A DNA stretch of 64,000 bases, from the NCBI RefSeq assembly GCF_030253575.1, contig NC_080561.1, forward strand, positions 26,345,564-26,409,563. The letters are read 5' to 3'. Both the position numbers and the translations under genes were made by a program. Under the pieces are notes generated by a model that was given only the letters and a program-made list of their open reading frames with translations, ran no database searches and was not told where the DNA came from. Shown one piece after another: positions 1 through 64,000 of this stretch. Position 1 is the stretch's first letter. Every line of letters begins with the position of its first letter. Source of the stretch: Rhododendron vialii. Lineage: Eukaryota > Streptophyta > Magnoliopsida > Ericales > Ericaceae.

Positions 1-735
1 TTCATCATCCATCCCTCATACCTTAAGTTCAAGGCTCCAACACTCCATCAAACTCAATCTAAAGGTATACCACCTTTTATTCTGTAATCTGTTCTGACCC
101 TTGAGGGGGCTGGCAGGGTCAAGGCTGGTAATCAATACCAGTCCTGGCCCTAAAGCTAGCAGGGTTTAAAGGATCGTGCAAGGCTATCAATGGCGCACGC
201 CAGTAGGTTTGAGCCGTACGCTAGTCATGGCTGTATGTGCAATACTGGCGTGGGGATCACTGATCAATTATTTTAATCATGCGAATGGATTATTTTAATC
301 TAAGTGTTTTATATACTTTGCTTTTTCATTCTCCATTAAGTAATCCGACTAATTCTTTCATTAGCATTAATTTGTACTATGCGTAAAATACTAAATTTTT
401 TATTGGAAATCAAAAACCGTAGTATTAAGTTAAATTTTATATTCTTAAGTTTAGATTTTTATTTCTTAAATCTTTGATTTACTAGAATAACATTCTAGTT
501 GTTGTAAAATTTATTATATTTTATTTTCTTATACTTTCATAAAAATTTACTATTTTTAGTTTACAAATAAGGCAAGCATGAATTCCTTCTCCAGCTCTTC
601 AAAGATGACGTCGATCAGCGGCTTACTGTTTGATCTACTCTTTAGTCGTAAAAGTGAAAACAGGAAATTTACTCTCTAGTCCATTATTTCTATTTTGAAA
701 CCCACTAGGTTCACTTAGAAAAAAATACCTTTACA
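1..735. other. Left-edge spacer, no gene seen
   Basis: AT-rich spacer. Positions about 100-260 are more GC-rich and contain imperfect repeats of a CTGGC/CCAGT-type motif, possibly the end of a repeat that starts outside the window. No coding exon, RNA gene or clear terminal repeat could be recognised. Confidence 0.5.
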
Positions 736-738
736 TTA

Positions 739-1418
739 AGGGGGTGTTTGGATGGTGTCTTTTTGTATTTTTCATTCTTCGTTTTTCCATTTTCAGTGTT
801 TGGCTTGCCACAACCAGAACTCATTCCCCTAAAATGAGTTCTGAAATTTGCATGATAGAGGAAGAAATGAAGAATGAGCCCAATTGGAGCTTTTCCAATT
901 CTCGGTTTTGCATTTTCTTTTTGGTCCAGGTCAAAAGACGTACTCATCTTCCACAATTTCTGGTAATACCCAAATTAAACAAACAACCTGGGTTAAGAAA
1001 ATTAAAACTTTAATTTCTTCGGTAAGACTTCAATTTGTGTAAGACTTTAATTTCTTCATGTGGGTCCAGTATTGGAAGACTTCAATTCGTTAGAAAATTT
1101 CTTGGATTTATGTTTTCGCTATTTGTTCTTAATTATAAAAAAAAATAGTAGGAGACGTTCAATTAACTAAAAAAAATACAAATTCAAAATATAAATTTTA
1201 CAAAATTGATTATACCAATATTTATACACATTATATCCCATAAATAATAAAGGGCAACATGGTAAAAAACCAACTCATAATTCATTTTCATCATATTCTC
1301 CCAAACACTACTCCTGTTACAAAATGCATTCTGCACATATCATCCAAACACCCTATCAATTCAAAAATACATTCTGACCATAATCTAAAAAGTCAAAAAG
1401 TAAGCTTCCAAACACCCC
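739..1418. mobile_element. PIF/Harbinger-like MITE, about 680 bp
   Basis: The left end reads GGGGGTGTTTGGA (740-752) and the right end is its inverse, TCCAAACACCCC (1407-1418). A TTA lies next to each end (736-738 and 1419-1421), the usual 3-bp PIF/Harbinger target duplication, although the left copy needs one extra terminal A. There is no transposase. The right end abuts the acceptor-like AG of the ferritin exon fragment, so it probably inserted in the former intron. Confidence 0.6.
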
Positions 1419-1422
1419 TTAG

Positions 1423-1494
1423 TTTCCTTCAAGCTTCTATTGCTCAGGACGAATACTCCGATGAGTGTGAGGCTGCTATCAACGAACAAATCAA
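1423..1494 (+). pseudogene. Ferritin exon fragment
   Basis: This stretch translates as a plant ferritin segment ending ECEAAINEQI, the start of the first ferritin helix. It is bounded by an acceptor-like CTTAG (to 1422) and a donor GTGGGT (from 1495), so it looks like one intact exon. Plant ferritin is a plastid iron-storage protein of about 250 residues. The next exon, expected to encode a VEYNVSY-like segment, was not found downstream, and no transit-peptide exon was found upstream. Two MITEs flank the piece (739-1418 and 1628-1821). The best reading is an exon-sized gene fragment, moved or left behind. A fast-evolving or distant real gene cannot be fully excluded. Confidence 0.65.
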
Positions 1495-1627
1495 GTGGGT
1501 GAATCTTGTATATTTTTTATTTTTGATGGTGGTGAAAGATGGATGCGAAATATGCGGTGGGTGGTGGTGGCGCTTTTCTGGTGAGGTTTTCTTTTTTTTC
1601 CTGGTACAGATCATTCCAAATCTTTTA

Positions 1628-1821
1628 GGCTCTGTTTGGAATTTAACGAAAAGAAAGGAAAGTTAAAAAAAGTTTTCTTCTATTGTTTGATTAGAAGAGA
1701 AAGAGAAAAGAAAAGAAAATTTTCAAGTTTAGTGAATGCTAGTTTTTCCCTCCTGTTTTCCTCTCATTTTTTGCCCATTTTCTTTTTCTTCTTTTCTTTT
1801 CCTTAGGTTCCAAACATAGCC
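1628..1821. mobile_element. PIF/Harbinger (Tourist-like) MITE, 194 bp
   Basis: Terminal inverted repeats are GGCTCTGTTTGGAA on the left and TTCCAAACATAGCC on the right. They are flanked by a direct TTA on both sides (1625-1627 and 1822-1824). The interior is purine/pyrimidine rich and non-coding. Confidence 0.8.
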
Positions 1822-1824
1822 TTA

Positions 1825-2505
1825 TGTACATGTGGCGCCACATAGCAAAAATAAGGTGCCACGTATTTGATTAACGAAGCCATTAGTCCAACTCAGCACA
1901 TTTCGTTACCAATTTAATAGATTTAGACGACAGGGCATTAATTGAACAATGCTTAAGTAGTTTAGGTGTTTAATTGAAGTTTAACAAAATTTGGGTGCCT
2001 ATTAGACATTGAAGTCAAAGTTTGGAGTATTTTGAAATTTTCCCAAATTGGTAATAAAATAAACTTGACTATATCAATTACAATTGTCTGAGGAAATATG
2101 TTCTTGAAGTTAAAGTTTATCAAATCTTACATTTGGTCAACTATAAGTCGTAAGATAGGTTGAATGAATTAGCATGTTATCCATTAAAAAATGATGTGGT
2201 CACTAAAACTTGATTATTAGAGCTTAAATACTACTACTTCTTTTTTTGTGGCTAAAAATGTGAGAAGAGTGATACCTTTCAAATTAGTGAAATAATCATC
2301 TAGCTTTTTGTAATTGCTGTATTAAATGCTTTTAGATTTCTCTTTGAAGTAATTTTTAATTTTTTTTATTCCTTTATGAATTATATTTAAAAGGCCCCAT
2401 CTAAAAACGGTTGCATCGAGTCCCAAAAACTCGGAGCTAGCCCTAGTTCAATCTATTTCTTAGGATGTAGAGAATTTGTTCTCCTACACCTAATCAGTTA
2501 TTAGA
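1825..2505. other. AT-rich spacer, nothing recognised
   Basis: Non-coding sequence. A short palindromic GTGGCGCCAC occurs near 1831. No exon or element boundary could be supported. Confidence 0.4.
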
Positions 2506-2509
2506 GGGT

Positions 2510-2856
2510 GTTTTGGCTTAATAATCTTTTTGAATAACTTTTTTTTTATCTTTATTCAAATTTTTTGGTTTTTATATGCTTAGATTTGTTAAAAATAATT
2601 GATTCCATCAACAAGAGGAATCTTTAAGATTAAAATTATAACAAAAATTATTAAATTTGAATTAGACAAAATAATCCAAATGTCTGTATGTTTTGAATTA
2701 TTTTTGTCTTTATCGATCTTATTTTAAGTTTCAATCATAAGCTCTCATCTTTTAAATTTCTTTCGTCTAGACCAATTTCATAAAATATTACTAGTAAACA
2801 AACAAAATTTTAATAAAAAAATTAACGGAAAAGAATTATCAAGGCCAAACAAAGGT
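2510..2856. mobile_element. Possible PIF-type MITE
   Basis: The left side reads GGTGTTTTGGCTTAATAATC and the right side is close to its inverse (GAATTATCAAGGCCAAACAAAG region, 2834-2855). A long AT-rich interior has no coding potential. The target duplication is not clear, so boundaries are approximate. Confidence 0.4.
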
Positions 2857-3563
2857 AGAAATGACAACGGGGCGGGGTCGGAGGTGTGGAAAAGATCCAT
2901 TCTCTAACGATTGAAGAAGCCCCCACATCTCTATTTTTCTCTCACATCTACTCTCCTCTCACATCATGACCAGTGTACCCAGCAGCCCCTCCTATTAGAT
3001 ATCGGGTTTATCCGCCCCGGCCCCACTCCCGCTCATTTTTATTTATTGAGAAAATATGTTCTAGATTCTAAAATAAGTGAACACAAACAATAAAAATTTA
3101 TAAAATAACTATTACTCCTACAACTTAACCAAAATCTATTATCTAAAAGAAAAATGGAAGAGAGAGTTAATATTTTATGTGGTATTTTAGTTTTAAGGGT
3201 AAAAATACAATAATAAAAATAGTTCTTTTATGCATAAAATGATTTCGGGGCTGGACGGAGAGGTTTCCGAACAGAATAACGTCAACCCAAACCCAACCGA
3301 ATTTCATCGATTCTCCCCCAATCCCGATCTGACACCAAAAAATACAACAAAACCCCGTCATGATCGGGGTGGGTTTAGGAGCGGGCGGACTGAATTACCT
3401 TCTCTAAACAGGGGTCTTCTATTATTTGGACGATGGGTACTCTTAACCCGAGTCACTCGACCCTTTCCGTTCTCTGATCCACAACGCCAACAAATTGAAA
3501 TAACAGAAAAAGAAGAGAGATTTTCAATTTGATTTCTGCAGTACATTTTCTTCCCTTCTAGTA

Positions 3564-6500
3564 ATGGATTTGATTCCGGTGAGCTTAATCACCACCCATA
3601 CTCCCTCAACTATGTGTACATGCATCTTCACGTATACGAATCATGCACGCATTTGTGTGGCTTCATTTCCTGCAAATTCATTAGATTTTACCTTGATTTT
3701 ATCCAGTGAATGTGGCTAGGGTTTGACAAAGCTGTGCGATGTTGCAATTTGATTGTTAGAGTCCGTATATTCTAATATGTCGCTGATTTTAATGGTAAGT
3801 CTCGTTTTGAAAGGGATTGAGAATCTCCAGCCCTGACCCACTTATTTTTACCCAAATTTGGGTAAAAAATTCCATTTGGGTATGTCTTCTCCAATGCTAT
3901 ACCCTTACTTTAACCCCAATCTAGTGTTTTTTTTATTTATGTTTCTCCCCCAAAATTTGGGTCAAAACGGCACATTTGTAAGTAATTACAAAGTGAAAAA
4001 GAGGTGTTGAGAAAAAAAGTTGTGGATTGGGTCTCCCCTCGTTTGGGTGAAAAAATGGTAAAACTCCAAAAGGGTAGGCGAAAGGGTATGCCATTGAGAT
4101 GGTGTTTTTTACTCGAATTTTGAGCTTGGGTCGGAAAAAGGGTAAGAATTGGAGATGCTCTAAGTACTTTCAGTCTTTGATTCTAAAGGGTATGACTTGT
4201 ATGTCATAGATCTGGAGCTCAAATTGCTTCTTCGTCGCTGAATGATAAACACATGTTGACCAGAAATATAGCACCAAACTATACAATTTGTTCCTATTTA
4301 AATGGCGTCAAATATGGAGTTCTTACTTCAGATAGGATTGGTATGGCATCTAGTAATTTTCTGTGTGCATTACTGTAGCCAGCTGAGCCACTTGAATCAC
4401 TTTCTGAAGTCTTTTCCTTCCGAAGGGTGCCCTACCTTACTATTTGATTAGTTAGAGAAAAACATGCCCTTTACTTTAAAGAAATTGAAAAGGTTTTGGA
4501 GTTAGCAAATTCGGCTATGCCATCTTCTGTAAGAATATACGAGGGTTTGATGCAAAGAAAATAGGAAAATATTCCATCAAAGCTGAGGCTAGCAAATTCG
4601 ATACTGTCCGTGCTCTTAGCTTGGACAGATTTTGTAAGCAGAGACTGGACAATTTGCATAAAATTTTGAGGGGAGGTGTGATGCCTCCCTTGACAATCCC
4701 ACATGTCCGTCATTTCTACCAACCATTGGCAGCTCTACGCTAAGCAATGGTATCCAAATGAACAACCCCATTGTCATAAGATACGGATAGATATTTTTAT
4801 AATTAACGTTAGCCCATTCTTTGAACACCCTTTGCAATAAATCTTAACAACCCTGCACAGTTATTTTGAACATTTAACCTTATTAATCTTGAATACGATA
4901 GACAACTAGCTGCCAACACAGAGTATGGTAGTTATATGCTACACAAGTATTCGTGTTCTTTAGTTATGAATAATACTACAAACATGAAGCAATTTAAACT
5001 ATTGGACTAAATGTACACGTGCACTAGGTCAATGCATGGTGTTTACTGAACTAATGGCACACACACATTTAGACACTAGTTGATAAACTACATGTTTATT
5101 GAGCCTTATTGTTAGTTGTTACTAATGTACATGGAAAAATAATCTCCAATATGTACATAAATTTCATCTTCAGATGTTTATTTGCATGTATTGTTTTTGA
5201 TCATATATAGGAGTTTTAAACATAAGTAGAATGTCAGTTACTTAATGAATACCCTCAAAAAAACATCTGGAGCTGCCACTGGAGCCAACCAGCTCTGACA
5301 GTACACTGCACTTGGCCCCTAATCCACAAGTGACGGGTGATCCCAAGAAGCACCGATGAAGAGGTCCCTAGGCCCTTCTCTTGACCTAGGTAGGTTGTAT
5401 ATCGTAGATACTTTGTCATCGATCCAATTCCTATCTCTTTGTCTCTTGTGCCACTGACTCTAACGGCGTCCCTTTTGCATGAAATGTTATTGGATTTGGG
5501 GAATTCAATGAAATATTATTGAGCTGCATCATGTTGAGGTGGATTGAATATTTGAATGGCAACACAAAGAGTGTAGATGGATGTCTAATAGTGTAGTGCA
5601 GTGCCTCGGATTTGTTGTACTCTTTGTCTTCGCTGCCGTGGAGAAGATCAGTTTTGGATTCCTAGTGGTGTGTGATGGGCGAATGTTGTTTCTTTCTTCC
5701 TTTTTACTGTTATTTGCATGATAAAAATGCAAATGGTCAAAATTGCTTTACTAGTTGAGTATGGACTTTTTCTGTTCTATATGATGTGTTTGTAAAGTAT
5801 GATTGTCGACGTACATCTGAGTAATGTCCTCTTCATAGTTTATAGTACCAGTCATCTAAGATCCTTCCTTGTTCTGGTTATCAGTTCTGGACTTCTTCCA
5901 TAATATTGGGCTGATTTAAACAGTCTGCGAGTGTTTCAAATTCCAGTAGTAGCATTACATATATCAATTGAAGGTCACTAGCACAACAAATGTTACAGTA
6001 TAGTGCATACTATGATATCTTTTATTGGTTAAGGGATGAAAATGATCTAATCATACTACTACAATAAAAAAAGACAGAGAAATGGCTTCACAAATAGTTG
6101 GATGTTGCTGGTTACCTTTTGATATGATGATTGATGATTGGACTACTTTAATTGCCCGCCCTTAAAACACAAAAAGGGGAAAAGATAGGAAACGGAAGGA
6201 TGATGTTAGAAATGTTGTAGGTGCCAAATGCCAATGCTGATTTTTTTTCATTTTTTAGGAAGTAATAACATTGCCTCAAATGAATACTAAAATGGAATGT
6301 TGAAGTCGGTGTAACTGCTTTATAATTTGAACACGATTCTCATTCTTAATTATTTTTGTGCACAGCCTACGGGGGAAAGCTATGCCCACCCAAAGCTATG
6401 TTTCTTTCATGTGGTGTTCAAGGTATGGTTTAATTCCTTTATTAGTTTTCCTTCATAGCTCCCATCTTGCTATTATAATGTTGCACTCATGTGATTTGGC

Positions 6501-9500
6501 AGGCAGCAGCGTTGGCTTTCTACATTCTTTCAGCTCTCTTTTTCAATAGCTTTGTCATCATTTTTGTGACCACTGTTCTTCTTGCTGCTCTTGATTTCTG
6601 GGTAGTCAAGAATGTAAGTGGGCGAATCTTGGTTGGTTTGAGGTGGTGGAATGAAATAAACGATGAGGGTGAGAGCGTGTGGAAATTTGAATGCCTTGAC
6701 CAAGAGGTTAGTGGATCATATTTATTGCAGTTCCTAGTATTCATCAATTCCGGTTATCATACCATTACATCTTCCGTGAGAAGTTTTTTGGTAGATATCA
6801 TGAGCCTTTACCCATGAATATCCAATCAACTGTGTCTAATAGATTGTTTATCCTTGTTTATAATAGTCATTAGCTCGGATGAACAAGAAGGATTCCTGGC
6901 TATTTTGGTGGACCCTTTACCTGACAGTAAGTAAATAGTACTGATCCTAGCATATTACAACAGATGTTAACCAGTCTTGGTCCCACCTTATCCCTTGTAT
7001 AATATGCATTCATTAATTTAAAGACTTACATGGACAGAATAACGTACAGGTGGTTTTGACAAGTAAGTTAAATACCATGGTGAAATGTTGTTCTGAGTTT
7101 CTCTTCACAGTGTCCTTGTTCCGAAGTTGTAAGCAATGAAAACGTATTTTCTCATGTAGTCATGTTCATAGTGTCTTGGGTTGTTCTTCCATGTTGCAGG
7201 CAGGTGCATGGATTGTGCTTGGAGTATTCTCTCTCATAAGATTTGAAGCTGATTATCTCCTCGTTGTAGGAGTTTGCTTGACCCTAAGCATTGCCAATAT
7301 TGTTGGCTTTACTAGATGTCGCAAAGGTATGTATACTTTCTATTCTGACTTTTCCACTTTAATGACCTTCTGACACTTTCTGCATTGGTTTTTTGTTTAG
7401 CATGTTGTGTGCTCCCTTATGTGCAAGTTCACCTCTTTAAGAAGTCAAATTCCTAATGTTTTTCCTATGCTACTGCAAAGTACAATTGTCACATTTTTAT
7501 AGAGATTTAACTTTATGATGATAAATTGTGGAAATCCAGTACTTGGCCTTAGTCGGTTTAAGTAGATTAATCAGCAATAGTCATCGAACATAATTATGCT
7601 GGGGAATGTAATTTTAACAATGCTGTTCCCAACCATTTTGGCATTAAAAAGCTAACATTGAGGTAGACCCAAAATATAGCACTGGAGGTGACCCATCTGG
7701 TCCCTATAGTTCCCATCTAGTTAACTTTCTCCTCCTCATTACAAATTTCCTTCTTTACGTAATGTAGATAAAAAAGTTCTAGGCTACTAGCTACATTCTG
7801 TGTTCTAAAAATTGGAATTAATCGGCAATTAATCGTTGGCAGGCCTATCTGACTAGATCCGATTAATTGCTATGTGCCGATTAATTGCCAATTACTTGGC
7901 CTCGAAGCTCGAAGGTGGCCTACCACCCAGCTAGCACCTAGCGACTCTTAGAACATTGGCTACATTGCGCATATGTTTTTCCAATGTCCATCTTACAGAT
8001 CACTATAATTATTTTTTTTTATTATTATTTTTTTGAGTTGGTAATATCAGTATTTATGAGCTTGAAAAATTATACCACCAGCCCACAATGCTAATACGTC
8101 TAAAGTCCAACTCCGCATCACCACATTGTTCAGGGATTAAGGCAGTACTTCTTGAAGAAACTTGACTTGTAAGAAAAATGAAAGGGTACACGGATGTCCA
8201 CCTTGAGGAAAAATGCCGTCGTGCTGAAAGAAAGGACGTTGTGAACTCATTTGGACCTGACATCTGAGCCTTGGCCCGTAGTTGGCCCCATTACAATCTT
8301 TCAGGAAAGTCATGCCCTGCTTCACGGCTATCGGAACAACTATTGGTGTGCACATTGTACAACCACCCGCAGAATCCTTTGTTCTCGCCTCTTCCCAATC
8401 TGTCACCAGATTCTTGATGAAATTGTCTGGTTCATCTGAGTTACGAATTTATGATAACTATGTACTTCTACTCCTACTACTTCTTGATTTACCCAAAAAA
8501 AAAAACTATGTACTTCTATCAAGTTTAGCCATAAACCCCTCCTTCTGTCTCCATTTAACCTTTTCCATAGGCATAGTGTGGCCCAACTCTACTTTTTGTT
8601 CTTGGCTTCTATTGATTCTTCTTCTGTCAAAGTCAAACCAACCTCTTCTTTCCTATCTCGTTACTTGCTAGGCCCAAGGACCATATTCTTCTGATTGGTA
8701 AAAAACTCAAGTATCCATAATCCTTATTCTACCTTTCATCTCATTTTCATAAATCTCAACTTCTTAGCTGCAATGAATCCAGGTTCTACTTCCACGTGAT
8801 AGCTCCCCACCATGCTACACTTTACCCCAGAAACCTGATTTTATGCTGCCAAGATGAACTAAGCTGCTACCGGCAAATTTTCTGAATGAACTGAATGGAA
8901 TTTGCTACTTTCCAGAAAGGCTTGCTGAAAAATCAAACAAAGAAGGTTCATTTTCTCATGTAGTTTGCCAGTCTAACCAACAATTCTTTTCTGCTAGTTA
9001 GACTTCTATGGTTGCAATGATTCTATCAAATGGAATTAAAGAACCGTTGACCGGCTGCATCAAAATCGAGGTTCATATGGCAATCGGAAAAGAAAGCCCT
9101 TACATTTTCGGGTTGGTCCATGAGCTGAGACGCATATCTTTTTCCTGACAGAGAGAAAGAAAAATAGCCCTGCTTTAGCTGTTCAGGGGGTGGAATGAAA
9201 GGCGGTTTACATACAACAGAGTCAAGGTGGTTTAACCATTTAAGATTATTTGGAGAGGCCTCGTCTCATTTTGCGCTCCCCAAATAGCTTATGCTATGGG
9301 TTAATAGTCTTGGTACAGGAACCTGGGAACTCCTACTAGGAAGATATGAAGAATCCATCAAATTAAAAGGGACGACTCATCCCTATAGTTGCATTATGTG
9401 TACCTCACTTGAACAAGTTGCAAGTTCACAAGGGAGGTGGGGTCAATTGACCCAATAACTGTGTTGAAAGGTCTGTTGTTCATATAGGTTTTGATTACGC

Positions 9501-10012
9501 GACCCCACCAAAGTTATTAAATTGACCCAAACACCCTGCAATGTTAGGAACTACCCCCTACTACCAGTCACCGGTCAAAGATGAAAATTTCCTCATTGCT
9601 TTCAAACACACTATGTCTTCGGGATCCTTTATGCCAGTTTCATATCTTAGCAATGAATAGCGGGAATTCAAATGTATTATGAAAGAGTTCATCTTTTGAT
9701 CTTCCATGAGTGATACGAGTACTACTTCTATTGAAGATTTGAGTGTTGCTCCTTTTGTTTTTCCCAAAAAGCATGTGCTTTTTGCTGAGTTTCCATGGGA
9801 ACATGACACCTTTGTTGTTCTTCTATTTGTGTATGCTATGGTTTTTTCGTTGATTTGCATGCCTGTATTTATGTTTCATTTTGCATTGTTTTTATCAATC
9901 AAGAATTTGATTTTCCTCCGCAGATGCTAAAAAGCAGTTCCAAGCATTTGCGTCTCAGACCATCGCTTCTCGATTCTCATCCACAATACAGTCGGCTTTC
10001 AGTGTAGTATGA
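3564..10012 (+). CDS. ECH: ECHIDNA / TVP23-family trans-Golgi membrane protein
   Basis: Six exons join in frame: 3564-3578, 6366-6422, 6503-6706, 6867-6926, 7200-7326 and 9924-10012, giving 183 aa. The family (TVP23, FAM18) is about 185 aa. The protein follows plant ECHIDNA almost residue by residue: a short polar N-terminus, hydrophobic helices at about 25-60 (AAALAFYILSALFF), a cytosolic loop with RILVGLRWWNEIND, hydrophobic helices at about 103-150, and a C-terminal tail ending SAFSVV. In Arabidopsis, ECH works with YIP4 proteins at the trans-Golgi network in secretion and cell elongation. Exon 1 encodes only five residues (MDLIP) and is placed by the in-frame ATG, a GTGAGC donor and the family N-terminus, so it is the least certain exon. 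Introns 1 and 5 exceed 2.5 kb. A GTAAGT at 6614 lies inside exon 3 and is read as coding, because the conserved sequence continues through it. Confidence 0.95.
3819..4160. mobile_element. MITE-like element in ECH intron 1
   Basis: The left end carries GAGAATCTCCAGCCCTGACC and the right end the inverse (AATTGGAGATGCTC, 4147-4160). Its interior repeats an ACCC(A/T)AATTTGGGT motif in both orientations. GAGCATCTCCAA-type ends are common in plant MITEs. No clean target duplication was found. Confidence 0.45.
7798..7958. mobile_element. hAT-type MITE, 161 bp, in ECH intron 5
   Basis: The ends are CTGTGTTCTAAAA and TCTTAGAACATTG. Both sides are flanked by the same 8 bases, GCTACATT (7790-7797 and 7959-7966), the hAT target duplication. 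The interior is rich in CGATTAAT motifs shared with copies at 40992-41844 and 47582-47796. Confidence 0.9.
7967..9923 (+). other. Remainder of ECH intron 5
   Basis: Intron sequence with several open frames of 60-130 codons on both strands, none resembling a known family. Positions about 8060-8440 are less AT-rich than the rest and may be an old inserted fragment, but no element ends were found. Confidence 0.4.
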
Positions 10013-11880
10013 ATAGAAATATCACGTGAGAGAGACAAGGTGATTGCCAAATATTGTGCCAATTTATTTGGCCCTTGTGAATTTCTTGCCCTGTAATATC
10101 ATCAATGTGGTTATTCGGATAATAGTAGTTGTCACGCATCGGAGATTTAGCATGCAATTAGATCTTTGATGTAAATGACCACAAGCAAGTACATGGATCC
10201 GGATAACGTGTCATTCCATATATTCTCATACACTTCTGAAATTTATGCATTTCGTTACACTTCAATACATCTTTTGACATATATACCGAGATTATTTGCT
10301 CTTATTGGGTTGTGGTTAGAATTTACCAACACATTGTGGGATGGTGGTTGAAGGGTGGCAAAAAAATTGAGTTCAGCATACATTCTCATACACTCCCTAC
10401 TGAATTTTGTACATATGGTTACATTCGTGGTGCAATTTTTTTTTTTTTAAGTATATACCGAGATTATTTGTTCTTATTTGGTTGTGGTTAGAATTTCCCT
10501 CTTGGTAAATGTACTTGCACAATCTTGGTGATCTCAATTTTACAAATGCAATTTATTTGCTTCAAAACCTTGTGTAGAAATAGAGAAACCCATCAACAGT
10601 AACTATGAAAATTTAAAGTTGTGTTTGAGATCATACTATTTGATAGTATATCAAATTATCAGTAAACAGCGGATCAAAAAAATAAAAATAAAAAATTATC
10701 AGTAAACATGTTTTTTTTTTCCCGCTGGATATAAACATCAAGGTTTTCCTTTTTGGGTTGTTTTATTAGGTTGTTTCCGCAATAAAGTGTATTATTTGCT
10801 GTTTTTTTTCTATGAAAGTGAATATTTTGATTTACAAATTGCACATTGGAACAGAAAAAATGTCTACTTGAATCTACAGCAACAAAACTTTGATGGCATT
10901 GTAATTTTTTTTTTCCCGACAGTTAGGGTGTCCGGACTATTTTACTTGCACCTTAACTAATTGTCACTCCGGTCAAAAGCAGGTCATCCACGCCAAACTA
11001 GGAAATTCACTAGAAAATACTCTTTGCGGCTTAACCCAAAAAATCGAAGATCAAGTATGGGAAGTAAATCCATCACCCAACCTAACTAACCCTAGAGGCC
11101 AGTGGCATTGTAATTTCAACTCCTCATGAGATAGTCGTTGGCAGTTCAAATAAGATGCCACAAACTTTTTCTCCCCAATTTTTTTGTATCGGGTTTCCTA
11201 GAGTAGGAAAGAGATTGAAACTTTAATTATTACTTTTTTGGGTACAAAAAACTTTAATTAATAGGAGTACTGAAGTCGGAGTATATAAGTTCAGCAGAAA
11301 TGATACGTCCACTGCACCATTTGTGCGGTGCATGACAGGTTCACTTCTGATCCCGCATGGATGATTCGAGTTGTTCAATAATTTTCAAAAAAAAATCGAG
11401 TTGGCTCGTGAAAAATCAGCTCAATCTGATATATGTATGTGTGGTGGCCGTGCGGTGGCCATATGTGCTATGGGCGTATATTTTTGTTATGTTCAGGTAT
11501 TGTTTACGCTCCCAATAGAAAATAAAAAAATTCGCATGCCTTTTCCAGCTATAGAGTTTTTTATTTGGTAAGGCAGGTGGTCTCAGGGCAGTTTGTGTGC
11601 ACCTCGAACTAATCTTTACAACTTTTTCCTTTTCGCACACTTGTGCATGGGCGTGAGCAATGAGATGGCCTCAAGAGTTGCAAGCAAGGGGAACCAAATA
11701 TCTTATGAAACAGCGAACCTCTAAGTCCCCAAATCAATACCACCAAGCCGACTTATTTGGAGGTTTTTAAAATAACAAAATAAGATAATTTGAAATGATT
11801 TTAACACTTCTCTTTCATCTATTAACATTTTATTTTTGTCTTTATTCATGTAAAATTACTAAATTGCTATTCACATGGAA
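10013..11880. other. ECH 3' flank and spacer
   Basis: This holds the presumed ECH 3' UTR and spacer. A degenerate tandem duplication of roughly 160-170 bp is visible: a TATACCGAGATTATTTG motif occurs near 10282 and again near 10453, each preceded by a TTCTCATACAC motif. No further gene or element ends were recognised. Confidence 0.45.
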
Positions 11881-11883
11881 AAA

Positions 11884-11887
11884 ATAA

Positions 11888-11918
<31 letters not shown>

Positions 11919-11926
11919 CAATAAAT

Positions 11927-11969
<43 letters not shown>

Positions 11970-12024
11970 CAATAAATAGAAATAGAGGATGAAAATCATT
12001 TTCCCTTTGAAAATCTTCTCATAA

Positions 12025-12082
<58 letters not shown>
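11884..12082. repeat. (GA)n microsatellite cluster upstream of invertase
   Basis: Three GA blocks (about 11889-11911, 11933-11962, 12028-12082) are separated by copies of GGGAGAGTCAATAAATAGAA and unique sequence. The AAATCATTTTCCC-type segment at 11993-12020 recurs at 12318-12345, so the block has been duplicated. Confidence 0.85.
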
Positions 12083-12089
<7 letters not shown>

Positions 12090-12095
12090 ATCTAA

Positions 12096-12316
12096 GGCTT
12101 TGTTCTGTTAACAACTTAGTTTTAGTTTTAATTTACTTTTCAATCATTACCCTATTTCTTTCTTCGATCATTACCCTATTTCTCCAATTATTACTTTCTC
12201 ATCTCTCTCTATCTCTCTCCAATCATTACCCTTATCTTCAATCATTATTCGATTTCTCTCTCCACCTATTACCAAAACTAAACTAAACTAAACTAAACTC
12301 CCAACCAAACACAACC
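12096..12316. mobile_element. PIF/Harbinger-like MITE in the invertase promoter
   Basis: The left end is GGCTTTGTTCTGTTAAC and the right end CCAACCAAACACAACC. A direct TAA flanks both sides (12093-12095 and 12317-12319). The subterminal regions carry inverted TTAGTTTTAGTTT / AAACTAAACTAAA tracts. It ends about 50 bp upstream of the proposed TATA box of the invertase gene. Confidence 0.7.
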
Positions 12317-12368
12317 TAAATCATTTTCCCTTTGAAAATCTTCTCTTCCAAGACACCTTCATGGCTTC

Positions 12369-12376
12369 TATAAATA
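12369..12376 (+). promoter_or_regulatory. TATA box candidate for the invertase gene
   Basis: TATAAATA lies about 230 bp upstream of the first in-frame ATG at 12602. This spacing allows a leader of roughly 200 nt. Confidence 0.5.
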
Positions 12377-12601
12377 AATAAATACGCGCCCCCCATGAAA
12401 TTCAACTTTTCTCGTTCTCCAGAAAATATCCAGGTGGACGCGTCTCAAGCGGTTTCCTACCTCTTGCCAATACACCAGTTTTCTCGCTGCCCAGTCTTCA
12501 CAAGACGATTTGTTTTGGGATTTATTTCTGTATGTACATACTACACAGAATTCCTCTCCGTTCATTCAATTTGTCTATGTGATTGATTCTAGTTCTTCGT
12601 T

Positions 12602-15600
12602 ATGCACACAATCACTTTGATGAACATGAAGCCCTTCTGTAGAACCCTCATCAACCGGTACCGCAATTCGGCTATTTTCGGCTTCCCATCTCTGAATACC
12701 CATAATTCAATTACCACTGGTGCATCAAAATTTAACTTGGGTTTGGAGTTTTTGGACCATAATCGTAGAATTCATAGCTACACCCCTCTGTTCTTGGGCT
12801 TTCCTCGTGTTGTTGATAGAACCCAGAAACCATTTTGTGCCCCAACTTCTAGTTGGGCACAACCCAGGGTTTTCTCTAGAACATGTAATGGTGATGGTGC
12901 CTGTAGAGGTGTAAATGTAATTGCTAGGGTTGCATTGAATTGTAGGAGTTATTCAACCTCTGTTGAGCCCCGATTGAATGAAAACAATTTCGAGAGGATA
13001 TACGCTCAGGGTGGCATGAATGTGAAGCCTTTAGTAGTCGAGAGAATTGATAGAGATGAAAACATAGGGAGAAATGAAGAATCTAGGGTTGAAGAAGGTG
13101 TTGAGGATGTAAGTAATGAGAATTTGAAGGGTTTGAAAGAGGTTGAGGTGGTAAAAGCCGGTAAGGAAGAGTCGGATATTGAGAGGGAGGGATGGAGGAT
13201 ATTGCGGAAGGCGGTTGTGACATATTGTGGGAACCCAGTTGGGACAGTGGCGGCGAATGACCCGGCTGACAAGCTACCACTCAACTATGATCAGGTTTTC
13301 ATTCGTGATTTTGTTCCGTCTGCCCTTGCTTTCTTGCTCAAGGGGGAAGCAGAGATTGTGAGGAACTTTCTCCTCCATACCTTACAATTGCAGGTAACCT
13401 TTTGCTGAGTGAATTCAATATTTGCTATCCTTGTGGATATTTCGCAGTTCTTGTTCGACTGCCAATCCGACTGTGATATTTCCTTATATAATAACACTCT
13501 TGTAACCTCTACTTGTGCTCTTAGAAATTAGTTTGTTTTCTACAAAAAATTACTATCTGACGTAGATTTTCTCTATCTTCTTTTCTTCTCCCCCAAGCAA
13601 TTAGAAAATTCAAAATGTTTGTTTCCAACTTAAGAAATTTGTTTTGTAACAAATGTCATTGTTTTCCTTTAAATCCATTTTTACTTCCACTTTCTCATTC
13701 AAGTGCCATGCTGCAGCATCATTATGCGATGGTTTTAGTATGCTTAACATGTGGCCTTTTTAGTTTTGTCTTACGTGTGCTGGTTCTCATTGGACATTGG
13801 ATTGTGATGGTGTCTTTTGGTTTAAAAAGTCTGCCTTGATGTTATGTGTCAATGCATTCATGCATTGAGTACATTCATGGATGAAATAATGATCTATATT
13901 CATGCAGTTACCGATGAATCTCATGCACTCTAAATTGAGTACATTTTACTGTCATAGGTCACTGAAATGTGGGGATAGTCATACTCGGGATTATAGGTGG
14001 TGGGAGATGTTTGATTGATAACTATCGTTTTCATGAATTCTTTACCATTTCCTTGAGGAAATGTGGTACTCCAAGATTATGAAGTATAACAATATATGTT
14101 CCATCATATAGGAAGGTTTCTAGTGAGAAAGTTGCATCTGATGCTATTCCTTATACTACTTTTGGCATATGGCCATCTCATCATGTTTCATATTTGTGAA
14201 CCCTTCCAACTGTTTTCCGGTTTATCCATTAGAGTTGGGAGAAAACAGTGGACTGCTACAGCCCAGGGCAAGGATTGATGCCAGCAAGTTTTAAAGTTAG
14301 AACTGTGCCTCTTGATGAAAATAAGTATGAAGAAGTCTTAGACCCAGATTTCGGCGAGTCAGCCATTGGACGTGTTGCACCGGTGGACTCTGGTAATCTT
14401 TCTCTTTCCGCAAGCTAGTGAGCTACCAATTAACTTGGAAATGTTGTGAAGTCAAGGTTTTTTCAGTTGAGTAAGGCGCCAAATGAATTTTAACATTTTG
14501 TGATATCTTGACTCCTATAATAGGGTTGTGGTGGATTATATTATTGCGTGCTTATGGGAAGGTCACTGGTGATTACACTCTACAAGAAAGGGTGGATGTC
14601 CAGACAGGCATAAAACTGATTTTGAACTTGTGTCTGTCTGATGGGTTTGATATGTTTCCTTCGCTGTTGGTCACTGATGGCTCCTGCATGATAGACCGAC
14701 GAATGGGCATTCATGGTCACCCCCTTGAGATTCAAGTGAGTTGCTGTTTCCTTTGTATTGTATGAATGCCCTTTATGCCTTGTAATCAGATTCATGGCTC
14801 TGTATTGCTGTTACATTCTTGTGCAGATCAGATGTAAAAATCGAGCACATCTACAATTAACTGCTGTAATCAATTCAGACCTTTTGCACTAGAAATGGTT
14901 AGCTGTTGTTTGACTTGACTCCACAACACATCTAAAATGGGCTCTTCTATTTTCTCCTCATTACCATGTACGATGGCTATGTTTTCAAAACTGGTACCCA
15001 AGTACCCCAATGTAGACACTTTGATCCTCAAAATAAGATCCCAATATCCCATTAGTTGAAAAGGAAACCTTTTTATAGCCTTTTACATGGCCTAGAGATA
15101 AAAAATTCCTTTCTTCTTAATATCATTTGATTTAAGTAGGGTTTCAATAACTTATATAAAACTATAGTTTTGTAGTACAAGTACTTGTTCAGGAGTTTCC
15201 CTGTACCCATGCCCAATTTTTTGACATATCCCAACAGCCTAAATTGTTTACGAAGCCCTCACACTTCGCCATATAACTTAGCACATAGGGCTTTTTCCTC
15301 TTCTATGTGACAATTTCTTTTGAAAAAGGTCAGTTTCACTTTAGGCATCTGATAGATCATTATCACCTTGAGTTCTAGCTTGTCCTGCGTATCTTATTGT
15401 GGTTAGTGTGGTACAAAATATTGGGTTTTCTCAAGGTTTTTTGAGAGTTCTTTCAACCTTTTCATGGTGTCTGGTTTGGTAGATATTTAATTGGATAGGC
15501 TGTGATTGATAGCAACCTGTAGTGGTATGTTTTGTCATTTATAGTCTTGAAATGGTTTCCTATTAGCCCTATTCACTAAGGATTATATGACCAGTGTACT

Positions 15601-17656
15601 CGGTCCTTTTTTAAACTATAGTTGTTTTACCTTCTCTGAGTTTATCTTTTTGTGTTCTATTTTGATTTCACAGGCTTTATTCTACTCAGCTTTACGGTGT
15701 TCGCGAGAGATGCTCTCTGTAGATGACATATCCAAGAATTTGGTGAGGGCTATAAACAATAGACTGAGTGCATTGTCATTTCACATCAGAGAATATTATT
15801 GGGTTGACATGAAAAAGATCAATGAGATATACAGATATAAAACTGAGGAATATTCCACAGATGCCACTAACAAGTTCAATATTTACCCTGACCAAATCCC
15901 TCATTGGCTGGTGGATTGGATTCCAGAGAAGGGCGGTTATCTGATTGGCAATCTACAGCCAGCTCACATGGATTTTAGGTTCTTCACGCTTGGAAATCTC
16001 TGGTCCATTGTTTCATCTCTGGGTACTCCTAAACAAAATGAGGCTACTCTGAATTTGATTGAAGCCAAATGGGATGATCTTATGGGCCATATGCCTCTTA
16101 AGATATGTTACCCTGCTTTGGACTATGAAGAGTGGCATATAATCACAGGCAGTGACCCAAAGAATACGTGAGTTCTCTTTGTTCAACTTTTTTGAGCACT
16201 ATATGTGTGCAGGCGTGTGTGTCCATAGCAAAGGGACTTGTTTCAATTCTTTTTGTATTGAGCATCATTTCATTGACTCTTGCAGGCCTTGGTCTTATCA
16301 CAATGGAGGATCTTGGCCAACCCTTTTATGGCAGGTAATTTCAGATTTGATGCAAGTCTATTTGTACCTAGGGATAATCATTTATTTAATCTGTTCTATA
16401 TTGAGTGTTCATAGGGACTTTATAGGGCCCTGATAAGTTGATAACGCATGGGCAATTTTTACTCATTGGGTACAGTAGCCAGAATCAATCTGTTTTGGCC
16501 CTTTAGGGGAAGGCACTATGACACCAACCTCATGATAGAAACAATTCATGTGCGAACTTCTGCTGCCATTGTTGTTAGAGTGTTTTCTTGATTTTGCTAT
16601 AAATGAGAGAGGACCAATCTGGATTCCAACTTTCTGGCTTTCCAAGTAAAAAAGATGATGTCATGTATTTTCTTCTTTTTGTCTTGGTATAAAAAGTTGG
16701 GGAAGAATGGAAGTGAAGAACGCTTATATGCTCAAATAAACCGTAGTTCTATTTCTATATACTATCTATGAATATTTTTCCATGAATCATTGTAGTTGTA
16801 TTGTTGAACCATATTCCACATGGTTTAGAAAGAAAAAAATATAGTTCAAACAAGAATAACATCCACTTTCAACTGGCTTGTCCAATCTAATTTGGTTTTG
16901 AATCAAGTGGAATACTGTATATCCTTGGCACTTTTCCATCTGCTAGAAACAGCATTTGTGCTATCTAAAAGTTTTTTTTTTTTTTTTTTTGGTTTTAATT
17001 TTGAACTTTTACCATAATTCTTACTGTTGTTTGAGTTAGAAATACAGGAATGTACAGAATCTTTATTTTAATCCGTCCCCGCTGTCAAAATTGTTGAAAA
17101 GAGTAATGTTAAAACACATTTCTCTGTTTTATATCTCTAGTTTGACAAAGTTAACAGGCCAGCCAATTTGGCAAGATAAAGTTACCTAAACCAGAATATT
17201 AATTAAATCTAATTTGCTATGTTTGATAACCTGCTTAGCCCAAGACAAGCATGCTTTACCCTAGGTTCTTCAGCCCTTTTAGCTCAGAATTACTTGATTA
17301 ACTTTTCATTTCCTTTTGATCATTTACAGTTCACATTAGCATGCATGAAGATGGGCAGACCTGAACTAGCTAGGAAGGCACTTGATTTGGCTGAAAAGAG
17401 GCTTTCGAAGGACCACTGGCCTGAATATTACGACACAAGAAATGGAAAATTCATTGGAAAGCAAGCTCGACTTTACCAAACATGGTCAGTTGCTGGGTTT
17501 TTGACTTCTAAAATGCTCTTGGAAAATCCAGAGATGGCTTCCCTCTTATTCTGGGATGAAGACTATGAACTTCTTGAGGTTTGTGTCTGTGGTCTTCGCA
17601 AATCTGGCCGGAACAAATGCTCACGAGGCGCTGCAAAGTCTCATATTCTTTTTTAA
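12602..17656 (+). CDS. INVA: Alkaline/neutral invertase, GH100, organelle-targeted type
   Basis: Six exons join in phase: 12602-13393, 14233-14392, 14524-14735, 15674-16167, 16286-16334 and 17330-17656, giving 677 aa. The enzyme hydrolyses sucrose to glucose and fructose at neutral to alkaline pH. Residues 1 to about 195 are a poorly conserved leader starting with a basic, hydroxylated stretch ([15 protein letters not shown]), as expected of a mitochondrial presequence. The GH100 domain runs from about 198 ([17 protein letters not shown]) to about 665. It includes [82 protein letters not shown] and [15 protein letters not shown]. The C-terminus [15 protein letters not shown] is typical of the Arabidopsis INVA/INVC group. 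In-frame ATGs at 12602, 12620 and 12626 could all start translation. No frame breaks were seen. The INVA rather than INVC label rests partly on the SVB-like neighbour. Confidence 0.95.
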
Positions 17657-19837
17657 AAGCCTTCTGTACCTATATAGGTGGTACTTGACCATAGTGAAAT
17701 GTAGATTTCCAATACTAAATTTACTGGTAGAAAATGTGACATTAAATTTTGATTTTTTCCCCCATGTTTCTCTGTACAATATTCATTGTACTGCTGTCAG
17801 ATGAATTACACAAGTTGATCGGTGTTGGATGTTTGTATAACGGTTATCTGAGAGCCAAAAACATAGTACCTTGTCTCCTTGGTCATCTGTAAGTAGAAAA
17901 TCAGTATAGTACTGTAGATGTACGTTATATTTTCTTGAAATCTGCAACAAAATGTTCTTCAATTACGGATGAATGCATGCATGCTTTATCCTTGAATTTG
18001 CTTTTTTCTGTTTATTCGGAGGTTTCATTGGTGATTGATAGACATAGGAGTAATACTGTATCCTCGGCTTCCCACCTATTCTCAAGTTGATTCCCTGATT
18101 GGGATTTAGATTTTTGTTCTCTCTGTTTAGGATATCCGTTGCATTTCTCCCAACTACAGGTAGTAGATTTTTGTAAGTGATTCTAAAGTGCGGATTCCGG
18201 ATTACAGGTATAGACAATCAGAATACAAAAGATGTTTGGGAGATATTTGGAAAATTGATTCATTCAGCAGAGTAGTGTTAAAGTGGGTAATTTGCAAATA
18301 ACTTTTGAAGGTGAATTAGATCAAAATTTATAATCCATCGGAGAAAATGTGTAACTTTTTTTTCTTAATCAGAAAAAAAGGTTTCTCTATCATTAATAAA
18401 AATGATACAAAACATCAAAAACCTTATAGTGATACATCAAGAAGCATCATGCACAGATAGTAGTACCTCACCTATCACTACAACTCACCTCACATTTTTA
18501 AAAAACGGAAAAAAAAAAAAAAAACCACCCAAAAGTTTGTAAGCCACCAACAAATACCCAAAAAGTGCCCAACCCAAACAAGTGAATTAGGCCCAGACAC
18601 CCAAACCTAACAACAGCAACCCAAACAAAAACCTCACCTGCAAAAGGAAAAAGCCATAAAGCCTAGCCAACCTAACACCTCCACTGGAACACCACCGCCA
18701 CCATTCAATAGAAAATGGTGCAACAGTAGTTGGACCATTCACTAGAAGTAAAGAGAGAAGATCGGAGTGAATCTATTTGGTTGTGTTTGGATATTATGTT
18801 GGTTGAGGATTTATACAAGATTAGTAGGTGAAGAAGAAAGTGAATAAGATAAATTAAAAAATTGGGTAAATCAATGGAAAAAATTCTTGAGCTTCATGAT
18901 CGAAAAAGAGCCTAGATGTTGGTTGCATAAAACTCTGTCCTTCCAACCTGAAGGAGTTTTGGAAACAAGCTTTAAAAGTTTATATTATTTCAAATAAAGA
19001 TAAATCGTCATGTCTTTTCATTCTCTTGTACAGGAATATGAGTTTTCAAGAAATGTCTTTTCAAGTTTTCATCCATATGCTTTGTATTTCGAGAGACATG
19101 ACTCCTGTGAAGAGTCACTTGGAATTCTATTAAAAAAGAAAAAAAACATCCCACAAAGGTTTTAAAAATCTTGAGAGTCTAGAATTACTCTCCCTTCTCC
19201 TCCTTATATTTTCTTATATCATGTTGGCAATTAAAGAAAGACTTGGCACCTCAGTTTTTTCACCGATCATGCAACATGGAGACATATTGTTAGATTTATA
19301 TGGGTTATATCTTGGAGTGGTATTCGACTGTCACAACCTACACGAAGGGAGGTCAATTAGGCAAATACAATTTTAAAACAGCGACTTATTGTACCTTCTA
19401 TGGATCTCACCTGCTATTTTCCTAACACTTATTATCTAAGTATCTTTGATTGAATGTGTTCATGGTTTTAGTGTTTCATGCCGTATCTTTATTGTTTAAT
19501 GTTTTGTGATAATTAGGTGATAAATTCCCATGGAGAAGTTCTGAAGTTGACCACAACTATTACTTGGAAAGTAGTTGAAAAAGAAAATGGGGACAATTTT
19601 GTCTTTCATAGACAAGGGATTAGCAAAATCAAGAATATGCAGAATCATTTGGCTGCCAATTGCTTATTTACTTCTTGGTTATTATCCATCAGCGTTGTGC
19701 CTGTTGAATATATGAATACCGAAAAAATTAGTGAAATTAAACTTCTTCTTTTTTATGTCAATCCATGCATTAATGGGTCGCCATGTATGGGGCTTTGGTA
19801 TTTACAAGACTACCTTAGTAGCGTAACAAAAATGATA
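17657..19837. other. Spacer downstream of invertase
   Basis: No gene was recognised. Around 18355-18800 the minus strand resembles a non-LTR retroelement tail: a TTTTTATTAATGATAGAG-like motif followed by an A/T tract. This is only a suggestion. The rest is AT-rich and featureless. Confidence 0.4.
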
Positions 19838-20110
19838 CTTCCTCCGTCCCTTTTTAAGTGTCATGCTTCGTAACTCCAACTTATTAAAAAGACATCATCA
19901 TTACACCTTTCACATCAACTTTTTCCTCCACTTTCCCTACTTACCCATCATCATTACACTTTTACTCACTAACTTTTCAAAATGAAATCTACTTTTAGGG
20001 ACAAAATAGACAATGCATCAATTTTTACCCCCCTAACTTTATAAAATGGACACTTATAAAGGGACAGCCCAAAATGGAATACTGGACACAAAAAAAGGGG
20101 ATGGAGGGAG
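19838..20110. mobile_element. Stowaway/mariner-type MITE, 273 bp
   Basis: The left end is CTTCCTCCGTCCCTTTTTAA and the right end GGGGATGGAGGGAG. TA dinucleotides flank both sides (19836-19837 and 20111-20112). It is a sister copy of the element at 24101-24671 and shows how that one looked before a second MITE entered it. Confidence 0.9.
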
Positions 20111-20120
20111 TATTATATAT

Positions 20121-20429
20121 GTACCAACGCGTACAAACCCTTTGTGAGCTCGTTTTGGGTCTCAAAAAAATGATTAGAATCGTTCATTTTGTTTAAAATA
20201 CTTTGTTTACGATCCTTCCAAAATAAGCTCAATCCGGTAATGATAAAGGTGTTTACAAAATATCCAACTTTGCTTTAGAATTTAGCAAAAAGTTGAATAT
20301 TTCGTAGATGCCCTACCCGATCCTGGATTGAGCTTTTTTTTTGTAGGTACCGTAAACAAAGTATTTTAATCAGAATGAATAGCTCTGATCATTTTTTGAG
20401 ACCCAAAAAAAGTTTGTACACACTGGTAC
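20121..20429. mobile_element. Foldback MITE, about 310 bp
   Basis: The two halves are inverted copies: GTACCAACGCGTACAAA at the left against TTTGTACACACTGGTAC at the right, with GAGACCCAAAA, TACTTTGTTTACG and AGCTCAATCC segments repeated in inverse order inside. It follows the previous MITE by about 10 bp. The target duplication is unclear because both sides are TA-rich. Confidence 0.6.
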
Positions 20430-20441
20430 AAAGTATATATC

Positions 20442-22865
20442 TTTACCGGTAGCACCTCTGGTAACGTAAATGGTTGAGTGAGGGTAGTAGTCTGTTTTTT
20501 AGATGTTGCTCTTTGAGCTGGTTGTGTTTGTTCCTGGGTATGCCCCTGTTCTGTTGTTTTGGCATTTGTTTAGTAAATTTAATTTACCAGAAAAATCATA
20601 AATACTAGTAGTTGAAAATTTAATTTCTCAGGTATGGATGTGTGGTTAATTAATTACCCATCAAATGCAGTTGAGTGGGCCCTTATAGTGGCCCTACCCT
20701 TTAAAATGTGTAATTACGGGATAGAGAAGTGTCGAGGGACACATCAGTTTTCAACCTGATCCTTCTTGCCCCCCCAAGGGTAATCTATTTTTCTCAGAGC
20801 AGACCTCGTGAGCCATTAACACGTTTATATTTACTGTGAACTACGAAAGAATAATTTTAAAAAAAAAAAAAAAAAAAGAAGGTTCAAAAACAGTAATTTA
20901 ATTTTTTTAGAAAACTAACGTAAGACAAAATTATTGCAAAATGTTGTAGTTTTTGCGGGACAAATTTTTAGGGAAAACTCATTATAGTGGAAAAGTTAGA
21001 AACGTGGGACAGACTTTTCCATACTTACTTTCTTTACCTATCCTAACACGTAAAATGCTAACATTGGATTAAATTTAATAAACTTTTATTCTTCATGGTG
21101 ATTTATTTGTGCTATTGCTATATCATTCGGCTGGATCCAATTAAAGTCTAATTTAATTTTCTACAGTTCAAAAATAAAAGGAATATTTAAATATCCATCA
21201 TCTTTATCCATGCCATATAAGAATTCATTCTGCCATTTTTTCATGCTTAAGTTTTCATCCTCTTAATGTGTGAATTACCTTTCTTGCATTTTTTTTCCTA
21301 TGATATATTATATTATATTATATTATATTATATTGCTTTCCTAATTTTGTGGGATTGGATTGGATTGTTTTCCCAATTTAGTGGGATTGGATTAGATTAT
21401 TTTCCTAATTCAGTGGGATTTGGTAATTTCAATATGGTTGATTTTTTTTTTTTTATATCATAGAATGTATTTGAGAAATCAATATTTTTAGGAATATAAC
21501 ATGATAAGTTGAGGTGACCACATCTTTGCATTTTTTTTCTTCATTCTTCAAGTTGGCCAACCAGACAACAAAAAGTCACATTTTCCATTGATCTTATTAC
21601 ACGAAACATTGCTAAATTACCATAAAAAAAGAAATAACATGACATACTCAAACCGTTACATGGTTAAAACCATGCCGATTACAACGTGAACACGATAAAT
21701 ATCCCATGATTCGAACAAATATTTCGTGGTAAACGGTTCAAATAATTTATCAAATGGTTAAATTACCATGACCTTAATTACATGGTTAAATTACCATGAC
21801 GATTACAACGTGAACACGATAAAGAGGATGATTATTGGATAAAGAGGATGATTATTTAACACATGAATACACGTCGTCACCATTGTCATCCACCTTCTGC
21901 ATCACCAACCACCGACAACTGAAGCCCAGCCCTCACTGACCACCAACGAACGTTTTTTGTACACCGGCGACTCTCGACAAACCTCGAAATCCTCAGATCT
22001 GGTACCTATTGGCTGTTTCGACTCCCAAAGCCCATCCAAAAACCTTACCCAGTCGCCAAACCCTTTCAAAATCCTGTTCCGGATCTCGCCACTGCTTGCT
22101 TGAAGATCATTTCGGAAATGGAACTGGTTTCGTCGCTCGCTTCTCGAAATCCCGCTATGGGGGCGAGCCTCAAATTAGAGTGTGTGTGTGTGTGGGGTGT
22201 TAGAAATGGGGGGGGGGGGTGTGTTAAATGCTTTTGGTGGCGAGATTTTCAGTTTGTGATAAATGATTTTAGCAAAATTTTTGGGTTTGGGATTTCGGGA
22301 CTTATCTTTCCATCCTAAAATTCAATACTATATATATAATAGTATGTAGAAGGGCAATATTGGGTTTATTTTAAAGTGATGATGAAAACATAAGTATTCA
22401 TGGCCAGAATGAAAACATAAGTCAGGTATGAGTTGAGGATGAATATTTAAGTATTCCAAAATAAAATCAAATCAAATTTTGAGCCAAAATTGCTATGGAT
22501 CATCAACGGCCAATCTGTTCTATAAGGACTATGGAGAAAGTGAAGGAAATTTACACACAAACAAGTGCCAGTCATATAGGAAACAAACCTAGCCGTCTTC
22601 TCTCTTTCTTTCACTCCCTTCGCAGAAGGTTTCAGCACCTAATGCGGCAGGGAGGGGAGGGGAGGGTTTAATAACTCCTCCTGTCCAATGTGGGTTTTTT
22701 TTTCTCGATCTCAAATTTGAGAGTTTTGTGTGTTTCTTTCTCTTTCATTTTTCCCGGCTTCTCCTTCATCATCGAGGTGCCATTTTGAGTTTCGACAAGG
22801 GTGGTGGTGATGGTCCTTCGGCGGTGATGGTGGTCCGATGACAAACCAGATCGGTTCGATTGGCG
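20442..22865. other. Repeat-rich spacer between invertase and SVB-like gene
   Basis: It contains poly(A) near 20860, a TATAT repeat at about 21303-21334, and a 33-bp tandem GGGATTGGATT motif at about 21350-21425. Near 21655-21855 two copies of GATTACAACGTGAACACGAT and a doubled TAAAGAGGATGATTATT occur. Around 22000-22320 is a less AT-rich stretch with a 64-codon frame that matches nothing known to me. No gene is supported. Confidence 0.45.
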
Positions 22866-22869
22866 GGGA

Positions 22870-23186
22870 GGGTGTCGTCAGTATCGTATGCTGAGGCCAT
22901 GACGTGCAAGAATGCCTTACAACTTGCTAAGTTGTTAGGCTTGGATTAATTTACGATAGAAGGGGACTCCCAAGAATTGGTTCGGATTTTGGGTAGCAAA
23001 AGGTCTTGCGCTATGAAAGTAAAAGTTGCCATCGAAGATATTTGTCGATCAGTTGATTGGTTTAGGATTTGTGATTTTCTTTTTCTTCATAGATCAGCAA
23101 ATGTGGTTCATGCACTTCGGCAATTTTGGGTATGCAAGGTTCTTGTATTCGTGCTTGAGAAGTCAGACCTCCTGATTGATTATTAG
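22870..23186 (+). pseudogene. RNase H-like (RVT_3) retroelement fragment
   Basis: The frame reads an AEA.TCKNALQLAKLLGLD segment, a stop codon at 22946, then FTIEGDSQELVRILGSK, and later a region ending RSANVVHALRQF. This is the pattern of the plant RNase H-like domain found at the end of LINE-type retroelements and in related orphan proteins: an EGDS motif, then a basic HxxRxAN motif. The internal stop and the missing reverse transcriptase make it a relic. Confidence 0.6.
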
Positions 23187-23593
23187 ATTCTTCATAAAAC
23201 GATAATCATCCTCTTTGATACCCTTTTTGATGTGCTATGTTTTTTTGTATCAATGGAAGTTTCCTACCATGTTGGGAAAAAAAATAAAAAACAAATTGTT
23301 CTGTAAAAATACTGTCCCAAAATACTTCATAAAGCAATATTTGATGATTTCCCAAAGCATAAGCTCTATTTTAAACTCTTATTATAATCAGCACTTAAAA
23401 ACAGAGGACATGACCATTGGACCACAGCCAAATGGGCCCATGTAACCACTTAAACAACTTTCCAATCCTCCTTTTTTTGGTTAAACAAGTTTCCAACACT
23501 CAAAACCAAAGTTTCTAATTAGAAGAGGACCTCTCTCTGTTTCTTGATCCAGAATAATACTAATAGAGACCTCTGTTTGTTTAACGTCAATAT

Positions 23594-25621
23594 TTAGACC
23601 TCCTTCACTTCCTGGGGCTCAGCAACCTTGAATAGACCATTAGCCTCCTTCACCACCTCCTTCGCCTCCTTAGATGGTGGCTCCTCCACCTCGAAAGCCG
23701 CCACCGGAAAATCCCTCGAAAGCCCCACCGGAGTCTTGAATGTGATTTTCTCGGTGGGCGGGTCGTTGACATAGATGTCACTGAGGGTGAGCCAAAGCAA
23801 CAACTCCTTGGCCTTAACACCTGTCGGGAACAAAGCTAGCTTAATCGCACCTTAATAGCAAAATGAGATGAAATATATACAAATAACTCAAGAGTGTTGG
23901 ACCACCTTGGTTGCGCCTTGTTTATTTTTTAGAACTATTCCCATCGTCCACTAGACGCCAGACGTCCGGACCCCTTAACCAAAATCCCTTACCTAATTTA
24001 TTAGTACTTCATCTTAAATGCTTCATACCATTGCCAACCTATGTTAGGGTAATCCCCGTCCCAAAATTTAGACATTCACTATGAAATTTGAAAAAACCTA
24101 CCCCTCTGTCTCTTTTTGAGTGTCCTGCTTCGTAACTCCCTTTTTAAGTGTCCTGCTTTGTAACTCTATTTTTAAGTGTCCTGCTTCGTAACTCCAACTT
24201 ATTAAAAAGACATATTTTCCTATCAGTAATTATACCTTTCACATCAATTTTTTCCTCCACTCTCCCTACTTACCTACTCCCTCCGTCCCAAATTTTTGAT
24301 CATCTACGGTTTTACGTGTAATTTTAAATGACCCATATCTCTCAATGTATATTATTTAAAATATGCAATATTGATCTTCTTTGATAGATTTCAATTATTT
24401 TTATAAAACAATATTTTCAAAGACGTAAAAACAATATACATTGAGAAATATAAGCAATTAAAAATTGCACGTAAAACAGTATAGGACTAAAAATTTCGGA
24501 TGGAGGGAGTATCATCATTATACTTTTAATCACTTACTTTTCAAAATAGAATTTACTTTTAGGGACAAAATAGATAATGCACCAACTTTTACCCACTAAC
24601 TTTACAAAATGAACACTTAAAGGGACAACCCAAAATGGAATACTGGACTCTAAATAAAGGGACGGAGGGAGTAATTTTTTCAGCAACGATTCAAAAAATT
24701 GATGAAATCTTTAATTGGTGCAAAGAAATTTACAAAAATACTCAATATTTCGTCCAATAATTGCAGACTTTTAAAAGTGGAAAATAATCTCTGCAAACAA
24801 AAAGACTACCTCTGCATTTTTACAATCCTAAAAACAACCAAGCCAGAAACAAAGGAAAAGCCATTAAGGAACATGTGAATTAGTATCAAATATACTAGAC
24901 TAATGTCATGTAAAATGTCAAAATACACGGAAGAGAAGGATCACTCGAATAATTAATTTGGTGACAAAAATTGGGAGAGTATATTTATCATACAAAAATT
25001 TCACTAGAAACAAAAAAGTTTTTGAAAATGGTCAAAATGGTCAAAAGTCAAAGCTAGTTATTTTTTTCGTTTTTAGTAAATTTTTTTACTTTCCAATCGT
25101 GTCTAATCTAAATGTACCAATGGTAAAAAAGTTTGTTAAAATGCTAGTAAATAAATTAGTTAAAGACGAAAAAATACACGACCATTTACAATTTTTTTTA
25201 TTTCATAAACTCATCTCCAAAAGACACAACTAGACATAAGTTTAAGAAAATAAAACCACTCATAAAATTGAGGGAATTTTTTTTTTTATCAGCAACAAAA
25301 TTGAGGGATAGAAAAGGAATTCTTGAAAAACTGGACACCTGTGAGCTTCTTGATCTTGTTAGGCTCCACAACAGCAGTGACCTCGGTTGCATAGGACACC
25401 AGCTTCCCAATCTTGTCAAACTTGTGATCCTTCTTCTTCTTCTGCTTCAGCCAAACAAACCCAGTCTCCTTGACATGCCCACACTCCAAAATGTCTTCCA
25501 ATGGAAGGAGCCCATTGGGCAGGCCCACCTCTTTCAGTAGGAACTTTGTTTTCTCCTGACAGATTTCATCTCCATGGTAGATCTCTGCTTTGGCTTTGAT
25601 CTCTTCTGTCACCAGAGACAT
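23594..25621 (-). CDS. SVB: DUF538 protein, SVB-like
   Basis: Two exons on the minus strand, 25621-25339 and 23820-23594, join within a glycine codon (ACA G|GT) to give 169 aa, the usual DUF538 length. The N-terminus MSLVTEEIKAKAEIYHGDE and later LPNGLLPLEDILECG, GFVWLKQKKKK, GKLVSYATEVTAVVE, KIKKLTGVKAKELLLWLTLS and DPPTEKITFKTPVGLSR run collinear with Arabidopsis SVB (At1g56580) as I remember it. The C-terminal 30 residues are acidic and alanine/proline rich, also as in SVB. SVB affects trichome size and branching; the biochemical role of DUF538 is not settled. No signal peptide or membrane segment is seen. The 1518-bp intron carries a nested pair of MITEs. Reading past the donor at 25338 would replace KAKELL by QFFKNS, which confirms the splice. 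Confidence 0.93.
24101..24671. mobile_element. Stowaway/mariner-type MITE interrupted by another MITE
   Basis: This is the same family as 19838-20110, flanked by TA (24099-24100 and 24672-24673). Near the left end a roughly 33-bp TTTTTAAGTGTCCTGCTTCG module is present three times instead of once. Positions 24277-24509 are a second, later MITE. It lies in the intron of the SVB-like gene. Confidence 0.85.
24277..24509. mobile_element. Stowaway MITE, 233 bp, nested
   Basis: Ends are CTCCCTCCGTCCCAAA and TTTCGGATGGAGGGAG with TA on both sides (24275-24276 and 24510-24511). The uninterrupted relative at about 19950 reads CTACTTACCCATCATCATT at the matching site, so the empty site is visible. Confidence 0.9.
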
Positions 25622-25710
25622 TTGTTTTTTTGCTTTGAACTTGGTCTCAGGATTCTTCCAATGGGGTTGTCGTTAATGAGATGGGGATGAAAGATGGGAA
25701 GAGGTGGTGA

Positions 25711-25720
25711 AAATATATAG
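25711..25720 (-). promoter_or_regulatory. TATA box candidate for the SVB-like gene
   Basis: The minus strand reads CTATATATTT about 90-100 bp upstream of the ATG at 25621, followed by a pyrimidine-rich leader. Confidence 0.5.
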
Positions 25721-25787
25721 ATTAGAATCTATGTGTATGCCCCTTCAGTTCGGAGGTATCTGCAAAATTGCCATTAGGCTGGCTACC

Positions 25788-25971
25788 CGGATCCGGATCC
25801 TCTGTGAGGATTCTCTCGCCGAGGATCGTGTAAGCTTTTTCATCCAGACTTTTCATTTCGATAATTAATGGTTCAGACTGAAAACAAACTTTTTCAAGAA
25901 AGATGGGTGGTCCGGATAAAATCCCTTGCACGATTCTCATAGAGCAAATCCACATAGAGGATCTTGATCCG
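25788..25971. mobile_element. Possible small inverted-repeat element upstream of the SVB-like gene
   Basis: The left side GGATCCGGATCCTCTGTGAG is answered by an inverted, diverged copy at the right (ACATAGAGGATCTTGATCC). The centre is a GATTCTC/CGATTCTC-rich spacer of about 130 bp. No target duplication was identified. Confidence 0.4.
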
Positions 25972-26067
25972 TTCAATACACCATAAAAAATTTAAATAAA
26001 TTGTTGTAAGTTTTTTTTTTTACAAATTGAAAGAACTCATTAATATCTAACTTGTGGAAAATTGTTT

Positions 26068-26207
26068 AGATTTTTTGACGATTGTAAATTTTCCAGGTCC
26101 TCATCTTGCGTAAAAAAGAGTGATACTTTTGTGAGTTAGATTTTTTGACGACTGTAAATTTTCCAGGTCCTCATCTTGCGTAAGAAAGAGTGATACTTTT
26201 GTGAGTT
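26068..26207. repeat. 70-bp tandem duplication
   Basis: A unit beginning AGATTTTTTGACGA and ending GATACTTTTGTGAGTT is present twice in direct tandem with period 70 and only a few differences. It is non-coding. Confidence 0.9.
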
Positions 26208-26209
26208 AA

Positions 26210-27080
26210 GTTTTGGTAGCACGTTCCCAAAATGGTACACTTCGGAGTTGGTACTGTGCAACTGCTGCACAGTACCGTGTTCCACAGCTTGGATGTCGTT
26301 CGTTCAGCAATCCAACGGTTCAAATCTCCTCGTACACTTCCATTGCAAAATGATGAATTTCGTGATCCAAAGCAATGTCTATGTTGTTGCTTATTTCGTT
26401 AATAACATTGGAGAAGATAAACAATACCAAATTAAAGTGTAGAGTTTTTGCAAGACTATTTTGTAAAGAAAGAGAGGGAACAATGGGCGTGATATGTTTT
26501 ACATGAATAATTTTCTTTCATGATAATATTCCTATTTTATGTTTATCTATTGAGATGAGTGCATTAAATTGGTGTATTGTAATACTGTAATCTATTAGTA
26601 CATCTCTAATATGATGTATTTCACTAACTAAAATAAAAGTACTTATTTTTTTAATTAAATGTGATGTATTGTAAAATAATGACATATCTTGTGAAATGAA
26701 AATAAGTACTTAAAAAATAAAAACTTTAGTAAAACGAGGCCACCACAATTAAGGCATGTGACCACGTTTGCCGAATGCACATTCACGGTTTTTTCTTTTG
26801 TTTTCCAAAATTAAAGTGCTATTCATAATTGGACTTATGTGGAAAATTTAAACCTTATTGATGTGACATGCATGGACAATTTAAACCTTATTGATGCGAT
26901 TTATATTACTCTATATATACATTTGAAGCTTGTTTATAGTTTACTTTCAAATACATATTTTTTATTAGTTGTATGGTTTTTCTTATTGAATTTTGAATAA
27001 CTTCATAATGATGATGATAACTTTCTAGAGCTTTTTGTTATCTTAACCGTTGCGGTCAACATAGACATTCTCATGCACGA
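26210..27080. other. AT-rich spacer
   Basis: At about 26252-26278 there is a perfect hairpin with arms GGTACTGTGCA / TGCACAGTACC and a 5-base loop. The rest shows no gene or clear element. Confidence 0.4.
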
Positions 27081-27082
27081 GT

Positions 27083-27246
27083 AATTATACAATAGTCTAA
27101 GAGTACTGTCATGTAGTATTTCAGATCACTTTACAACCACACATTCTTGTGGGGTCCATACACTTAGTGGTAAACCCCACAAGAATGTGTGATTGTAAAG
27201 TGGTCCGGAGTACCACGTGGCGGTACTCCCAAATTATTGTATAATT
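27083..27246. mobile_element. Foldback MITE, about 164 bp
   Basis: The outer arms AATTATACAATAGTC and ATTATTGTATAATT and the inner arms CACATTCTTGTGGGGT and ACCCCACAAGAATGTG are inverted copies. The whole unit can fold into one long hairpin. Borders are approximate. Confidence 0.6.
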
Positions 27247-27315
27247 TCACCTTATGCACTACTTTTCATGAAGATTGGATTTCAAAATAATGTTCTCTAT
27301 TTTGCATTTCGTTTA

Positions 27316-28505
27316 GGGCAAATTTCACTAACCTTCCCTGAGGTTTTTGACACGAACAGAAACCTCCCCTAAGGTTTCTGAAATGATACTGTCCTCCCCT
27401 CCTTTACCTGACAATACCAAAGCAACCCCCCCCCCCCTTACCTGCCCGTTAGAAAATGGATGGAGAAGGTGATGTCATTATACTATACTTCTTACAATAC
27501 TTATACTACCCTCACCAGACTCTTTACCTCTCTGATTTATAAAATATAAAATACAAACATCTCTACACTTTGTGCTCGTTTCACTTTGAGATTTTGTCCT
27601 TATTTAAAAGGATTCATATTTGTTAATTTTCTGTCAAGCTTTTGTGAATTATTGGTTCGTCTTGATAAGAGGAATTGAAAAAGATAAAAAATTAAGACTT
27701 TTACCAAATATTTTGGGTAAAAGTAATAAATTTATACTCTTTTGATTCATTTCGTTGAGACAAACCAATAATCCACAAAAATTTAACGCAAAACTAGCAA
27801 ATACGAAAAAAATTCAAATATGAACAAAAACCAAAAAGCCTAAAAAATCCCACAAACAAGCCCGCACGAAAAAAAAATTTGTGGGTTTTTTTGTGGGATT
27901 TTTAGGCTTTTTAGTTTTTGTTCATATTCAATTTTTTTCATGTAGGCTTGTTTGTGGGATTTTTAGGCTTTTTGATTTTTGTTCATATTTGAATTTTTTT
28001 CGTATTTGCTAGTTTTGCGTTAAATTTTTATGGATTATTAGTTTGTCTCAACGAGAGGAATCAAAAGAGTATAAAATTATTACTTTTACCCAAAATATTG
28101 AATTTCTCAAAATATTTGGTAAAAGTCTTAATTTTTTACTTTTTTCAATTTCTCTTATCGAGACGAACCAATAATTTACAAGAGTTTGACAGAAAATTAA
28201 CAAATATGAATCATTTTAAATAAGGACAAAATTTCAAAGTGAAACGAGCACAAAGTGTAGAGATGTTTGTATTTTATATTTTATAAATGAGAGGAGTAAA
28301 GAGTCTGGTGAGGATAGTGTAAGTATTGTAAAAAGTATAGTACAATGACATCACCTTCTCCATCCACTTTCTAACGGGCAGGTAACAGCGGGGGAATCCC
28401 TCGGTATTGTCAAGTAAAGGAGGGGAGGGCAGTGTCATTTCAAAAACCTCAGGGGAGGTTTCTGTTCGTGTCAGAAACCTCAAGGGAGGTCAGTGAAATT
28501 TGCCT
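27316..28505. mobile_element. Long foldback element, 1190 bp, MULE-like ends
   Basis: Two arms of about 560-575 bp (27316-27876 and about 27930-28505) are inverted copies with few mismatches. The termini read GGGCAAATTTCACT (left) and AGTGAAATTTGCCT (right). CGTTTA stands directly outside both ends (27310-27315 and 28506-28511). The small centre is an extra partial copy of the inner arm (TGTGGGATTTTTAGGC). A 12-base C run sits in the left arm only. GGCAAATTTCACT-type ends with very long inverted repeats suggest a non-autonomous Mutator-type element; no transposase is present. The direct repeat is only 6 bp where 9 would be expected. Confidence 0.8.
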
Positions 28506-28874
28506 CGTTTACGTATCTACCTATATTTCCTGTAGATGTAATCAATATTGCTTTGGATCAAAAAAAAAAATCAATATTGCTTTTATATACTTGTAGAGAT
28601 AATAGAAGGTGCAGACTGCAGTGGAGGTACATTTTTTTTTTAATAACGGATATTCGGGTCAACTTGCGACATATCAATAAATATTAGGATCCTGAAGTTA
28701 ACAACCAAACAAACTCTTTAATGTCGACCTTAAGGTTTGGAATGTTGAGCTTTTGTGAGATTCGAACATGCGGCCTCATGAAAGACAAGTGCATATTACT
28801 TTCTTAAGCCCATTTGACCAAAACTCCTTGGGTTGCAGTGTAGATAATGTTTGGAATTATTTTAAAATCACAAG

Positions 28875-29340
28875 AGTTGTGTTCTAGTAAGAGTTCTAAA
28901 AAATGAGCACTTATTTGTAATTTTTAAGCTTAAAAATAATAGTCTTATTGAAATATTTTTTTGTGCAATATAGATCTTGTTTAATAGATCTTAACGGTGT
29001 AAAAAAATCAAAAAATTATTTTCATAAATACATTCTTTTTAAGTTTAAAAATTGTAAATAAGTACTTACTCCCTCCGTCCCAGTTTGTTTGTCCAATTTC
29101 GACATACGTGTCTTTTAAAAAATTGTCTATATCTCATAATCTATAATGTTATACATAATTTCGAAAACATCATATTTTAGATCTAATTGAGATCTATCAA
29201 ACAATATCTATATTGCATATAAAAAATATTATAAATTAAAATATATAGACAATTTTGTAAGATGTCGTAAATAGTAAAAATGGACAAACAAATCGGGACG
29301 GAGGGAGTATTCATTAAGAACCTGTAGCGGAACAGGGCTG
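28875..29340. mobile_element. Diverged Tourist-like MITE split by a Stowaway
   Basis: The left part (about 28875-29068) and the right stub (29308-29340, ending CGGAACAGGGC) align with the Tourist-like copies at 33240, 34639 and 56271, including the AAGTTTAAAAATTGTAAATAAGTACTTA-like inner region. The Stowaway at 29069-29307 sits between them. Outer ends are worn, so borders are approximate. Confidence 0.6.
29069..29307. mobile_element. Stowaway MITE, 239 bp
   Basis: Ends are CTCCCTCCGTCCCAGTTTGT and ACAAATCGGGACGGAGGGAG with TA on both sides (29067-29068 and 29308-29309). The interior is AT-rich. Confidence 0.93.
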
Positions 29341-29344
29341 TGTA

Positions 29345-30110
29345 TACTCATGTGTTGGTTGCCAATTATTTTTAAGTTTGAAAATTGTAAATATGTTGAA
29401 TGTACGGGATAATTAATGGGTTGCATTAAATTACTGATCATAACTTGTTTCGTTAAAGTGGATAAAAATTGGAGTATTGAAATAAAAATTGGAGATTATT
29501 GTTAACCTGCAGGGTGATGAGGAGGGAGAAAAGGTTTGGAGAGGGGCACTAGCCACTAGCTAAGCTAATGTTTTTTTGTTTTTTGTTTTTTTCAATCGAT
29601 AAAAGAGATCATCAGATATGAAGGGAGGAGTAATTTTAAAATGGAGATTTTTTTTTGGCCACTACTTGTTTATCCCCATCCAGAATACTAAAAGGGTCAG
29701 CCGTTTGGTTTTGATATCGTATTTGCTTAAAATAGCCTTGAATATCGACACATTTTAACCAGTGTATGCGAAAATAGATACTTTGGAGAGGATACAATGG
29801 ACGAAGGGAGTAGTAATTAATCCCCATATGGCATACGGGTGTGTTTGGTTTTGCTTATTTTATATTTTAAAATCTTGTCGAATTCGTCTCCACAAATATC
29901 GGGCTATGAACAACAGGAATAAAATGTGGATTCACACGCCTCAATATATAGACTATCGAGATATATACTCCACTATATATAATTAGGATTAATTCTTTTA
30001 TTGATTTCAGGGGGCCGGGGAAAGGGGAACAAGAACTAGTTACTGAAAATTGAAAGCAATATTGTAATTTGAATGAAGAAATGTGGGACACCGTAAGATG
30101 ATGTTATGGT
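29345..30110. other. Spacer, nothing recognised
   Basis: AT-rich sequence with no supported exon or element border. Confidence 0.4.
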
Positions 30111-30117
30111 GTCTCCG

Positions 30118-30404
30118 GTCATTTTGGGGACACCGTAATTTTTGGCATAACTTTACCATTAGGAGCATAACTGAAATTAATTACAAACATAACAGAACCC
30201 AAACAAGGCATAACCAAGGAATATTCAAAAAACCAACCAAGGCGTAACTAAACCCAACCAAGGCATAACAAATAAGTTATGCCTTGCTATGGTTTTGGTT
30301 ATGCTTTGCTATGGTTCTGTTATGCTTGTAATGGGTTTTGGTTATACTCATAATGATTTTGTTATGCCAAAAGTTACGGTGTCTCCAAAATGACCGGGGA
30401 CACC
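30118..30404. mobile_element. Inverted-repeat MITE, 287 bp
   Basis: The ends GGTGTCTCCGGTCATTTTGG and CCAAAATGACCGGGGACACC are inverted copies over at least 28 bp with two mismatches. Each end is itself a small palindrome (GGTGTC..GACACC). The interior repeats GGCATAAC / GTTATGCC motifs many times in both orientations. No flanking duplication was resolved. Confidence 0.75.
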
Positions 30405-30409
30405 GAAGT

Positions 30410-30944
30410 CATTCCCTAATAAATATACACGGTTGGGGTATTTAAGGCTGATATTAAAGCAAGGGCAGAAGTGGTTGTTGGAAGGAGTAAACATTAACTA
30501 CTACCCAAGTGTGAGAATTGGTGGGGGGAAGGTGGACCTATTTATTTATAGTACTGCTACTCGTATTTATTGTATTAACTGGAGTATTGGTGTTTGTTCA
30601 TGTTTACGGCACTATCCATCTTTTGATGACATTTTTGTAATATATTTGTAAGAGTGTAGATGTTTTCTTAAGAGAGTTGGAGAGCACACATCAGCTCTTG
30701 GATCAAATGAATTTCAGTCCTTCTTTCAACTTGTATTTTTGTGATTCCCACACCCTTGTGTTTTATTTGGTAAATTAACAATCCTTTTAATTCTCAACAA
30801 AAAATAAAATACATAAGGTAGCTAGCAACCCTTAAATTAGAATCAACTGATCCATTAATTGATGATCGATTTTTGGGTAGTCAAACATTTGCAAGCTAGA
30901 AAACCTTCAATAGTTTAGTCAATGATGTTTTTGGATTTGTTTCT

Positions 30945-30989
<45 letters not shown>

Positions 30990-31555
30990 GGAAGTATCTT
31001 TTTTTTAGGAATATGTGTAAAAAGTTGAATTCCACATTGGATAAATAGAAAAAGGATTGAACCTGTGAAGGTATGAGTCATTCAATGTATATTGGATCAT
31101 TTAATATATATTGGATCTATGTGATAAGGTGTAGACTCCGTGAATACTCTCTAACAAATTGGGCGCGCACATGAGTAGACCTCATGCGGATCAAACTCCC
31201 AACATTTTTTACACATACCGACTCACTTTTTTTGTCAACAAATGTATAGTATGATTCTATTAATAAAAGGAGCAAATGCTAGAGTTAGCTCTGTGGGCGC
31301 TCATGGGTGTCTTACATGCGCATCAACTTGACATTTCATAAGTTCCAACTTGAGAGCTGTTTTCCCAACTGCCAAGAAGATCAAAATGTCCCCAACTCCC
31401 ATATTTTTAACTAAATTCTTTTTTGTTTAATTCTTTAATTCTATTATCTTATTTAATTAATTGATTAATTTATTTACTTATTTAATTTTAATTTGGACTC
31501 AAATAATATTTTCAACTAAAATATGTTTTTTTACATTTAAATTTTAACTTTATAT
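30410..31555. other. Spacer with an (AAT)n repeat
   Basis: Contains an (AAT)n/(ATT)n microsatellite at about 30947-30987. Around 31020-31210 the minus strand could be an LTR-type fragment (TGTTGGGAGTTTGATCC), but no partner or target duplication was found. Confidence 0.4.
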
Positions 31556-31559
31556 TTAA

Positions 31560-31908
31560 GGCTCCGTTCTCTTAAACTTAACTTCGTTCTCTTAAACTTA
31601 ACTTAAATTTCGAAACTTTGTCCTCATTTGAATTTTTTTTCGCATTTGTTAGTTTTGCGTTATTGATTCGTCTCGACGAGAAGAATTGAAGAAATAATTT
31701 ATTTTTTTTACTTTTACCCAAGTATTGAGAGAAATAATCACTTTTTAGCAAAATACTTAGGTAAAAGTAAAAAAAAAATATTACTTTTCCAATTCTTTTC
31801 GTCAAGATGAATCAATGACCCACAAAAGTTTGGCGCAAAACTAACAAATGCAAAAAAAATTAAATAAGAACAATTTTCAGATTTAAGTTAAGTTAAAGAG
31901 AATGAGCC
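31560..31908. mobile_element. PIF/Harbinger-type foldback MITE, 349 bp
   Basis: Ends are GGCTCCGTTCTCTTAAACTT and AAGTTAAAGAGAATGAGCC, flanked by direct TAA (31557-31559 and 31909-31911). The inner arms form a long inverted repeat that includes AGTTTTGCG and a TCGTCTCGACGAG-like segment, also found in the arms of the 27316-28505 foldback. Confidence 0.85.
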
Positions 31909-31911
31909 TAA

Positions 31912-33060
31912 GAACTTTATATTATTTTAATTTGTCTTAACAATGAATAATAAATTAAAAAATATACACCGTTTATTTATGAAAATTGAAACATTTCCGG
32001 TTCAAACGGAATAAATACATCGTTTATATATTGCTCCAAGTTTCAATTCAGTTGAACCGGTACGAAGATCTTAATTTTTTTAATCATTTAATCCTAAATA
32101 ATCGTAATAAATTTTTTTCGCTAATGTCTTTCAACAAGCACCCTAAAACTCCTTAAACTATCTATTGTATTCTTAAGGGCATCTCTTACCCACTCTTCAT
32201 TTCTTCAAAATTTCCTTCATCCCTCCATTTTGGACGAAACATCCACTCCTACCCACCTTCCATATTTTCCTCCATTTGGGAAGATTGGCTTTCATCCTCC
32301 AAATATGAAGTACCAAAAAATTGAGAATCTCCTCCATTTCACTATTCACCCTTTTCAATTCTCTTTTTATTCATCAAATTGGTTTTTATACATTTACCTT
32401 TTTGTAAAATTGGTACCAATAAAAAGATAATTAAAATATTTTTAAAATAAGACTAATATTGAGTATTGTCTTTTTAAAGTTAGAAATATCAGAATTTGAA
32501 TTTTGGAGGCAACGTGATGTTTTAGATTTGGATTGATTTTTCTAAAATATAGAGAAAGAAATAGAATATTGAGTTGGAGTTGTTATGAATAGTAAAACCC
32601 TCTAAATCTATTTTTTTTATTATAAGAATAATATTGTCCTCTAAAAGAGATTTAAAAGATATTGGATTGGAGAAGCCAAGACGGCAGGGGCAAGGGCGAC
32701 TCCACGTTGGAATCCAATACACAACCTACGGTGTCAAGTGAACCCAATAAACCAAAATTTTCCAGAAGTTACCGGAGTATATACATGTATTATGTTTTAA
32801 ACCTATCACTACTTGACACCACTACGAAAACTATTGAACCCACACCTATATATACATACAAAATGTATCTTGCACGTGATAATCCCTGACCTAAAAGTAC
32901 AAGTAGCCGAAAAGGCTTATTATCAGGTAGCAAATGCCAAAAAAACTAACAGCTCCTCTGAATGAAGGGGTGAGAAAAGAAAAGAAATGGATGTGTTCTT
33001 TTTTATTAGCGAGAAAGGAAAAGAAAGAAAAGGGGTGTGATTTCTCACCCTCCCATCCAA
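31912..33060. other. Spacer, nothing certain
   Basis: AT-rich spacer. A GGCATCTCTTACCC motif at about 32178 and an inverse-like TTGGATTGGAGAAGCC near 32665 might bound a worn MITE. No exon is supported. Confidence 0.35.
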
Positions 33061-33065
33061 ATAAC

Positions 33066-34332
33066 TGTAAAAACTTTATGTCCATATCAAAATTAATTGG
33101 CAATGAGTGGAGATGTCTCAGATGTTATTAAGTGATCACTCATTTCACTCCCAAGCAATGTGTGATTCATTTTTTTAGAAACTTTATGTCTATCTCAAAA
33201 TTAATTGACAATGAGTAGAGAGGTCCCACATGTTCTTAAGGCCCCGTTCCGGAACGATAAATAAATACTTATTTTTTAAGAAAATAATTTTAAGTTCAAA
33301 AATCATGTGCTTACGCAAATAATTTTCCTATCACTATGGATCTTATTTGATAGATTTCATTGAGATATTTAATACAGTGCAAAAAAATTGAAAAATAATT
33401 TTTCATTTACATTATTTTTGAGTTTGAAAATGTGAAATAAGTACTTATTTTTTAAGAAGATGTTCTGGAACGGGGCCTAAGTGATCACATATTCCACTCA
33501 CAAGCAATGTGTGATTCATTTATTTAACATCCCCACTCACGTGCAACCGCGTTTTGAGGTCTGTCATGTGTAGTCACTTTTTGGGTCCTATCATCGTGCA
33601 GCCTTTTCGCTGGTCTGTCATCGCGGGGTGTGGATTGTGAATTTTATAAAATATGGATTGGAACGGGCTCCGCTCTGATACCATGTAGAAACTTTATATC
33701 CATCTCAAAATCAATTGGCATTGAGTGGAGAGATCCCAGATGTTATTAAGTGATCACCCATTCCACTCCCAAACAATGTGTGATTCATTTCCTTAACATT
33801 CCTCCTCACGTGCAGCCGCGTTTTGAGATCTGTCACGTATGACTATTTTTTGGGTCCTATCATCGTGCAGCCTTTTCTCTAGTCTGTCATAGCAGGGTGT
33901 GGATTGTGAATTTTATAAAATATGGAGTGGAACGGGCCCCGCTCTGATACCATGTAGAAACTTTATATCCATCTCAAAATCAATTGACAATGAATGGAGA
34001 AGTCTCAAATGTTATTAAGTGATCACCTATTTCACTCTCAAGTAATGTGAGATTCATTTTCTCAACATCCCCCCTCATGTGCAGCCGCGTTTGATATCTG
34101 TCACGTGTGACCACTTTTGGGTCCTATCACCATGCAGCCTTTTTGCTGGTCTGTCATCGTGAGTGTGGATTGTGAATTTTTAAAAAGTGGGGTGGAACAG
34201 GCCCCGCTCTGATACCTTGTAGAAACTTTATATCCATCTCAAAACCAATTGGCAATGAGTGGAGAGGTCTCAGATGTTATTAAGTAATCACTCATTCCAC
34301 TCCCAAGTAATGTGTGATTCATTTCCTTAACA
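33066..34332 (-). mobile_element. Tandem TRIM retrotransposon array (five LTRs)
   Basis: Read on the minus strand, a 115-bp LTR (TGTTAAGGAAATG ... GTTTCTACA) occurs at 34332-34218, 34067-33953, 33798-33684 and 33529-33174, the last interrupted by a MITE. A fifth, 7 bp short, is fused directly at 33173-33066. Directly after three LTRs stands TGGTATCAGAGC (33952-33941, 33683-33672, and one base changed at 34217-34206), the primer binding site complementary to initiator tRNA-Met. Before the next LTR is a purine tract (GTGAGTGGGGA, GAGGGGGGA). Internal parts are 150-154 bp and non-coding. The whole array is flanked once by ATAAC (33061-33065 and 34333-34337). TG..CA ends, PBS, PPT and size define a terminal-repeat retrotransposon in miniature. 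Confidence 0.9.
33240..33477. mobile_element. Tourist-like MITE, 238 bp, inside a TRIM LTR
   Basis: Ends are GGCCCCGTTCCGGAACG and TGTTCTGGAACGGGGCC with TAA duplications at 33237-33239 and 33478-33480. Removing 238+3 bp restores the interrupted LTR to exactly 115 bp. Confidence 0.95.
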
Positions 34333-34638
34333 ATAACAGTGAGAAAATCAAATTCTCACATGCGACTGGTAAAGTTCCGGCGACTCTCCGACGAGCTGAA
34401 ATTCTCTCCCTCTCATCTCCGGCAAACCTAGTACTCTCTCTCTCTCTCTCTCTTCTTCGGCAACGCACAGTCGCTCGTCCGACGACGATCCGACTATGGG
34501 TGGACCATATGCTCCCCTTTCTCACAAAATCTCGCCACTTTTGGCGAGAAACGGAACTGGGCTTGGGAGGGATTCTGGTCTCCCTCCATCTCTCACCCTC
34601 TCTGGCCTTCTTCCCCTTCCAAACGAGGGAGAGATTGA

Positions 34639-34877
34639 GGCCCCATTTCAGAAACCTTCTTAAAAATAAGCAGCTTATTTCATATTTTCAAACTTAAAAA
34701 TAATGTAAATTAAAAATAATTTTTCAATTTTTTTTTGTATCGTATAAAAGATCTCATCAAGTTCTTTCAAATAAGATCCATATTACATATTTTTATATTT
34801 CAATAAACCTATAATTTTTGAGTTTGAAGTTGCCTTCTTAAAAAATAAAGATCTTTTTTTGGTTCTGAAATGGGCTC
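34639..34877. mobile_element. Tourist-like MITE, 239 bp
   Basis: Same family as 33240-33477 and 56271-56497. Ends are GGCCCCATTTCAGAA and TTCTGAAATGGGCTC with a direct TGA on both sides (34636-34638 and 34878-34880). Confidence 0.9.
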
Positions 34878-34880
34878 TGA

Positions 34881-35965
34881 GTTCTCTCCCCGTTTCTTTT
34901 CTTCTCTTGCGAACTCTCTCGTACCAAAAAGCTGTAAGAGATTTGAAGGTTTAGTCATATATTAGAAGCTCCCACTGAACCTTCAAAAGTTAACACTCTG
35001 TCTAAATTTCTATCATTTATCTACAGATTTGAAGATTAACAACCTTCACATATTAAAGAATACATTTTTGTTCCCTTTTCCCTTTACTTTAGAATGTTAA
35101 TGTAATTTCCATGTCTATTTATTATATATTTTTATCCTTTTGTCATTCCCTATTGCCAGTAAATACTACTCCTTTCCATGCCAAAATATTTGTCCGGTAC
35201 GCAAACAAAAACTAACAAAATATTTTTTCCACCCAAAAAATTCTAGCACTTTTCATAAATTAAAAAAAAAATCATTGATATCTAGTAAATTCTTTGGCAA
35301 GAGATAAGGCTAGAAAAACAAGAGGTGACAACAACAAATTGTAGTATGTTAAAAAAGAAAATGAGGTCAATGTGATATTAAATCAGTAAAAAACATAAAA
35401 TTATTAAACACTAGAATTTGTAGAGTTTGCTGGAGTGCACTCTACTAACTCATCTTTCAAATCATGTAGAAATGTAGCAAAGTACAATTTTGAAGCTAAC
35501 TTTTTGTAAATTATACTGGGAAAAAGCTCTGACTTTCTTACTAATTTATGGAGTATTTGCTTTTACAAAAGCCTTGCACACGAAAAGTGGGATGTTACCT
35601 ATTCCCCTTGTCATACTTGACAAAGTACTTACTAGAAAACGGAGGGATCACTTCTAATCTACAAGGTAGAGTATGGGAGGAGTATATAATGATCTATTCT
35701 ACGGGGTGATCGATTTAGTAAACAATAAAGCTATGGGTACATATAAAATGTACATACTATGTACATATGAGTTTTGTGGGGCTCACCTCAGGTCCCACAA
35801 AGATAATTCGAACCGTCCATTTATTTTTAAACAATTTTTTATGGAGCCCTATAAAAAATCAGTTCAACCTGATATCGGTAAGGATTTTTTCTGAATTTGT
35901 GGAGGCGAAACTACTTAACTACTTAGTTTCATGGTAGATTTACAGCTTCAGCAGCTTAACAATCG
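34881..35965. other. Spacer, nothing certain
   Basis: Mostly AT-rich. At about 35169 a CTCCTTTCCATGCCAAAATA motif and at about 35636 an AAAACGGAGGGA motif may be the worn ends of a Stowaway-like element. No gene is seen. Confidence 0.35.
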
Positions 35966-35974
35966 CTTCCTTTA

Positions 35975-36470
35975 CAGAGGTTTTAACAGCGGGTGGTGGG
36001 GTGTGCTTGAACCCTACTACTGATTCATTTTCTGCTTTTGATAAGCAAATGCTAATTCACCTTGCTAAACTCTATCCATGGGGATTTTTTAGCAATAGAC
36101 CTCGTGGCACTTAATAGTCAACTTGAGAATTACATTGTTGATATGCGCTCAAGCAGGCAGTAAGGTGAGCTCAAAGGAAGGAGTTGGTGACCTTGCTAAA
36201 GAGTTGGAGGAGAAAGAAAAAAAATCTCACATGTCCATTGGTCGACTTGCTCGTTAAATTGACGACGATTTTACCCAACGGCTACAACAACCATGGAAAG
36301 AGCATTTTGATTATAAAAATCATAAAGACTCGGCTAAGGAATTGAATGAGAGAGATCAATTGATGAATGATGGCTTGGTTATTAAATTGAATCCGAGATA
36401 TATTTAGGAGCATTGACAATGAGCTTATTATGCAAAGATTTCAAAATACGAAATCTCATTGAGGGCAATT
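35975..36470 (+). pseudogene. hAT transposase relic, C-terminal part
   Basis: Pieces of a TTF-type hAT transposase appear in order but in shifting frames: DKQMLIHLAKLYP, IDLVALNSQLENYIVDMRSS, GVGDLAKELEEKEKK, TATTTMERAF, LMNDGLVIKLNPRYI and SIDNELIMQRFQNTK. These match the C-terminal dimerisation region (LP.ATATVERAFS, MND.LV) of plant hAT transposases as I know them. There are several frameshifts and stops, and no N-terminal zinc finger or catalytic region is nearby. It is dead, and probably not the source of the nearby hAT MITEs. Confidence 0.8.
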
Positions 36471-36474
36471 GTAA

Positions 36475-37355
36475 AAGTTCATGTAATTAGTTTTTGTTTG
36501 AACGGTTATTATTAAAAGTACTCTTTTGCTTAAGATTTGAGAAGTGTAGATTCATTTGTTTATTTAGTAGATATGTTAATTGTGACTTTACAGAAAATTA
36601 AAATAACACTACTAGTCAAAATCCCTGAAGTCGCAACTGTAAGATGACGGTAGCCTTGGATCACCAAATTTTTGCCAAAAGATAGCACATTCACTTAGGT
36701 ATAATACTAAAATCAACTCAGAATGATGAAGTTACCATTTTAGGCTCAATTTCTTCAATCTGAATGAAATATGATTTGATAATGCCATATTTTAATTCGA
36801 CTGTAAAGCTACATAAGCATTTTAACTTATGATTTTGCCTTCGGCATCTAATAATAGTACCATTGCTGAATACAGGATTAATAGTAAATTTAGCAACTGA
36901 AAAGTAACACCACCAAAGAGATCCAGTTTTGGTAGTTTCGCTTGCACCATTTGATGTCCAAAGACTGGTTATTGTCAGAAATTTGACCTTCTTGAGTGTC
37001 ACCACGATTGTGTTTCAGCTGAAACTGCATGATTCCTACTTAATCAGTACATATCAGAATAGAAGAAATTGGCTCCAACAAGTACCAGGTAAAATCTTCA
37101 GTTCACGTCGGAGTAAATCGTCAGATATAACCTTCACAATACCATAGAATATACAAATCAAGATGAAATCACAAGTTAAACCCCTTACACTTGAACGCAT
37201 TCCATAAACACATTCAGCCTCTGTCAGACCCAAAAAAATACCTGACTTTAGGCGACAAGGAAACCGGACAACAAACTCTCAAAAACTCATTCAAATAACG
37301 TAAGGAATAAGATGACCTGTAAAATAAAACCACAAATTGACTCTAAAGCTTCCCC
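36475..37355. other. Spacer and probable importin alpha 3' UTR
   Basis: No exon was recognised. The part nearest 37355 should include the 3' UTR of the minus-strand importin gene. Confidence 0.4.
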
Positions 37356-40300
37356 CTACCCAAATTTGAATCCGCCAGCTGGAAGGTTGGGATGGGCATT
37401 TCCAAAATTAAAACCTTGTTGATTTCTATCTATTCCGTCCTGGACATGATGTTCTTCCTCATCTTCCTCAGCCCAGTATCTCTCTAACATCTTCACAGCC
37501 TTCTCATAGATCTCATGGTTGTCGTGGGTCTGGAGATTCTCGATCTTATCCAATCCTTCACATTCATCAATCATTTGTGCGTATAAATTTATGCCGCTGT
37601 TTAGTCCAGTTTCCTTGTCAGCCTCACCCACTTTCAAGATGTTCTCAAGCCCCTCAAGGCACACAGTCACGATCCGTGGGTCAGGACAGATTAGAAGGTC
37701 ACACAGTGGCTTGATGCAACCTTGGCTCGCCAAAAATCTGCAAGGAGTGCAATTGCGCACATGAGTGCATGCCTTGGCTCAATAAGTTATTTGCCACATA
37801 CATGTGGACATACAATGAGGACAAGAAAGGGATTGATGAAGATCGATTGAAGACTAAAAATCTATCCTGCTTGAGGACCTCTCAAGTATTTAGGAAGTCG
37901 ATAAAGTTAAGGATATTAATTATTTTTCTTTTTCCTACTTGTCTCCAAATTTGATTTATCATTTACTTGGTTTGACTACAATAGGCACATATGTAATGGT
38001 AGAGATAGATATGATGATTCTGATACTGAGATATTGATTTGGAATCTGTATCCTCTTTTCTTCTTTCATTTGCTTCTCTCCTCATCATTCTTCTTCTTAT
38101 ACTTCAAATTCTTCTTCTCAATCTTCACTTCTGGCGCTACATTACGTATAAGTGGAATGACCAACTGAATTGTGTTAATTCAGCAACCTTTATAAGCAAA
38201 ATAAGGCTAGTGCAATCATCAATTATCACAAGAAATTCAACATACAAGATTAACTTCTTGTTATGTAGTAACATCTATCATTTGTGAAATGTATTTTAGG
38301 GGATTTTTGCTATCTCACATCTTTTGTAGGGATATTTTAGTCTTCGGAATTAATTGGGTCAACTAATGCAGCAGTAGTATTTCTTTCTTTCCGAAACTGT
38401 GTACCTGATGAGCTGTAAACAAGAAAGGGCCTACTAAGTAGCTATGATGACTACTGACCAGGAAGGCATTCTCGATTACTTACCTGAGGTATTTTTCTAG
38501 CGAAGATGGCAAAACACTACTATAGTTCGCACCAACTGAATATTTTGACCTAAATTTGTAGGGAAATGGAAAAAGAAAAGAGGAAAGTGTCTATCTAAAC
38601 TAGCAGAATCCTAGGACATCAAGAGTGGGAAGTTGATTGTTGGTTTTCTTTCCTCACCCAATGCCTTTGTTTGCCGATTCCTCTTCTACTGATGAGTAAA
38701 AAAGGGGCCAAACCCGAGGCCTGCTCATATATGATGAACATAGCTTAACAGCCAATGGAGCTATACTTTGCTTATACAGAAATAGACATAGAAGGCACAC
38801 CGAATCTGCTCAGGAGATCCTCCCGAGGTAGCATTTGAGATAGCCCAGGCAGCCTCCTTCTTGATGTCAAATTCTGCTTGCTCTAGAAGTTGAATCAAAG
38901 GTAGGATGATATGGGCTTCAATAACAGCCTGTTCCAGAAACAGAAAAGAATGAAACAGAGTATGTGATTTGAAATATAAAAAGGCAAATCCAAAATCAAC
39001 TCTCCTGCTAGCTTATGCAGAAGTATATGTGCATTGTGCGCTGGGCTTAGTCCAAGTTTCTTTTTCCCAGTTCCCAATGTATCACCCGTTGCCTATTTCA
39101 TGGTACTGCTTAACAGAAACTGCTTCCACCATTTCTTGTTATAGTGAAAGCACAAAAATAAATATGGCTACTAATATGTGTTGCTAATCCACCATGTCAC
39201 TTAATAAGGGAACTGGAAATTAACTTGATATTGTCAAGCAAAACAAAATATATAACTTCTCTGGGCAAACATAACAAGAGTTGTTTTGTGCCCCTCTTCT
39301 GACACGCTCTCTAAACTATCTGTGAGTAGTTCCACTCAATTCTGAAATCACCATTCTGAGATCACTACAAAGATAAAGGCTCTGTTCGGTTCATCTCCAG
39401 TGCTCTTCTGACAGGCTCTCTAGGCTATCTGTGAGTACTCCTTTTCTTAACATAAAACTAAAATAACTGCTTGTCTAGGTGGTTTACAATTATACACTGT
39501 AAATATTTTCCAACAACAAAAAAATTTCCCATAGAAATAGAACTAAACGATAGTTGAAAAGTATTTTTAAACATTGTATTCAAAATTGAAACGAGCAAAT
39601 TCTGAAGAAAAAAAAAATTCATTCCAACTGATTGTGAAAAGAAAATCTAAAAATAATGGTAGAAAGAACGAGCATAAATCACTCAGGTCACTGAAGACTC
39701 ATTCACTCACCTTCTCCTTATCTTGCACTCCTTGACTGCAAAATAAATTAAAATTTAAGCAACTGACAAGCTGCTCTTTCCAGTAGCATATCGATCTAGG
39801 ACAACAATCTCAAATAAAGACAAAATAAGAAGGGGAAAAGAACCCATAGGTCATAGATAAAGCAAAGGTGCTGATATCAACCCCTCATTACGACCAATGA
39901 ATCCCTGTGAGTCATGGTTGACCGACATAAATATTTCTGCATAGTGGGTCAAGTATAGTTTGCAGACATAAACATCCGTTGGATTAATAGATATGTCAAG
40001 AAATCCAATACCTGAATTTGACTTCGATTGCCAGCAGTGATGTTTGAAATTGTCCAGCAAGCTTCTTTCTTGATGCTCTTTTTGTGGTTTGTTGTGAGAA
40101 GTTGGAAGAGACCAGGGAGAACATGGTTATCTATTATAAACTGCAAAAGATAAAGGAGCTAGTATCTCACTCAGAGAAAAAAGAAAATCAGTTTGAGAGA
40201 GAGAGACACACACGGGCGCACATGCAAGTATCTACATATTTTAGATTCCTTTTGTTTGCGGTTACAAAAAGCATCATACCCTTCATTCAAAGCATCACCC

Positions 40301-42432
40301 CTTCGAGGCAGTTTTGTATAACTTACAATTCTAAAGCAAAGCGTGAGATTGCTGACAAAATAAAATGAGGTATACTTCTCGTTGCTTGGAAATTGAGAGT
40401 TTGGCTTTGTTTACTTTCTCTTTACTTATAACGATTGATTATAAAATGTAAAAGGTAGAAGGTAAGCTGGAGATTTTACATGTGAAACACTTGTAACTTG
40501 TTTCTATGGTGAACATTGAATTATCCTTCTCAGTTATATGCTCACTTGCATGATGTTGATTACCTCATAATAGACACATATGAATAGTGCAGGGATAGCA
40601 GAAAAGCATTTCCATGCTAGATCAAACATGAGGAAGGTTGTTCAATTTGGGTAGAAGAGTTCGCGTTTGTCAGAGATAGCAAAAATGGGTAGCATTCTAA
40701 CGATTTTAGTAAATGGGACGGTAGGAATGGCTTTTGCGCTTCAAAGTTTTCATATGGTTTTAAATTGGTTGAATCAGCAAGATGTTGCAGGAATTGGCCA
40801 AAGATTTTCATGGTTGCTGCTTTTCGGGAGTTTGAGAGGACATAAAATTACTTGAATACTAGTGCTGATTCAAGTAACAGAACTCTGTTAAAGAGAATGT
40901 GTAAAAGGACTCTAATGCCCTTGTCTTCTCCATCTCAATCTCTCAAGCCCTCTCTTCTCTTAGCAAATTTATTGGTTTGATCTTTTTAAAACAGTGTTCT
41001 AAAAGGCGGGATTAATTGCCGATTAATGGGCGATTAATCGGAAATTTGAGCTGACCGATGAGATTAATGGCTAAAAGGTTGAATTAGGCGGCTAGATGAT
41101 TAATCGGACTTTGGCGGCGATTAATCGCCGCTTAATTGGTCGGCGTGTAGGCGGCGATAGGCGATTAATCGATTCATGGACGATTAGGCAAGGTAAATCT
41201 GAATTTTTAGAAAACGAAGGGGGTAACTGTTATACTCATACCAGATTATTTAGGGCTTCGAATTACTGTGTTAGGGCTCTCATTCGATCAGCCTCTCATC
41301 GATCTGGGTCTGGGAAGAAACCCAGTCATCGCCTACTGCCGACACCAGTACATCGACGATCGCCTCTCATCACCGACACCGGTCATCGCCGACGCTAGTC
41401 ATCGCCGACGCCTTTCATCACCATTCACCGCCACTGCGCCTCATTGTTGACTGTTGTAACTCTCGATCCCTCTCTCTTGATCCCCCTCTCTTTGTAATCT
41501 CTGTCTCTCTCTCTCTCTCTGTAATTTCTTGATCCCCCCTCTATAGTGTGTAGTATTTTTTTTTACAAAATTTAACACTTGAGTCTGAGTAGCAGAGTAG
41601 TGTAGTATTGTAAATTTATGGTTTGGACCGTTTGGTGTAGGCCGTAGCCGTGTAGACCGGTAGACGTGTAGTAACTGGTAAGTATTGATGGTAGAGAAGA
41701 TATATCACATCAACTAGAAAAACTGTGATTATTGATGGTAGGGAGGTTGTAGAATATTTAAAATAAAAAAAATCAACTGGCCGATTAATAGGTCTCGAAG
41801 CTTGAAGATGGTTGGCCGCCCGCCTAGCGCTTTTTAGAACATTGTTTTAAAATATGACCACACACACACACACATGTGTGTGTGTGTGTATATATATATG
41901 AGAGAGAGAGAGAGAGAGTGTGTGCGCGCGCGTTGGTGGGGAGGGGGGGAGAACTTTGATGCGTTGGTGGGGAGGGGGTGTGTGGGTGGGGGGAGAACTT
42001 TGATGGCTGAATTTCTGATAAAAAAAACACTTACTTCAGTTCTGCCAAAAACATACCCAAATGAAAAACAGAATGGATAAATCAATTTGGTTGAATCAAA
42101 TCATTGGCTTCGATTCAAATTTGTATTCCTCTATTCAGCAACTGCGACAATTTAATTGTCTAGTTGCCAAAACTTGAATCACTATTCAAGAACATCAAAA
42201 TCCACGTGCTCAGTTCAGAATCACCTTATCTCGATCCTACATATATTCTGACCAACCCACTTGTCATAACATACACATATGTAAATAAATAGGGAAGAAC
42301 TCGATTTTTACCAAGGCACAATTAAAGACGGGTTTTCAAATTTCCGTTTGACCCAAAAAAAAAAATTAAAGACTGGGGTTTTCGATGTGGGTAAGATTTT
42401 CAACTGGGATATGCAATTTCGGTTCCATTAGT

Positions 42433-42481
<49 letters not shown>

Positions 42482-42844
42482 AGCTGCAAAGAGAAGGCAG
42501 AGACAACGATCGGCAATTGTTGTCGTGGCCGACATCGGCGATAAGGATGAGGTTGGATTTTTCATTGGAATTTTGGATTGGAGTTTAGTGGTTTGGGTTT
42601 GATCTACATTTGGTTAAAGAAAGAAGTTCTGTTGTGTTAGGAACCCAATACATATATAGCTTTACAACAATATACACACAAAAGCCTATAAGTATATATG
42701 CAACTATACATATACAAATTCATATTTGTCCGTTTAAAATTCTTCTCATGTAATTAGGACCCATTTTGCAAGTTAGTATGAATTAGGACCCATTTTGTTG
42801 TAGATGAATATTTATTTATTTGTCCATGGGCATGATTCAAGAAC

Positions 42845-42900
<56 letters not shown>

Positions 42901-45900
42901 ATGGAGGAACATAGTAGGTTTTCTGATGTAGGAAAAGAGGGAGAAGTGAGGAAGAAGACGGATGGCACATGTGGAATTTTGGAGATAGATTAGGGTATTT
43001 TGTATCATAATTGTTGTTGTACTCATATTCACTCTTGACAGAGGTGTGTGAACCTCACCTCCAATTAAATTAGATGGAAACTCTAACTGTGCACATTGGT
43101 CCAACAACCACAGGGTGGTTATGTGCTGATAATCAAATTTGAGCCCAAAACACATGGGGTCAAACCGAAAATTTTCCCCATCTTATATTTGGAGGCTAAA
43201 CCTTGACGAAGTGCAATTGAATGTTCCAGACTGAAAGATGGTTCCTCATTGGGGCCGCAGCATGGCACAGCAGAGCAGATGATAAACTCATAAAAATTTT
43301 GGCGTTCTTGGGATGTTGTTTTCTTGGGTCGATTTAGAGGATGGTCCAGTACAGGAAGCGAAGGTGGTGTCGAGTGGTTCAACAGGTGGATATGAAGGAT
43401 AGTTTTCATCTTTACATTATAACCAGCGAGTTCAGGCATTCCAGAGAGGGAGATGAAGGTGGCACATGAAGAGGCAGCATTGTGGATGCATGGTGATGTT
43501 GTGGTCCAGCTGCACGGAGGTAGGATGTTGAGGTCTCGGATGTTATAATAGCCCAGGAACAACTTTTTGGCGAAATGAAAGAAACGTCTTTTCCCCCAAG
43601 TATCAATCACTTGTGTACATCACAAACCCACATTTTCTCTTTGTTAGACAAATGGAATCACAATCCTTTGCTAGAAAGTTGGAAGTGTTTTGCCTCTGCT
43701 GAATGTAACTGACTAGATTGCCAACAACAAATTCACTATCGTGAATAATTTAGGAACGTAATAAACAAGTAGATCTAATAATTGGTCATGTGAATATTAT
43801 ATTTCTGTATTTGTAACCTGCTAGTAGTGTTGATACAGAAATCAATGAATAACAAGAGAAACAATATTGCATCAAAATGACAGAATCATGGGATAACTGG
43901 GTACATGTAGAAATCATCAATACCTGAGTCTGTCCATCATCACCCGTAACGATGTTTCCCACTGTCCTTAGAGCAGGTATAAGTACCGTTGACGATGGAT
44001 GACTTGCGGAAAACAAGTTTTAGTTAGTACAACTTTAAGATCCAGCAATCACCAAGAAAATAGCATGGAAGAAGTACATCCCTAGAAGAAGGGAAATTTT
44101 ATTGGTAATTTGCAAAAAGAAGGAATTTTTTTGTTTTGGACAACTAATTCAATAAAACGAAAGGGGAATCTGAACTAAAAAAATCAACGACATAGTTTAT
44201 GTTATTTAGAGAAGAAAAAAAAAAAGAACTTACAGAAGAAGCTCCACCAGTCGTGGACAGACACCTGCCTCTATCACAGCTTGAATTTTTTCATTTGGGC
44301 CGTCTGAAAGATAAGAGAGTGCCCAGCAAGCATCTGTTAGAACTTCTTCATCATTTAAGTGGATAAGTTGCCGAAGAACTGGCAATGCAGGTTTCACCTG
44401 GCAATTAACAAAAAGAAGCAATTATCATAAGCTAACTTTCCACCTGAATGCAGCTAGTCAAAGGGCCAATTATCATCAGCCCCAACATGACACCCCAAAA
44501 TGAGACAAAAACAAACCTTTAGGGCAGCGGTTGGCTAACTGGAATGAGGCTGCGATGGTATACTAATCCCTCTAAATACGTATTGTTACCGTCTGATCCG
44601 CAAGAATAACATACTGGCATGTGCATTACAAGTGGAGTTACCATTCTACAACTTAGGGGAAAGCCCACTCCATTGGGAGAAGCTCCATGATATTGTCACA
44701 AGACAAGTCCAGACACCTACATAGTCTTTTGGTTTGTTGGAATAACCACAGTGAGGAACAACCTTGTTCATTTGGGGGTTTTGAGGGAGGTTTTTGAGGG
44801 TAATGAGTGAAGAGAGATAGATAGAGAAAATTTATTGGAGACTGTGCCCAGGGTTTTTGAGTCCCCCAAACGAACAAGGCCAAAATGTTCAATCCTGAAT
44901 CATGAGCCAAGATCAGCCCTGGTTGACAGGTTGAAATTCAGTGACATGCTACGTTTGCGAAGGCTTTGAAAAAGCTGGACAAGGGCATGAACAAATAGGA
45001 ATATCTCTACTACATTACACACATATCTATCACAGGTCAAGGATAAAAAGCCACATGATCTTGAAAAAAGGACACAAATCTAATGATGTGTGCCCTCTTT
45101 TCACGTTGTGGCATACAATATTCACCTTCCAAGGTCAAATATCAATCTAGAAAGAAAAACAGGCACATTATGTTGAAAGAATTAGACAGTAGTCAAAGGA
45201 GGCATATATCTCTGACATAAACAAGACTGATCTAGGCTCATTTGTGAAATGAACTTCAAAACCATGCTCGAATAGGGTTATTAATGAATAAACAAGTATG
45301 AACAAGTTGATTAAAGAGCTAGCTCAAGCTCTAAATACACAACTCATTCCAGTAGCAGCGTTATTAGATTATATAACCCACAAAATCTGCAAGATTATTT
45401 TTAAAAAGACTTTGGGATATCTACAACCTGCTCAAATGGTGTTGGAGGCTTGCCCCGACAGAAGTTGGACAAAGTCCATGTAGCATTTCTCAGCATAGAC
45501 AATTTTGAGTGTTCATTCAACTGAGCTAGCAAAGGCATAAGCGCACTGTGACTAAGAACAAGGTCTCTACAACTTGGAGAGTCACCAGCAACATTACCCA
45601 AAGCCCATACTGCCTGTTTGTAAGACACAAAAGTTGAGATATGCAAATTCATAAGTAGTCAAAAGCCTCACAACAAAAATAATACTAATGGACCTGTATT
45701 GGGAAACCATTAGGTGCTTGGCGTACTTGGAATTTAAAAAACAGAAAGGTGGCAAAAGATTCTGGAAACTAGGGCCCTGTTCAGTTGCATGGAAAGGATG
45801 GGAAAGGACGGGAAAATCAACTTTCCTATGTTCAGTTACCAGGAAAGTTGTAGGATCAACAACTTCAACTTTCCCACTGGGAAACACTTTCCTACAAAAT

Positions 45901-48361
45901 AGGTTTTGCCAAAAGGAATGAATTCTTGTTTTCCTGCAAGATTTCTTGTCGACAGAACACACAGGAAAATAAATTTCATTTTATTTTACTTCACCTCACT
46001 TCACTTTTCCTGGGAACCAATTTCCCACACAACATTCCTGACAACTGAACGGAGCCTAGGGATCTAGTAATAAAATTCAGAAAAGGCTAGTGGAAAAGAA
46101 AAATAAAAGAAAGAAGCAGAATGGCGTGAAGACATCCAAGCTCCCCAATGGCAACATTTCCATTTAGAGGAAAGCTACCAAGAAAAATGGAAATTCCAAA
46201 CATCTAAATTTGTGAAATAGAGAATCCAGGCAAATTCAATCAGAAAAGTGCTTCTGCAGCATGGTTAATAAAGGCCAGTCATATACTTGAGAACAATTTC
46301 AACAAGATCTCCAAAAATTTAAGCAAACTAGGTCACATGAACCGAGACACCCAGGGTTGTCAGAGAAATATGCAGTAGTTACCTGCTCGCGGACATCATC
46401 ACTGCCAGAGCTCAAAAGTTGCACAAATTTGGGGACAGCGCCATTTTCCATAACAACTCGAGTATGCTCTGATGTCCCGGAAGCAACATTGGTCAAAGCC
46501 CATGCTGCCTCAAACTGAGTAAAAAAAAAAAGGCTATCAAGATGGTGCTAGATTAATTTAATCTATTGGAAGTGGAACTATCAGTTCAGATGAAAACAAT
46601 TAGAAGTGCAAAAACTCCCTACTTGCAGTTGAGGCAGATCATGCCTTCCAAGAAACTCCACAAATCGAGGCACAACACCTGCTTTTATCACTTCATCTAT
46701 AGGAGGACAGCGCTCTGGGGAACACAGCAAAACAATACTTAAAACAGGTCTATTGAGTATCATAAACATTTCCAGTACTCCGCACCTACCAATTGATAAT
46801 AGCTTTCTGAACTGAGCGGTTGCTTCAACTTGCGCTCCAGGATCCTCAGACCATACTCCTTGCACCATCAAAGGAATACTTTCCAACTGTTACGATATAG
46901 TAAACAACTAAAAGTGAATTTAAAGCAAAATTGAGCATTGGTTGTAAACAACCACACACTCCCAATAATTAGTTCACCAAAATGAATTTATATTAGAACT
47001 ACATCTAGATGCTCCATTGCTAGCCACAAAATTAAGAGAAAAAGAAACCGGGTCTGAAAGGCTTTACAAACAGTATAAGGAATTGCAAGATTTTACACAC
47101 ATCAAGTTCAAAACGAAACAAAAACTAAATAGCACTTCAGGCTTCCAGTTAACTTCCAAACTGTGATGGGTGATCATTAATTTACAAAGATAAAACTTCA
47201 ACCTATTGACTGAAGTTAACAGGCTATATTCAGAACATTAAGTATACATGAAACAGCAAAATGAAGAAGCAGGATGTAGCAGCAGATCGGCAGCTACTGA
47301 AAAAATAACCATAATGATTGGTTGGCATTGAATAGAGGAAAACAAAGTTAATGTGCGATATTTGTTTTCAGTGTCATTTCTGCGAAAAAACATTTCAGAA
47401 ACCTTTTTTAAGAACAAAAATACTCATCTTCATAGCTTATTCATCTTCTAGTTTTTATGACTTCTGACAAGTACAGCACATGTTTAAAGTTTTCTCGAAA
47501 GGGGATTCTTTTGCAAATTAAGTAGACAGATAAATTGAACACATTTTCCAAAACTCAGTCCAGAAACATCAACCAAAGAAGCAGTGTTCTAAAAGTCGCT
47601 AGACAATAGTCGGGCGGCCGAGCACCGCCTAGCGCCTAAGCGATTAATCGGTGCCTAGCCATCTAGCCCAGCCTAATCTGCCTAGCGCCTAGCCCACCTA
47701 ACCGATTAATCGCGCCTAGCGACCGATTAATCGGCCCGGCGCCTAGACAACCGCATAGGCGCCGATTAATTGGCCGCCTAGTCTTTTAGAACACTGCAAA
47801 AAAGTCCGCTAGGGTAGGCTCGTCTAGTTTGGCCCCAATTCTCTTATCAACCAAACCTACACCACATAATGTGGATGAGTGAGCGCGAGCAGGAACCCGA
47901 GCACAAGCGCCAGCACGAAAACGTCTTTCAAAAACATTCCAAACCTACTCAAAATCACGACAGCTTGAGCGGAGCACGAGGATTGAAAGCGCAAGGGTCC
48001 TACTCAAGGATTACGTGACTCTATATATATATATAAGAACCATACACAATTCAAATTCAATAAAACAAACCCCTCGATCAGGGCAACTGAAATATGAAAT
48101 TCTCAGCGAGGGCAAAACGGGAATTATTACCCTCTTCTCGATGGCGGCAGGGGTGGACTGAGAAGCATCAGAGAGTTGGAGAGACTGAGGATGATGATTA
48201 CTCAGACCCTCTCTGCGCTTCTTCAAGAGATTGTCCTCTCGCTTGTTCTTTCTGATCTCCACCAGATTGTCCTCCCTCCGCCGCCGCGCTTCGTCGCCGT
48301 CGACGCCGAGTTTGTACGACTTCTTCCGGCCCTCCGCGCGAGAATTGGGTCGCAGAGACAT
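37356..48361 (-). CDS. IMPA: Importin subunit alpha (nuclear import receptor)
   Basis: Ten exons on the minus strand join in phase: 48361-48131, 46886-46790, 46714-46623, 46514-46383, 45613-45428, 44397-44234, 44002-43924, 40140-40012, 38928-38801 and 37737-37356, giving 539 aa (family about 530-540). Residues 1-77 hold the importin-beta-binding domain, rich in arginine and lysine ([18 protein letters not shown]). ARM repeats follow, with the Trp/Asn ladder that binds nuclear localisation signals: FEAAWALTN (about 141), AVWALGN (185), NATWTLSN (227), [10 protein letters not shown] (269), then ACWTISN and [14 protein letters not shown]. The C-terminus has [12 protein letters not shown], an acidic EEDEEE stretch and a glycine/phenylalanine tail. 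It carries NLS cargo to importin beta at the nuclear pore. No key residue is missing. The ECH neighbour recalls Arabidopsis IMPA-4, but the paralogue cannot be fixed without a tree. Confidence 0.95.
40992..41844. mobile_element. hAT-type MITE, 853 bp, in importin intron 7
   Basis: Ends are CAGTGTTCTAAAAGG and CTTTTTAGAACATTG. TTTTAAAA stands on both sides (40984-40991 and 41845-41852), an exact 8-bp duplication. The left part is dense in GCGATTAATCG motifs, while the centre is unrelated to the short copies. No transposase frame is seen. Confidence 0.88.
41863..41921. repeat. (CA/TG)n(TA)n(GA)n microsatellite
   Basis: Adjacent CA, TG, TA and GA tracts. They are followed by two copies of a GGGGAGAACTTTGATG-type motif to about 42004. 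Confidence 0.85.
42432..42898. repeat. Two (GA)n microsatellites
   Basis: GA tracts lie at about 42442-42478 (preceded by a GC tract) and 42848-42898. Apparent Ser-Leu or Arg-Glu reading frames across them are artefacts. Confidence 0.85.
44761..44881. mobile_element. Small inverted-repeat element in importin intron 5
   Basis: The left CCTTGTTCATTTGGGGG and the right CCCCCAAACGAACAAGG are inverted copies about 120 bp apart. The target duplication is unclear. Confidence 0.6.
45773..46056. mobile_element. PIF/Harbinger-like MITE, 284 bp, in importin intron 4
   Basis: Ends are GGCCCTGTTCAGTTG and CAACTGAACGGAGCC with a direct TAG on both sides (45770-45772 and 46057-46059). The interior carries inverted GGAAAG / CTTTCC motifs. 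Confidence 0.88.
47582..47796. mobile_element. hAT-type MITE, 215 bp, in importin intron 1
   Basis: Ends are CAGTGTTCTAAAAG and CTTTTAGAACACTG, a perfect inverted repeat. Flanks are CAAAGAAG (47574-47581) and CAAAAAAG (47797-47804), an 8-bp duplication with one change. The interior consists of GCCTAGCG and CGATTAATCG motifs shared with the copies at 7798 and 40992. Confidence 0.9.
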
Positions 48362-48477
48362 TGGCGATTGCTGTGTTGTGGGGGGGTCGCTCGCCCTGGA
48401 GAAGTTCGACGAAATGTCTAGGAGAGAGAAAACTGTAGTGGGAATCGAAGAATAGAAGTTGTAGATCGTGGAGAATA

Positions 48478-48487
48478 CTTATAAAAG
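48478..48487 (-). promoter_or_regulatory. TATA box candidate for importin alpha
   Basis: The minus strand reads CTTTTATAAGTA roughly 120 bp upstream of the ATG at 48361. The spacing is plausible for a plant promoter. Confidence 0.45.
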
Positions 48488-48489
48488 GC

Positions 48490-49025
48490 GGGGTGGGCTG
48501 TCTGTCTCTACTCTCTAGTCTCCGGTGGCTGGGTCCCGTGGGCCGTGGGCCTTGGCCAACTTTTTGGCAAAATTTCTAGCATCCTCTTTTTTAGTATTGT
48601 TTACTCCAAATTTTTAGCAGATATAAGTAAAAAAAATTACGTTACAGCGTTCGGCTTGACGAATAGAATCAAAAAAATAGGACATAAATAATCAAGCCCA
48701 AAATTGAATTTTATTTTACAAAAGATGGCTAAAAGGACACTTAAAAAAAAACTCTTTTAAAAAAGACGTTTTCATTGTCTTTAGCGTTGTTTTTAGAGAT
48801 CTTAACATTTTTGAGTTATATTTTTATAATTTTTTGATCTCCTTTGCCAAGACAAACAATATAGGGAAAAAGTAATCTAGTAAAAATTTTAAAAAAAAAC
48901 CAACAAAAAGCCGGCGAAAAGTTAGCCCTTGGACTCCGAGTCAAACTTGCTACTTTGCTTACGTTGGGATTCAAGACCCATCAGTAATAAGGTATTGTGG
49001 GCAATGTAAAACCATTGTAATTTGG
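48490..49025. other. Spacer upstream of importin alpha
   Basis: GC-richer just upstream of the gene, then AT-rich. No gene or bounded element is visible. Confidence 0.4.
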
Positions 49026-49034
49026 GAGTTCTAT

Positions 49035-49557
49035 GTCTACTTTTGTATTGCGTTCTTACATTTTTTTTCATTGTAGTTGTTTAGAAGTCACATAGTAGAC
49101 TTTATTATGTCATAATTAATAATTAATCATCAATATGATACAGCCACAATTTGAAAATCAATTTTGGAGGAACTTTTGAATTCTTATTTTGCATTCTCTA
49201 ACTATATTCCAACCAACAGCTTCAGATAGCTAGATGTAACCACTCGACTTTCTGGATCCCTGCATCATGTAGCTTTGAATAGTGCTTCTAGACGAAGAGC
49301 GAGCTGCAACCTTGGTGTCAGAATTTTTCACTGATCAGGTGAGATCAGTCTCATCCGTGTAAGAATTAGGAATTCCTATTTCAACTTTTGTATTGCATTT
49401 TACATGTTTTTTCATTGTAGTTGTTTAGAAGTCACATAGTAGACTTTATTATGTCAAAATTAATAATTAATCATCAATATGATACAACCACAATTTGAAA
49501 ATCAATTTTGGAGGAACTTCTGAATTCTTATTTTGCATTCTCTAACTATATTCTGAC
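49035..49557. repeat. Direct repeat, about 180 bp twice, period 344
   Basis: A segment with CATTGTAGTTGTTTAGAAGT and GGAGGAACTT occurs at about 49035-49214 and again at about 49375-49557, over 95% alike by eye. The unique stretch between them (49215-49374) is not repeated. It is non-coding. Confidence 0.85.
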
Positions 49558-49559
49558 CA

Positions 49560-50485
49560 AAAATTAATGTACACCTGACCTTTCATCCAAGGACTACCCA
49601 TTGCGCGTGCATTCTAGGAGAGGTCAATATGGTCAGAAAGCATATCATAATCTATTGTTCAAATTATACTTCAAACTATCTCTTGAGTTCGTATTCTATT
49701 CTATATGTATCATCAAAACATTTTTAAAGATGTACAATCTATCGTGATTATAATCCACAATTATAATTCAACAGAAACAAGTAGCTCCCAACCACTTCCT
49801 CTATATTTTTGCCATATGCATATATTTTGTATGCTCTCCTTCTTTTGATACATATTAAAGTTTTAATGAACTCAATTGATAAATCACGTAAATAATGGTG
49901 ATGTGTGTTTCTTTGTGTGTTTAGCTTGATTATTCTTCGTTCGATTATGTGTCTTGATTTTTGTGTCAAATTCCATAACAATATCATTCAAAAAAAATTA
50001 TTGTTACTCATAATTTTGAAATATGATCGACTCATTTCACTAGACAAATATAGGTTTAAAAATCTATGTTTCTCATTTTCCTTTCTTACTTTTAAAGGGC
50101 TAGACATAGAAAATTTTGAATCATTTTTTCCCTTGGAACTTCACCACAACAATAATCAGAACCGTTTACATTTTAGAGCTCGTCAACAACATTGACCACG
50201 CCAAAAATTATGTTGATCGAATATCGTTTAATACGACATTGAAGTGCATTTACCTTCGGATAATTGTGTCAAATGAATTACAATCTAGTGGTGTATACTT
50301 TTTTTTTCCCAAACTTTTTTTTGGAACGGCTTCTTAAACTTAATGCATTTTGAAATCATATCAAACAATATCCAATCAATATAATTTTGGCGTGATAATA
50401 TTCTCAACGAGCTTTAATAATTAAATGGTTTGGATCATTATTGTGAACCCAAAAAGAATACACAAATGATCGAAAACTACACACT
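49560..50485. other. Spacer, nothing recognised
   Basis: AT-rich sequence. Open frames up to 96 codons are low-complexity and match nothing known. Confidence 0.4.
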
Positions 50486-50487
50486 CA

Positions 50488-51714
50488 AAGCACTATGGCT
50501 GCAAACAAACAAAGCCACTTGCGAGCGGCTCAAGACTCAAAGCGTTGCAAAGAACTTTGCCGGGCACACTCAAAGCACTAGGGCTGCAAACAAACAAAGC
50601 CGCTCGCGAGCGGCTCAAGACTCAAAGCCCTTAAAGTATGAGAATCACCTTAACACCTCATCGTTGCAAAGAACTTTGCCGGGCACACTCAAAGCACTAG
50701 GGCTACAAACAAACAAAGCTGCTAGCGAGCTAGGCCTGTCAATGGACCGGATCCGATCCGAATCCGACAGATCCGAATCCGGATCCGATAAGACCCAATC
50801 CAATCCGAATCCGATAAGACTCAAATCCGATAGTGGTAATTCGGATCCGAAAATCCGAATCCGATCCGGAAACTTTTTTTACTTCAAAAATTTTAGCAAA
50901 AATATATATATATTTTTCAAAAAAATACAATTTTTTTTTTCAAAAAAAAAAATATTTTCAGAAAAAAATTAAAAAATAAAAATAAAAAATAAAAATACAA
51001 CTTCTTAAACATTTTTTTTTTATTTTTAAAATTACTATTTTTTTTAAAAAAATTTAAAAATTTAAAAAAATAAAGTTCGGATTCGGATTGATAACGGATT
51101 TAATCCGATCCGATCCGGGTCCGTATTGAATTACCGGATTCGGATTATCGGATCGACTTTATCAGATCCGAATTAGATCCGGCCCATTGACAGGCCTATC
51201 GCGAGCAGCTCAAAACTCGGCTCGTTATGAGCTCATTCAAGCTCGACTTGACACTTAAATGAACAAGCTCGAACCTAGCTTCTCAAAACGAGCCGAGCCC
51301 GAGTTGGAGAAGGCTCGGCTCGAGTTAGCTCGCGAACCCAACATTTATATATACATACATAAATTATTATATATATAAACTCCCAACAGTAATGAAACGT
51401 AAAAGCCAAGAGGATCAGTTATAGAGCTTTGGATGCCTCTTCAATTCTTGCATTAGCGATGTGGGACAAAAGGTTTTTCCATTTTCAGTCTCCTCTTTTA
51501 GTCCCACATCTGATGCACAAGACTCACCACCAAGGCAGATTTCCCTCAGAGAAGAGATTCCTCACTTGTGCCCCTTACCTGTGCCACATGCGCGTGGAGC
51601 TGGATACCGTTTCCCGAGCTAGAGTGAGCTGAGCTCGAGCTAACCATAATTTTGATGAGCCGAGCCTGATAGAGCTCGACTTGGCTCGGCTCATTTGCAG
51701 CCCCACAAGCACTA
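50488..51714. mobile_element. hAT-like element with a triplicated left end
   Basis: The left flank-plus-end module AAGCACTA + (G/T)GGCTGCAAACAAAC occurs at 50488, 50573 and 50692, linked by CTTTGCCGGGCACACTC and GCTCGCGAGCGGCTCAAGAC copies. The right end is ATTTGCAGCCC, followed three bases later by the same AAGCACTA (51707-51714). The interior has GAGCTCG and GAGCCGAGCC motifs. AAGCACTA is a candidate 8-bp duplication. The element encloses the MITE at 50731-51198. Confidence 0.65.
50731..51198. mobile_element. hAT-type MITE, 468 bp, nested
   Basis: Ends are TAGGCCTGTCAATGG and CCATTGACAGGCCTA, perfectly inverted. Flanks TAGCGAGC (50723-50730) and TCGCGAGC (51199-51206) agree at 7 of 8 bases. 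The interior repeats GGATCCGATCCGAATCC-type motifs in both orientations around an A/T core. Confidence 0.88.
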
Positions 51715-51719
51715 AAACT

Positions 51720-52361
51720 TAACATGACAGAAACCCAAAACAAAATAAATCTTTCTTAAATCAAACTTATCAAAATCAATAATAAATCTGTTCTTTGGTG
51801 CGCATAGAAACTCGACGTGTTCAGTTCCCCCTTCCGTCTTATGCAGCTGCAAGCTTGCAACATTAATGGCCTCCTAGTAACGATGCCTTAAAAATTCACT
51901 GGAAAAAAAATCCACTACGTGTATGCGAAGGAGTAGATACTGACCATTGGCTCTTACTTTGTGCTATAAAACGGAGGAAAAAGAGAATACAAAAAAATTT
52001 CCGTATCACCAAATAGGCTTTGGTCAAAGTTTTCAAGTGCTTATTGTATTCATTTTCCACCATTTTCAATATGAACCATGCACATCGGATGATCATGTTA
52101 ACCGGTTGGTGATGGGTGATTGGCGACTTATAATCCTGTTTGCTAAAGTACCCCATCATACCACCCAGATACATATGCTATTTTTGGAGATAATATTTAC
52201 TCCAATTTGTGCCTTAACACTCTTTGCAAGAGCAACCCTGACTCCCATGGGAAAGAGTGAACAACGGGTCCTCATGGCACAATTTTGTGTGCAATGAATT
52301 TTATTTTATATATGTAGATGTATGTTTGGTCGTGCGGGCTTGAGCCCGTGGGCCATAAGGT
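51720..52361. other. Spacer, nothing recognised
   Basis: No exon or bounded element was found between the hAT-like element and the solo LTR. Confidence 0.4.
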
Positions 52362-52366
52362 GAGAG

Positions 52367-54232
52367 TGTTGGGAACCCATGTCAAATAGCTTTTAAAATT
52401 AGTTAAGACTTATTTTTATAACTCATGGGGTATTAGTATAACTACATATTATATTCTAGGACTTAAGGAAGTGCCTATGGTAGTTGAGGGGGTGTAGTGT
52501 AATAATTACACATAAATCTCTAAAATGGGATCAGAGAGCCGATTCCTCATTTCTTCTTCTTCTTTTTTTCTTTTCCTGCGTCTCCTCTCCCTGAATTCTT
52601 TCTCTCTCTCAAACCCTAGACTTCAATCCCAAAATCGGAAGTCAAGATTCGAGAATCTCGCAACAAGGCAAGAAGAAAACGTGATCTATGGACAAAGGGC
52701 TACGCATCTATCCGAACGAAATCTCAATCAGCCAACTTTGGTGTTCCTAGCATTTTGGGATTTCAACATTTTGGAGGTTTCTCTCTCGTTTGAGGTAGGA
52801 TTTATGCTAAATGATAAAATATGGATGTGTATATGTCTTGGTGTGCACCTAATTTGAGTTTTAGTAGGGTAATCAAGTTATAACTAAGGCCCTAGTTCAT
52901 GTGTATGAGTATATTTGCTATGCATGAGGTTTTGCTGTGAATTTGTATGACTATTCTTGGTTATGATTTAGTTTATGCTATTTTTACTTTCAGTCTTAAT
53001 ATGAGTGTTTGCACTTCCTAGTAAAATGCAAGAGACTTAGTTGATACATGAAAAACATGAACTAGTTATGATTATGCACTCCATGAGTGTGATTAAAGGT
53101 AAGTTACTTAAATAGACACCTTTCTGTGCAACATACAATTCTCTTGGTGCGATTAGTAAACTAATGGAAAGAATTCATAATACTCCATATGATTTCGGGT
53201 ACTTGTGAAATAGGTTACACTGATTTTGTTGTATATCGGCCTACTTGGGGTGAGTCATTTACGGAGTTTTTGGTTGGTTTTAGTTGATTTGGTCTTTAAG
53301 GTCAAGTGTTGAGATATTTTGGAATATGATAGTTTTGTGATTTTGAGTTGGATCACCAAAAAACTTGGGTCAATTGTGATGCCGTCGGTGAAAGTCCGTA
53401 AACCTAAATTGTGATGCCGTCGGTGAAAGTCCGTAAACCTATTTGGGTCAATTATGACGCCGTCGGTGAAAGTCCGTGAACTCGCGCGGGGTAAGTTGCT
53501 TTGTCCTTTGGGTTAGTAGCCCGTAAAATGCATATGTGCTTGAGACATCTAGCACGGTTGGTTGGTGATTGTATCGGTGAGCAACTCATATAATTTTAAG
53601 TCTCGGTGTTGAGTAAATTTGATATTCGATTTGGTTGGCTATTTTATTATGAGCTTTGTTATTTTTCGTATATCGACTTTTATGTGTAATTTCCTTTATT
53701 CGGGACTTGATTTGAGTTTGTAGTTTAATAGTATTCTTTTGAGCATTTGAAGGGAAGGAAAAATTGAAAACACTTAATATAATGCATAGATTATTTTGCT
53801 GTGTTAGCTTGACCTTGAATTGGGAATTTATAGCTTCATTGTAAATATTGAAGGGAAGAAAGCATGAAAAACTTTTCAATACTTATATATAAAAAGAGTA
53901 TATTTTGTGTATCAAGCTTTGCATGTTCATATATTTTCATTTAGCGTATTTCCTGTATGAGCTGTGGCTCATGTTGTTAACTCAAATTTTTCAGGTTTGG
54001 AGGTGGATTCGAGGCTTAAGAATCATGGGTCTTTTATTTAAGAGCGTAATGGAATACTTGTATATTTTTGGCCCGTAAGACTTGCAAACTTTTATTTTGA
54101 GTTGTAAGAACTTGAATTGCGAGATATATTAATTTGGTAATGTAAATTTGGATATTAGAAGAATAGGGTCTGAAAGTGTATTAGCTATACTGTATTTAGG
54201 AGTTTATTTCTAATAAAAGGCGGGTTGTGACA
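52367..54232 (+). mobile_element. Solo LTR, 1866 bp
   Basis: Begins TGTTGGGAACCC and ends GGGTTGTGACA (TG..CA). GAGAG stands on both sides (52362-52366 and 54233-54237), although the right flank is GA-rich, which weakens that evidence. There is no internal domain or second LTR. At 53385-53482 a GCCGTCGGTGAAAGTCCGT motif occurs three times. Length and motif style suggest a Gypsy-type LTR, possibly Del/Tekay. An open frame of 110 codons near 52525 lies in the LTR and is not regarded as a gene. Strand is assumed. Confidence 0.75.
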
Positions 54233-54356
54233 GAGAGAGAGCTTGGAGTGAGAATTCAGAGAGAGAGAGCGCGCTTGGAGTGAGAATTCAGAGAGAGAGA
54301 GACAGAAAGAGCGCGCGCGCTTGGAGTGAGAATTCAGAGAGAAAGAGAGAGAACCT
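54233..54356. repeat. GA-rich minisatellite
   Basis: The motif CTTGGAGTGAGAATTCAGAG occurs three times (from about 54242, 54274 and 54320), separated by GA and GC tracts. Confidence 0.85.
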
Positions 54357-54588
54357 TTGAAGCTGGGTTTAGTGAAAGTTTGAAAAACGGTTGTGGCGAG
54401 AGAATTTGAAAAAGGAAATACTCCCGTGGGGAATTTGTAGCCATACACGTGTACGCGTGTTGACTGGTTGACTTTTTTTCTACGGCATAATCAAGGGATT
54501 CGTTTTCTAAGGGTGTACAAGAATAATGAATTGGAAAGTAAAAAAACTTTATACTAATATAATAAGTATGTGTTTCGATAAAAAAATA

Positions 54589-55645
54589 CTCCCTCCGTCC
54601 CGCAATGTTTGGTACTATTGGAAATTCCCACTTTTAAGAGAAAAAATTTGATGTACAATTGATGAGCTAACTTTTCAATTTTACCCTTATGTAATTTCAA
54701 CACTATTTGAATTTTTTGGGGCCGGATACCAAAAAGTTTTGGCGCTAATTGTGGCTCCTAAATTGAAATTGAAAATTGAATTGAGTCAATCTTTGCTGCT
54801 TGATACGGCTGACAACTACCCACTATAAATTCAATTTCCTTCTCAAAGTGTCTCTCTCTCCCCACTTCCCCGTTCCTACTTCCCACGTTTCTCTCCTTCT
54901 TCTATCTTTTCCTTAATTTTCTGCTCCAATCACAAGTAATCCCCTTCTCCAAGCATAATCTATTCCTAAAATTTAGCAACCCCCCCCCCCCCCCCCCCCC
55001 CGCTCTGTTTTTCCAATTTTTTCTATTGGGGTAATTTCCTATTGTAAATATTCCACTTTTCTCCTCCAAAATCAATCATGAATCATGCACTTGAAATTGT
55101 CTCTCTTCATCCAAGAACAAAAAGAAATCTAACCAATCAACAAAGAGAAGCAATTTTTGAAGCTGTGTTGCTACAAAGTGTGGATGGAAAATAAAGAGAA
55201 GTTCTGTAAGAGAGGTTGCTGAATTGTTCTCGACTAGTATCAACATAGTGCGCTGAATTTAGAATCGAGGGATGGCTTATATTGCTAATGGAGTGATGGT
55301 CAATGTTTCCAGCAAAATGCCTTCATGTGGTCGCAAATGAGTACCAATTGACTTCACCAAAATAAGGGATATTGATCGTGCCCGGCGAACAAACATCCGG
55401 TCATTGGCAGCGGCAATGAAAGTCCCAAAAACAACCATTCACAGGCGAATTAAAGAAACTAAAATTTGGCCTCATTCCAACGCATTGAAACCATATTTAT
55501 CGAAACAAGCTAAGAAGGCAAGACTCCAGTTTTGCCTTTCAATGCACGAGCCCAGTGATGATGAAAATCAACCAAGAAAATTCAAGAGCATGTACAACTA
55601 TGTTCACATTGATGAAAAATCTATAATACAATTCGCAACAGTGTG
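54589..55645 (+). pseudogene. Mariner-like transposase pseudogene, 5' half
   Basis: The left terminus CTCCCTCCGTCCCGCAATG follows TA (54587-54588), typical of plant Tc1/mariner elements. From about 55080 the reading recalls plant mariner transposase: LTNQQREAIFEAVLLQSVDG, then after stops and shifts LAAAMKVPKTTIHRRIKETK, HSNALKPYLSKQAKKARL, FCLSMHEPSDD and MYNYVHIDEK. HIDEK carries the first catalytic aspartate. The rest of the DDE domain is missing because a MITE enters straight after DEK (55621). A poly(C) tract sits at about 54981-55000. Several stops before 55404 make it inactive. Confidence 0.85.
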
Positions 55646-55669
55646 GGCCGGTGGCCCACACATTTAGGG

Positions 55670-55707
<38 letters not shown>

Positions 55708-56245
55708 AAAATGATGAGAATAAACACCAAAGACTAAATTGCTCAATCAAGCTTTCATTACCCAAAAAACAGCAATAAAAAATCATTACCAAAAATCAAG
55801 CTTCCAATCAAGTTGCTCGTAAAAATATTTCACCCAAAAATCTGCCATTATATTATTTCTCCCAATCAAATCTTTCAAAAAATTTGTCATGCCAATTAAA
55901 ATTCCTGTAAACTAGGTGCTTCCAATCAAGCTTCCCGTAAAAAAATGTCACCCAAAAATATGCCATTATATCTTTCCAAAAATTTGCCATGCCAACAATT
56001 AAGATTCCCGTGGCTGAATATTGATTGAACATTTCCAAAACTTGAACATTCAAACTGGAAAACTCATTTCCAAAAACTGAAAAAAAATCACTCTCAACCG
56101 TCGGATGAAATCAATCTGAACCATTCAATGCCAAGGGTTAAATGGAGGGTGGAGATTTGTGCAGGGAAATGTGTGTAAAGCCAACGGTCAAGATTTATGT
56201 AGGAAAAATGTGTGGGCCACCACACTGTTGCGAATTGTATTATAG
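55621..56245. mobile_element. MITE inserted in the mariner transposase
   Basis: Left CTATAATACAATTCGCAACA and right TGTTGCGAATTGTATTATAG are perfectly inverted. The repeat continues through GTGGCCCACACATTT for about 45 bp in all, with a 4-base gap. The interior holds a GA microsatellite (55673-55702) and repeated TTACCCAAAAA/CCAATCAAGCTT motifs. The target duplication is short or unclear, so the superfamily is open. Confidence 0.75.
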
Positions 56246-56270
56246 ATAACTAATCCAAGAACCTTTATAA

Positions 56271-56497
56271 GGCCCCGTTTCGCTTTCTCAAATAAGGACT
56301 TATTTTCGAACTTAAAAATAATGGACTTACAAAAATAATTTTTTAATTTTCTTTTGCAGGGTTTGATAGATCTCATTGAAATCTATCAAACAAAATCCAT
56401 ATTGCATATTTTTTTTATTTCAGCAAGCCTAATATTTTTAAGCTTGAAAATTATAAATAAATACTTATTTTTTAAGGACCCAATCTGAAACGGGGAG
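56271..56497. mobile_element. Tourist-like MITE, 227 bp
   Basis: Ends are GGCCCCGTTTCGCTTT and AATCTGAAACGGGGAG with direct TAA (56268-56270 and 56498-56500). Same family as 33240-33477 and 34639-34877. Confidence 0.9.
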
Positions 56498-56499
56498 TA

Positions 56500-57160
56500 A
56501 GTTGAGTTTTAACAACTAGTGCTCATCTTTTGTTTTTCTTTTTTTGGCCTCTCTCAAAGCCATCCCTTATATATGTTCTGTATAAGAATTCTTTTCAGTC
56601 CTACTTGTGTGGTTTTTTTAATTTGTACTTTTTCTCTTCTCAATTGATAGTCAATTTTGGCGTTTTGGGTTTCAAGTTATTCTATATGGTAACATGGTCT
56701 CATCGTTGGATGTGGAAAAAGAAAGAAGCTATCTTTTGCTTTCATGTGAAATCAATCAAAAAAAATTGAAGTAACTAGATTCATGTACAAGTTGTGGTGT
56801 TTTTAATTTGTACTTTTGTATTTCATCTGAATATAGTTTTGTAAGTGCGCTATTCTTCATACCTCCATTGTTTGTCATTTTCCTTTGTCGTTTTTGTTCT
56901 CTTGTGGTGATGGGAAGTGGAAAACTGTGGTCTCGACTTGGGATCTTTTTGCAAGATATCCGAAATGGTTTTCCTCAAGAGATTATACCATCTGGATTCT
57001 TTAGGCAACAAGTAAATATATCTCTTTCCATTAAGATCTCATTAGATCAGGCCTAGGTAGCTCGAAATAAATATCATTCTTGTCGATTGAATTTTTTTTT
57101 TTTTTATCTATGTTGGTTTCTCGTCTATATCCTCTGAAACCTGTTGTTGTTATCGTCATG
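56500..57160. other. Spacer, possible worn exon
   Basis: At about 56911-57011 a frame reads MGSGKLWSRLGIFLQDIRNG, then FPQEIIPSGFFRQQ, then a GTAAAT donor-like site. I do not recognise it. It may belong to the gene fragment that follows. Confidence 0.3.
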
Positions 57161-57163
57161 CAG

Positions 57164-57399
57164 GTAAATGCTGGAAAGCTAACAGTCACAGTAGGATTCC
57201 TTCTTTCTCATCTTACAAATGTTGCACATAGACATTTCAAAATTGTCCCATACATTGTTGAGTTCAGAATTAGAAATCATTCTAATTATCGTGTACTTGT
57301 AGATGCTGAATAGGTTTTTGTGCATACCAATTGCTGGTGTTGCAACTGAATATCTTCTCTATGGACAGGCTGAGGGAGGCCTTGCAGATATTAACAAGG
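57164..57399 (+). pseudogene. Fragment of a plastid-type protein gene (GVATEYLLYG motif)
   Basis: After an acceptor-like CAG (to 57163) the frame reads VNAGKLT. After about 115 bases that look like an intron or insert (ending CTTGTAG), a second block (57306-57399) reads LNRFLCIPIAGVATEYLLYG, then QAEGGLADINK, and a GTTAAT donor-like site. The GVATEYLLYG/AEGGLADI signature is one I associate with a conserved plant protein family of likely plastid location, whose function is not clear to me. The expected next exon (a leucine-rich LLKSLGFTQKKADSQ type) was not found downstream, so this is probably a truncated copy. Confidence 0.55.
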
Positions 57400-59089
57400 T
57401 TAATACCATTCTCTTCTTCCTTTTCCTGTTAAGAAAAATATGCAGATGAGAAGAGCGAAAAATTAAGCCCGAGGATTAATGAACTTAAGATGCAAAGAGT
57501 GGGTAACTCATCTTGGAAATTGTAAGACCAACAAGTTTACAACAAATTAGGGGTCTATTGCTTACAACAATGTCAGTACTATTTTGTTTAGTGACATTTT
57601 GATTTTCCTTGTTAATCCCTTATTTCTGCTATGTTGAGGTTAATAAGCACAACTACTATGCTAATGTTTCTATTGATGAAGTTGTCTCTAGAAAACTATG
57701 CTCATGTTTCTGATGACTCAGCTGGTGGGTGAAACCGAATAATATTTCTGTATTGCGGCGGTTGAGGTTAATGGAGGATATCTTAAGTCAAAACGGCATT
57801 AATCATTGGCTTCTCATCTATTGGGGATCGATCACATTAAAGCTTGCCCAAATTGGATAATTATCATCTCCAAAACTAGAATTTGAGTTTGAGTTGGATC
57901 ATGCTTTAACATGGTATCACAACTATGCTTTTGAATGAGATTATATGATTGATTGCCTATCCACGAGCGTGCTAGGAATCACACATGTAGGAAATCGTTA
58001 TAGGTTGTGACTCTAGGCGGCTTGTCCGCTCGTGGTCAACTAATTTTGAGGTGGATGCTTTAGCAAATCTTAACCTTATGGCATTTCTCTTTCATGATAG
58101 TGTTCCAACAAGAGATCTCTAGCAACCTTCTCTCTAGAGATCTTTTCTTAACAACAAACGTGTTGGTGCTAAATAGAAATGAAAACTCCAACAGTTTATT
58201 TGTTTTTAATGCCTCCGAATTTCTAGGAATGAGTCACTTCAACAGTATTCGATGGTTATACAATTTCCTATGCATTACAAACATTCCCTAAGGTTCTTAT
58301 GGAGCCATGAAAAAAATCAAAAGCTATTCATCATGGACCCCTTACCCCCTCCCTCTTGACATAGTTTTGTTCTCTGCCTTTCATTTGGAACCACTGCCAT
58401 ATCTTTTAGGACGATGCTATTGATATGATCATTGATAAGGAAACTTTCTTCAAGACTCGTGGCCTAACCTCCTCTAAGTATGGGCTACTTTGGCTCTGGC
58501 CTTATAGGAGTGTCACTCCATGCTTTAAGCCAAGAGGTGCCTTCAAGTTGGAAGTTTCATGCACCGTCTTACAAGTCCATCCTAAAAAATGTTCACATTT
58601 GATGTAGGATGCCAACATGCCTACCTTAGCGCATGCATGATCTTGACTCCGACACCATGGAAGATCTATACTCCAGCTCACCTGGAAGTGTCGTGTGTTT
58701 TAGCCCAACCCAACAGTTAGCCTCATGGGTTTGTCCCGCTAATGGGTAGAAGCAACGCCTTCCCCTCAATGCTTTTGCTTTAAAGCACCGACACTTCAAA
58801 AGGTCGTCGTATCCACGTGGCGTGTCTAATAACTTTTATTATTTTTTGATAGGGGGCAAGAGGGGACACACCGGGGACATGGCAGGGGACACGGTTGGGT
58901 CAAAATGAAATATTTTTAATTTTTGGGGTTAATATGAAATTATTCAAAATATTTGAGTTAAACAGTAATTATGCCTTTGTAACTTAAATTTCTTCATCGA
59001 TCGATCTAGCTTACTCATCGTTCAAAGCCCTAGGTCGACAAGGAGCTCTCTCATCTCCCCCTTTTCTCATCTCCTGTCTTTCTCTTTGC

Positions 59090-59090
<1 letters not shown>
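57400..59090. other. Spacer, no gene recognised
   Basis: Open frames of 60-65 codons occur (58094-58291, 58425-58607) but match nothing known. No bounded element was seen. Confidence 0.4.

Positions 59091-59093
<3 letters not shown>

Positions 59094-59187
<94 letters not shown>
59094..59187. repeat. (TC)n(TA)n(TG)n compound microsatellite
   Basis: Continuous TC, TA and TG tracts of about 50, 20 and 24 bases. Confidence 0.95.
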
Positions 59188-59258
59188 ACAAGAAAAAACA
59201 AAAAATGGTTTGGATACACTAAAAGCTCATTTGTTCATATACAATGGTATATCAGTCC

Positions 59259-59570
59259 CCTTACTTAGCTTAAGTGTGGACCTCATAGATCCCGATCGAA
59301 TTTTGATAATCCAACCGTTCAATGTGTGCAGAATGTGATTTTTAAGGGTCTTCATTAGAAATCAGCAAAAAATATGACCAGGAAGTGCTTGTTTTGAGCA
59401 ATTTTTCATTGAACTGTTCAATAAAAACTGCTCGGATGAAGCTCTTACAGGTCATTATTTTGCTGATTTCTAGCGGGGACCCTTAAAATCACGTTCTGAT
59501 CACATTGAGCAGTTCGGATCATCAAAATTTAATCGGGATCTATGAGGTCCGCACTTAAGCTAAGCAAAGG
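59259..59570. mobile_element. Foldback MITE, about 310 bp
   Basis: Left CTTAGCTTAAGTGTGGACCT and right AGGTCCGCACTTAAGCTAAG are inverted copies. Matching continues inward through ATAGATCCCGAT, AATTTTGAT, GTGATTTTAAGGGTC and AGAAATCAGCAAAA, leaving a centre of about 100 bp. The target duplication is not clear. Confidence 0.7.
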
Positions 59571-59602
59571 ATCCCTTACAAGAAGCTAACTGTATATATA
59601 TA

Positions 59603-59910
59603 CTAGTGCATGTCTGTGCCTAAAGGCACGACTCGAACGATTAGCTCACTTAAATAAACGCAAATAAATATTGGACATCGAACGATTAGCTCACTTAAAT
59701 AAACGCAAATAAATATTGGACATCGAACGATCAGCTCATGCCCGTGCCTGAACGCACGACACAACACGTTTCGAACACAATTATTCGTGCCTGAAGGCAC
59801 GACACAACACATTTCAAACACTACTAAAATGAATTATCCTTCTCTACTGCTGACCTCCCCCGCCAATGAATTATCATTCTCTACCTTCTATCTAGTCAAT
59901 TGTCTGTCCC
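59603..59910 (-). mobile_element. Stacked Helitron 3' ends
   Basis: On the minus strand a hairpin GTGCC-TTTA-GGCAC (59629-59616) is followed by 9 bases and CTAG (59606-59603), then T: a complete Helitron 3' terminus. A second CTAG at 59895-59892 is preceded by a similar, imperfect hairpin. Two more hairpin modules lacking a good CTAG lie between (about 59757-59744 and 59800-59787). The CGTGTTGTG/TCGAAAC flank of the hairpin is repeated with them. A 45-bp unit is tandemly repeated at 59634-59727. The 5' end of these elements was not found. Confidence 0.75.
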
Positions 59911-59989
59911 TAAAGGCATGATGCAACACGTTTTGAACACAACAAAAATAAATTACCCTTCCTCGCTACTGACCAACTCTATCAATGAA

Positions 59990-60350
59990 CCCAACTTCTC
60001 TAAGAAGCCCTTTTTTTCTAAAATGCTTCAAACATGATCCCAAAATCATACAACAATTTATAAAGAAAAAAAACGGTTCTACCGCCTAAGAAGAAGATCG
60101 AAATAGATACCTCAAAACCGGTAGTACCAATGCTCGGCCTCTATCAATTAACCCAAATTCTCTAAGAAGCTGTTTTTTCTAAAATGCTTCGAACATGATC
60201 CCAAAATCATACAATAGTCTACGAAGTTAAAAAAAGGTCCCACCGCCTAAGATATGAACAGCTAGAAAAAAATGGTCCGGCTGCCTGAGAAGAAGATCAA
60301 AATAGATACCTCAGAACTGGCAATACCGACGCTCAACCTCGTATTTGATC
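59990..60350. repeat. Tandem repeat, about 162-200 bp, two copies
   Basis: TCTCTAAGAAGC, AACATGATCCCAAAATCATA, GAAGAAGATC and AGATACCTCA follow in the same order twice, from 59997 and 60159. The second copy has an extra 40 bp. It may be part of the Helitron to its left. Confidence 0.75.
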
Positions 60351-60513
60351 GAGTATTCTCCGAGAGATAGATCTTGAACAAAAATAACACATAGTCACCT
60401 ACATATGAATTACAGGCTCAAAAAAATAATTAGATGAGATAGTCAAGTGCTTCAATGGTTACAAATGATATGCAAAAGTTTCAAAGAGCTTAACAAGTTT
60501 CATATGTGCGTGC

Positions 60514-60514
<1 letters not shown>

Positions 60515-60578
<64 letters not shown>

Positions 60579-60987
60579 TGTATGGAAGATTTCTCTTCTA
60601 ACTCTGATTTTGTTAACGGATTTTGGAGAGAGAGTATGAAAGTTTCAAGTTAAGAAAGAGTAGCAGAAACTTGAAGATATGGAAGTATGAAACTCTTAGA
60701 ACTCATGCTCTGAAAATACAAAAAATGCAGAGTAGCAAATTTATGCATGATTAATCAAAGAACCTAATGGCTTTAATCAGTAACCCACAGAGAGTTCATT
60801 ATTCTGCCATGCAGCTTCGAACATTTGAATTTTTTATCAAATCTCATATTTTGCTATATCAAGCTCTTACCAAATCCCACATGACCGCACAATTAGGTGC
60901 TCATCATCCCATCATTCGACATTAGTTTTCCCACAAGGCCACCACTCGATGAAGCAAAAAAAGGCAAATGAAACAAACAAACAAAAT

Positions 60988-61041
<54 letters not shown>

Positions 61042-61378
61042 TTAATGAAAAAATTGGAGAAACATTATTGATGCTCGTTGTCGTGATATCGCCAATTACT
61101 GGAAGAGATCCCATATTGTGGTCATGGCACGATTCAATAATTGGACTCATGATATCATCCTATTACCATTACAAAACCAAAACGGGAAAGAGAAAAGAAA
61201 AATGTTGAAAGCAATAAACAAAACACAGAGTAGATCTTCAAACCCCCTATAAATCAAATTACAGTTCAACTCAAGAATCAAACACAATAACAGCGATACG
61301 TGAAAAAAAGAGAGGAGGAAATAACTCACCAAAGAGTGGTTGGGGATTGAAGAAAGGAGCTTTTGCACTGCATATTCT

Positions 61379-61464
<86 letters not shown>
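60515..61464. repeat. Cluster of (GA)n microsatellites
   Basis: GA tracts lie at about 60532-60574, 60990-61040 and 61411-61464, the last preceded by (AT)n from about 61385 and the first by (GT)n. Serine-leucine reading frames across them are artefacts. The sequence between them shows no gene. Confidence 0.85.
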
Positions 61465-61468
<4 letters not shown>

Positions 61469-61469
61469 G

Positions 61470-62460
61470 TGTTTGAAATTTGAAATGAGAGAAACAGCTA
61501 TCTTTTGGAAACCAAAACTGATCTACCGCTTTTTCTTCTTTTTTCTTTTTTGGCTATGTCCATAATTGATGGCTTAATGGCAGCAAACTAACCATTTTTA
61601 GTGTTTGGCTGTCATTTCAAATCTTAAAAGAAATCATGGCCGTTGGATTGTTAAAGGTGAGAAGGAAAGAATAGACCGAATCTCAGCAGAATATGAGGAA
61701 ATCATGCACCAAATTTTAGTTTGTTGTCAGTACATACGATAATCATGCACCAAAATTTGATCCCCAAAAATACTCATGTTAAGGCAGCAGATTAAGATAT
61801 TTTTTGTGTTCCCTGCCTACGGTCTTTTTTTTTTTTAAACCGTAGAAAAGGGGATTAGTCCCTTGCATGAGAACTGAAAAAAATCGTTGAAGTAGCACAT
61901 CAGAATGGGAGCAAAGATGAAGAAGTAGCACTAAGAATAGAACTTACTTCACTATTGGTGTCTCGGTGATGTCTGCAATGGTCTGAAGTTGGAATCGGTA
62001 CATAGGAAACAAAGACAAAGTTGACCAAAATAAAATAAAAAACGTATGCCTTATAGGTTTTCTTTAATTCTTCTCCCATTATTTTCAAATATATCGCTAC
62101 CTAAATAGAAGGTACAATCAAAATTTAAATCTTATGTGAGTGTTATTCACGTCTAAATAGAAGGTAGGAATAGCAGTAGCCTTCTAGGTTGCCTTAATTC
62201 ATGTCTAATTCCAATTATATCATTTAAATTGATTTGTTTATCTAGATAAACAATCCTTTCCAATTTGCTAGGATAATTCACGTCTAAATTTTCCTGTGAT
62301 TTCAGGAGAATAGAATTATGATAAATAGTTGTACAATCCTTTCCATATATATATCGGTAGCTCATCTATCCGTAGATCTCAGCCGTTGAAAAAATGTGTA
62401 CCGATCCTAGGGTCCAAAATATAGGAGAAAATATAGGGGATTTGAAAACCACTCTCCCAT
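61470..62460. other. Spacer, nothing recognised
   Basis: AT-rich. A GTCTAAATAGAAGGTA-like motif is repeated near 62100 and 62150. No gene or bounded element is supported. Confidence 0.4.

Positions 62461-62463
<3 letters not shown>

Positions 62464-62516
<53 letters not shown>
62464..62516. repeat. (AT)n(AC)n microsatellite
   Basis: TA tract followed by about 40 bases of CA. It directly abuts the Helitron 3' end. Confidence 0.95.
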
Positions 62517-62520
<4 letters not shown>

Positions 62521-64000
62521 CGAATGCCCGTGCCTGAAGGCATGGCACAACACATTTTGAAGACAACTAAAGCTACGGGTCGAGCAATGAGCAAAGGGAG
62601 CATGTTGAAAAAAATGGATAGGAACAAAGTAAAATATGGTATATTTTTGTTGTTGCAAAATTTTGATATGCTAATTACCTATGCCTGTAGCACTCCTTCA
62701 ACAAAAAATTTTATTTGTTAAGCCCCTACCCGTGTGTACATCACTACTAATGATAATCCCAATCACATATACCGAGTTAATTGCATTGATAGGAGACACA
62801 CTGAACTATATAAATCCAAACCACAAAACTCAAAACCAATACCATGTTGCATTCATAGAATCCAATTTTAACATGCATAAAAAATCTAAAAATCTATATA
62901 GAGTCAAATCTGATACACTACGTAGGGGGAAAAAAAGATGTTCAACATATATAGGTCTTATTGTCTTGAAATTTGTCTCTCCATCTGCCTCCCAAGAGTT
63001 TTTGTACCAACGCATATCTACCTCATCCAAAAAGCACAATTAGGAACATGAATAACAGCTTAAAAAAATAATTAATGAGCAAGAATCCCTTCTTGTAAAA
63101 GTAAAATGATGACTAATAATAGTTACCTTAATTCTAGATCTTGTTTATTTGTCTCTCAACACCATCATGGTACGATCATGACCTTTGTAGATGTACTTGT
63201 GGATATACTTAACAGATTTTATTCCAGGCCAAACTTCCACATTGATATGAGAATTATATTTTCTCGAAAGGTATGTATTGTATGGCACATCCCTTTTATC
63301 AATTCGTTGATCCCTTACAGTACAGAGGGAGTAAAGTAATAATGGCATTGGTAGGCATACCCCATGCATAAAAATACGATTAACTTCTTGCTCATCATGA
63401 ATCACCACAATTACATTTTTTTCTCGAAGACACGTAACCTTTGTACTGAAAAAATAAAACAAAGCAAATATGAATCAAATATATAAAGTCAGATTAAGCA
63501 ATGTAATTGAGTAAATAGTTCTTACATTTTCTGCAAGTTACCGTCGAGCTGCATAAGAAAATGAAGAATTCACCGAATGCATAGAAAACAATTAATTTGA
63601 TTATTATTACCAAGGTATAAAATGAAACGGTTCAACTCACATGGCCATAGACGCTTAGATTGTCCATGATTAGTTAAAGTCCCAAAAAGTTATCTGAAAT
63701 TTGAAAGAGAGTAATAGTCAAAAGTTATCATGGGAATAACAATAGAAAACGTTTTAAAGATATATATAGACTCCCATAATATTAAATGAGTGACAAAAAA
63801 CAAAAAAAAAAAGAACACAAAACTCCAGTTTGCGGTGTGTTTGGTTAACATCATAATATTTTCATCGATGCATATATGGTAACGTTTAAAAGAGTGTCAA
63901 TAACAACACATGTTCGAATGAAACAAAGTTCATAAAAATGAGAAAAAAAGGTTTACAGTTACTCCATGTACTAATCTTGCAAAAAAATTGTTGTTTTGAC
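62517..64000 (-). mobile_element. Helitron, 3' part, running off the right edge
   Basis: On the minus strand TGCC-TTCA-GGCA (62542-62531), ten bases and CTAG (62520-62517), then T, form a Helitron 3' terminus. It is close in sequence to the ends near 59603. Upstream on the same strand lies a Rep-like coding fragment (about 63350-63145). The 5' TC end is not seen and may lie beyond the window. The size is therefore open, and the stretch to 64000 is assigned by inference. Confidence 0.6.
63145..63462 (-). pseudogene. Helitron Rep/helicase-like fragment
   Basis: The minus-strand frame reads KRDVPYNTYLSRKYNSHINV, then EVWPGIKSVKYIHKYIYKGH and DRTMMVLRDK. This matches the Helitron replication-initiator (Helitron-like N) segment VVPYNPYL..KYN.HINVEVC.S, then IKAVKYLYKYIYKGHD. 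The conserved match starts at about 63310. The region upstream in the same frame (63462 to about 63320) is unrelated. The catalytic HUH and YxxY parts and the helicase are absent from the sequence examined, so this is a relic. Confidence 0.75.

Follow-up and report, generated by a model that had tools for sequence, protein, structure and literature searches.

Tandem TRIM chains are already known in plants. Tandemly arrayed TRIMs (TA-TRIMs), which include maize Zma-SMART, are composed of alternating LTRs and internal domains within one 5-bp duplication (Gao et al., 2016, PMC4717578). In maize the most frequent form is L3I2, and the paper also figures an inverted array within one duplication. 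For complex LTR retrotransposons, a heterodimer generated by template switching between co-packaged RNAs has been proposed (Sabot & Schulman, 2007, PMC1950507). The set in that study comprises two Triticeae elements and one each from rice and maize, all of which are large and have paired outer LTRs. The authors on maize Wukong favoured recombination (PMC4528315) and the authors on Cassandra allow both routes (PMC7215508). The rice tandem LTR-retrotransposons consist of units that share an LTR in one duplication, and their origin is left open there (PMC11899658, 2025).

The window, a 64-kb stretch of DNA from Rhododendron vialii, contains a TRIM array that can be compared with these systems. 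Like the Zma-SMART TA-TRIMs, it alternates LTRs and internals within one duplication, but it differs from them in a fused LTR pair, a MITE in LTR2 and its host. The rice tandems and the present one both share an LTR inside one duplication, whereas the rice ones are large elements with population data. The elements of Sabot & Schulman have three LTRs, two internals and similar outer LTRs, and share with the present array a flanking duplication; they differ from the present case, which is a TRIM family with tens of arrays, a linkage test, and longer as well as inverted arrays. The multi-LTR TRIMs of Cassandra and Wukong are likewise short, non-autonomous tandem elements sharing LTRs, but the outer-LTR pairing observed here favours the reverse-transcription route. 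Cassandra is marked by a 5S-rRNA promoter. The presence of many arrays in one genome lets the rival origins be tested.

Anatomy of the window array

The array is composed of five LTRs and three internal domains on the minus strand and is enclosed by one ATAAC pair. This layout was proposed in the sequence-only reading, and both its anatomy and its coordinates proved correct on re-measurement. Along the minus strand the order is LTR5-internal 3-LTR4-internal 2-LTR3-internal 1-LTR2-LTR1. The features are as follows.

33061..33065, no strand: left copy of the target-site duplication (TSD) ATAAC, exact 5-bp flank
33066 to ~33173, minus strand: LTR1, 3'-terminal when read in element orientation, with the start of its U3 cut off at the fusion
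33170..33178, minus strand: LTR1/LTR2 fusion point, 7 bp short, TA microhomology
~33174..33529, minus strand: LTR2, split by a MITE into LTR pieces ~33174-33239 and 33478-33529
33240..33477, no strand: MITE, 238 bp, TIR GGCCCCGTTC.., TAA duplications
33530..33683, minus strand: internal domain 1, 154 bp, primer site at the right end and purine tract at the left
33684..33798, minus strand: LTR3, 115 bp
33799..33952, minus strand: internal domain 2, 154 bp
33953..34067, minus strand: LTR4, 115 bp
34068..34217, minus strand: internal domain 3, 150 bp, primer site with one change
34218..34332, minus strand: LTR5, 115 bp, the 5'-terminal LTR in element orientation
34333..34337, no strand: right copy of the TSD ATAAC, exact 5-bp flank

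LTR3, LTR4 and LTR5 are each 115 bp long with TG..CA ends. The sequence-only reading gave this form to the LTRs in general; it holds for these three, but LTR2 is interrupted by the MITE and LTR1 is truncated at the fusion. The LTR pairs of the array are 84-94% identical over the stretches compared. The primer site TGGTATCAGAGC, which we take to be an initiator-Met primer site, adjoins the LTR in two of the three units, and a G-rich tract lies at the far end of each internal, opposite the primer site. The primer site and purine tract expected at the unit borders are therefore present, except that the primer site of internal 3 carries one change. No ORF of at least 150 aa is found in the internals of the array, and no tRNA gene lies within the 64-kb window.

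The array belongs to the known class of tandemly arrayed TRIMs. Its LTRs are direct, end in TG..CA and fall in the 100-250-bp range of TRIMs, and its noncoding internals fall in the 100-300-bp range. The primer site is located at the 5' LTR, the purine tract at the 3' LTR, and the TSD is 5 bp long. The placement of at least three LTRs and at least two internals within one duplication defines it as a TA-TRIM.

The MITE that interrupts LTR2 is flanked by TAA duplications and is presumably Tourist/PIF-Harbinger-like, as judged by its TIR and TSD. It would have inserted into LTR2 after the arrival of the array. Relatives of the MITE are present in the window at 34639-34874, 56302-56454 and 28922-29068, the first being a 77% copy about 300 bp to the right of the array. 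The window also contains exons of an alkaline/neutral invertase gene at 12602-13408, 15587-16171 and 17213-17656 (Pfam Glyco_hydro_100). An open stretch on the minus strand at 48011-48478 encodes an importin-beta-binding domain (Pfam IBB) and possibly belongs to an importin-alpha gene.

The three internals differ from one another at 18/154, 21/149 and 21/149 sites (12-14%), and these comparisons reveal no recent unit pair in the array. The outer pair, LTR1 and LTR5, displays 9 differences over 107 sites, and LTR3 and LTR5 display 8 over 115. Independent insertions, whether nested or adjacent, are extremely unlikely as the source of the array, as is an assembly artefact. Nested TRIMs occur in plants generally, but the shared LTRs, the exact outer pair and the absence of any further ATAAC between the outer copies (plus strand, 33061-34337) argue against independent insertions. 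The divergence of the internals makes a stuttered assembly unlikely. Each internal of the window array is nearer to units elsewhere than to the other internals of the array. This nearest-neighbour evidence was given no weight: even with a single template for all its units, an old locus would appear nearer to younger ones.

Sister arrays, their outer duplications and LTR-LTR joints

The genome searched comprises 532.6 Mb in 13 contigs. A search with the whole array yielded 67 matches from the best 40 of 5660 first-look candidates. The matches were grouped into 40 places, and the 39 beyond the window were fetched. All 39 contain at least two internals, complete or partial; the sample is biased to arrays by the array query. 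A search with internal 3 gave 40 full-length matches, including the window, from the best 40 of 765 first-look candidates. Of the other 39 matches among these best 40, 12 fall in 10 loci of the first set and 27 in loci not fetched before. By structure, the 27 new loci are 20 monomers, four multi-internal loci and three others (L054, L060 and L065). Multi-internal loci hold 16 of the 39 matched internals and account for 14 of the 37 loci in this similarity-ranked sample, which favours internal-rich loci. Sampling throughout is similarity-ranked and not random, and L001-L008 and L068 were excluded from the statistics as repeats of other loci. LTR-primer-site junctions number 596 in the genome within two mismatches, and eight exact double junctions are found at array spacing.

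Two further features were observed among the fetched loci. A second LTR type with the U5 end GGAGTTGGATGCTTTAACA is present in L045, L055, L065 and L027. In L045 and L065 the second-type LTR is followed by the primer site, which may point to a sister TRIM or to a larger element. Beside the array in L015, four repeated 52-bp partial LTR matches occur every ~200-250 bp (2991-3691), possibly representing an LTR-derived satellite.

An exact 5-bp outer pair bounds 15 of the 24 arrays with complete outer LTRs, the window array included. It is present in 12 of 18 same-orientation arrays and in 3 of 6 with inverted units. Exact 5-bp flanks are found in 10 of 14 monomers, and the null for an exact 5-bp match is 0.43% of mismatched flank pairs. 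Three of the nine complete-ended arrays without an exact pair (L024, L026 and L035) continue into internal-like sequence at one end. Arrays that start or end in an internal piece were excluded from this count, including L009, L012, L022, L030, L033, L046, L047, L055, L058, L059 and L063. L046 has an exact ATATC pair, yet stands outside the 15/24 count as an internal-ended array. Nine of the 33 arrays that are LTR-ended on both sides were also excluded, their outer LTR matches stopping more than 5 bases short. L027 is among these nine, though an exact GTAGG pair appears when its own LTR end is used.

Shared LTRs and one outer duplication would also result by default from growth in place, in which units are added to a single TRIM by unequal crossing-over or gene conversion between its LTRs, on sister chromatids or homologues, and one internal is later lost. 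Unequal crossing-over or recombination has been proposed for maize Wukong (PMC4528315). However, the six complete-ended arrays of mixed orientation argue against such growth, because unequal crossing-over between direct LTRs cannot invert units. The exact flanks belong to L018, L025 and L044, and the outer duplication has at most one mismatch in five of the six arrays (null 4.9%). Inverted arrays within one duplication were therefore complex at insertion, or were rearranged by a process other than LTR crossing-over. A host-LTR remainder beyond the inserted unit, as predicted for nested insertion, is absent in L018, L025 and L044.

The window array contains a direct LTR-LTR fusion at 33173/33174, as had been claimed, but the fusion falls 7 bp short of a clean joint. 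An intact LTR-LTR joint would read ..TTAACA followed directly by TGTAG.., and the two LTRs meet at a 2-bp TA microhomology. A genome search for other arrays with the same fusion had been put forward as a check on the multimer model; it found none (34-base pattern, up to three mismatches). The fusion is unique in the genome and therefore looks like a private event. It may be a cDNA-stage LTR-LTR joint trimmed by 7 bp, or it may reflect a later microhomology deletion of a fourth internal, which explains it equally well. Its reading as a junction from circular or end-joined cDNA is thus not borne out, given the single genomic occurrence and the equal fit of the deletion.

A clean LTR-LTR joint is found at one genomic place (21-base pattern, up to two mismatches). 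This is L044, in which a perfect joint lies within an array bounded by a TATAC duplication. Partial LTR-LTR joints are present in L032 and L023, each within a single duplication. These loci speak for the joining of finished monomer cDNAs, ligated or recombined via their LTRs before integration, with the fused pair of the window array as a surviving end joint. The inverted arrays also need some joining step. Such joining is nevertheless quite unlikely to have built the window array. The clean joint occurs once (one pattern, up to two mismatches) against the 596 LTR-primer-site junctions at the same stringency. In addition, joined independent cDNAs predict unlinked outer LTRs, but in same-orientation arrays no pair is more strongly linked than the outer one, as described below.

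L069 was considered as a second clean joint with two mismatches, but is actually a monomer followed by its duplication. In L032 (2604-2800), an intact LTR end meets the inner part of a different LTR at TGGAAT. This motif resembles the primer-site start TGGTAT, and mispriming or misannealing is possible.

Linkage of outer LTRs, middle LTRs and internals

The proposed origins make different predictions for the parts of an array. Growth in place links all parts, and the joining of finished cDNAs unlinks the outer LTRs. Under template switching, the outer LTRs are paired because plus-strand transfer copies one to the other, and the middle LTRs and internals come from different RNAs. The strict test used 12 complete three-LTR arrays and was age-matched, since shuffled partners were drawn from these arrays only. 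Three-LTR arrays without three 100-bp LTRs were excluded from this test and from the comparison of internals in young arrays, and the strict test also leaves out L022, L030 and L033, which carry an extra partial internal. LTRs were unextended in the strict 12-array, young-array and 40-locus comparisons, and were extended by up to 8 bases in the looser, rare-variant, outer-versus-random and middle-odd tests.

In the 12 arrays, the outer-outer LTR distance is 0.0528 versus 0.0791 when shuffled, with 0 of 20,000 shuffles as low. The outer-middle distances are 0.0613 versus 0.0684 (p = 0.021) and 0.0623 versus 0.0718 (p = 0.004), and the internal-internal distance is 0.0659 versus 0.0696 (p = 0.12). 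With looser extraction, the outer-outer distance in 18 arrays is 0.0758 versus 0.1152 (p = 0.0002), and the outer-middle distances are 0.0864 versus 0.0938 (p = 0.019) and 0.0961 versus 0.1022 (p = 0.037). The internals of 19 arrays give 0.0710 versus 0.0750 (p = 0.0497). A paired comparison of outer-outer with outer-middle distances is weak, with 7 smaller, 3 larger and 2 tied among the 12 (Wilcoxon p = 0.097). In three-LTR arrays, the outer LTRs are linked, the middle LTRs weakly and the internals hardly (p 0.05-0.12).

Rare variants were counted at a 6% cut. The number shared per pair is 0.76 for the outer LTRs of arrays (21 pairs), 0.74 for the LTR pairs of monomers (19), 0.25 for outer-middle pairs (53), 0.17 for middle-middle pairs (6) and 0.06 between loci. 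The table leaves out arrays of mixed orientation and those with LTR-LTR joints. LTR1 of the window array is absent from it because the MITE broke the chain, but is included in the test of the outer pair against a random pair of the same array. Over 21 loci, the latter test gives p = 0.0016 at a 10% cut and 0.013 at a 6% cut, or 0.004 and 0.036 without L027. Among 236 informative sites in 18 arrays, 98 set the middle LTR apart from the other two (p = 0.009); L027 contributes 11 of the 98.

This linkage pattern is the signature of reverse-transcription template switching, as modelled in PMC1950507. The heterodimer pattern of Sabot & Schulman is found on average in the sister arrays and also in L027; the window array has few informative variants. 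The outer LTRs of L027 are identical over 110 bp and belong to one U5 type, the end of which also occurs in L045, L055 and L065. The middle LTR is of the other, ordinary type. The internals differ at 7 of 149 aligned sites, and the array is bounded by its exact GTAGG duplication. This structure is what would be expected of a heterodimer made from two co-packaged RNAs, and the difference in type between the middle LTR and the identical outer ones argues against growth in place.

Growth in place had been expected to leave the internals of an array alike. Over 40 loci, which are not age-matched, the internals are no closer within arrays than between them (0.0904 versus 0.0883), and the corresponding distances for LTRs are 0.0826 and 0.0947. 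In the same loci, again not age-matched, the nearest neighbour lies in the own locus for 4 of 99 internals and 25 of 134 LTRs. Rare variants of internals are shared slightly more often within than between loci (0.34 versus 0.18 by chance, p = 0.003, all 40 loci), in favour of growth in place. L012 shows such a duplication within the family. Two of its internals differ at 3 of 146 sites versus 13-14 of 145 for the other internal pairs, and two neighbouring LTRs differ at 1 of 112 sites, with 8-14 differences in the remaining pairs. This is a clear late in-place unit duplication; therefore, growth in place also occurs, and the method can see it. As a general rule, however, growth in place is ruled out by the inverted arrays and by the nearly unlinked internals of three-LTR arrays, and it is kept for L012. 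It is an unlikely origin for the window array, which contains no recent unit pair.

Arrays might also breed arrays, if an existing array or a one-LTR circle were read through and the multimeric RNA reverse transcribed. This route is proposed in PMC11899658 and is compatible with single duplications. However, the position of a unit does not predict its similarity across loci (p = 0.17), and the breeding of multimers from multimers was discarded on this ground. A one-LTR circle predicts identical internals at insertion, but eight young arrays show 2 to 7 differences over 140-154 sites between their two internals, although some of these differences may be later mutations. Tandem transcripts are thus very unlikely as the source. 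Differences at sites that are variable elsewhere show no contrast between LTRs (148/231) and internals (98/154) in 16 young arrays.

Origin of the arrays

Arrays of this family seem mostly to insert preformed. The window array probably entered its site once as a ready-made linear multimer produced by template switching, with an estimated probability of about 0.7. Two or more TRIM RNAs would be co-packaged, and minus-strand synthesis primed on one RNA would jump to the 3' end of another. If the second RNA were unprimed, synthesis would read across the primer site, reach the U5-R at the 5' end of that RNA and then jump again. Every such pass would lengthen the chain by an internal domain plus a shared LTR. 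Plus-strand transfer would copy the 3' LTR to the 5' end, by which the outer LTRs would become a pair, and the middle LTRs and internals would derive from different RNAs. The integrase would then insert the chain and make one 5-bp duplication. The LTR1/LTR2 fusion would arise in either of the two ways given above.

The sequence-only reading had offered a preformed multimer and growth in place as alternatives. The sister arrays favour the former, with L012 as an exception, but the window array is individually too old to add to this. Its units are old and have few rare variants in common; its probable preformed origin thus rests on the single duplication and on the family rule, which it presumably obeys.

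The inverted arrays display a further regularity. Both outer termini are U5 ends in all six complete-ended inverted arrays, and the 5' sides meet inside. In L044, the joint falls no more than 7 nt past one unit's primer site, at the 5-bp microhomology TAGAA, which is common to the U3 of the next unit. Among three further mixed-orientation loci without a bounding duplication, L045 and L063 diverge and L054 has the opposite arrangement. The 5' LTR is completed last in reverse transcription. The two-U5-end arrangement would therefore follow if unfinished 5' sides were joined or if synthesis switched strands there. Inverted TRIM arrays might, tentatively, result from a specific 5'-end failure of reverse transcription, in which unfinished cDNAs are joined by their incomplete 5' sides and integrated by two U5 ends with a normal 5-bp duplication. 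The pattern is a modest new lead, as six arrays are few. No report of the linkage test or of the two-U5-end pattern for TRIMs was found in the titles and abstract openings covered, which lie mostly outside subscription journals and deal with TRIM tandems, multimers, heterodimers, inverted or palindromic LTR arrays, and TRIMs in Rhododendron and Ericaceae. If the proposal is true, a pair of U5 ends would be acceptable to the partner integrase, and aborted rounds of reverse transcription would be preserved as fossils in this TRIM family.

Tandem structure alone is no proof of in-place amplification. The routes of origin can be told apart without population data by the way in which outer LTRs, middle LTRs and internals are linked, and this TRIM family has enough arrays for the purpose. 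If the arrays are products of co-packaging, their unit numbers and mixed types may record the number of RNAs per helper particle, and may also record which subfamilies were expressed together.
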